Shown: positions 1 through 36,794 of the stretch, in pieces
How positions within the stretch are numbered: position 1 is the stretch's first letter
How the letters are laid out: each line of letters starts with the position of its first letter
Assembly: GCA_937949535.1 (NCBI GenBank)
Contig: CALEDI010000053.1
Coordinates: 1 to 36,794, forward strand
Direction: 5' to 3'
DNA from: an uncultured Lewinella sp.
Lineage (GTDB): Bacteria; Bacteroidota; Bacteroidia; Chitinophagales; Saprospiraceae
DNA: 36,794 bases
The notes under the pieces: model-generated
What the model was told of the DNA's origin: nothing
Seen by the model: only the letters and a program-made list of their open reading frames with translations
Database searches by the model: none
Program-made: the position numbers and the translations under genes

Positions 1-123
1 TTCAAACCGCTATACATTGACGCTGATTAAGTGGCCATTACGCTAAAACGCGTAGCGTTTTCACAAGTCCCTCCCCCGTGGGGAGGGATTTAGGGAGGGG
101 GTTTTAGTCGATGTATAGCAGTT
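1..123. repeat. Composite palindromic intergenic repeat (copy A)
   Basis: The segment is bounded by an 18-nt imperfect inverted repeat (4-21 against 107-124, 16 of 18 matching) containing GCTATACAT. Inside are a short hairpin AAAACGC-GTA-GCGTTTT (45-61) and a perfect 9-bp hairpin TCCCTCCCC-CGT-GGGGAGGGA (68-88), followed by a second G-rich stretch (91-101). The same two-hairpin layout recurs inverted at 33615-33683, so I read it as a dispersed intergenic repeat. It lies directly after the stop codon of the 124-1497 gene and could also end its transcript, but no T-tract follows the hairpin. Confidence 0.6.
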
Positions 124-1497
124 TTACTTTCCTTCTAGGTACCCCCCGAATTTGTCCATAACAACAGCATGAACTCTGGCTTGGGTCTGGGTATAAACAT
201 ACCAAGGCAGAGAGGGCGCAAACTCATGGATGGCGGAGATGACGTACTCATCATTGAGTACCCGTCGGAATTCTAGCCAGCCATAGTCTTTGCGTTTTAC
301 GAGCCTACCGCCGTTGATGTAGAACAGCTGGCGGTCGTCGTCGCTGCGGTCGGGGATGAACTCCAGTTGGAGCAAGCCAACACCGAGTAGGCTGAAAACG
401 GAGATATTGCCTTTGCTGGTTACATTGATGAGGGTCCGGAAATAAGCGGGCAGCCACTTTTGGTAGATACGGGCGACGTAGGTTGCGGTATGTTGGCTAG
501 GGTTGGGCAGCCGTTGTACGCTCCGAACGGTATTTTTCTCTTGCTTCACCATCCGTTCGCGTTTGGGTAGAGGTGGGAGTTTGTCTTTGCCGAAGAGTGC
601 CCTGCGGGCGGCGGTCCGGAAGTCTTTGCGATCGGGAAAGGCATCTAGCAATTCATTGGGCTTGCAGACCAAGTCGTGTTTAAGGCTTTCGATTAGGGGA
701 GAGACGAGGGCTTGGCTTGTGTCTGTGAACAGGGCAACCCACATTTTTGAGAGCCCGGGGCTGAAGTGTTTCACGGGCCTTACAATCCGATCTTTACCCA
801 GTAGCTCCGAGACGGTTTTGATCATCGACATGTAGTTTGTCGGCTGCGGCCCTCCGATGTCGAAATGGCGGCCAAAGAAGGCTTCTCGGCCGAGGCTATA
901 CTTCATCATGTTCAGGGCGTCGTCTAGCTCTACGGGCTGGGTAGCGGATTGGCACCAAGAGGGGCAGATGAGGGCCGGTAACCGCTCCACAAGTTTACGG
1001 ATCATGGTGAAGGAAGACCCCGCAGCTCCGACAATGATGCCTGCGCGGAGGGTCGTGACGGGCACGCCAGCTTTGCCGAGCGTTTGCTCTACTTCCCAGC
1101 GGCTGCGCAGATGACGGCTCAGTTGTTGGGGGGCGTCGTGCTCAGGGAGGAGGCCGCCCATGAAGAGGATTTGCTTGAGGCCATTGGCTTTTGCTGCCCG
1201 CCCGAAGTTGTCGGCAAGTAAGAGGTCTGTATCTTCAAAGCCACCTTGTTGGAGGCGTGTACTGGGCTGCATGGAATGGACCAAGTAGATGGCATAGTCT
1301 GCTCCGGCCAGCGCGGCTTCGGTACTGGTCAGGGAGTAGAGCTCGACTTGCCGCCACTCGGCCTTGTCGTAATCATTGTCTGGCAGCATCCTCCCTCGGC
1401 TGAGGGCAATGATGTTGTATTCCTGATGAAAACGTTCGATGAACCAACGGCCGATGAAACCAGTGGCTCCGGCAATAACTACAGTAGGACGGGGCAT
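124..1497 (-). CDS. YbjT-like NAD(P)-binding Rossmann-fold protein
   Basis: The protein has 457 residues. The N-terminus carries the dinucleotide-binding glycine motif GATGFIGR (about residues 10-17) after a hydrophobic strand, the hallmark of atypical short-chain dehydrogenases/NmrA-like proteins. The segment VPVTTLRAGIIVGA (about 145-158) and the following LP-LICPSW-Q-ATQP stretch resemble E. coli YbjT. The C-terminal third (about 300-457) is an extra domain, possibly DUF2867-like, containing YINGGRLVKRKDYGWLEFRR. I expect a cytoplasmic oxidoreductase or dinucleotide sensor; the substrate cannot be read from sequence. The gene is monocistronic and flanked by two different palindromic repeats (1-123 and 1540-1584). 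The ATG at 1497 gives the glycine motif its usual distance from the N-terminus. Confidence 0.8.
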   Translation of the reverse strand: MPRPTVVIAGATGFIGRWFIERFHQEYNIIALSRGRMLPDNDYDKAEWRQVELYSLTSTEAALAGADYAIYLVHSMQPSTRLQQGGFEDTDLLLADNFGRAAKANGLKQILFMGGLLPEHDAPQQLSRHLRSRWEVEQTLGKAGVPVTTLRAGIIVGAAGSSFTMIRKLVERLPALICPSWCQSATQPVELDDALNMMKYSLGREAFFGRHFDIGGPQPTNYMSMIKTVSELLGKDRIVRPVKHFSPGLSKMWVALFTDTSQALVSPLIESLKHDLVCKPNELLDAFPDRKDFRTAARRALFGKDKLPPLPKRERMVKQEKNTVRSVQRLPNPSQHTATYVARIYQKWLPAYFRTLINVTSKGNISVFSLLGVGLLQLEFIPDRSDDDRQLFYINGGRLVKRKDYGWLEFRRVLNDEYVISAIHEFAPSLPWYVYTQTQARVHAVVMDKFGGYLEGK

Positions 1498-1539
1498 GCT
1501 GTTGAAAGCGATGTTTGAGGGTATTTGTTCATTGTGTTA

Positions 1540-1584
1540 AACGTGAGGTTTGCCCATCAGCGTCCGGCATCCAAACCTCACGTT
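1540..1584. repeat. 45-bp palindromic repeat, copy 1
   Basis: A perfect 13-bp inverted repeat (AACGTGAGGTTTG at 1540-1552, its complement at 1572-1584) encloses a 19-nt loop. The reverse complement of 33705-33749 matches it at 42 of 45 positions, including the loop, and 12006-12047 is a more diverged relative. Loop conservation points to a repeat family rather than a chance hairpin. This copy lies in the divergent gap between the 1497 and 1842 starts, so it is not simply a terminator. The rest of the 1498-1841 gap holds the promoter listed separately and nothing else I recognise. Confidence 0.7.
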
Positions 1585-1753
1585 CTTAAGTGCTAAGCAG
1601 CGTACTCGTATCCGTTTACATTGCACCTGCGTCCGCGCCCCCAAAAAACTGCTCTAACCAACGGAAAAATCGGACAGCGCTTGTTAGTCGCCTTAATAAA
1701 TGTGTACTAATTTTCCATTTTAAGACGCAGATAACAGCCGGATTGGCATTCCG

Positions 1754-1786
1754 TTGGGTTCGTCCAACTGAAAATAGCTACCTTAG
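1754..1786 (+). promoter_or_regulatory. Bacteroidota-type promoter for the cohesin gene
   Basis: TTG at 1754-1756 is followed after 22 nt by TACCTTAG (1779-1786), seven of eight positions of the Bacteroidota -7 box TAnnTTTG. Transcription would start near 1792, about 50 nt before the chosen ATG at 1842, which argues against the upstream ATG at 1806. Confidence 0.5.
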
Positions 1787-1841
1787 CGTCGTGTTAAGAA
1801 TTTAAGTGCTTCGGCACCCTTTGTTTTATAATCCCGAATTG

Positions 1842-2630
1842 ATGAACATACCAACTTTACTTTGGCGCACGCCAGGGGTAGTACTCTTTGTGCTTATGCT
1901 CCTGCCGCTTACTGGCCAAAATGCTAATTTTTTTGTTGAAGACCTCACCGCAGAAACCGGTGGTCCAATTTCCGTAAACGTCCGTGCCAATGGCATGTCC
2001 AGTTTGGTCGGTATCCAGTTTTCTGTAAACTGGGACCCCGAAGTGCTGGAATATACTGGCGTTAGCAACATCGTCCTAGAGGGCGCTCCCGAACAAAACT
2101 TCAACCGTACCCAGCTAGACAGTGGCCGAATTGGCTACCTAGAAGCCGATCTTAGCCTCTTAGGTTTTGACCTTCCAGACAGTGTAGTATTGTTTTCTCT
2201 TGACTTTATGCCAAGAACGAACAACTCCGAAGTAACCGAAATCAGCTTTGGGGAAATACCCTTGAGGTTTAGCGGTATGGATGTGGCGAACAACCGTATT
2301 GACACCCTTACTGCCAACGGAACACTGACCCTCGAAGGAACCAGTTCCGTGCGTGCGTTTGCCGAGGATCCGCGTTTTTCCGTCTCGCCCAACCCGTTTA
2401 CTCGTTTCGTTCGGGTAAAAACCAAGTTGAACTACGCCAGCCCCGCTACGCTAGAAATCTTGGACCTTTCCGGCCGCCTGCTCAGCACACGCAAACTTCA
2501 CCTCGCCGCCGGAAACTCGGACACGGAGGTGCAAGCAAAAGAATTTCCCGGACAGGGCGCCTACATCATCCGTTTGGTTACCGACCGCGAGCAGCTACAC
2601 CGAAAAGTAATATTACACGCTATCGATTAG
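1842..2630 (+). CDS. Secreted single-cohesin-domain protein with T9SS type A sorting tail
   Basis: The protein has 262 residues. A signal peptide covers about residues 1-25 and ends L-T-G-Q. Residues about 28-165 form one cohesin-like beta-sandwich, with the family pattern of an N-terminal strand, GIQFSVNWDPEVLEYTG, and later DSVVLFSLDFMP. Residues about 180-262 are a T9SS type A sorting domain: FSVSPNPFT start, LEILDLSGRLLS in the middle and GAYIIRLVTD near the end. It should therefore cross the outer membrane through the T9SS and stay on the surface. An in-frame ATG at 1806 would put 12 non-hydrophobic residues before the signal peptide, so 1842 is preferred. The gene lies 78 nt upstream of the giant cohesin gene on the same strand and shares its domain type. 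Cohesins bind dockerins in cellulosomes; whether this one binds anything similar is unknown. Confidence 0.85.
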   Translation: MNIPTLLWRTPGVVLFVLMLLPLTGQNANFFVEDLTAETGGPISVNVRANGMSSLVGIQFSVNWDPEVLEYTGVSNIVLEGAPEQNFNRTQLDSGRIGYLEADLSLLGFDLPDSVVLFSLDFMPRTNNSEVTEISFGEIPLRFSGMDVANNRIDTLTANGTLTLEGTSSVRAFAEDPRFSVSPNPFTRFVRVKTKLNYASPATLEILDLSGRLLSTRKLHLAAGNSDTEVQAKEFPGQGAYIIRLVTDREQLHRKVILHAID

Positions 2631-2658
2631 TGTATTCTCTCTACATTCTTTAGTCTTC

Positions 2659-2681
2659 GCCGACGAGATCGGCCTGTTTTT
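2659..2681 (+). terminator. Weak terminator-like hairpin
   Basis: GCCGA (2659-2663) and TCGGC (2669-2673) form a 5-bp stem with a CGAGA loop, followed by a T-rich run. It may partly end the 1842-2630 transcript before the giant gene, setting relative expression within a shared operon. The short stem makes this uncertain. Confidence 0.35.
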
Positions 2682-2708
2682 ATTTTAATCCCGAAACTGA
2701 TAATTTAA

Positions 2709-5700
2709 ATGAGAAATTTCTACACCCTGCTGTTGAGCGGGCTACTCCTATGCCTAACGGCCAGCTTAAGCGGACAAAACGTCGGCGTAGGCATCACTGA
2801 TGTTAATGGAGAAGTGAATGAAACCGTCTGCGTAGACCTCGTCGGTACCAACTTCGTTGGCATATCTGGTATGCAGTTTAGTATCACTTTTGATACTCAA
2901 GTGCTTGAGTTTGTTTCCGCTACCGGAAGCATCAATGGCAACAACGTCACGATGATCAACCTTGCCAGCTCGCCCAACGCTGTTCGGGTGGTTTACGCGC
3001 CTTTTAGCTCTACGGGATACACCGACCCGGGGCCTTTCGTGATTGGCCAAATCTGTTTCCGAATCCTGCAAAAGGTAGAAACGGAAATCGAAATAGGCGG
3101 CAGCCCAACACCGCTAGAGTTTACCGATGACATGGGCAACATCACCGAAGACATAAACGATGTAGACATCAATACCGGAACGATTAACGCTGGTGTTGTC
3201 GGGGCATCAAGCTGTACGGATGGCATCCAGAACGGCAACGAAACGGGCGTTGATTGTGGTGGCCCAGATTGCTCGCCATGTATGCCGACCTCAAACATGC
3301 TCGGCGTTGGGCTCACCGACGTTGAAGGAGCAGTGGGGGAAACCGTATGCGTTGACCTCGTCGGGACCAACTTCGTTGGCATTTCTGGCATGCAGTTCAG
3401 CATCACTTTTGATAGCCAAGTACTGGAGTTCGTTTCCGCTATGGGCAGCATTAACGGCAACAACGTTTCGATGATCAACCTTTCCAACTCGCCCAATGCG
3501 GTGCGGGTGGTTTACGCTCCTTTCAGCTCTACGGGATATACTGATCCGGGGCCTTTTGTTATTGGGCAGGTTTGCTTCCGAGTACTTCAAGAGGTAGAAA
3601 CGGATGTAGTGATTGGCGGTAGCCCAACACCATTGGAGTTTACCGATGATATGGGAAACATCACGGAAGATATAAACGATATAGACATCAACAACGGAAC
3701 CGTTAACTCGGGCAGCGGAAGTACGGCAACCTGTACCGACGGCATCCAGAACGGCAGCGAAACCGGTATTGATTGCGGTGGCCCAGATTGTGTGGCCTGC
3801 CCAACGAACACCTGTACGGATGGCATCCAGAACGGTAACGAAACAGGCGTTGACTGCGGCGGCCCAGATTGTGCGGCTTGCCCAACTTCTGCAGTATGTG
3901 GGGAGGGGTCCAGCTTTTTCAACCTCTGCGTTGAAGATATTTGTGATATACCCGCCAACGGCAACTTCTGTATGGACCTTACGGTGGGCAACTTCACCAA
4001 CATCACCGGCGTCCAGTTTGTGCTTACTTACCCGGCAGCTAACCTCGAATTTGTAAGTTTTAGCTCTCCGGCATTGGGCGCACCGTTTCAACTCAACGAG
4101 TTTGCGGACGGAAACCTGCGCGCCATTTACATCGACGGAGACCAGAGCGGAGAGTCGCTTGACGATGGAACCGTACTGACAACAATTTGCTTCACCAACG
4201 AAACGGCGGGATCTACCGTAGTTGAGGTGGCCTCCCTCCAGGTGGGCAATACCAGCGGTATGGTAGCTGGGGCGGTTGGCAACGACGGCTCCGTAAACGC
4301 TGCAAGCTGTGGTGGAAACACCGCTACTTGTACAGACGGTATCCAGAACGGCAACGAAACAGGCGTTGACTGCGGCGGCCCAGATTGTGCGGCTTGCCCA
4401 ACCTCCGCAGTGTGTGGGGAGGGGTCTAGCTTCTTCAACCTTTGTGTTGAAAACGTCTGCGATGTACCAGCCAACGGCAACGTCTGTGTAGACCTTACGG
4501 TGGGCAACTTTACCAATGTTACCGGTGTCCAGTTCACGCTTACTTACCCAGCGGCGAATCTGGACTTTGTCAGTTTTAGTTCTCCGGCACTAGGTGCACC
4601 ATTCCAACTCAACGAGTTTGCGGACGGGAACCTGCGGGCTATTTATATAGACGGAGACCAGAGCGGAGAGTCGCTTACTAATGGTACCGTATTGACAACG
4701 ATTTGTTTCACGAACGAAACAGCGGGGCCTACAGTGATCGAGGTCGCCTCTTTGCAGGTGGGCAACACCAGTGGTGTAGTAGCTGGGCCGGTTGGCAACA
4801 ACGGTTCGGTAAACGCGGCAGGATGTGGTGGAAACACGGCCACCTGTAACGACGGCATCCAGAACGGTAGCGAAACCGGTGTCGATTGTGGTGGCCCAGA
4901 TTGTGGGGCCTGCCCATCAATGGAATGTGGAACGAACGCAACTGATGTAGAAATATGTATAGGAAGCGTTTGCGCGGACGCAGGTGCAGAGGTTTGTGTA
5001 CCAGTAATGGTTAACAACTTCGACGACCTTGGTGGCCTACAGTTCTCCCTTAATTTTACTGCCGCAAACTTGGATTATGCCCGCTTTAACACGCACCCGA
5101 GCCTCCAGAACGGAACAACCGTTGCTAGCTCCTCCGATGGGGTCGTTAGCTTGGTATGGAACGACCCTAATTTGGTAGGCATCAGTATAGACCCCACCGA
5201 GGTCGCCTTCGAGATTTGTTTCGATGTAGAAAACGCGGCCGCTACGCCGCTTACCTTCCGAGACCCAACCAATACCCTCCGGGCGTTCAACGACCAAGGT
5301 GGCCAGCTGCCGGTAAGCGGAAGCCCCGGTGCTGTAAACCAAAATTGTAGCACCACGGCAACCTGCTCCGACGGCATCCAGAACGGCAACGAAACCGGCG
5401 TCGATTGTGGCGGCCCAGACTGTGGGCCCTGCGGCGGCATGAACGGTAGCGAATGCGGAATGGGTACCGATGCCTTCTCTATTTGTATCGGTGATGTGTG
5501 TGATGTACCGGCCAACGGACAAGCCTGTGTAGACCTTTTTGTAGGCAACTTCACGAGCATTATTGGCTTCCAAATGGACATACTCTACCCAGGGGCTAAC
5601 CTCGAATTTCAGAGCTTCACTTCGTCAGCATTGGGAGGCGAACTTCAGGGTAACGCCCTCTCAGACGGAGACGTTCGGCTGGTGTTCTTCAACTCCCCAC

Positions 5701-8700
5701 TTGCCGGAGTAACACTGGATGATGGAACCTCTATCGGTACCATCTGTTTCACGAACCAAGTGGCTGGCACAACGACCCTAACGGGAGACAACCTCCGTGG
5801 TAGCAATACCAGCGGCATGCTTTCAGCCCCACCCCCTGTTTCCAATGATGGAGCAGTGAACGGGAGCAGTTGTAACGCTGGGGCTGGCTGTACTAATGGC
5901 ATCATGGACGGCGATGAAACGGGCGTTGATTGCGGAGGTAGTTGCCCTACTACCTGCCCATCCGGAACAACCCCATCTTTCGATGTTAGCAGTGGTACCG
6001 CAGCAGTTGGCGAAGAGGTTTGTATTACAGTGAACGTTGATGACTTCACGAACCTGACCAACGTAGCAATGACGTTGAACTACGACCCTACTGATCTAGC
6101 ACTGGTCTCCGTCACCGGAAACCCAATGTTGGCTTCCTTCGGGGCTTCCAGCGTTAACACCACTACGGCTGGCCAAATAGTTATAAACTACAACCCGCCT
6201 TCTCCGCAAACCTTGGCCGATGGCCAAGCCTTTGTAACGGTCTGTTTTACTTTACTAAACAACGGGCCAACCAACATCGACCTAACGGGCGTTACCGCTA
6301 CAGACAACAACGGCAACACCCTAACAACAACAACCAACGGCGGTACAATCATGGCTTCGGGAACGTTTACCAACCTGACGCTAATGGGCGGAACGGCTTC
6401 AGGCCTCCAAGGCACTGAGGTTTGCGTAGACATTAACGTGTTTAACTTAGAAGACCTCGCAAGCTTGCAGTTCGCGATCAGTTATGATCCTGAAAAACTG
6501 TCTTTCACTACAGGGATGGGGACCGGCCAGTTGCCCGGCCTTCAGATCGCGAACCCGACCCCAGGTATACTGCGCGCAGTATGGTTTGACCCTAGTGTGG
6601 GCTCCAACTCAGTAGCCGATGGGAACAGCATTGCGAATGTCTGCTTCACGGTCCTTCAGCGATGTGACGCAGAAATAGGAATAACCGAAGACTTGCCTTC
6701 TTTCCGCATTAGGGCCGCAAACCCAAACAACGAGGCCGTACTACCTATTGATCGGGTATCGGGCAGGGTCAATGCGGGTGAAACAAGCTGTGGAAACATA
6801 GGCCCCGCTCCCAACCTTATCCTTGAGATGAATTCCATTGCTGGTCAGGTTGGTACAGAGGCCTGTCTGGACCTCAGTGCAACGAACTTCATCAACATGA
6901 CGGATTTTAGTTTCTCTCTAGACTACGACGCAACCAACGTAACCTTTGCACGGGCAATAAACTTCGGCTTGGGAAGCATTAGCGCCGCTAACGTTACGAA
7001 CCCAAGCGCAGGGGTTATTGTGTTCGACTGGAGTTCGCCTACCAGCGCAGGGCAAAGCATCCCGGATGGAAACACTATAGTCTCCTTCTGTTTCACGATA
7101 GACGAAGTTGATATTACTCCGATCAATTTCAGCAACAGCCCTACCCCCATTGTTGCAAGGAACAGCAACAACCAAGCGGTAGGCTTAGTCCCGATGGGCG
7201 GCGTAATCAACCCCGATGGGCAGGTCGTGATTTCGGGAGCTGCCTTGAACGACCCCGCGTGTGCGGGTGGTGCTGATGGTTCAATTACGCTTACGGTTAA
7301 CGGAAGCAGTAACCTGACTTACCAGTGGTCTCCCAATGTGTCGAGCTCCGCAAACGCGACGGGCCTTTCCGCAGGAACCTACAATGTTACAGTCACCAAC
7401 GGCGGAGCATCTACCCAAGGGTCTTATACCCTTCTTAACCCCGGGCCATTTGCCATTGAAGTAGCCAGCGTAAACGATGTAAGTTGCTCGGATGGGCAAA
7501 ACGGTCAAATTCGTATTACTACTGTTGGCAACAACGGCCCGTTCAATTTTGACTGGAGCGGCAACCTACAAGATGGCCAAGGCGTAAACCAGCAGACGAG
7601 CCTCGGTGCGGGAACCTACGCTGTAACGGTCACTGACCGCAACGGCTGTGCCCGAATTTTGAACAACATTACGGTCGGAGCACCAACATCCCTGAACATT
7701 ACAGGTACTCCCTTCAAGATTACGAACAATACCCCAGGCGGAGTTGACGCTGGAGTAACTGGTGGAAACGCACCTTTCTCCTACGCTTGGACGGGCCCCA
7801 ACAACTATACCGCTAGTACGCAAGACATCAATAACGCTACAGAGCCGGGTACTTACTGCCTCACCGTTACGGACAACAACAGCTGTACGGATACACGATG
7901 CTTTGAGGTCTTCCGCGATGTAGAGATCACCTCTACCATCATCAGCCAAGGCTGTGCTGGGGAAAATAGCGGAGCTATTGATATTAGCGTAACGGGTGGT
8001 GATGGAACTTACACTTACCTCTGGACCTCAGGAGGAAGTTCTATTGCTAGCAGCCAAGATGTTAGTGGCCTCGCTCCCGGAGATTACCAAGTGATGATCA
8101 CTAGTGGCGTATGTGAAATCACGCAAACCATCACCGTTGAAACGCCAGACCCCATTCTGTTGCCTGGCGCAACGAGTGGTGCGACTACCGGAAACAACGG
8201 TACAATTACCTTAACCCCATCAGGAGGAAACGCGCCCTATAGCTTCGTTTGGGATGACGGCCCCACCACCCAAAACCGTACGGGCCTAACCGCAGGCCAA
8301 TACTGCGTTACGGCCACAGACGATGATGGGTGTTCGGCTTCAATGTGTTACAATGTTGCAGGTGCTGATGCTAGCATCGTAAGTGTAACCACCACCCCAG
8401 CTTTCTGCAACGGTTCAGATAATGGAAGCGTAACGATAATCCTCAGTGGTGGTACGGCACCTTTCCGGGTACGGATTGAACCAATAGGGCGGACGGCAAC
8501 GTCTACCGACAGAGACATTGGCCTGAACCTAGCAAGCGGTACATACACCATATTCATCACGGATGATCAAGGTTTTGTGCTGGATACAACGGTAACGATT
8601 GATGCCTCAGATGCCATTACGGCAACCGCAACGACAACCTCTGATACCGAAGCCATTGGTTGTTCGGGGATGGTCAATCTCGACATTGCTGGCGGAACTG

Positions 8701-10118
8701 GGCCTTATACTGTTACTTGGAACGACGGCATGACTGGGGCTACCCGAAGCCTACTTTGCGCAGGGAACTACACCCCAACCATTACAGACGCCAACGGCTG
8801 TACCTTTGAACCCGGCACAACAACCGTTGGCCGGATTGACGAAGCACTGGTTGCTACTACAGACGTAGCTTGTGCGGACGGTACCGAAGGCGGTATCGAT
8901 GTGAACATTACGGGAGGAGCGACGCCCTATACCTTTGCCTGGACCCGCGTTGGCGCCTCCGATATCTTATCCACCAACGAAGACCTCCGCGCTGCAGATG
9001 TAACCGGCGGCGTAACCGCAGGAGATTACACCCTTACGGCTACAGACGCCACCGGAGCAACACTGATGGTAAACTACACCGTCGGTATTTCGGCTGGCTT
9101 TAGCGTCACCAGCGCAGTTACTTCCAACTACAATGGCTTTGGCGTAAGCTGTGCTGACGCCAACGACGGGCGCATCGAAATCGCCATCAGTGGGCAAGGA
9201 GATTTCATGTACGAGTACCTACTCGATGGTGTTATGGTTGGTATGGACAGTGTACTTTCTGGCGCGGCCGCAGGTGCTTACACCGTTAACGTCATTGATG
9301 CAGGCGGCTGTGAAATCAGTAATACCCTTGAAGTAACGGCCCCTCCGGCCCTAGTATTGAGCGAGAGCATCACCCGCATTAGCTGTGGCAACTCCGGAGA
9401 TGGCAGCATCTCCGTAGCCGTAACCGGTGGGATAATGCCTTACGCCTACCTATGGTCTACCGGAGAAACGACGTCCCGTATCTCAAGCCTCGAAATGGGC
9501 ACCTACAACGTAACCGTGACCGACGGCAACAACTGTACAAGTATGGCATCTTATGCTGTAAACGGACCCGAAGACCTCGCAATAACCTTCGAAGCTATTG
9601 ATGCTACTGAAGGTTGCAACGGCAGCATCCGCGTCATCCCGCTGGGTGGTAGCGGAAACTACCGCTACACCTTCCCGCAGTTGCCGACCCAAGGCAACGA
9701 CCCGTTTGCCGAAGGCCTCTGCCCTGGTGTTTACGAAATCCAGATAACCGACGACAACGGCTGCCAGACGGTAACAATGACCGCCGAAGTACTGGACCGC
9801 CGTTTCCCTTGCTTAAGTACACGCGAGGTAATCACCCCCAACGGTGATGGCCTCAACGAAGCTTTCGTAATCACTTGCTCCGACGGCGACGATGCTATCG
9901 ACAACAACCTCCAGATATTCAACCGCTGGGGGCAGCTCGTATACCGCGCAGCAGATTATGATTGTAGTGACGAAGACCGGGGCATAAATTGCTTCGAAGG
10001 AAGAACCAACGACGGTGAAATCCTACCCGAAGGGCCTTACTACTACGTTTTCGAGTTCCGAAATATGCTCGGTGAAGAGATGCAGCAACGCGGTTCTCTT
10101 ACTATCCTACGCGATTAA
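2709..10118 (+). CDS. Giant T9SS surface protein: nine cohesin-like modules, SprB-like repeats, type B tail
   Basis: The protein has 2469 residues. The signal peptide is residues 1-23, ending L-S-G-Q. About 24-1500 contain nine cohesin-like modules, recognisable by a VCVDL-type strand, a G-QF-L-Y-strand with a following Leu-x-Phe, and a late I-CF strand. The first six are separated by a Cys-rich linker whose core is CTDGIQNG-ETGVDCGGPDC (seven copies, two in tandem after module 2). About 1503-2365 hold roughly eleven SprB-like repeats of the form SC...G-I---V-GG--PY-Y-W...G-Y-VTVTD-NGC. About 2372-2469 are the T9SS type B (gliding-associated CHU_C) domain: EVITPNGDGLNEAF, QIFNRWGQLVY and LPEGPYYYVF. 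It should be exported by the T9SS and displayed as a very long filament or adhesin. The PorP/SprF gene just downstream fits the known pairing of SprB-type cargo with SprF. The substrate or partner is unknown. Confidence 0.88.
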   Translation: MRNFYTLLLSGLLLCLTASLSGQNVGVGITDVNGEVNETVCVDLVGTNFVGISGMQFSITFDTQVLEFVSATGSINGNNVTMINLASSPNAVRVVYAPFSSTGYTDPGPFVIGQICFRILQKVETEIEIGGSPTPLEFTDDMGNITEDINDVDINTGTINAGVVGASSCTDGIQNGNETGVDCGGPDCSPCMPTSNMLGVGLTDVEGAVGETVCVDLVGTNFVGISGMQFSITFDSQVLEFVSAMGSINGNNVSMINLSNSPNAVRVVYAPFSSTGYTDPGPFVIGQVCFRVLQEVETDVVIGGSPTPLEFTDDMGNITEDINDIDINNGTVNSGSGSTATCTDGIQNGSETGIDCGGPDCVACPTNTCTDGIQNGNETGVDCGGPDCAACPTSAVCGEGSSFFNLCVEDICDIPANGNFCMDLTVGNFTNITGVQFVLTYPAANLEFVSFSSPALGAPFQLNEFADGNLRAIYIDGDQSGESLDDGTVLTTICFTNETAGSTVVEVASLQVGNTSGMVAGAVGNDGSVNAASCGGNTATCTDGIQNGNETGVDCGGPDCAACPTSAVCGEGSSFFNLCVENVCDVPANGNVCVDLTVGNFTNVTGVQFTLTYPAANLDFVSFSSPALGAPFQLNEFADGNLRAIYIDGDQSGESLTNGTVLTTICFTNETAGPTVIEVASLQVGNTSGVVAGPVGNNGSVNAAGCGGNTATCNDGIQNGSETGVDCGGPDCGACPSMECGTNATDVEICIGSVCADAGAEVCVPVMVNNFDDLGGLQFSLNFTAANLDYARFNTHPSLQNGTTVASSSDGVVSLVWNDPNLVGISIDPTEVAFEICFDVENAAATPLTFRDPTNTLRAFNDQGGQLPVSGSPGAVNQNCSTTATCSDGIQNGNETGVDCGGPDCGPCGGMNGSECGMGTDAFSICIGDVCDVPANGQACVDLFVGNFTSIIGFQMDILYPGANLEFQSFTSSALGGELQGNALSDGDVRLVFFNSPLAGVTLDDGTSIGTICFTNQVAGTTTLTGDNLRGSNTSGMLSAPPPVSNDGAVNGSSCNAGAGCTNGIMDGDETGVDCGGSCPTTCPSGTTPSFDVSSGTAAVGEEVCITVNVDDFTNLTNVAMTLNYDPTDLALVSVTGNPMLASFGASSVNTTTAGQIVINYNPPSPQTLADGQAFVTVCFTLLNNGPTNIDLTGVTATDNNGNTLTTTTNGGTIMASGTFTNLTLMGGTASGLQGTEVCVDINVFNLEDLASLQFAISYDPEKLSFTTGMGTGQLPGLQIANPTPGILRAVWFDPSVGSNSVADGNSIANVCFTVLQRCDAEIGITEDLPSFRIRAANPNNEAVLPIDRVSGRVNAGETSCGNIGPAPNLILEMNSIAGQVGTEACLDLSATNFINMTDFSFSLDYDATNVTFARAINFGLGSISAANVTNPSAGVIVFDWSSPTSAGQSIPDGNTIVSFCFTIDEVDITPINFSNSPTPIVARNSNNQAVGLVPMGGVINPDGQVVISGAALNDPACAGGADGSITLTVNGSSNLTYQWSPNVSSSANATGLSAGTYNVTVTNGGASTQGSYTLLNPGPFAIEVASVNDVSCSDGQNGQIRITTVGNNGPFNFDWSGNLQDGQGVNQQTSLGAGTYAVTVTDRNGCARILNNITVGAPTSLNITGTPFKITNNTPGGVDAGVTGGNAPFSYAWTGPNNYTASTQDINNATEPGTYCLTVTDNNSCTDTRCFEVFRDVEITSTIISQGCAGENSGAIDISVTGGDGTYTYLWTSGGSSIASSQDVSGLAPGDYQVMITSGVCEITQTITVETPDPILLPGATSGATTGNNGTITLTPSGGNAPYSFVWDDGPTTQNRTGLTAGQYCVTATDDDGCSASMCYNVAGADASIVSVTTTPAFCNGSDNGSVTIILSGGTAPFRVRIEPIGRTATSTDRDIGLNLASGTYTIFITDDQGFVLDTTVTIDASDAITATATTTSDTEAIGCSGMVNLDIAGGTGPYTVTWNDGMTGATRSLLCAGNYTPTITDANGCTFEPGTTTVGRIDEALVATTDVACADGTEGGIDVNITGGATPYTFAWTRVGASDILSTNEDLRAADVTGGVTAGDYTLTATDATGATLMVNYTVGISAGFSVTSAVTSNYNGFGVSCADANDGRIEIAISGQGDFMYEYLLDGVMVGMDSVLSGAAAGAYTVNVIDAGGCEISNTLEVTAPPALVLSESITRISCGNSGDGSISVAVTGGIMPYAYLWSTGETTSRISSLEMGTYNVTVTDGNNCTSMASYAVNGPEDLAITFEAIDATEGCNGSIRVIPLGGSGNYRYTFPQLPTQGNDPFAEGLCPGVYEIQITDDNGCQTVTMTAEVLDRRFPCLSTREVITPNGDGLNEAFVITCSDGDDAIDNNLQIFNRWGQLVYRAADYDCSDEDRGINCFEGRTNDGEILPEGPYYYVFEFRNMLGEEMQQRGSLTILRD
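2778..3815 (+). repeat. Recent tandem duplication of cohesin units 1 and 2
   Basis: Unit 1 (2778-3296) and unit 2 (3297-3815) are offset by 519 bp, exactly 173 codons. Their protein sequences are nearly identical through the whole cohesin module and the Cys-rich linker, and the DNA is also highly similar, which indicates recent duplication or gene conversion. Confidence 0.8.
3891..4922 (+). repeat. Recent tandem duplication of cohesin units 3 and 4
   Basis: Unit 3 (3891-4406) and unit 4 (4407-4922) are offset by 516 bp (172 codons). Both begin AVCGEGSSFFNLCVE and share long identical stretches, for example ALGAPFQLNEFADGNLRA. This pair differs clearly from units 1 and 2, so at least two separate duplication events are seen. 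Confidence 0.8.
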
Positions 10119-10128
10119 CTTTTTATAA

Positions 10129-10176
10129 CCACCCGGAACGGAGCAGTTCACTGTCTCGTTCCGGGTGGCCCTTTTT
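10129..10176 (+). terminator. Strong intrinsic terminator after the giant gene
   Basis: CCACCCGGAACG (10129-10140) pairs perfectly over 12 bp with 10157-10168, and is followed within 2 nt by a T-rich run (10171-10176). It lies between the giant gene and the SprF gene. SprF is therefore either read through at a reduced level or has its own promoter, although I see no clear -7 box in the 45 bp before its start. Confidence 0.85.
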
Positions 10177-10213
10177 ATTACCATCCCTCCCAAAAACGAA
10201 AATTAAGCTTCCG

Positions 10214-11173
10214 ATGAAAAAAATGCTACCCACCCTAGTTTTAATACTGGTAGCCCTTGGTGCGCTCCGCGCCCAAGACGAAGCCGTCTTTAACCACTAC
10301 GTCCAGAACCCAATCATCCTTAACCCCGCAGCCGCAGGCTTTCTGGATGAGTACACCGTTCAGGTCAATGCACGGGCCGCTTGGTCTGGCTTTATCAATT
10401 CTCCCAAAACGGTGGCCGCTAGGCTCAACGGGCCGGTAGGTGATAACTTCGGAATAGGGGTTGGCATATTCTCAGAGAAAGCCGCCGGTATCCAACGGAT
10501 GAAAGGGCAAATCGATGTTGCCTTCCGCTTCGGCCTCGGGAAAGAAGTGAAGGGCGTATCGCCTTTTCAGGCTGCTTTCGGGTTCTTGACGGAGTTTCAG
10601 CGCATTACGCTAGACGCCAACATCGTAAACAACTCCCGCTACGAACCGGGAGACCAAACGATCATGGAGTACCTTGAAGGCAAGAATGTTTTTGATGCTG
10701 GCCTCGGCATCTATGGCAGCTACCTCGAAAATACCTTCGGCGGCCTAACGATCAATAATTTGGTGGCTAACCGACTGAACGACATCTCTGGGTCTACTAC
10801 TGATGAAGGCTTCAACTTCACCCTTTTGCTAGGGCACCGCTTTCGTATTGAAGACCTGAACGTTAACCTTACCCCAAGCGTGATGCTGCGCGATGTACAG
10901 AACGCGCCCTTCATGATGGATTTTAATATCCAAGCGGGCTTCCTCGATGACCAATTCATCGCAGGGCTCTCTTACCGCAACTTGGGCGGGCTCGGAATGC
11001 TGTTGGGTACCGAAATTAATGGCTTGCAGCTTTACTACTCCTATGACTTGGGCTTCAGTGAATTCCAGAGTTACAACAACGGTAGCCACGAATTTACGGT
11101 AGGCTATTCCATCGACCGAAAATCGATTCAGGAGAACCGTAAAAAGAACGCAATACAAGACAACCGGCGGTAA
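10214..11173 (+). CDS. PorP/SprF-family T9SS outer-membrane protein
   Basis: The protein has 319 residues, normal for the family. A signal peptide (about 1-20, ending R-A-Q) is followed by the family start motif: FNHYVQNPIILNPAAAGF at about 26-43, with the conserved N-P-A-A-G. Later are alternating beta-strand segments typical of a 14-strand outer-membrane barrel (for example FGIGVGIFSEKAAG, GLGIYGSYLEN, FIAGLSYRNLGGLG). PorP/SprF proteins are outer-membrane partners of the T9SS; SprF is needed for export of the SprB adhesin in Flavobacterium. Its place right after a type B cargo gene suggests it serves that cargo. The C-terminus is charged (NRKKNAIQDNRR) and probably periplasmic. Confidence 0.9.
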   Translation: MKKMLPTLVLILVALGALRAQDEAVFNHYVQNPIILNPAAAGFLDEYTVQVNARAAWSGFINSPKTVAARLNGPVGDNFGIGVGIFSEKAAGIQRMKGQIDVAFRFGLGKEVKGVSPFQAAFGFLTEFQRITLDANIVNNSRYEPGDQTIMEYLEGKNVFDAGLGIYGSYLENTFGGLTINNLVANRLNDISGSTTDEGFNFTLLLGHRFRIEDLNVNLTPSVMLRDVQNAPFMMDFNIQAGFLDDQFIAGLSYRNLGGLGMLLGTEINGLQLYYSYDLGFSEFQSYNNGSHEFTVGYSIDRKSIQENRKKNAIQDNRR

Positions 11174-11174
11174 A

Positions 11175-11205
11175 TTGCTTGTTTGTTGTGAAGTACTTAC
11201 CTTTG
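11175..11205 (+). promoter_or_regulatory. Consensus Bacteroidota promoter for a non-coding transcript
   Basis: TTG (11175-11177), a 20-nt spacer, then TACCTTTG (11198-11205), a perfect match to TAnnTTTG. It begins 2 nt after the SprF stop codon. The predicted start near 11212 is about 240 nt upstream of the next ORF, so it makes a long non-coding transcript or leader. Confidence 0.65.
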
Positions 11206-11211
11206 GCTCGC

Positions 11212-11425
11212 GCTCATGCCCTTTCGGTGTGCGCGCGAGTTGAGTTTTGAGCTATCCCGTGTTGCCGCTCTATGGCAACACATTGCTATCTACCTATAAG
11301 TGAATACTGATGCCTCTGCTTTTCCGAGCAGCAGACATCTCTGTTAGCGCAGTTGCCTGACGGATAAGAGCTTAAATCGGTTTTTGGGATAGCCTCTCTT
11401 CCGCGATTCGGGAGAGGGGTTTTTT
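11212..11425 (+). ncRNA. Candidate structured RNA: attenuator leader or stand-alone sRNA
   Basis: This segment of about 214 nt has no plausible ORF but shows nested pairing. A perfect 8-bp closing stem GCTATCCC (11251-11258) with GGGATAGC (11386-11393) encloses 127 nt. Inside are a perfect 8-bp hairpin GTGTTGCC/GGCAACAC around 11259-11281 and an 11-bp irregular hairpin near 11309-11339, with one bulge, one mismatch and a 6-nt loop. A 5' hairpin (CTCGCGC with GCGCGAG, about 11207-11239) overlaps the predicted start. It ends in an intrinsic terminator. The layout could be a riboswitch-like attenuator for the DJ-1 gene 25 nt beyond the terminator, or a 6S-like sRNA. I could not match it to any known riboswitch consensus. 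Confidence 0.5.
11393..11425 (+). terminator. Intrinsic terminator directly before the DJ-1 gene
   Basis: CCTCTC (11393-11398) pairs with GAGAGG (11412-11417), extended by G-T pairs, followed by GG and six T (11420-11425). It abuts the closing stem of the upstream RNA. Only 24 nt separate the T-tract from the ATG at 11450, too few for an independent -33/-7 promoter. Confidence 0.75.
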
Positions 11426-11449
11426 CTTGAACGCAAACCTTGGTATACC

Positions 11450-12007
11450 ATGAAAGCAGCCTTCGTCCTTTTCAACGGCATTACGCTCCTCGACTTCATC
11501 GGCGTTTATGACCCGCTCAGTCGTTTGCAGTCTCAGGGGCACTTACCCGACTTTAGTTGGGATACTTGCGCCTTCACCCCCACAATTACAGATTCGTTCG
11601 GGCTTCGTGTAGAAGTAGATAAGGTAACGCCAGACCTTAGCGGATATGACCTTTTGATCGTGCCCGGAGGTTTTGGTACACGTACGTTGCAAGACGATCT
11701 TGCTTTTATGAGTTGGTTGCAAACCGCTGCGGATGTACCCCTCAAGACTTCGGTTTGTACGGGCGCTTTGCTGCTCGGTGAGGCAGGCTTCTTGAAAGGA
11801 CACCGGGCCACCACGCATTTCAACGAATACGATGCGTTAGAGGGCTATTGTAAAGAAGTAGTACGAGAAGAGTTGGTAGACGACGGAGCCGTGGTTACTG
11901 CCGGGGCCGTTGCGTCTTCCCTAACGTTGGGGCTTTACCTCTGCGAGAAGTTTGTAGGGAAAGAAAAGACGGAAACGATACGCAAGAGCATGGCTTATCT
12001 TCATTAA
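11450..12007 (+). CDS. DJ-1/PfpI family protein, isonitrile hydratase-like
   Basis: The protein has 185 residues, a single flavodoxin-like DJ-1/PfpI domain. The strand DLLIVPGGFGTR (about 65-76) and the nucleophile-elbow segment TSVCTGALLLGEAG are typical of the family; Cys103 is the likely nucleophile, followed by Thr104. Asp15 in ITLLDFIGVYDP matches the acidic residue seen with Cys-Thr in isocyanide (isonitrile) hydratases, and the downstream G--ATTHF is also like those enzymes. It probably acts in the cytosol; isonitrile hydration is a family-based guess and a glyoxalase or chaperone-like role is possible. Its transcript probably passes through the upstream structured leader and terminator, so expression may be controlled by attenuation. 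Confidence 0.85.
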   Translation: MKAAFVLFNGITLLDFIGVYDPLSRLQSQGHLPDFSWDTCAFTPTITDSFGLRVEVDKVTPDLSGYDLLIVPGGFGTRTLQDDLAFMSWLQTAADVPLKTSVCTGALLLGEAGFLKGHRATTHFNEYDALEGYCKEVVREELVDDGAVVTAGAVASSLTLGLYLCEKFVGKEKTETIRKSMAYLH

Positions 12008-12047
12008 CGTGAGCGTCCGGTGCTTGTGGGCAAACCTAACGCTCATT
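12006..12047. repeat. Palindromic repeat, copy 2 (diverged)
   Basis: A 7-bp inverted repeat TGAGCGT/ACGCTCA flanks a loop containing GCGTCCGG and GGGCAAACCT, the same blocks as in 1540-1584 and 33705-33749 but in a different arrangement. It lies in the 65-bp convergent gap between the DJ-1 gene and the 1791-residue gene, overlaps the DJ-1 stop codon, and could work as a bidirectional terminator. Confidence 0.5.
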
Positions 12048-12072
12048 AGTCTGTACCGCTTTCATTTGGCCT

Positions 12073-15000
12073 TTAACGCAGCACCATTATGTCTCCTGAA
12101 AAGGTACGGCTCTCGGTTTCCTGATCGTCTCGGTAAGTGACTTCAATAGAATAGACGTAGACCCCAATACCGAGGGGGTTACCGTTCTTGGTTCCGTCCC
12201 AACGATCATTGACGCTTTCGGAGCGGAAGACGGGGGCTCCCCAGCGGTCAAAGATCTCCATGGTGTACTCCAAAATTTCGATGCTGTTGTTGTACATGAG
12301 GCCGAACCTGTCGTTGATGCCGTCGTAATTGGGGGAAAAGGCGTTAGGGAGGTAAGCTTCAAACTTGATGCAGGGCTCAAGGGTAACTACGACGTTATCT
12401 GTAACCTGGCAAAAATCATCTTGCAACAAGGCTTGGATGGTTCTGGAAGAAGGTACGAGATAGCTCCGCCCGTTGGAGCCGTCGGGCCAAGTAAGGGTCC
12501 CCTCACCAACATCGTTGGGCCTGAGGATAAAGGGTACATCGTCACAAACCGTCGTGTCTGGCCCAAGGTCAAGTACAGGCGGAGCGTTGAAGGTAAGTGC
12601 TACAGAGTCTCTGGTAATACAGCCATCAGCATCCTCTACGTCAACGAAGCGGAGGCCGGAAGTAGTGAAGGTTCGGTTTGCATCTACCTCCCCGTCGTCC
12701 CAGGTAATAAAGCCTGCGTTGCTAGGGGATACGGAGACGGACAATACTTCTCCTTCGCAGGTTTCTTGATCTTCGCCTAGGGAGAACTCTGGGGCGGGTA
12801 AGAAGCGCACGTTTACGCTGTCTGCTGCGCTGCAAATGCCATCAGTAACGACTACTTTGAACTCTCCATCGGTTAAGGTGCTGAAGGTAGGAGCGAAAGA
12901 TCCGTCTTGCCATACTCCGTTCATTCCTGCGTCAAGAACGACAGGTATGCCCTCGCACTCTGCTACATCTGGCCCCAGGTCAATAGCGGGTGGAGGGAGG
13001 AGGTCTAGCGCAAAATCCTTGGACAACACGCAAGAGCCGAAGTCAAACTCGACCATGAATGCTCCGCCGGTGAGTGTGTTGAAGTCTGGTCCGGTTTGCC
13101 CGTTGCTCCAGCTTATAGCATCTGCGGTTACTTGGGTAGAAAGGCGGAAGGTTTCACCTTCGCATATCTCATATCCGTCTACTATATCAAGGTCATCAAG
13201 GCTTAGAAAGGTCAGCTCAATGGTGTCGGTAGCGGTACAGCCCGCACTGTCTACGATTACGGAGTACTGGCCCGTACTATTGGTGGTAAAGGTTTGGTTG
13301 CTGCTGCCGTCTTGCCATAAATAGCCGTGGTTTGGGTTGCCAGCATTGAGTACAAAATTCTGCGCTTCGCAGAAGATTGAGTCATTGCCTAAGTTGACGA
13401 TGTTGGGCGTTACGTAAACAACCTCTACACTGTCTTGGACAGGGCAGCGTCCGTTATTGGCTTCTACTACGTAGATGCCCGGTTGGTTTCCGGTAAAGGT
13501 GGAGTCGGTACTCCCGTCTTGCCACATAAAGCCGTCTGCAACAACGTTTGCTGTGAGGGTAAAATCTTCGCCTGCGCAGGCTACAACGCGGTCATCACCG
13601 ATGTCTACAACAGGAGATGGGATGACGGTGACCATGATACTGTCTGATTTGAGGCAGCCGCCGAGGTCTACGGTAACGCTGTACTGGCCAGCAGTTGTAG
13701 CACTGAAGGTAGGGCGGGGGCTGCCGTCTTGCCAGAGGTAGTCTGGGAAGTTTAGGCCCGTATCTGCAACCAGTACTAAGGTGTCCCCTTGGCAAATGGT
13801 GGAGTCTTCGGGAAGGCTTACCTCTAGGGTTGGGGCATCAAAGATTACAATCGTATCTCGGGTGGAACAGTTGTCTTCAAAGGTTACTTCAACGTAGTAA
13901 GTACCTGCTTGGTTGGTGGTAAATACTGTATCCGTGGAGCCATCCTGCCATAAGTATGTCTCGTTGGGGCTGAAGTTGAAAGCGTTGAGGGTAACGGTTT
14001 CATCTTCACAAATTGCTCGGTCCAAGCTTAGGAAGCCAACGGTTTGGAACCGAGGCGCAGTCTCAAAGCGCCAATTCACATTAGAGCTGTCAATATTTGT
14101 ACTTCGCGTCCCGGCGAAGAAGTCTGCCCCGCCGACACCGGTGATGTTGCGCATTTGTACGAAGTCGGCGACGATTTTACCTCCCTCTGGCACCTGCGCC
14201 CGCGCCTGCACACCATTGATGCTAGACTGCAAAGCGATAGGGGTACAGTTGCTCCCGATTGTTTTCCAGTACTCATTGATCGTCTGGTCCGCATCGGCCC
14301 TGAAGATGTAAGACTTTCCTGGGGCAAAAAGCAAAGTGTCGGTAGTCAATTCTAGGTCAATACGGCCATTGCCATTAAAATCGACGGTGCTGGCGAAGAC
14401 GTCAACAATAGCTGATTGTTCCTGAAGAATACGGCCATTGCCCGCCGCGTCACTGAACAAGATCTTGTTGAAGTTGACGCCATAATCCGCCCTGATGGCG
14501 CCGGAAGAACTGGTAAGTTCAACCAACGAGTTTCCTGGGTCAATGGTGACATTGGCCGCACCATAAGCAGAAAAGGCCCCCGTCAAACCATCATAGTCGA
14601 AACCAAGCCGAAGGTGTGCATCCCCAAGGTTCATGAACTTAGGGTTGCGCCCCTGGAGGATGGTCATGCGCTGTAAGTCTCCGGTTTGGTCCGTAAAGTT
14701 CAGCGTACCCCGCTGATGAACGATGTTGTATCCGGTAAAGTCATCAATGAAAGTATACGTGCCGGATTGCTCAAAAACGAAGTCAAGAAAACTAGCTCCA
14801 CCCATCGTGATGGTGTGGTCGCCTGCCCCGATAAAATAGGCCGGAGACGCGCCAAAGCTAAGATTTCCCGCATTGGTGAGGCTGCCCGCAATCCGTATCC
14901 GACCAACATTGAAAGAGTTGGCGTTCGTCAGGTCCGCCATCCAATTTATGTTGAAGCAATTAGCGAAACGGTCTCCGTTGTTGGCGATGGTGAAGTCTAC

Positions 15001-17448
15001 GGCCAGGCTTGAGTTGCCGTCAATGACAACATTGTCGACTAAGGTAGGAATACATTCACCGCCTACACCACCGGATGTGAGCGACCAGTGGTTGATGTCT
15101 TGCCAATCTCCTTCGCCACCAACCCAGAAGAGGGTGCGGCTGGCTTGTGCGTTGATTTGCCAGCCCGTATTGCCTCCTCCATCTAAAGATGTATTTGCTG
15201 TGGCTGGGGCACCGCCAATGACTTCTATATCGCGCAAGTAAAGGCGTTCAAACGTTTGCCCTGCGGGCAATGAAAGCTGGGCAATTTCGTCTGGGGAAGA
15301 AGACCCGATACTGGTTGGGCCAGCCTCACAGCTTCCGTTCGCAACGAGTTCATTTACGCGCTGTATTTGGTCTGCTCGTAGCTCATAGTCTCGGCCCGGC
15401 GCGAGGTATAAGTAATTGAATTCGTTGTAGCCAGCGATGATGCCAGAATTGAAAAACGAGAGGGAGTCTACCCGTACCGTAGGTGTGAGCGCAGGGTTGA
15501 AAACACTTTGGAAAAAGCCACCGAACGGGATCAAATAATTAACGACATTGAGGGTTATGGTGTCTTGGCCATTGATGTTCACGTTGCCGCTTTGGCCAGC
15601 CTCAAGGCTGATGATGGAGTTGCCCGCCTCAAAGCGCAAGCTGTCTGACTGGAGGGTCATCTCGGAATAGAAGAAGCTATCTTGGCGGGATTCGAGGGTG
15701 ACCAGAGAGTTGCTCAGGTAGATTTCCCTTGCCCCGCTGCCGAGGGAGTAGAAGAAATTGACGTTTACTGCCTGGTCATTGGTTCTGAAAACACCCGACA
15801 GGATGTTGAGCTCGTAGTAGACCCGCAGCGCGTCTTGCAGAATCCATTCGCCACCGCCTTCAAAATAGGCGTTGCTGTTGAGTTGCTGACCAGCCGAGGT
15901 GATGGTGTTGCCTGTTTGGCTGGAGGAGAAAAAGTAGTTCCCCTCGAAGGTGTGGTCCATGGCGGGGATGAAGGCCAAGCTTCCCCCAATTTGCATTCGG
16001 TTATCGTTTGGCCCAGCAAAGGCGGGGTTGAAGCTGGCTCCGACCCAACTCATATTGCGGCAGGCGGCGCTTTCTATGTCGATACTGACGGTCTGCCCCG
16101 GCCCGGTGAAGGAGTTACCGTCGAAGAAAACATCATCAGCCAACGAAGGCACACAGCCGTTGGCGGGGCCTCCGCTGGAGAACGACCAGTTGTTGCCGTC
16201 GCTCCAGTCTCCGGTTCCCCCGATCCAAAAAAAACGTTCATTGGGGCGGGAGTTAAAGGCCCAGCCGCTGTTTCCGCCTAGGTCTATTGCGTCGTTGACG
16301 GTAAAGGCCCCGCCGCCGCTGGCGGAGATGGCGCGTAGGGCTGCAAAATTGGCCGTGATGGGGACCGTTGCCGAGAAGACCGCCGGATTGGTAAATGCGG
16401 TACCAACGATGTCTATGGTTGCTTGGCAACTACCGTTGGCGATCAAGTTGCCGAGGGTGAAGGTTTTGCCGCTCTGGAAGTTGTACTCTTGGCCACCGTG
16501 TAGCTCCAACTCCCCGATGATGAAGTCGTCGCCCAGAAGGGTTCGGTGAAGAAGGTTCAGGCGAGCGAAACCCACGGAGGGTTCTGAGCCTGGGCCGTTT
16601 TGGTCTGTCCAATGACGAATGGTGGAGCTGCCGGAGGCTGAGCTCAATACAACTTCGTTGAAGTTTAGCGTGCCAGGGCCTTCAAAATAAAGTTCTACTT
16701 CACTTCCGGAGAGGTTAATTGTGGATGACCCCGCGTTTAATAGCAGGTTGCGTGCGTCAAGCCAGAGCGGTTGGGAGTTTAGGGTAGTGTAAGCACCAAC
16801 GTAAGGGCGCCAAGTACTGGCGGTGATGTTGATGGTGCTCGCGCCTAGTTCTAGGCTGCGGATCGCATCGCCATCAGACCTGAAGTATTGAGTGGTGACG
16901 GCGCGGCCGCTGGTGCGAAGTGTGCCTTCGTTAAAGAGCAAGATGGAGTCAACAACTACGTCTCCCGTCAGCCGCCACGCTCCGGTGCCTGCAAACTCAA
17001 GGATGTAGCCTGCGGTGTTGCCACGAAAATCAACGTCATTATTGTCTGGCCCAGTGAAGGTAACCTTCCCTTCAAAGCTGTAGTCCATCGCATTGATTAG
17101 CTCAAGAGAACCGAAAACATTGAGGGTGACTTCCCGGGAACCCAAGAAAACAGGGTTGCCCGTAGCCCCAGCCCAATTCATATTGCGGCAAAAGTTTATA
17201 GTGTTGTTGACCCGAACAATGTCCATCGTGCCGGTAAAAGAATTCCCATCGAAGAAAACATCATCGTTAGAAGTTGGCGCTTGCGCGTGGGTCACATTTC
17301 CGCCAGAGGTCGTTGCCCAGTGGCTTATGTCCGACCAATCACCTGAACCACCGACCCAGAAGTAGTCGGCAGCAGCAGTAGGGGTGAACGTGTGAAAAAT
17401 GCATACAAGCACCACAGCCACACGGGAAATGAAAGTTGGTTTAAACAT
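12073..17448 (-). CDS. Giant modular secreted protein with T9SS type B sorting domain
   Basis: The protein has 1791 residues. A signal peptide covers about 1-27. Three long modules of about 365-380 residues begin near 28, 405 and 770 with the signature FWVGG-GDWSD--HW---SGG followed by DDVFFDGNSFTG; these look like beta-helix/beta-sandwich carbohydrate-binding or stalk modules common in Bacteroidota surface proteins. About 1137-1690 hold eight Ig/PKD-like repeats of the form LG-D---C-G----L--------W-DGS-------GGY-V-V---C---DSV. About 1695-1791 form the type B (CHU_C) tail: LPNAFSPNYDGINDRF, EIFDRWGAPVF, GIGVYVYSIEVTY. It should be displayed on the cell surface through the T9SS. Binding target unknown. 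It is transcribed divergently from der. Confidence 0.87.
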   Translation of the reverse strand: MFKPTFISRVAVVLVCIFHTFTPTAAADYFWVGGSGDWSDISHWATTSGGNVTHAQAPTSNDDVFFDGNSFTGTMDIVRVNNTINFCRNMNWAGATGNPVFLGSREVTLNVFGSLELINAMDYSFEGKVTFTGPDNNDVDFRGNTAGYILEFAGTGAWRLTGDVVVDSILLFNEGTLRTSGRAVTTQYFRSDGDAIRSLELGASTINITASTWRPYVGAYTTLNSQPLWLDARNLLLNAGSSTINLSGSEVELYFEGPGTLNFNEVVLSSASGSSTIRHWTDQNGPGSEPSVGFARLNLLHRTLLGDDFIIGELELHGGQEYNFQSGKTFTLGNLIANGSCQATIDIVGTAFTNPAVFSATVPITANFAALRAISASGGGAFTVNDAIDLGGNSGWAFNSRPNERFFWIGGTGDWSDGNNWSFSSGGPANGCVPSLADDVFFDGNSFTGPGQTVSIDIESAACRNMSWVGASFNPAFAGPNDNRMQIGGSLAFIPAMDHTFEGNYFFSSSQTGNTITSAGQQLNSNAYFEGGGEWILQDALRVYYELNILSGVFRTNDQAVNVNFFYSLGSGAREIYLSNSLVTLESRQDSFFYSEMTLQSDSLRFEAGNSIISLEAGQSGNVNINGQDTITLNVVNYLIPFGGFFQSVFNPALTPTVRVDSLSFFNSGIIAGYNEFNYLYLAPGRDYELRADQIQRVNELVANGSCEAGPTSIGSSSPDEIAQLSLPAGQTFERLYLRDIEVIGGAPATANTSLDGGGNTGWQINAQASRTLFWVGGEGDWQDINHWSLTSGGVGGECIPTLVDNVVIDGNSSLAVDFTIANNGDRFANCFNINWMADLTNANSFNVGRIRIAGSLTNAGNLSFGASPAYFIGAGDHTITMGGASFLDFVFEQSGTYTFIDDFTGYNIVHQRGTLNFTDQTGDLQRMTILQGRNPKFMNLGDAHLRLGFDYDGLTGAFSAYGAANVTIDPGNSLVELTSSSGAIRADYGVNFNKILFSDAAGNGRILQEQSAIVDVFASTVDFNGNGRIDLELTTDTLLFAPGKSYIFRADADQTINEYWKTIGSNCTPIALQSSINGVQARAQVPEGGKIVADFVQMRNITGVGGADFFAGTRSTNIDSSNVNWRFETAPRFQTVGFLSLDRAICEDETVTLNAFNFSPNETYLWQDGSTDTVFTTNQAGTYYVEVTFEDNCSTRDTIVIFDAPTLEVSLPEDSTICQGDTLVLVADTGLNFPDYLWQDGSPRPTFSATTAGQYSVTVDLGGCLKSDSIMVTVIPSPVVDIGDDRVVACAGEDFTLTANVVADGFMWQDGSTDSTFTGNQPGIYVVEANNGRCPVQDSVEVVYVTPNIVNLGNDSIFCEAQNFVLNAGNPNHGYLWQDGSSNQTFTTNSTGQYSVIVDSAGCTATDTIELTFLSLDDLDIVDGYEICEGETFRLSTQVTADAISWSNGQTGPDFNTLTGGAFMVEFDFGSCVLSKDFALDLLPPPAIDLGPDVAECEGIPVVLDAGMNGVWQDGSFAPTFSTLTDGEFKVVVTDGICSAADSVNVRFLPAPEFSLGEDQETCEGEVLSVSVSPSNAGFITWDDGEVDANRTFTTSGLRFVDVEDADGCITRDSVALTFNAPPVLDLGPDTTVCDDVPFILRPNDVGEGTLTWPDGSNGRSYLVPSSRTIQALLQDDFCQVTDNVVVTLEPCIKFEAYLPNAFSPNYDGINDRFGLMYNNSIEILEYTMEIFDRWGAPVFRSESVNDRWDGTKNGNPLGIGVYVYSIEVTYRDDQETESRTFSGDIMVLR

Positions 17449-17497
17449 GGTTGGTTTAAGAGACTATGGATACAAAAGGCAAAACAACAACAGTTTA

Positions 17498-17505
17498 CAA
17501 ATGTA
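17498..17505 (-). promoter_or_regulatory. -7 box for the 1791-residue protein gene
   Basis: On the minus strand the sequence reads TACATTTG, a perfect TAnnTTTG match, about 50 nt upstream of the ATG at 17448. No clear TTG is seen at the usual spacing. Confidence 0.45.
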
Positions 17506-17630
17506 CGGTTTTAGCATTGGAGAGTTAACTGAAATGAAAGCTTTAGGTTGTAATAACGTGACTTACAGCACATATTGTATTTACCCCGACTACTGCTGTT
17601 TTGATTATTCTCTGTGCGCTCCTTAGGGCG

Positions 17631-17638
17631 TATCTTTG
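17631..17638 (+). promoter_or_regulatory. -7 box for der
   Basis: TATCTTTG matches TAnnTTTG perfectly. The nearest TTG (17601-17603) is 27 nt upstream, longer than ideal. A start near 17645 leaves a leader of about 50 nt before the ATG at 17696 and would exclude the longer reading from 17636. Confidence 0.45.
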
Positions 17639-17695
17639 CGCCCCGCAACCAATAGGCCTTGCCCAGCGGTTAGCAAAAGTAGAAGCAAATCAGTT

Positions 17696-18997
17696 ATGGA
17701 TATTGTCGCAATCGTAGGCCGGCCCAACGTCGGAAAGTCAACCTTGTTCAACCGCCTCATCGGTACAAAGCAGAGCATCGTTGATGACCAAAGCGGCGTC
17801 ACCCGAGACCGCCAGTACGGGGAGTCGAACTGGAACGGTAAAGACTTTGCCGTCGTGGATACCGGAGGCTTCGTACGCGGCAGCGACGATATCTTCGAGG
17901 CCGCTATCCGCCTACAAGTAGAGATCGCTATTGATGAGGCCGCGGTCATCATCTTCATGGTCGATGTAGCCACCGGCCTAACCGACCTAGACGAGGCCGT
18001 AGCCCGGATGCTCCGCAAAACGAACAAGCCCGTCATGCTCGTCGTCAATAAGGTAGACAACCACAGCCGCCTGCTCGAAGCAAACGAGTTCTGGAGCCTC
18101 GGCTTCGAGCACACCCACTTCCTCTCCTCCGTAACCGGTTCCGGTACGGGAGATATGCTGGACGACGTGGTCAACTTCGTCGAAAACCGCAAAGAAGAAC
18201 CAACCGAAATACCACAAATCGCCATCGTTGGCCAACCCAACGCGGGCAAATCCAGCTTCATCAACGCCCTCCTCGGCGAAGAGCGCAACATCGTGACCGA
18301 CATCGCCGGCACCACCCGCGATACCACCAGTAGCCGCTACGATAAATTCGACCGCAAGTTCGACCTGATCGACACCGCCGGCATCCGCAAAAAAGCCAAG
18401 GTCTACGAAAACCTAGAGTTTTACTCCGTCATGCGCGCCATTAAGGCCATCGAAAAAGCCGACGTCGTCGTACTCATGATCGACGCTACCGACGGCGTAG
18501 AAAGCCAAGACTTGGCCATCTTCCGCATCGCACAGCGCCGCAACAAAGGCATCGTGATCGCCGTCAATAAATGGGACCTGGTTGAAAACAAAGAGACGAA
18601 CACTGCCCGCGATTACGAAGAAATTGTGCGCGAAAAGTTTGCCCCCTTCAATGACCTACCGGTCATCTTCATGTCCGTCCTCGAAAAGCAACGGATCATG
18701 AAAGCCGTCGACGCTGCCATGCAGGTACACGAAAGCCGTTCCCGCCGCATCCCGACGAGCCGCCTCAACGAAGTGATGCAGAAGGCCATGGAACGCTACG
18801 CACCACCCAGCTACCGAGGCCGAGAGGTGAGCATCAAGTACGTCACCCAACTCCCAATCGCCTACCCCGCCTTCGCCTTTTACTGCAACCACCCACAGCA
18901 CATCCAAGAGGCCTACAAAAACTACCTAGAGAATAAAATCCGGGACAGTTTTGACTTTACTGGGGTGCCGATTTCTATTTTCTTCCGGAAGAAGTAG
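17696..18997 (+). CDS. der: Ribosome biogenesis GTPase Der (EngA)
   Basis: The protein has 433 residues, the usual Der length. Two consecutive GTPase domains are visible: the first P-loop GRPNVGKST at about 8-16 with a following DTGG, and the second GQPNAGKSS near 179 with DTAG and NKWD. The C-terminal KH-like domain (about 350-433) includes PPSYRGREVSIKYVTQ and ends FTGVPISIFFRKK, as in the family. Der assists maturation of the 50S ribosomal subunit in the cytoplasm. The reading frame is open 60 nt further upstream, but the ATG at 17696 is chosen because MDIVAIVGRPNVGKS is the standard Der start and the -7 box at 17631 lies inside the extension. Confidence 0.97.
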   Translation: MDIVAIVGRPNVGKSTLFNRLIGTKQSIVDDQSGVTRDRQYGESNWNGKDFAVVDTGGFVRGSDDIFEAAIRLQVEIAIDEAAVIIFMVDVATGLTDLDEAVARMLRKTNKPVMLVVNKVDNHSRLLEANEFWSLGFEHTHFLSSVTGSGTGDMLDDVVNFVENRKEEPTEIPQIAIVGQPNAGKSSFINALLGEERNIVTDIAGTTRDTTSSRYDKFDRKFDLIDTAGIRKKAKVYENLEFYSVMRAIKAIEKADVVVLMIDATDGVESQDLAIFRIAQRRNKGIVIAVNKWDLVENKETNTARDYEEIVREKFAPFNDLPVIFMSVLEKQRIMKAVDAAMQVHESRSRRIPTSRLNEVMQKAMERYAPPSYRGREVSIKYVTQLPIAYPAFAFYCNHPQHIQEAYKNYLENKIRDSFDFTGVPISIFFRKK

Positions 18998-19034
18998 GTG
19001 GAAGAAGTAGCAACTGATTTGCGGAGAGTTTCGT

Positions 19035-19042
19035 TATCTTTA
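19035..19042 (+). promoter_or_regulatory. -7-like box for the antitoxin/toxin/SMUG2 operon
   Basis: TATCTTTA fits TAnnTTTG at seven of eight positions, 18 nt before the ATG at 19060. A TTG at 19019-19021 is only 13 nt upstream, too close for the consensus. Confidence 0.35.
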
Positions 19043-19059
19043 GACATAAAATCAAAGCT

Positions 19060-19434
19060 ATGTTAGTTGCAGAACGTAAGGCTAATGTTCTTGAACGAGT
19101 CCAACAGGTCGAGGATGAGCAAGTATTGAAGATGATTGAAGCCATGCTTGAGGTTCACCTTGGGCAGGGAGACTTGGTTGATGCCTCACCAGAAATTCCA
19201 GCGTTTAATCCGCTAAACCATCATACACCAGAGGCCATTGCTGGTTTTGAAGCGCGGGAGGACTTTATTGGGTATGATGCCGATAGTACTCCATTGTACG
19301 GAAAAGAAGAAGCAAAAAAGGCTGATCGTTTTATAGAGGGAGTTCTTAATGGTACTGCTAAGGTTGTTACGCATGAAGAGCTTAAACAAAAAATGGAAGC
19401 AAAGTTTGAAGCATGGCAGCAACGTACAAAGTAA
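19060..19434 (+). CDS. Putative antitoxin of a ParE/RelE-type module
   Basis: The protein has 124 residues, mostly charged and helical, with no signal peptide or membrane segment. The N-terminal helix (MLVAERKANVLERVQQVEDE) is followed by a linker and a C-terminal helical stretch rich in Lys and Glu. I do not recognise the family. The antitoxin call rests on position: its last 22 nt overlap the start of a ParE/RelE-like toxin reading frame, the usual arrangement for type II modules. In such modules the antitoxin binds the toxin and often represses its own promoter. The base composition is visibly more AT-rich than der or the SMUG2 gene, which suggests the module was acquired by transfer. Confidence 0.6.
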   Translation: MLVAERKANVLERVQQVEDEQVLKMIEAMLEVHLGQGDLVDASPEIPAFNPLNHHTPEAIAGFEAREDFIGYDADSTPLYGKEEAKKADRFIEGVLNGTAKVVTHEELKQKMEAKFEAWQQRTK

Positions 19435-19742
19435 TCTATTCACTTGATGCTCAAGCTCAGATTGATGAAATCTTAGACTATTACCTTGAAGAGCATTCCT
19501 TAGGATTGGCCGTTGCAATACAGAATGCTTTTTTAGACGCGCTGGAAAAAGCCGCAAAGATGCCTACCGCATATCCTATTGATACTAGGTTCGTTAGTGA
19601 TTCTGGTAGGGAGTATCGGCGTGTCATAACCAAGAACTAGGCCCTGATCTACAGTATAATCGAGGTCATTGGAACAATAACTGTGGTTAGGGTTCACAGT
19701 GTCAAAATAGGGCCTGATTTCTTTGAAGAAAACCTCCCATGA
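19413..19742 (+). pseudogene. ParE/RelE-like toxin interrupted by an amber codon
   Basis: From ATG 19413 the frame reads MAATYKVIYSLDAQAQIDEILDYY..., a typical ParE/RelE start (Y-V-YS--A---I--I--YY), and later YRRVITKN. A TAG at 19638-19640 (codon 76) stops it early. Past the TAG the same frame stays open for 33 more codons, reading ALIYSIIEVIGTITVVRVHS..., which is the expected C-terminal strand pair of the family, to a TGA at 19740-19742. A single change (TAT or TAC to TAG, restoring N-Y-A-L-I-Y) would give a normal 109-residue toxin. I therefore call it a recently inactivated toxin; a 75-residue truncated product is possible. It overlaps the antitoxin by 22 nt and the SMUG2 start by ATGA. 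Confidence 0.8.
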
Positions 19743-20431
19743 CCCAAAATACCTTCGCCCAAAAAGTCCTAGACTTCCACATCAAAACCCTCCAACCCAC
19801 TTGGAAACTCCCCAAAGGCGTAGCGCTGCTCTACCCCTTCGCCGAAGCGGAGACCCAAGCCTGCATGAAGGTTTTCTACGAGAAATATTTCAGTGACAAC
19901 CGAGACCGCATCTTCGTGGCGGGCATCAACCCTGGCCGCTTCGGGGCAGGCGTGACGGGCGTACCCTTCACCGGGCCGAAGATGCTGCGCGAGCAGTGCG
20001 GCATTGAACACGGCTTCACCGGAAGACCAGAGCTGAGCGCCGACTTCATCTACCGCTGGATCAACGAGATGGGCGGCCCACATGCTTTCTACCAAGACTT
20101 CTACATCACCTCTGCCTGCCCCCTCGGCTTCACGAAAAACGGCAAGAACTACAACTACTACGACGATAAGAAGCTCGAAAAAGCCATCCGCCCGCGCATC
20201 ATCGAAAACTTCGACACCCAGCTCGCCTTCGGCTCGCGCCGGGAGTTCTTGCTCTGCCTCGGCGAAGGGAAGAACTACAAATTCCTGAAAGCCCTCAACG
20301 AAGAACGGGGATGGTTCGGTGAGGTGATCCCACTTTCCCATCCCCGTTACGTGATGCAATACAAGCGCAAATCGCTTGATGTGTATTTGGCGGATTACGT
20401 GGCGAAGAGCGAAGCAGCCCTCAGTGTTTAA
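19739..20431 (+). CDS. SMUG2-type uracil-DNA glycosylase family protein
   Basis: The protein has 230 residues. The segment GINPGRFGAGVTGVPFTGP (about 62-80) matches the SMUG active-site motif (GMNPGPFGM-QTGVPFG in SMUG1), and HPRYVMQY near 200 takes the place of the second motif (HPSPR-like) that inserts into DNA. This corresponds to the SMUG2 group first described in Pedobacter (DUF4918 in older annotation). It should remove uracil or related damaged bases from DNA in base excision repair. The start ATG (19739) overlaps the ancestral stop of the upstream toxin frame as ATGA, so the genes are, or were, translationally coupled. Its high GC content, unlike the toxin pair, suggests the module was inserted in front of an older gene. 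Confidence 0.85.
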   Translation: MTQNTFAQKVLDFHIKTLQPTWKLPKGVALLYPFAEAETQACMKVFYEKYFSDNRDRIFVAGINPGRFGAGVTGVPFTGPKMLREQCGIEHGFTGRPELSADFIYRWINEMGGPHAFYQDFYITSACPLGFTKNGKNYNYYDDKKLEKAIRPRIIENFDTQLAFGSRREFLLCLGEGKNYKFLKALNEERGWFGEVIPLSHPRYVMQYKRKSLDVYLADYVAKSEAALSV

Positions 20432-20466
20432 GCATCTCGGCGTAAAACACAAGTACCAGCAGCGCT

Positions 20467-21237
20467 CTACTCCACCCGCGCACCAATCACCGGCCGGTCC
20501 ATCTTAAGCGTCACAGTAGAATTCTTCGCCGAGTTGTTTTTGATGACCAAGTTCTCGTTGGAACGAATAGACATCTCCACTTTCCCGAAGCGACCAAGGC
20601 CAAAGCCCTGCATCCGTTTATTGTTGGCTTTGCTGCGGCCCGTCACGTCGAGGTCGCTCCCCAGGTTGCTTATCGTGAGGTTGAAAGACTCGCTGCTGCC
20701 CTCCCCAACGATGAGGCGCTGGCCGGGGGTGAGGGTAACTTTCACTTTCGTTTCCCCTGCGGCATCGGCGGTGGATGCGGTAGTAGCAGGCGATGGCACG
20801 GGCGCAGACGTAGAGGTGGGCGCGGCCGCAGGTGCAGGCCCAGTTGAAGGCAGGGTGATCTTGGTAGGCTTGGCTTCTTCGTCGTTGCCGACGTAGCGCA
20901 TGCCCTCGGAGCCTTTCACACTGGAGCGTACCATGACCTTCACGGAGCGCTTGTTGTCGTTGATAAGGTGAACCGACTGCCCATCATCGACCTTAACCGT
21001 TTTTTTGCCCCGGCCTTCCAGCGTAAGGGTGCTGGCTACGCTGCCGTCGGCTTGGTCTATTAGTTGTACTTCTACGTCGCGGTTGCTTTTATTGGTCATG
21101 GTGGCGCGGTAGCCTTCCGTGCGGTATTCGCCGAGAATGAAGGTCTGGTTGGCCGGAATGGTGACCCCCGCCGTACCCTGCGCACAAGAAGTAGTAGCTA
21201 CGAAGAAAAGAAGGAAAAGGGAAGTGAATAAACGCAT
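20467..21237 (-). CDS. Secreted protein with an internal domain duplication
   Basis: The protein has 256 residues. The N-terminus is a signal sequence ending TTSCAQ, either a lipoprotein (Cys18) or a type I site after Ala-Gln. Two similar beta-rich domains follow: about 24-108 (VTIPANQTFILGEYRTEGY...) and about 165-256 (VTLTPGQRLIVGEGSSESF...). They share the order of a [TP]-Q-[FL]I-GE start, an ATMTN/LTISN strand, a G-G-K-[TE]-[KM] segment and a final V-[VT][ML][RK][SM] strand. A linker of about 50 residues rich in Pro, Ala, Ser and Thr separates them. I do not recognise the family. Envelope location is likely; function unknown. It is convergent with SMUG2 (35 bp) and divergent from the haloperoxidase gene. 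Confidence 0.75.
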   Translation of the reverse strand: MRLFTSLFLLFFVATTSCAQGTAGVTIPANQTFILGEYRTEGYRATMTNKSNRDVEVQLIDQADGSVASTLTLEGRGKKTVKVDDGQSVHLINDNKRSVKVMVRSSVKGSEGMRYVGNDEEAKPTKITLPSTGPAPAAAPTSTSAPVPSPATTASTADAAGETKVKVTLTPGQRLIVGEGSSESFNLTISNLGSDLDVTGRSKANNKRMQGFGLGRFGKVEMSIRSNENLVIKNNSAKNSTVTLKMDRPVIGARVE

Positions 21238-21300
21238 AACTTACTTGTTTTTGGTAGAACCGTGCGGGCCGTACTTGAAGTAGCCAACGACACAGATCTG

Positions 21301-21324
21301 TTTGTGATTTGTTGATGTCACAAA
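21301..21324. promoter_or_regulatory. Dyad-symmetric possible operator
   Basis: A perfect 7-bp inverted repeat TTTGTGA (21301-21307) and TCACAAA (21318-21324) with a 10-nt spacer lies in the 244-bp divergent gap between 20467-21237 and 21482-23791. The half-sites resemble CRP/FNR-family sites, but the usual spacer is 6 nt, so the binder is unknown. Confidence 0.35.
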
Positions 21325-21362
21325 GGAGCAGGTATTTGTGGGGGTACGCGCTTCAAATCAGT

Positions 21363-21395
21363 ATTTGGGACGTCCCAGATGGTGATTTGGGACGT
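21363..21395. promoter_or_regulatory. Two 11-bp direct repeats spaced 22 bp apart
   Basis: ATTTGGGACGT occurs at 21363-21373 and again at 21385-21395. The 22-bp period equals about two helical turns, placing both on the same DNA face. The first copy overlaps the 10-bp palindrome GGGACGTCCC (21367-21376). They lie about 55-90 bp upstream of the -7 box at 21450, a sensible place for an activator or repressor. Confidence 0.45.
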
Positions 21396-21449
21396 GTTAA
21401 GACACCGCTAACACGCATCAAGAACTAATGACTTCCAAAACGAGTTCCG

Positions 21450-21457
21450 TATCTTTG
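21450..21457 (+). promoter_or_regulatory. -7 box for the haloperoxidase gene
   Basis: TATCTTTG is a perfect TAnnTTTG match 25 nt before the ATG at 21482. No TTG is present at the usual -33 distance, which fits dependence on an activator. Confidence 0.45.
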
Positions 21458-21481
21458 TAGCCATCATAACCAAGTAAGCGC

Positions 21482-23791
21482 ATGAACTTTATTTCCCTCA
21501 AACTTCACCCCATACAAACCCTCCTTGCTTTGCGCTCACATCGTTCCGGTTTAGCCAAAGACAAGGGTGGTCGTACTTTAAGTAAAGGCTTATGGAAGTC
21601 CTTGCTCATTTTACCCTTACTCCTCTTCACCCTCACCCCCTTACTCGCTCAAGAGCACTCCGTTGCGCGCCAGTGGAACGAGGAAATGCTGGAAGCAATC
21701 CGTAACGATTTCGCCCGCCCCGTCGTCCACGCCCGAAACCTGTACCATACTTCCGCCGCGATGTACGATGCTTGGGCCCTGGTAAACAAAAAGGGCTCGC
21801 CCGCACTGATGAGCACCACCCAAAACGGTTATGAACTGCCCATTGAGCACTGGCTGATGGAAGACTACACAGACCTCGAAACGGCCTCCGACGAAGCAGT
21901 AAGCTACGCCGCCTACCGGATGCTCCATCACCGCTACCGCACTTCCCCCGGCGCAGACACCACCATCAAACGCTTCAATGCCTTGATGTTCGACCTCGGC
22001 TACGACACCACCTACATCGCAACCGATTACCTCAACGGACGCCCCGCAGACTTGGGCAACTACATCGCCGAACAAATCATAGCCTTCGGTATGCAAGACG
22101 GCAGCAACGAAGCAGGAGACTACGCCAACCGAACCTACCCCGACCCCGTCAACCGCCCCCTTTCATTTGAAAATGTATTCTCTATCTTTAGCGTCATTGA
22201 TCCCAACCACTGGCAAACACTCCAGTTCTCAGGAACCATCATCGATCAATCCGGCAATGTTCTCGGCAACGCCTTATTGCCCTTCCTCGGCGCTGAGTGG
22301 GGCCAAGTAACCCCCTTCTCCCTAAGCGCCGAAGACCGCACCGATCCTACCCCAGAAAACCCCATCCGAGGCAATAACCCCGTCTACCACGACCCCGGCC
22401 CGCCGCCCGTTTACATCGCTGGCCGCCCAGATACCTTTGATATGTACCGCTGGGGATTCGAAATGGTCCTCAAGTGGGGAAGCCACCTAGACCCAACCGA
22501 TGGCGTGATGTGGGACATCAGCCCCGGCGCACGCGGCAACTTCCAGGGCGACTACCCCACAGACTTTGCCGACTACCCCGAGTTTTACCGAGAGTATGAG
22601 GGCGGCACCTTCGGTGCCGACGGCCACCCCGTAAACCCTGCTACCGGACAGCCCTACCCGCCCAACATCGTACCACGCGGAGACTACACCCGCGTCCTCG
22701 CCGAGTTCTGGGCCGACGGCCCAGCCAGCGAAACCCCGCCCGGCCACTGGTTCTCCATCCTGAACAAGGTGATGGATCACCCCGAATTCGAATACAATTT
22801 CGCCGGAACCGAACCTATGGATACCCTAGAGTACGACGTAAAAGCCTACCTGACCCTTGGCGGAGGCATGCACGACGCGGCCATCACCGCTTGGAGCATC
22901 AAAGGAAAGTACGACTACGCCCGCCCAATCACCGCCATACGCTGGATGGCCAAAAACGGCCAAGCTTCCGAACCAGCAGACCCCCACTACCAGCTCTTCG
23001 GCCTCCGCTACGATAGCGGATATATCGAACGGTACTTCCCAGGGGTAGACGTGCTCGAAAACGGCACATCTCTTGCCCTCACCAAGGCTAAGTCTTGGAT
23101 CGGGCCTCAAGCTATTGAAGACCCCCGAACGGATGTAGCGGGCGTTGGTTGGATCAACCCAACGCTTTGGATGCCCTACCAACGGCCAAACTTCGTAACG
23201 CCCAATTTCGCAGGCTACATCTCCGGCCACTCTACCTACAGCAGTGCCGCCGCTACCATAATGGAGGAGATCACCGGGTCGGCTTACTTCCCCGGTGGCG
23301 TAGGGGAGTTCGTTGCTCAGAAAGACTCCTTCTTGGTCTTTGAGCGTGGCCCAAGTGTAGACGTGGTACTCCAGTGGGCTACCTACCGAGACGCTTCAGA
23401 CCAAACTTCGCTCTCCCGTATTTGGGGCGGCATCCACCCGCCAGCAGACGACATTCCCGGCCGCATCATCGGTATCGACGTTGGCGAAGACGCCTTCGAG
23501 TTGGCTAGAAGCATCTTCGAAGAACCCCTAACTGCCGTCTACAACAGCGAGGTAACCACGCCAGTGAAAACTTACCCCAACCCCGCCCAACGCGGACAGG
23601 AGATCACCCTCGAACTCCCCGCAGACCCGCAGGGGCGCACACTAGTGATTTACGACGTAAACGGCCGAGTAGTCGGTGGCTTAAAAGCCACCAGCCGAAC
23701 CGTACACGTCCCTACAGATGAACTGGCTAAAGGAATGTACTTCGTGAAGTCGACAGACGGGAAGATTGGTAGTGTGTTTCAGGTGTTTTAA
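21482..23791 (+). CDS. T9SS-exported vanadium-dependent haloperoxidase / PAP2-like protein
   Basis: The protein has 769 residues. All three vanadate-binding motifs are visible: KGKYDYARP near 474 (K-x6-RP), ISGHST near 580 (usually PSGH) and SRIWGGIHPPAD near 645 (SR-x5-H-x3-D). These give the Lys, Arg, His, Arg and His that hold vanadate or phosphate, plus the SGH acid-base histidine. The C-terminal 80 residues are a type A T9SS domain (KTYPNPAQRG, LVIYDVNGRVV, GMYFVKS). It should act outside the cell as a halide-oxidising enzyme or acid phosphatase; sequence alone does not separate these. The signal peptide core (LLILPLLLFTLTPLLAQ) is preceded by an unusual n-region of about 40 residues with no internal ATG after the first, so the start is kept although odd. 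Confidence 0.87.
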   Translation: MNFISLKLHPIQTLLALRSHRSGLAKDKGGRTLSKGLWKSLLILPLLLFTLTPLLAQEHSVARQWNEEMLEAIRNDFARPVVHARNLYHTSAAMYDAWALVNKKGSPALMSTTQNGYELPIEHWLMEDYTDLETASDEAVSYAAYRMLHHRYRTSPGADTTIKRFNALMFDLGYDTTYIATDYLNGRPADLGNYIAEQIIAFGMQDGSNEAGDYANRTYPDPVNRPLSFENVFSIFSVIDPNHWQTLQFSGTIIDQSGNVLGNALLPFLGAEWGQVTPFSLSAEDRTDPTPENPIRGNNPVYHDPGPPPVYIAGRPDTFDMYRWGFEMVLKWGSHLDPTDGVMWDISPGARGNFQGDYPTDFADYPEFYREYEGGTFGADGHPVNPATGQPYPPNIVPRGDYTRVLAEFWADGPASETPPGHWFSILNKVMDHPEFEYNFAGTEPMDTLEYDVKAYLTLGGGMHDAAITAWSIKGKYDYARPITAIRWMAKNGQASEPADPHYQLFGLRYDSGYIERYFPGVDVLENGTSLALTKAKSWIGPQAIEDPRTDVAGVGWINPTLWMPYQRPNFVTPNFAGYISGHSTYSSAAATIMEEITGSAYFPGGVGEFVAQKDSFLVFERGPSVDVVLQWATYRDASDQTSLSRIWGGIHPPADDIPGRIIGIDVGEDAFELARSIFEEPLTAVYNSEVTTPVKTYPNPAQRGQEITLELPADPQGRTLVIYDVNGRVVGGLKATSRTVHVPTDELAKGMYFVKSTDGKIGSVFQVF

Positions 23792-24004
23792 GCCTCCTGA
23801 AGCATCTCTAGGAAGGCGGCTGTTCTAGGACAGGACCATTGTTGGTTGTTTTGGTTTAGAAACATAGTTTCTGGGTTAATAGTTTCAGGCTCAATGCTTG
23901 TGGAATTGCTCTTTGTGACACTGGGGTTAAGCAAAGGTTAAACTTAGATTCAGGAAAGGCAGATTAGGCCCGATATGGTAACTTTTCGCCAAACCCTTTT
24001 TACC
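23792..24004. other. Intergenic gap without a recognised gene
   Basis: No plausible ORF is seen here. A small perfect hairpin AGAAAC-ATA-GTTTCT lies at 23858-23872. A -7-like box TAACTTTT begins about 23978, overlapping the upstream ATG at 23975; if real, transcription starts near 23990 and the next gene must start at 24005. Confidence 0.4.
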
Positions 24005-24577
24005 ATGACGACTTCCAACACCTTATTCCTACTCTTCGCCTGTTTGTTGACAGCCATTCCACTCTCCGCGCAAGAGGGAGCGAACGCCCAGCCGACGGAA
24101 GAAATTGGCTTGCGACTTACCAACCTGCAAGACTTCAACTTGATCTACAAAAAGGAGCTGAAAAACGGCAACTTTCGGCGGTTACGATTTGCGGCAGCCA
24201 ACGTTGGCCTGACCGTAGTCCAAAATACCGAGGCGGTTATTCTTAATGCGGGTTTATCGGCCGCAATCGGATGGGAGAAGCGCGTAGCGATAGCGGATAA
24301 GCTGGTGTTTCACCACGGTTGGGAGCCTGGAATCTCGTTGGGCTTTATTGCAACGGAGAACTTCAACCAGCTCACAGTAAGCCCATTTGTCGGCTACGTG
24401 CTTGGCTTCCAGTTGGCGGTGTCTGATCGGTTCATGCTTGGTTTGGAGGTAACCCCCTCCGCACGGGTGACGTACGCAACCCCAAGCGACGGTGTGGCCA
24501 GTGTTTTTCAAGCTAACGTGGGCTTCAATACGTCGGCGGTTGGGTTGACGGCCACTTATCGTTTTACCCGAAATTAG
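24005..24577 (+). CDS. Small secreted protein, probable outer-membrane beta-barrel
   Basis: The protein has 190 residues. A signal peptide ends L-S-A-Q near residue 23. The rest alternates polar and hydrophobic residues in strands of 9-11 (LRFAAANVGLTVV, LNAGLSAAIGWEKR, EPGISLGFIAT, LTVSPFVGYVLGFQLAV, FMLGLEVTPSARVTYA) and ends in an aromatic strand LTATYRF, as outer-membrane barrels do. The size suggests an 8-strand barrel. No family is recognised and function is unknown. The ATG at 24005 gives a normal signal peptide; an upstream in-frame ATG (23975) would add ten residues and overlap the putative -7 box. It is followed 23 bp later by a small cytoplasmic gene on the same strand. Confidence 0.7.
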   Translation: MTTSNTLFLLFACLLTAIPLSAQEGANAQPTEEIGLRLTNLQDFNLIYKKELKNGNFRRLRFAAANVGLTVVQNTEAVILNAGLSAAIGWEKRVAIADKLVFHHGWEPGISLGFIATENFNQLTVSPFVGYVLGFQLAVSDRFMLGLEVTPSARVTYATPSDGVASVFQANVGFNTSAVGLTATYRFTRN

Positions 24578-24600
24578 GATAGACGTGTTATTTTAGCCGA

Positions 24601-24951
24601 ATGGATCCATATAAACCTACAAAAAGCGACTTCAAAGTAATCCGCGAACTGCTTGACATCGCCTTGGAACGAGAGTTCGTGCAGGGCCTAGAACAGGCGG
24701 TAACGACAATCAATGAATGGCGGGCCGAAGGCCCGGAGAGTGCGCGGGAGCACTACCATAAGGTACTCGAGGAACTCCATGACCACCGCAAGGAACTGGC
24801 ACGCACCTATGATGGCTTGAACAATAGGAGAATGGAGTGGAGCATGGTGGCATTGCTCAATAAGGGCGTCCTCACAGCAGCCGACTTCCCGGAAGCTAAA
24901 TCTGAATTGAAAGACTACTTCCTGCGTAGAGTAGAAGATTGGCATTCTTAA
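24601..24951 (+). CDS. Small helical cytoplasmic protein of unknown function
   Basis: The protein has 116 residues, predicted almost wholly helical and strongly charged, with no signal peptide or membrane segment. Visible features are a first helix FKVIRELLDIALEREFVQG, a segment LEELHDHRKELARTYDG with a His-x-His pair, and a C-terminal helix ending FLRRVEDWHS. The pattern is of a small helical bundle. I do not recognise the family. The start lies 23 bp after the barrel gene, so the two may share a transcript that ends at the terminator at 25042. Coding status rests on reading-frame length, good start context and composition like its neighbours. Confidence 0.65.
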   Translation: MDPYKPTKSDFKVIRELLDIALEREFVQGLEQAVTTINEWRAEGPESAREHYHKVLEELHDHRKELARTYDGLNNRRMEWSMVALLNKGVLTAADFPEAKSELKDYFLRRVEDWHS

Positions 24952-25041
24952 GCGATGTCGTTTTCATGGAATGGGAGAGGATAAGGGCGACGGCGCGCAG
25001 GATGCAAAGCCAGTTAACCAACAATGCCTATAACGAGAAAA

Positions 25042-25070
25042 CCCCACTCAACACTGTTGAGCGGGGCTTT
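25042..25070. terminator. Bidirectional intrinsic terminator
   Basis: CCCCACTCAAC (25042-25052) pairs with GTTGAGCGGGG (25056-25066) over 11 bp with one G-T pair and a 3-nt loop. CTTT follows on the plus strand and TTTTC on the minus strand. It can end both the 24601-24951 transcript and the tRNA-Thr transcript. Confidence 0.8.
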
Positions 25071-25079
25071 CTACTTCAG

Positions 25080-25152
25080 AGCCGTCCATCGGACTCGAAC
25101 CGACGACCTATTCATTACGAATGAATTGCTCTACCAACTGAGCTAGGACGGC
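25080..25152 (-). tRNA. tRNA-Thr (anticodon CGT)
   Basis: Read on the minus strand, a 7-bp acceptor stem GCCGTCC/GGACGGC, a D-arm GCTC-AGTTGGTA-GAGC, an anticodon stem ATTCA/TGAAT with loop TTCGTAA, and a T-arm loop TTCGAGT give a full cloverleaf. The anticodon is CGT, reading the Thr codon ACG. The discriminator base is U and CCA is not encoded, so it must be added after transcription. It has a consensus promoter upstream and a terminator downstream. Confidence 0.97.
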
Positions 25153-25167
25153 TTGCTTACGGTGGGG

Positions 25168-25197
25168 CAAAGATAAGTTGCGGCGTTAAATCGGCAA
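25168..25197 (-). promoter_or_regulatory. Consensus promoter of tRNA-Thr
   Basis: On the minus strand TTG (25195-25197), exactly 19 nt, then TATCTTTG (25168-25175): a perfect TTG-N19-TAnnTTTG promoter about 16 nt upstream of the mature tRNA 5' end. It is the best reference for the promoter grammar of this window. Confidence 0.75.
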
Positions 25198-25475
25198 AGA
25201 GGAATTTTGGGCTGGGTTGAGGGCCTCCGGCCCGAACGCTCCCGAGCGGCAGCGAGGAGTAATGAGATGAACACCAACGGACCGGTTAAGATGCCTGAGT
25301 TGCTTACGTTCAACACAAAGGGGTTCTCTCCAAACTCGCCAGGCGAACTTTTTTGTTGTAGAATTAGCGTCGATCTTATCAAGAGACAAACTCTGATCCT
25401 AATAACCAAATCATTCCTTTAAAGCAGTGACAAAAAAGAATGTGCTTCGCAGTACTTCGTGCTCGACTGGCGAGT
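25198..25475. other. Intergenic gap without a recognised gene
   Basis: The gap between the tRNA promoter and purD holds GC-rich self-complementary blocks (GGGCCTCCGGCCC near 25222, GCTCCCGAGC near 25238) and short frames on both strands that lack family character. On the minus strand, downstream of purD, there is a run of six T near 25430 without a clear stem. I see no gene here. Confidence 0.5.
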
Positions 25476-26750
25476 TTAGTACAGGTCAAACCCTATATCC
25501 CCTCTATAATGGCAGCCTTCAAACTGAATTTTCTTGGCGTTTTCGTAGCTCAGGGCTAGTGCGTCTTCGAAGGTATCTCCGTAGCTTGTTACGGCCAAAA
25601 CCCGGCCGCCGTTGGTAAGGACAGCTCCGTCTTTGTTGCGCTTCGTACCTGCATGGAAGACTTTGCTGCCCTCTACATCTTCGACCCCTGTAATTAGCTT
25701 TCCTTTTTCGTAAGCACCGGGGTAGCCCCCGCTCACCAACACGATGGTGGCAGCTTGGCGCTCCTCAATGTCAATTACCGCTTGGTCTAGCTCTTCGTCT
25801 GCCATTTTCAGGCAAAGTTGTAGGAAATCAGAGTTTAAGCGCGCCATTACAGACTGCGTTTCGGGGTCTCCCATTCGGCAGTTGTACTCAATCACGTAGG
25901 GCTCGTTTTCTACGACAATAAGGCCGATGAAGATGAAGCCTTTATAATCTAGGTTTCTTTTCTGGATGCCTTCCAGCGTTGGTTTAATGACGCGCTGCTC
26001 TACTTTTTCCATCATCTCCGCATCCACGAAAGGCGGATGACTGACGGAGCCCATGCCGCCAGTATTGGGGCCGGTATCCCCCACCCCGATGCGTTTGTAG
26101 TCTTTAGCGACGGGCAGTACGCGGTAGCCCTCTCCGTCGGTAACCACAAAGACGGAAAACTCGATACCATCAAGAAAATCTTCTACAACGACCTCACTGC
26201 TTGCATCGCCAAACTTTCCGCCGAGCATAGCCTTTAGCTCGTCTTTGGCCTCTCCGCAGTCGTTCAGGATCACTACGCCCTTGCCCGCCGCTAGCCCGTC
26301 GGCCTTCAATACGATTGGGGGGGTGGCTTGGTCGAGGTAAGCGAGCCCTGCTGCTAGGTTTTCGCCGTTGAAGCGGCGGTAGCCCGCCGTCGGGATGTCA
26401 AACTCGGCCATGAACTCTTTGGCGTAGGCTTTTGAGCCTTCCAACTGCGCGGCCTCGGCGTCGGGGCCTATAAAACGAACGGTTTTTAAATCGGGGTCGG
26501 CCTTAAAAAAGTCCTTGATCCCCCTCACGAGGGGTTCTTCGGGCCCGCAAACAACGAGGCCTACCTTATTGGCCATCACTGCGTCTTTTACCGCAGAGAA
26601 GTTGTTGGGGTCAACTGCTAGGTTGGTTGCGTAATCACTCGTCCCGGCGTTGCCGGGGGCAACGTACAGGTTTTCACAAAGCGGACTTTCGGAAAGGCGC
26701 CAAGCCATGGCGTGTTCGCGGCCGCCGCCGCCTAAGAGTAGAACGTTCAT
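25476..26750 (-). CDS. purD: Phosphoribosylamine--glycine ligase (GARS)
   Basis: The protein has 424 residues, the normal PurD length. The start MNVLLLGGGGREHAMAWRL is the family N-domain motif; VAPGNAGT follows near 32. The ATP-grasp domain shows VLKADGLAAGKGVVI (about 140-154), DTGPNTGGMGS (about 230-240) and the metal-binding YVIEYNCRMGDPETQ (about 285-300). PurD joins glycine to 5-phosphoribosylamine using ATP, the second step of purine synthesis, in the cytosol. It stands alone here with no other pur gene in the window. On the minus strand a TACCTTCG box lies roughly 30 nt upstream of the ATG, a likely -7 element. Confidence 0.97.
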   Translation of the reverse strand: MNVLLLGGGGREHAMAWRLSESPLCENLYVAPGNAGTSDYATNLAVDPNNFSAVKDAVMANKVGLVVCGPEEPLVRGIKDFFKADPDLKTVRFIGPDAEAAQLEGSKAYAKEFMAEFDIPTAGYRRFNGENLAAGLAYLDQATPPIVLKADGLAAGKGVVILNDCGEAKDELKAMLGGKFGDASSEVVVEDFLDGIEFSVFVVTDGEGYRVLPVAKDYKRIGVGDTGPNTGGMGSVSHPPFVDAEMMEKVEQRVIKPTLEGIQKRNLDYKGFIFIGLIVVENEPYVIEYNCRMGDPETQSVMARLNSDFLQLCLKMADEELDQAVIDIEERQAATIVLVSGGYPGAYEKGKLITGVEDVEGSKVFHAGTKRNKDGAVLTNGGRVLAVTSYGDTFEDALALSYENAKKIQFEGCHYRGDIGFDLY

Positions 26751-26847
26751 TGTAGAAATTGATTATTGGCCGCGAAGGTAATGATAGTAGTGTAGTTAAT
26801 GTAGTATTGCAGTATAGGGCAATCTTTGGATGTACGGACGCTTACCA

Positions 26848-27016
26848 CTAGTACAGTGTAATTTAAATTTGTCGACTCTTGTGCTGGTGGATTTTATTGT
26901 CTGGCAAGGCGGTAAAACCGGAGTTTAGCCGTAGCTAAATGAGGATTTCACCAACGCAGCCAGCCGATAAAAGACGCCGCAGAAAAGGCGATGAAATTTA
27001 GATTACACTGTGCTAG
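26848..27016. mobile_element. MITE-like 169-bp palindromic element
   Basis: Terminal inverted repeats of 23 nt (26848-26870 and 26994-27016) match at 21 positions and each ends in CTAG, which may be a 4-bp target duplication. The interior is also self-complementary: TTTTAT-G-CTGGC blocks pair across the element, GGT-AAA-CC pairs with GG-TTT-ACC, and the centre is a perfect hairpin TTTAGC-CGTA-GCTAAA. The whole element can fold into one long cruciform. It has no ORF, so movement would depend on a transposase elsewhere. It lies 13 bp after the DUF2911 gene and about 100 bp upstream of purD. Confidence 0.6.
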
Positions 27017-27029
27017 GCAAAAACTATTA

Positions 27030-28520
27030 TCACCTGAGTATTTCGTCGGTGCCTAAGTAGAGTTGCTGGGTGGTAAGGTACCAGTGCCGTTTAGCGGGGA
27101 GGATCATCCTGTCCACCGCTGCTTCGTCTTCTAACAGGATGTATTCTCCGGTACCTGGGCCGTCGGATTCGTGGTAGAAGGCGTACGCTTTTAGGGCAAA
27201 GGTTTTGGGGTCGAAGTAGAAATTCCAGACGTCTTTGCCTGTATTTGGTGCGTAAGTGACTTTCATTTCCAGCAATTCCTTGCCGTGAAACCAGACCTTA
27301 TAAATTTGAGGATCAACGATGGTACCAACGTCGCGCAACTTCATGGGTAAGCCATAAAGGTAGGTGTAGTAATCGCGCATACCCAACATCCGCTTTGCCG
27401 TGAGCCCGAGGCGTTTTATGGTATTAGAGTCTACTTCGGTGTTGCCGTTTACGCTGTAGCCAAAGGTGTTTCGGAGGTAACGGAGTTGTACCTTTTCTTT
27501 ACCGCGCACCTGCTGCATATCAAACTCATCTGTATGGGGAAACAACGAGAGCCGGGTATGGCGTATGGTTCCGTTGGGTCGGCTTTCTGCAATTTGCAAC
27601 AGGTGGCTTTGCTTCAGCCAATTTCCTTTGGGGTCATGAAAAGCGATGCTGCGGTTCAGGACAGAATCAGCGGGAAGGATGTGTCGTTTCCGCGTCCATT
27701 CTTTGAGGCTCTGCTCGTTCATCCGGATATAATGCTTGTTCCCTGCTTCTTTTGCTAAGGCCAGACTGCGCTTCATCAACCGTTTCGCTTTTACCTCGTT
27801 TCCGCTCAGGTATTCAATTATGGCATGGTAGCGGGTTCTGCCAAATTGTTCTTCATCATTGGCTGCCCAACGATCAATCCATGCTTTTGCTTTTCGGATG
27901 CTGCCATTGTCTAGATAATACCGTGCGATGGCGTAGTACTCCTTTGGGTCTTTAGCGGGGTTGAGTTCGGAGGCGGCCCGGTCGTTTACCTGAAAATCTG
28001 TTGGCAGGTTGATGCGCAATACCAAGCGGTACCACTCCCACTCCATCACCAAGTCTGCTCCCTGAGGGCTTACGTTCATCCAGCGGTACTCTAGGGTTTC
28101 TACACGTTCAGGTAGGCGGTGAGGGCCTGCGGGTACGCGCATCAGGTCGCGTCCTCGTTTATAGCCTCTAGCGCCCCAGTGTTTTATGTCGCGGTTAAGC
28201 ACCCATGTCCATCCGCCGCTATTATCAGGGATGATAAAAACGGCATAAGCGCCTTCGGGGACCAATTCGCCCCCGATCTTGGCGTCGCCGTCGATGGTGA
28301 GTATGGTGTTCTCGTTGGCTCCCGCTCGCCAGATTTCGCGCCAAGGTAGTAACGACCCGAAGATCTTACGCTGGCGTACGTTCGGGCGGTGATAATCGAT
28401 GGACAGCTTGGTGTACCCAGCCTGAACAGTATTATTAGCTGGTGGGCTAGCAGCCGGGGCAACAAATTGCGCCCCGATCAATAGTGGCAACAAGGTTAGT
28501 AGAATGGTTAGTTTATACAT
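27030..28520 (-). CDS. Secreted DUF2911 protein with a helical middle and a DUF6503-like C-terminal domain
   Basis: The protein has 496 residues. A signal peptide ends I-G-A-Q near residue 18. About 30-175 match DUF2911: YTKLSIDYHRPNVRQRKIFGSL, WRAGANENT, a GELVPEGAYAVFIIPD turn and W--NRDIKHWG. About 180-275 are helical and repeat-like (ALKAWIDRWA-type helices, then LSGNEVKAKRLMKRSLALAKEAG). About 285-496 resemble a DUF6503-like domain (SIAFHDPKGNWL..., VWFHGKELLEMKVTYAPNTGKDVWNFYFDP). Both DUFs are periplasmic/envelope domains of unknown function. Joining them in one protein is unusual to my knowledge, but the second assignment is tentative. The gene is 66 bp downstream of ettA on the same strand. 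Confidence 0.75.
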   Translation of the reverse strand: MYKLTILLTLLPLLIGAQFVAPAASPPANNTVQAGYTKLSIDYHRPNVRQRKIFGSLLPWREIWRAGANENTILTIDGDAKIGGELVPEGAYAVFIIPDNSGGWTWVLNRDIKHWGARGYKRGRDLMRVPAGPHRLPERVETLEYRWMNVSPQGADLVMEWEWYRLVLRINLPTDFQVNDRAASELNPAKDPKEYYAIARYYLDNGSIRKAKAWIDRWAANDEEQFGRTRYHAIIEYLSGNEVKAKRLMKRSLALAKEAGNKHYIRMNEQSLKEWTRKRHILPADSVLNRSIAFHDPKGNWLKQSHLLQIAESRPNGTIRHTRLSLFPHTDEFDMQQVRGKEKVQLRYLRNTFGYSVNGNTEVDSNTIKRLGLTAKRMLGMRDYYTYLYGLPMKLRDVGTIVDPQIYKVWFHGKELLEMKVTYAPNTGKDVWNFYFDPKTFALKAYAFYHESDGPGTGEYILLEDEAAVDRMILPAKRHWYLTTQQLYLGTDEILR

Positions 28521-28586
28521 GTCCTATGAACTCTAATGAGTTTTAAATCGGCTCAAAATACCATTTCATAACCTAAATACACATGC

Positions 28587-30269
28587 TTACCTGTTAATGA
28601 TATCCTTGAACCTCGGCCGCTTCGGCGTAACGTTGCCCAAACGTTCCTTCTTCGCCGCTTCATACTGAGAGTAATTCCCCTCGAAGAATTGGATTTCGCC
28701 CTCATCCTCAAAGCTAAGGATATGCGTAGCTAAACGGTCAATGAACCAGCGGTCGTGCGAGATCACCAACACGCAGCCCGCAAAGCTGTCTAGCGCGTCT
28801 TCTAGTGCGCGGAGGGTATTGATGTCGATGTCGTTCGTTGGTTCATCAAGTAGGAGGACGTTGCCACCTTCGCGCAGCGTCATCGCTAATTGGAGGCGGT
28901 TGCGCTCTCCGCCGGAGAGCATCCCGATCTTCTTCTGCTGGTCTCCACCGGCGAAGTTGAAGCGGCTCAGGTAGGCGCGGGCGTTTACGCTGCTGCCGCC
29001 CACATCGATCATATCGTGGCCTTGGCTTACGACGTCGTAGATCGTTTGTTCTTTATTGGACAGTTGTTCGTGGCTCTGGTCTACGTAGCTAATTTTGACC
29101 GTTTCGCCGATCTTGATGGTTCCGCCGTCGGGCTGGTGCTCGTCCGTCAGTAGGCGGAAGAAGGTAGATTTACCGACCCCGTTGGGTCCGAGGATACCAA
29201 CGATGGCGTTCTTCGGGATGTTGAAGGTCGCCTTGTCGAACAAGACCCGGTCTCCGAACCCTTTGGTTAGGTTTTCTACTTCGATCACCACATCACCGAG
29301 GCGTGGGCCCTGCGGGATGAATATTTCCATGTTTGCTTCGCGGTCTTTGCCTTCTTGGCTAGACATTTTGTCGTAGGCGGCTAAGCGGGCCTTGCCTTTA
29401 CTCTGGCGGGCTTTCGGTGCCATCCTGATCCATTCCAGTTCTCGCTTGAGGGTTTTGCGGCGTTTAGATTCGGTCTTTTCTTCTTGCGCCAAGCGGTCGG
29501 CTTTCTGCTCCAACCAGCTGGAGTAGTTGCCTTCCCACGGGATGCCTTCGCCTCGGTCTAGTTCGAGTATCCACCCGGCAACGTTGTCGAGGAAGTACCG
29601 GTCGTGCGTTACGGCGATGACCGTTCCCTTGAAGTTTTGGAGGTATTGCTCTAGCCAGTGGACGGACTCTGCGTCGAGGTGGTTGGTAGGCTCATCCAGT
29701 AGTAGTATATCTGGGTTGGAGAGCAGGAGGCGGGCCAGAGCGACCCGGCGGCGTTCACCACCAGAGAGGACGCTCACCTTGGCGTCGTCAGGTGGGCAGC
29801 GCAGGGCGTCCATGGCAGTGTTCAGCTTGTTGTCTAGTTCGTAGCCGTTGCGGTTTTCGATTTCCTCCATCAGTTCGGCTTGGCGCTCGATGAGTTTGGT
29901 CATCTCGTCGTCGGTCATCGGCTCGGCAAACTTCATGTTCACCTCGTCGTATTCCTTCATCAAGTCAACGGTGTCCTGAACGGCTTCTTGAACGATTTCC
30001 TTTACCGTCTTGTTTTCGTCCAGTTCTGGTTCTTGGGCTAGGTAACCGATTTTGTAGTCGGCGTTGAAGACTACGTTGCCTTGGAAGTTTTTGTCCAAGC
30101 CAGCAATGATTTTCAGTAGCGTAGACTTACCAGAGCCGTTGAGGCCGAGTACGCCAATTTTTGCGCCGTAGTAAAAACTCAGCCAGATATTATTGAGTAC
30201 TTTCTTTGAAGCTCCGGGGAAGGTCTTGGAGACGCGCTCCATGGAGAAGATAATCTTGTGTTCAGCCAT
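28587..30269 (-). CDS. ettA: Energy-dependent translational throttle protein EttA (ABC-F ATPase)
   Basis: The protein has 560 residues, the usual EttA length. Two ABC ATPase domains are seen: Walker A GLNGSGKST (about 38-46) and GPNGVGKST (about 355-363); signatures LSGGERRRVALARLL and LSGGERNRLQLAMTL; Walker B LLLDEPTNHLD and LLLDEPTNDID. Between the first Walker A and signature is the arm that touches the ribosomal L1 stalk, and between the domains the charged linker (KTESKRRKTLKRELEW). There are no membrane segments, as expected for ABC-F. EttA binds the ribosomal E site and controls entry into elongation according to ADP/ATP. A TACTTTCG box at 30311-30318 (minus) is a likely -7 element. 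Confidence 0.95.
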   Translation of the reverse strand: MAEHKIIFSMERVSKTFPGASKKVLNNIWLSFYYGAKIGVLGLNGSGKSTLLKIIAGLDKNFQGNVVFNADYKIGYLAQEPELDENKTVKEIVQEAVQDTVDLMKEYDEVNMKFAEPMTDDEMTKLIERQAELMEEIENRNGYELDNKLNTAMDALRCPPDDAKVSVLSGGERRRVALARLLLSNPDILLLDEPTNHLDAESVHWLEQYLQNFKGTVIAVTHDRYFLDNVAGWILELDRGEGIPWEGNYSSWLEQKADRLAQEEKTESKRRKTLKRELEWIRMAPKARQSKGKARLAAYDKMSSQEGKDREANMEIFIPQGPRLGDVVIEVENLTKGFGDRVLFDKATFNIPKNAIVGILGPNGVGKSTFFRLLTDEHQPDGGTIKIGETVKISYVDQSHEQLSNKEQTIYDVVSQGHDMIDVGGSSVNARAYLSRFNFAGGDQQKKIGMLSGGERNRLQLAMTLREGGNVLLLDEPTNDIDINTLRALEDALDSFAGCVLVISHDRWFIDRLATHILSFEDEGEIQFFEGNYSQYEAAKKERLGNVTPKRPRFKDIINR

Positions 30270-30310
30270 TTCGTATTGAGGTTCGGGGGGTATCCGTTTA
30301 TGGGTTTTTG

Positions 30311-30318
30311 CGAAAGTA
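30311..30318 (-). promoter_or_regulatory. -7-like box for ettA
   Basis: On the minus strand the sequence reads TACTTTCG, seven of eight TAnnTTTG positions, about 42 nt upstream of the ettA ATG. No TTG at the usual spacing is evident. Confidence 0.35.
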
Positions 30319-30371
30319 CGGAATGATTGGGTTATGCGTGTTTTTTCCGCATCTGCGGTTGGGTTCCGTAA

Positions 30372-30406
30372 TCAGCAATCAGCGTTCAGCGTTTAGGGTT
30401 CAGGCC
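30372..30406. repeat. Tandem array of five 7-bp units
   Basis: Units TCAGCAA, TCAGCGT, TCAGCGT, TTAGGGT and TCAGGCC follow without gaps in the divergent gap between ettA and rlmH. Two units are identical and the others differ by 2-3 bases. No gene is present in the rest of 30270-30532. Confidence 0.55.
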
Positions 30407-30519
30407 GCCTAATGTAACAGCGGCACCCTTGATCGCTGCCTGCCAAACCCTGTTGGGAGAATCTGCAACCTATTATGCAAACCGCCTCTTCGATATAAAA
30501 CAGCAGACAGCCACACCCT

Positions 30520-30527
30520 TATATTCG
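30520..30527 (+). promoter_or_regulatory. -7-like box for rlmH
   Basis: TATATTCG matches seven of eight positions of TAnnTTTG and ends only 5 nt before the rlmH ATG (30533). If used, the mRNA would be leaderless or nearly so. Confidence 0.35.
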
Positions 30528-30532
30528 CCCTT

Positions 30533-31006
30533 ATGAAAGTACACGTCTACCACATCGGTAAAACCAATGAAACCTACTTGCGCGAGGGCGAGGCCGTTTA
30601 CGCCAAGCGGCTCAAACACTACCTCCCCGTTACCTTCGAGGTATTGCCCGACGTTAAGGGGGCTGGCAAAATGAAGCCTGAGCAACTGAAGAGAAAAGAA
30701 GGCGAAATGGTACTCGGTCGCTTGCAAAACAGCGACGGTTTAATTTTGTTGGACGAAGGCGGCAAGCAATTCGGAAGTGTTGATTTTGCCCAATGGCTAG
30801 ATCGGCAACTGCAACGCCCTTACCGTCGGTTAGTTTTCTTGATCGGCGGAGCCTACGGCTTCTCACCCGCCGTGTACGAACGCGCCAACGCCAAGTTGTC
30901 TTTGAGTAAGATGACTTTCAGCCACCAGATGATCCGGTTGTTCTTCGCCGAGCAATTGTACCGAGGGATGACCATTCTACGCGGAGAAAAATACCATAAC
31001 GAATGA
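30533..31006 (+). CDS. rlmH: 23S rRNA (pseudouridine-1915-N3) methyltransferase RlmH
   Basis: The protein has 157 residues, the normal RlmH length. The SAM-binding trefoil knot is visible as LIGGAYGFSPAVYERA (about 103-118), followed by the family C-terminus LSLSKMTFSHQMIRLFFAEQLYRG and ending GEKYHNE. Typical proteins end Y-H-H or Y-H-N-E/x, so this one is complete. RlmH methylates pseudouridine 1915 in helix 69 of 23S rRNA on the assembled 70S ribosome. The start KVHVYHIGKTNE-YL is also characteristic. The next gene on the strand is a surface protein with its own promoter, so no functional operon is implied. Confidence 0.96.
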   Translation: MKVHVYHIGKTNETYLREGEAVYAKRLKHYLPVTFEVLPDVKGAGKMKPEQLKRKEGEMVLGRLQNSDGLILLDEGGKQFGSVDFAQWLDRQLQRPYRRLVFLIGGAYGFSPAVYERANAKLSLSKMTFSHQMIRLFFAEQLYRGMTILRGEKYHNE

Positions 31007-31010
31007 GACT

Positions 31011-31042
31011 TTGGTAGGGAAAGCCCATCTACCGTATCTTTA
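31011..31042 (+). promoter_or_regulatory. Promoter of the glycine-rich surface protein
   Basis: TTG (31011-31013), 21 nt, then TATCTTTA (31035-31042). A second perfect box, TACCTTTG, overlaps at 31041-31048 but is 27 nt from the TTG. The start falls about 20-30 nt before ATG 31079. Confidence 0.55.
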
Positions 31043-31078
31043 CCTTTGCTCTTCCCCTTTTTTAAAGTTATCTCATTA

Positions 31079-33577
31079 ATGAAATCTCTTCTCACTGCAA
31101 TATTCTTGCTGAGCCTGACGACCATTTTTGCTCAGAACACCTACCACCAGATTATCCAAATGAATCATGGTGAGCGGTGGATCCGTAGTACGGCCGCTCA
31201 GTCTGCGGGAACAACTACAAGTGTGTTGCTCTACCAACACGGAGGTGCCAATATTTCAACTTCAGGAGGTTCCACGGGGCAAATAACCGACTTCAACGGT
31301 GCTGGTCATTACGACCTGAACCGGGTTGAACGTGTGAACGGTGACACGCTTTTTCTTACCCTCCCGATACTGAACAGCTACAACTCCCTGCACAGCCAAG
31401 TAGTTTTGTTCGAGGGTTCTACTTCAGTTACTATAACAGGAGATCATGAAGCTAGCCTAGCTTTCAATGGTCGTTTAGGAGGTATCATTTTCGTTGCTGC
31501 TGAAGACAAAATCAGTTTTGGTTCTGGCGCATCTCTCGACGCTTCCGGAGCGGGCTTTCGGGGGGGCGAGGCCATAGAGTCTAACAGTGATTGTAACCGT
31601 CTAACTATAGCTAGCAGCTTAGTATATGGCCCAGGGAATTGGCGTGGTTCTTCACGCGGAGAAGGTGTTGCTGCCGTGCCCACCAACCAACCATTGGGTC
31701 GCGCAGCAGCTGGCAACGGCGGCGGCGGCGGTAACGACCATAACGCTGGCGGTGGCGGTGGCGGTAACACTGCTCGCGGTGGTGTTGGTGCGCGCAACAT
31801 CGTAATGGGCTTGTTCAACAGTGCTTGCCGGGGCAACTACCCTGGCCTCGGAGGCAACGGCCTCGAAGCAGACACCGACATGGTATTCTTCGGCGGAGGC
31901 GGCGGAGCCGGGCACGCCAACAACTTCCTCAACTCGGAAGGCGGTAACGGAGGCGGCCTAATCGTATTGTGGGCGCCTAGTATCGACTTTGGCAACTCCT
32001 CCGAACTAAACGTAAACGGAAGTGATGGCGGCGACGCCGATGGAGATGGCGGCGGCGGAGGCGGCGCAGCAGGCTCCATCCTCCTGATTGCAGGAACCCT
32101 AACCGGTTCTCCAGACATCCTCCTAGAAGGCGGTACCGGAGGTGACGTAACCAACCAACCCACACGCTGTTTTGGCCCCGGCGGCGGCGGCGGCGGCGGG
32201 CGGTTGATCAGCACCGCTACCGACCGAACCAACTATAACCCAGAGACCTCACTAGACGGCGGTGGCTTCGGTAGGCGCTTAGGCTCCAACGAATGCGCCC
32301 CCACTGATGAGCCCGCAGGCGAAGGAGAAGACGGAACCGAGGAAAACATCGATACCGCAATCCCCTTCGGAGGCTTCGTTCAAAGCGCAGATACCCTCTG
32401 CGGAGGGGAAACACTACAACTCATCGACGCTACCAGCGGCGCAACTAGGGTTGAATGGAGAATCTCACCCCAAGACGAAAGCCTACAGATAGACCAGTCT
32501 GATAGGGATTTGCGCGTTGTTACTTCTCCTCAAACATCAGGCACCTTCCGGGCAATTCAAACACTCTTCATCGACAACGAGGAATTCCCAGGAGATACCG
32601 CCGTATTTACCGTAGTACCTTCTCCGAACCTCGACTTTATCGCCGTTGTCTACAGCCAAGGAGCAGTCTTCCTTTCCATCATGGATGGCTATGGTTATGA
32701 CTCGATCCGTTACAACTTCGGCGACGGAACCATCATAGACACCTCCGCCACCAGCCTCAACCACGCCTATACCGAGGCCGGAGACTATACCACCTCCGTA
32801 ACCCTAATCAACGGGCGTTGTGGAGATCAAATCTTTCTGGACACTACCTTCGTCGTATCTGAATTCGCGGCAACGGATACCGACTTGAAGTTCGCCGAAG
32901 GCTGTGCGCCCCTAACCTTTACCATCACAGACCGCAGCACGGGGACTTTCTCAGACCGCCAGTGGAATATGCCCGGCGGAAACCCTGAGGTCTCTAACCA
33001 GATCCAACCAACCGTCACCTACACCGAACCCGGAGAGTACGACATCACCCTAACCCTCCTGAACGGCGTTGGGCCAGACACCATCCGGATCATCCCCGTA
33101 AGGGTCTTTGAGCAACCCGCAGCCGACGTAAGCTTTACGGTAGATACCGCAAGCGCAGCCTTTACTAACGGTTCTTCCGATGGGTTGGACTTCTTCTGGG
33201 ATTTCGGCGACGAAAACACGAGTATGGAAGAAGAACCAGTCCATACTTATGAAGCAATAGGCACTTACACTGTTACCTACTTCGTAGAAAACGGCCCTTG
33301 CCGAGACAGCTCCACCCTCGAAGTTGTTATTGATGTACTCAGTGATTTAGTAGACCTCGAAGAACTCGGCGTTCGCCTGTTCCCCAACCCTACTTCGGGC
33401 CAGCTTACGCTTACCGGCCCCGCTCGGATTACCGGAGCCTTCGACATGAGGGGCCGCAGGGTCATTGCAGGAAATGAAGACCGACACCTTGACCTCTCTG
33501 GCTTACCGGCAGGTACGTACATGGTCTCCGTTTTCGCCGCTGATAAGACTTATTGGGTGCGGGTGATTAGGAGGTAA
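31079..33577 (+). CDS. Glycine-rich surface protein with PKD domains and T9SS type A tail
   Basis: The protein has 832 residues. The signal peptide ends I-F-A-Q near residue 19. About 20-390 form a beta-rich domain with many glycine runs (for example GNGGGGGNDHNAGGGGGGN, GGGGGAGHANNF, GGGGGGGR), like the glycine-rich loops of parallel beta-helix proteins. About 430-745 contain PKD/Ig-like domains, the clearest being DSIRYNFGDGTIIDTSATSL-HAY, CAPLTFTITDRSTG...YTEPGEYDITLTL and GLDFFWDFGDENTS...HTYEAIGTYTV. About 755-832 are the type A T9SS domain (LFPNPTSGQLTL, DMRGRRV, LPAGTYMVSVFA). Expected to be exported and anchored on the surface. An upstream in-frame ATG at 31046 would precede the signal peptide by 11 residues; 31079 is preferred, also given the promoter position. 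Confidence 0.85.
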   Translation: MKSLLTAIFLLSLTTIFAQNTYHQIIQMNHGERWIRSTAAQSAGTTTSVLLYQHGGANISTSGGSTGQITDFNGAGHYDLNRVERVNGDTLFLTLPILNSYNSLHSQVVLFEGSTSVTITGDHEASLAFNGRLGGIIFVAAEDKISFGSGASLDASGAGFRGGEAIESNSDCNRLTIASSLVYGPGNWRGSSRGEGVAAVPTNQPLGRAAAGNGGGGGNDHNAGGGGGGNTARGGVGARNIVMGLFNSACRGNYPGLGGNGLEADTDMVFFGGGGGAGHANNFLNSEGGNGGGLIVLWAPSIDFGNSSELNVNGSDGGDADGDGGGGGGAAGSILLIAGTLTGSPDILLEGGTGGDVTNQPTRCFGPGGGGGGGRLISTATDRTNYNPETSLDGGGFGRRLGSNECAPTDEPAGEGEDGTEENIDTAIPFGGFVQSADTLCGGETLQLIDATSGATRVEWRISPQDESLQIDQSDRDLRVVTSPQTSGTFRAIQTLFIDNEEFPGDTAVFTVVPSPNLDFIAVVYSQGAVFLSIMDGYGYDSIRYNFGDGTIIDTSATSLNHAYTEAGDYTTSVTLINGRCGDQIFLDTTFVVSEFAATDTDLKFAEGCAPLTFTITDRSTGTFSDRQWNMPGGNPEVSNQIQPTVTYTEPGEYDITLTLLNGVGPDTIRIIPVRVFEQPAADVSFTVDTASAAFTNGSSDGLDFFWDFGDENTSMEEEPVHTYEAIGTYTVTYFVENGPCRDSSTLEVVIDVLSDLVDLEELGVRLFPNPTSGQLTLTGPARITGAFDMRGRRVIAGNEDRHLDLSGLPAGTYMVSVFAADKTYWVRVIRR

Positions 33578-33614
33578 CTACTGGCTAGCCCACTAGAGCG
33601 TAACCTCACCCAAA

Positions 33615-33683
33615 CCCCTCTCCAGCAAGCCTCGCCTCCGGCTCGGCGGAGAGGGGCTTTTCAGGGAAAACGCTGCGCGTTTT
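33615..33683. repeat. Composite palindromic repeat (copy B), also a likely terminator
   Basis: A 9-bp stem CCCCTCTCC (33615-33623) with GGAGAGGGG (33648-33656), followed by CTTTTC, is a probable terminator of the upstream gene. Ten bases later comes AAAACGC-TGC-GCGTTTT (33667-33683). Read on the minus strand, the order (AAAACGC hairpin, short spacer, C-rich/G-rich hairpin, then TTTGGG) parallels copy A at 45-95, so the two are members of one family. Confidence 0.55.
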
Positions 33684-33704
33684 ACCACAGAAAGCTGTTT
33701 TGTT

Positions 33705-33749
33705 AACGTGAGGTTGGGGTGCCGGACGCTAATGGGCAAACCTCACGTT
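33705..33749. repeat. 45-bp palindromic repeat, copy 3
   Basis: An 11-bp perfect inverted repeat (AACGTGAGGTT at 33705-33715 and its complement at 33739-33749). The reverse complement matches 1540-1584 at 42 of 45 positions. It lies in the convergent gap between two surface-related genes, right after repeat copy B. Confidence 0.7.
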
Positions 33750-33785
33750 TTGTTAGCATAATAACAGACGTAGATCACCCTTCCA

Positions 33786-35765
33786 TTACTCCAATATCCG
33801 GAAGGTCGTCCGTCGGTTTTCCTGGCGTTGCTCGTCGGTGCAGCGCTCACAGATACAAGTTGCGATGGGGCTTTCTTCACCGTAGCCTTTAGCTTCGAGA
33901 CGTGCTGCGTCCACACCCTGCTCCACAAGGTAATTCACTGCAGCCTGCGCTCGCGCCTGAGAAAGCTGCTGGTTATAACTTGGCTTGCCCACACAATCCG
34001 TATGCGAACCGAGTTCGATTCTGATGGAAGGGTTGCGCTCCAAAAGGGCCGTAAGGTTATTGAGCGTCGGCTGGGCATCTTTCCGGATGAAGCTCTTGTC
34101 GAAGTCGTAATAGATGTTCTTCAACACGATCTCTTGGTTGCGGAAGATTTTTTCAAGTTCTAGCTCAAGTTCGTAGCGCTGTTCGGGCGCGTCGGGGTCT
34201 TTGGGCAAGTTTCGGCTAGAAAAAATGCCTTCGTCGGCCAAATATTCCTCCCGCTCAGCCCGGAACTGGTAGTTCTGGTCGTCCACCAATACCAAGCTCA
34301 AACGCCCTTCATCATCGGTATTGACGGTGCGCGATTGGTCTCCGATGCTGGCGATGATGGTGGCGTTCGCAACGGGTTTTACACCAAGAATGCGGCTGCG
34401 GTTGTTGGAGGGGTCTTCGTAAATTTTCTCTACCACCGTTACATCCAGTACATTTTTGTACTCGATTGGCGTTGGGTCGATCGGTGGCGGCGGCAGCACT
34501 TTCTGGGTATAAACGTAGATGTCGTCACTACCTGCTCCGCCCGGCCGCGAGCTACTGAAATAGCCTGTTGTGGTTTGGTCTAGCCCGCTCCCTTGGCGGC
34601 GAACGACGGAGAACGCGAAGTCATCCGCTCCGCTATTGACCGGCATTTTAAGGTTTTTCGGCGCGGCGTAGCGGCCGTTGTTGGTTGGCCAAGTGCGGAA
34701 GATGTCTAGGCCGCCCATTCCTTCTAGCCCGTCGCTGCTGAAGTAAAGCGTATCGGCATCAATGCTGGGGAACTGCTCATTGCCTTGGGTATTGATGGCG
34801 CGGTTCATCAGGATGGGATCGCCCCAAGTGCCGTCTTCTTGGCGATCAGCTACGTAGATGTCGTACCCTCCCCAGCCGTCTTCGAGCAGGGCGCTAAAGA
34901 AGAGGCGTTGGCCATTGGCGGAGAGCGCGGGGTGCATGTAATTTGCTCCGGGTTTGACGAAGGAAAGCAAGGTTGGGGCTCCCCAACCTTTGCCTGCGCG
35001 CTCGGCGCGGTAGAGGCCGCAGTAAGCGTCTTGGCGTTGCCCAGGAGCGGTGCAGCGGGTAAAAATCATCTCTTTTCCGTCGGCGCTGAAGGTTGGGGTT
35101 CCTTCGTGGTCGGTGGTATTCAAGCGGTCATCAAAAGCCTCTACGGAGGTGCCGCCTTCTAGATCGGTAGTAAAGAGATCGGTGAAGCCTCGGCCGGTCC
35201 AGTTGAAGGTTTCGTCGCCTGCGGCGGCGGAGCGATCGGAGGTGAAGACGAGGCGTTCCTCGAAGGCCACCGGGGCGTAATCTGCTTGGCGGCTGTTGAA
35301 GTCGGCGGGGCTAACGGTGAAGGCGCGTTCCTTGCCCGCTGCTGCTTCCTCCTGCCATTTTTGCGCTATTTCGGCACCGCTGATGTCTTTACGGAATTCA
35401 TACTTTGACCCGATCTCGAAGCCCGCGTCGGTATAGACTTGGATGGCTTCTTCGTAGCGCTCCAAGCGCTTCAGGGCGGCTGCTTTTTCGCGCAGGGCTT
35501 CTGGGCCTGCATTGTTATCGTACGCTTTTTGGTACCAGCCAATGGCCGCCTCGTCGTCGGAAGTTTCTACGAGTGCCTTACCGAGGTTGAGCGCAATTTC
35601 GCCCTTCGCTTTACGGGTTTTAGCTTTTTTGTACTCCCGTTGCAGCATGGAGACAGCAACGTCGTATTGCTTACGGTCTACGGCCGTAGCACCATCGGTA
35701 ATTTTGGCGGTATACGTACAAGCAGTGAGGCAGCAGAGTAGAAGAAGTATGGAAGTCAGGCGCAT
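33786..35765 (-). CDS. PorE-like OmpA-family lipoprotein (TPR, beta-propeller, CRD, OmpA)
   Basis: The protein has 659 residues. The N-terminus is a lipoprotein signal with lipobox LTAC (Cys16). Domains in order: TPR-like helices (about 25-130), a PD40/WD40-like beta-propeller (about 155-410, with HPALSANGQRLFFSA, FPSIDADTLYFSSDG and similar blades), a carboxypeptidase-regulatory-like beta domain (about 450-520), and an OmpA peptidoglycan-binding domain (about 545-659: IYYDFDKSFIR, ELGSHTDCVGK, LSQARAQAAVNYL, NRRTTFRI). This order is that of PorE, the T9SS component of Porphyromonas thought to tie the machinery to peptidoglycan. The same architecture also occurs in other Bacteroidota OmpA proteins, so PorE identity is an inference. 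The OmpA Asp and Arg residues that bind diaminopimelate appear present. Confidence 0.85.
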   Translation of the reverse strand: MRLTSILLLLCCLTACTYTAKITDGATAVDRKQYDVAVSMLQREYKKAKTRKAKGEIALNLGKALVETSDDEAAIGWYQKAYDNNAGPEALREKAAALKRLERYEEAIQVYTDAGFEIGSKYEFRKDISGAEIAQKWQEEAAAGKERAFTVSPADFNSRQADYAPVAFEERLVFTSDRSAAAGDETFNWTGRGFTDLFTTDLEGGTSVEAFDDRLNTTDHEGTPTFSADGKEMIFTRCTAPGQRQDAYCGLYRAERAGKGWGAPTLLSFVKPGANYMHPALSANGQRLFFSALLEDGWGGYDIYVADRQEDGTWGDPILMNRAINTQGNEQFPSIDADTLYFSSDGLEGMGGLDIFRTWPTNNGRYAAPKNLKMPVNSGADDFAFSVVRRQGSGLDQTTTGYFSSSRPGGAGSDDIYVYTQKVLPPPPIDPTPIEYKNVLDVTVVEKIYEDPSNNRSRILGVKPVANATIIASIGDQSRTVNTDDEGRLSLVLVDDQNYQFRAEREEYLADEGIFSSRNLPKDPDAPEQRYELELELEKIFRNQEIVLKNIYYDFDKSFIRKDAQPTLNNLTALLERNPSIRIELGSHTDCVGKPSYNQQLSQARAQAAVNYLVEQGVDAARLEAKGYGEESPIATCICERCTDEQRQENRRTTFRILE

Positions 35766-35941
35766 AAACGGACGAGCTTTTTCAAAAAACGGCTAGGAAA
35801 GGTGATTGTTGCCGTTTGGATGCCGCTAGTATAAGGATTGCATAGCTGGCGACTGTTTTCGGGGCGCGAGGGCAAGCTATTTCAGGTGCACACATTAGGC
35901 TTTTAGCGCTTGATTCGCGTTACAAGACTACAAGAAACCCC

Positions 35942-35949
35942 TACCTTTA
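35942..35949 (+). promoter_or_regulatory. -7-like box for cdaA
   Basis: TACCTTTA (seven of eight positions) ends 9 nt before the ATG at 35959, implying a very short or absent leader. A TTA, not TTG, lies 19 nt upstream. Confidence 0.4.
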
Positions 35950-35958
35950 CCCCCAACA

Positions 35959-36750
35959 ATGCAACCCTTCCTCTTCAACATAGGCTTCCTGGAGATAGAA
36001 ATCTGGGATTTCTTCGATGTCTTCATCGTTGGCGTTCTACTCTACCAACTCTACCGCTTGCTGAGGGGCAGTATCGCTTTGAATATTTTCGTGGGCATGA
36101 TGCTCCTATTCCTAAGCTATCAAGCCTTCAAAGCCTTGGGGATGGACCTCCTGAGCAGCATCCTCTACCAGTTCATCAACATCGGTTTCGTTAGCCTCAT
36201 CATCATCTTTCAGCCGGAGGTGCGGCGTTTTTTGCTGCTGCTTGGCAACTCTACACTGCGGCAACGAGACTCGGTATGGAATCGTCTCTTGGGGCGCGAA
36301 GTAGACGAAGCCAATGGGCCTGAAATTGAGGAAATTCGTAGGGCTTTCATGAAAATGGCTGGCTCCCGAACCGGTGCCCTTATGGTGATCACCAAAGACG
36401 CAGACCCCGACACCATCGTGACCGGCGGCACTCCTTTGAACGCCGACATCAGCTACGGCCTACTCGTCAGTATCTTCCACCGCGAAAGCCCGCTACACGA
36501 CGGGGCCGTAGTAGTCCAAAACCGGCGTATTTCCCGTGCAAGCGCCATCCTGCCCGTCTCGGCCAGTACCGACCTTCCCAAAAGTGTAGGCCTCCGGCAC
36601 CGAGCCGCCGTTGGCGTATCTGAAAAAATCGACGTCGCCTGCTTCATCATTTCCGAAGAAACCGGACGCATCTCCTTTGCGCGGGCCGGAGAGCTGGAGC
36701 GCGGCATCTCCGAAGCCCGGTTTACAGAGTTGTTGCGGGTTTCGCTCTAA
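35959..36750 (+). CDS. cdaA: Diadenylate cyclase CdaA (c-di-AMP synthase)
   Basis: The protein has 263 residues. Three hydrophobic membrane segments occupy about 15-90 (FFDVFIVGVLLYQLY, IALNIFVGMMLLFLSY, ILYQFINIGFVSLIIIF), followed by FQPEVRRFL, typical of CdaA. The DAC domain (about 120-245) shows SPLHDGAVVV near 178 with the catalytic DGA motif, and VGLRHRAAVG near 210 with the RHR motif. It joins two ATP molecules into c-di-AMP at the membrane. Both catalytic motifs are intact, so it should be active. No CdaR gene lies next to it in the window. The downstream 44 bp contain another promoter-like box, so the next gene is probably transcribed separately. Confidence 0.95.
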   Translation: MQPFLFNIGFLEIEIWDFFDVFIVGVLLYQLYRLLRGSIALNIFVGMMLLFLSYQAFKALGMDLLSSILYQFINIGFVSLIIIFQPEVRRFLLLLGNSTLRQRDSVWNRLLGREVDEANGPEIEEIRRAFMKMAGSRTGALMVITKDADPDTIVTGGTPLNADISYGLLVSIFHRESPLHDGAVVVQNRRISRASAILPVSASTDLPKSVGLRHRAAVGVSEKIDVACFIISEETGRISFARAGELERGISEARFTELLRVSL

Positions 36751-36766
36751 CGACCAATTCATCCCC

Positions 36767-36774
36767 TACCTTTA
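36767..36774 (+). promoter_or_regulatory. -7-like box at the window edge
   Basis: TACCTTTA in the same short context (CCCCTACCTTTACC) as upstream of cdaA. A GTG at 36779-36781 opens a frame running off the window (V/M-A-Q-R-I), a possible start of the next gene, but too little is present to call a CDS. Confidence 0.3.
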
Positions 36775-36794
36775 CCTCGTGGCCCAACGAATTA

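Follow-up and report, generated by a model that had tools for sequence, protein, structure and literature searches.

A predicted structured small RNA behind a type-B adhesin-PorP/SprF gene pair of an uncultured Lewinella ends in a 3' element that recurs at T9SS genes of the Saprospiraceae

The stretch between the PorP/SprF-family gene and the DJ-1/PfpI-like gene of this uncultured Lewinella sp. is, by comparative evidence, a real structured RNA. The window, that is, the whole stretch of DNA analysed here, comprises 36,794 nucleotides, and the features around the RNA are listed in Table 1. From its sequence and that of its relatives, the reading that we favour is an independent structured small-RNA gene and not a controller of the gene in front of it. 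We give about even credence to the fuller reading that it is an independent small-RNA gene, linked to the type IX secretion system (T9SS) and ending in a family-wide 3' regulatory module that would be recognised in trans.

A sequence-only reading had described this stretch as a structured RNA with its own promoter and terminator, and all the sequence features that it named were found where it had placed them. TTG (11175-11177) is followed after 20 nt by TACCTTTG (11198-11205). Between 11174 and 11449, the plus strand is free of ORFs of ≥40 aa, and two mechanical minus-strand ORFs (51 and 56 aa) cross part of this region. GCTATCCC (11251-11258) and GGGATAGC (11386-11393) form a perfect long-range stem of 8 bp enclosing exactly 127 nt. 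The terminator adjoins this closing stem, its six T occupy 11420-11425, and 24 nt follow before the ATG at 11450. With a -7 box covering -12 to -5, as in the passages available from the work on Flavobacterium psychrophilum (PMC9723704), the RNA would start at approximately 11210. The minimum free energy of the window RNA was -96.3 kcal/mol, compared with -68.5 ± 4.7 kcal/mol for 200 dinucleotide shuffles, none of which folded as well.

The motif TTG-N19-21-TAnnTTTG occurs twice in the window, against a mean of 1.02 in 100 dinucleotide shuffles, and 28 of the 100 shuffles had two or more. The count does not differ significantly from the shuffles, and the promoter motif taken alone is weak evidence; it gains weight because the relatives keep it at a fixed place. 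The window contains one other full match, which begins at minus-strand position 25197, directly before a tRNA-Thr gene (region 25079-25210). That tRNA was the only match of the window to Rfam 15 at the gathering threshold, and neither the RNA nor the 3' element described below had one. At E up to 10, the best match of the RNA stayed below its gathering score (anti-hemB, 15.1 bits against 49.5) and is not credible. A 6S-like RNA, which had been named as the main alternative, found no match in Rfam 15 at the gathering threshold or at E up to 10. Six loci were also searched at E up to 0.1; the matches were confined to miRNA models and RefA1, scored below gathering, and lay away from the element.

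Table 1. Features in and around the predicted small RNA, in window coordinates.
Feature	Position	Strand	Evidence
Giant adhesin-like gene, T9SS type B sorting domain at the C-terminus	2709..10118	+	TIGR04131 E 3.3e-6, 27.2 bits, below curated cut-off 35
PorP/SprF-family T9SS shuttle gene	10214..11173	+	TIGR03519 E 1.1e-49, 169.5 bits vs cut-off 90.55
Bacteroidota-type promoter TTG-N20-TACCTTTG	11175..11205	+	begins one base past PorP stop codon
Structured small RNA (predicted)	11206..11425	+	fold z -5.94; 10 homologues of 201-230 nt; sequence-level prediction
5' hairpin P1	11206..11240	+	beats shuffles in homologues
GCTATCCC, first possible GGGATAGC partner	11251..11258	+	8/8 pairs in 6/10 homologues
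Hairpin P2	11259..11281	+	beats shuffles in 6/10 homologues
GCTATCT, second possible GGGATAGC partner	11285..11291	+	7/7 pairs in 9/10 homologues
Hairpins P3 and P4	11309..11364	+	beat shuffles in 7/10 homologues
Family-wide 3' element (model R1)	11363..11425	+	own genome: 64 bits, E 2.9e-15
Conserved core AATCGGTTTTTGGGATAGCC	11375..11394	+	sequence comparison
Intrinsic terminator hairpin and T6 tract	11391..11425	+	stem covariation
DJ-1/PfpI-like gene	11450..12007	+	best TIGR01383 43.3 bits, below curated cut-off

Of 60 genomes searched, G014 and G007 had the whole stretch, at 75% and 69% identity, respectively. Six more genomes of the genus had the last 60-70 nt of the RNA at 94-98% identity, and G010 had them at 81%. 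RNAs of 201-230 nt, running from a TAnnTTTG-like box to the terminator, are present at ten loci of the genus (L001, which is the window, L002-L009, and L011); eight of these ten were first found through their 3'-end match, so that an intact core is partly selected. The full promoter consensus is kept in seven homologues, L008 has the -7 box only, and the promoter is degenerate in L009 and L011. The P1, P2, and P3-P4 regions share a mean pairwise identity of 0.52-0.57 among the homologues. P1 gave a mean z of -4.8 over nine homologues and beat shuffles (p ≤ 0.05) in eight of the nine, the aligned part of L011 being too short for the test. Over all ten, P2 gave a mean z of -2.6 (p ≤ 0.05 in six; no P2 signal in L009) and P3-P4 a mean z of -2.7 (p ≤ 0.05 in seven). 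The signal of all three regions is absent in L008. Apart from this exception, the fold is kept in relatives too. In the full-length MAFFT alignment (A3), the columns outside the core are weak, and we claim no covariation score for the whole RNA. At the sequence level, the stretch has the properties expected of an independent trans-encoded sRNA, namely its own promoter and terminator and conservation apart from ORFs.

Within the homologues, CTTAAATC is kept in ten of ten and the full core in nine. In L009, the body of the RNA is kept and the core has decayed, with GAGACC replacing GGGATAGC. When G.U pairs were allowed, GGGATAGC could form all seven pairs with GCTATCT in nine of the ten homologues, compared with all eight pairs with GCTATCCC in six. 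In L009, the tenth homologue, GGTCTTA and TGAGACC could pair in a shifted register (a single case, judged by eye). With two copies on either side of P2 that would compete for one partner, the sequences suggest an RNA that may act as a conformational switch. A palindromic CTGCGGCCGCG recurs near the RNA terminator in L002, L003, L005, and L009, and also at positions 9263 and 20821 of the window.

The 3' end of the RNA belongs to a much wider set of sequences. In public prokaryote genomes, an exact 24-base pattern from the element was found in at least 118 stretches. By record title, among the 80 matches listed, 79 were from Bacteroidota or a group within it, mostly Saprospiraceae or kin, with one of the 79 titled Cyclobacteriaceae, and the remaining match was from Thermoanaerobaculia. 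Sixty non-redundant copies align as AATCGGTTTTTGGGATRGCC, a hairpin, and a T-tract (alignment A1, from which ten sites lacking the expected G4-T4 pattern were excluded, along with near duplicates with a ratio >0.92). The early set of sites was picked by the pattern GGTTTTTGGGATRGCC (with one G optional in the neighbour survey) and loci L024-L141 by AATCGGTTTTTGGGATRGCCTCTC; the invariance of the pattern columns in A1 is therefore partly by construction. This selection does not touch the neighbouring genes, the distal pairs of the stem, or its 3' arm. In the terminator stem, 99.5% of the cells pair, and the covariation score of 0.243 exceeded all 500 shuffles (0.128). The lower stem keeps two U.G pairs, in 59 and 51 of the 60 rows, respectively.

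The core itself has a mean predicted unpaired probability of 0.30-0.37 by class and is not clearly single-stranded. Its pairing with the upstream 50 nt beat shuffles (p ≤ 0.05) in 34 of 101 sites (cargo 18/44, PorP 3/18, sites without an ORF 11/30, other 2/9). In 94 comparisons with DNA lying 100 nt further upstream, this pairing was the stronger one in 61 and the weaker one in 32. We considered whether the core forms the 3' arm of a second hairpin at every site and set this aside as not universal, the 34 sites giving it partial support. Among the matches listed in our literature searches, which left subscription journals and bioRxiv largely outside, no paper was found that describes the element in its title or the start of its abstract. 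The element family is apparently undescribed, both in Rfam 15 and in the literature searched.

As a 3'UTR element does, the element immediately follows coding genes on their own strand, and these genes are mainly those of the T9SS. Among 85 same-strand upstream proteins ending within 400 nt, which were the ones profiled out of 98, the NCBIfam models at E ≤ 1e-3, a threshold looser than the curated cut-offs, assigned 64 to type-A sorting and 15 to PorP/SprF; Pfam gave 62 and 15. With local profiles, none of the 85 fell in both groups and five fell in neither. At loci L024-L141, T9SS genes made up 60 of 63 adjacent upstream ORFs, compared with 16 of 89 ORFs otherwise adjacent and 13 of 297 distant ones. 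The local HMMs were built from the same upstream proteins, and the NCBIfam and Pfam tests use curated models. The 150 unique sites were classed as 63 cargo (by pattern), 23 PorP, and 12 other (by eye, four of these, L054, L066, L078, and L092, look like cargo); the remaining 52 lacked a usable ORF upstream, and 34 of these have little contig before them. At the 63 cargo sites, the GG of the core lay a median of 56 nt past the stop codon. Few T9SS cargo genes bear the element: G070 had 80 sorting-domain matches against two elements and G000 had 92 against one, and the other six genomes had ≥150 sorting-domain matches in five cases and, in G105, 146 of 150 scored. A diversity-generating retroelement was considered and discarded, since the coding 3' ends next to the element encode sorting domains.

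The element also ends other RNAs. A second RNA type contains GGATTGTATGT. At 14 of its 18 sites, a PorP-like ORF (recognised by pattern) precedes it at a distance of 349-1171 nt; of the other four, two follow a cargo gene, one has no such gene by pattern (L078, cargo by eye), and one has no contig room. The same type stands behind PorP in the single-contig genome G104. A third type was recognised by eye at L027, L031, L033, L074, L102, and L137 from a frame resembling GATGAGAAGCC...GGCTTCTCATC. Within 1300 nt upstream of it, a cargo gene was found in L031 and L137 (617-889 nt) and none in L027, L033, and L074; L102 has no room. This third RNA is structured-looking, without a credible Rfam match, and in L033, L074, L102, L137, and L027 it holds AACCGATT, which by eye is complementary to AATCGGTT of the element that follows.

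R1 matched 103 of 120 Saprospiraceae genomes at E ≤ 1e-3, of which 90 matched at E ≤ 1e-8 and 13 only weakly; 17 had no match. In an order sample of 248 genomes (E ≤ 1e-5), R1 was found in 53 of 62 genomes of the family and weakly (≤34.5 bits) in four of 186 from other families. In a phylum sample of 395 genomes (E ≤ 1e-3), it was found in 35, of which 30 were outside the family at ≤32.8 bits. The family, order, and phylum searches used stricter filters, which lose weak matches. These data indicate that, as far as sampled, the 3' module is specific to Saprospiraceae. Within the genus, 11 of 21 genomes matched at E ≤ 1e-3, nine with one strong copy each and two weakly, and 10 had no match. The own genome (88% complete) has the element in a single copy. 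Eight closely searched genomes, picked partly for high copy number, had 1-15 matches each, including weak ones down to about 25 bits. Behind single genes, the terminator element also occurs in tandem, with two to four copies, some of them weak, in a few hundred bases (L031 7318-7550; L239 9556-9721; L240 18852-19400; L247 5449-5860). Contig C23 of G091, which holds L239 and L240, carries a cluster of giant T9SS cargo genes with gaps of about 0.7-1.4 kb without ORFs ≥120 aa.

The alternative that survives best, which we nevertheless regard as rather doubtful, is that the element is a strong lineage-specific intrinsic terminator of long T9SS operons that was spread by duplication, regulates nothing, and is unrelated to the window RNA. 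A plain terminator needs neither a fixed sequence before the hairpin nor the fixed U.G pairs seen in 59 and 51 of the 60 rows of A1, and the low copy number per genome and the strong restriction to T9SS genes also speak against it. On its side are the hairpin and T-tract that end all 60 aligned copies (the ten pattern-lacking sites being left out), the tandem copies behind one gene (L031, G091, G105, and G120), and the position of 33 of the 63 cargo sites only 15-57 nt past the stop codon.

It is unlikely, in our view, that the copies are paralogous small RNAs, some of them 3' UTR-derived, that base-pair through the core as a seed in the manner of FopS in Bacteroides. According to the passages available from PMC11697453, FopS is a 14-member sRNA family of Bacteroides thetaiotaomicron with RNAs of approximately 65 and 70 nt and the seed at the 5' end. 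Our element resembles FopS and GibS as described there: multicopy Bacteroidota RNAs with a conserved stretch adjacent to a Rho-independent terminator, intergenic and 3'UTR members, and a link to outer-membrane systems. The genomes searched here likewise encode an RRM protein. The element differs from FopS as described there in standing at T9SS genes instead of PULs and in being able to end an RNA of 215 nt. The same passages state that FopS was deposited in Rfam; our element has no match in Rfam 15, although release 15 may lack FopS. Complements of the 13-base core (≤1 mismatch) numbered 139 in nine genomes, nine self matches included, compared with 94 for the reversed pattern, which favours the seed reading; in G010 the order was reversed (13 complements against 18). 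Seven further exact complements in the nine genomes lay, by eye, in or beside dissimilar ORFs with no shared target, and predicted folds often have the core in a paired state. An Hfq-dependent sRNA was rejected: Hfq (PF17209) was absent in all 40 genomes searched, the own genome included, and was detected in five of 14 control genomes. Rfp18, an sRNA of Flavobacterium psychrophilum, is described as widely conserved in its genus, unlike our RNA, and the passages available on it (PMC9723704) describe no shared multicopy 3' element such as the one found here.

A DNA-level site, serving recombination of tandem surface-protein genes or a DNA-binding factor, is very improbable: the long exact sequence conservation and the giant cargo gene cluster of G091, several of whose genes have copies behind them, would fit such a site, but the orientation of the element is coupled to the upstream gene, a T-tract follows it, and the compensatory changes of the stem together with the G.U pairs argue for RNA rather than for a DNA-level site. 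Least probable of all is a ligand-controlled attenuator (riboswitch) of the DJ-1/PfpI gene, which has the window geometry on its side (a structured leader, a terminator, and an ATG 24 nt on) and is largely refuted by gene order, by an antiterminator pairing that is not conserved, and by the location of the terminator element mostly at gene 3' ends.

The gene order is as follows. A DJ-1/PfpI-like gene is next after the RNA in three of the ten homologues (the window, L002, and L009) and not in the other seven; a convergent 229-aa gene is next in six (L003-L007 and L011; the L003 copy matches SDR oxidoreductases), and another ORF is next in L008. No downstream gene is constant, and the riboswitch was rejected on this ground. 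The proposed antiterminator between AAGAG and CTCTT likewise failed, as AAGAG occurs only in the window and L002 among the ten homologues (AAGAT in six, AAGAA in one, AAGCA in one). Of the sequence-only reading, the structured RNA or sRNA with its own promoter and terminator has thus held up, its architecture being shared by ten homologues, and the DJ-1 riboswitch has not. Further on, the minus strand (12073-17448) encodes a 1791-aa protein whose T9SS type-B sorting domain scores 45.9 bits with TIGR04131 (cut-off 35); its gene runs towards the DJ-1 gene.

A PorP/SprF gene lies upstream of the RNA in nine of the ten homologues (profile-confirmed for the window and L009), the exception being L008. 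By this comparison, the gene linked to the RNA is the upstream PorP/SprF gene. The giant adhesin-like protein encoded before it in the window has 2469 aa. G120 has the same order of giant type-B protein, PorP/SprF, and element (TIGR04131, 35.2 bits vs cut-off 35); in G091 and G104, PorP/SprF was identified by profile and the giant protein was judged from its C-terminal residues only. The passages available from PMC12618676 report that porP/sprF is commonly located directly 3' of type-B cargo genes and that PorP/SprF shuttles go with cognate type-B cargo, in the same gene order as here; an RNA behind the cargo-shuttle pair, present here, goes unmentioned in those passages.

Our preferred reading is that of a T9SS-linked small RNA with a shared 3' module. 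A structured RNA of approximately 215 nt would be encoded directly behind the type-B adhesin-PorP/SprF pair and transcribed from a sigma-A type promoter of its own, with an intrinsic terminator at its 3' end. Its last 62 nt appear to be a copy of a 3'-end module that also closes type-A cargo genes, PorP/SprF genes, and further small RNAs. The strict core, the T9SS linkage, and the presence both behind mRNAs and in free RNAs point to a common trans-acting reader. The module, consisting of the core and the G.U-rich terminator hairpin, would be bound by this factor, which may set the stability or translation of the T9SS cargo and shuttle transcripts. The free-standing RNA could expose or hide the module, as GGGAURGC can pair with either of two GCUAUC copies, and might thereby act as a regulator or a decoy. 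Judged from sequence comparison, the module is most likely a post-transcriptional 3'-end regulator common to T9SS mRNAs and small RNAs, with a presumed partner in trans.

RRM protein genes were found in eight of eight genomes, with one copy in seven and two in one, and an RRM protein is only a candidate for the trans-acting factor. RbpB binds FopS RNAs in Bacteroides, according to the passages available from PMC11697453. RbpB is taken here to be of the same class as the RRM proteins of these genomes, which share the RRM domain with it. Several findings weigh against the preferred reading: 10 of 21 genus members and 17 of 120 family members have no match to the element, few T9SS cargo genes bear it, the core is not clearly single-stranded and has decayed in L009, and L008 lacks both the P1, P2, and P3-P4 signal and the PorP/SprF neighbour. 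Since the own genome holds one element, a multi-cargo mRNA regulon is not seen there. As a tentative possibility, one RNA-binding factor might read the common 3' module on giant surface-protein and PorP/SprF mRNAs and on sRNAs, and the RNA behind the adhesin-shuttle pair might be a decoy that switches through its two GCUAUC copies, thereby tying cargo production to shuttle supply.

To our knowledge, how Bacteroidota co-ordinate the synthesis of very large surface proteins with their secretion machinery is little understood. If real, a sequence-conserved 3' module common to T9SS cargo, shuttles, and small RNAs across a widespread bacterial family would offer a direct way into that regulation, and would make an Rfam-grade family with a named gene set for testing.
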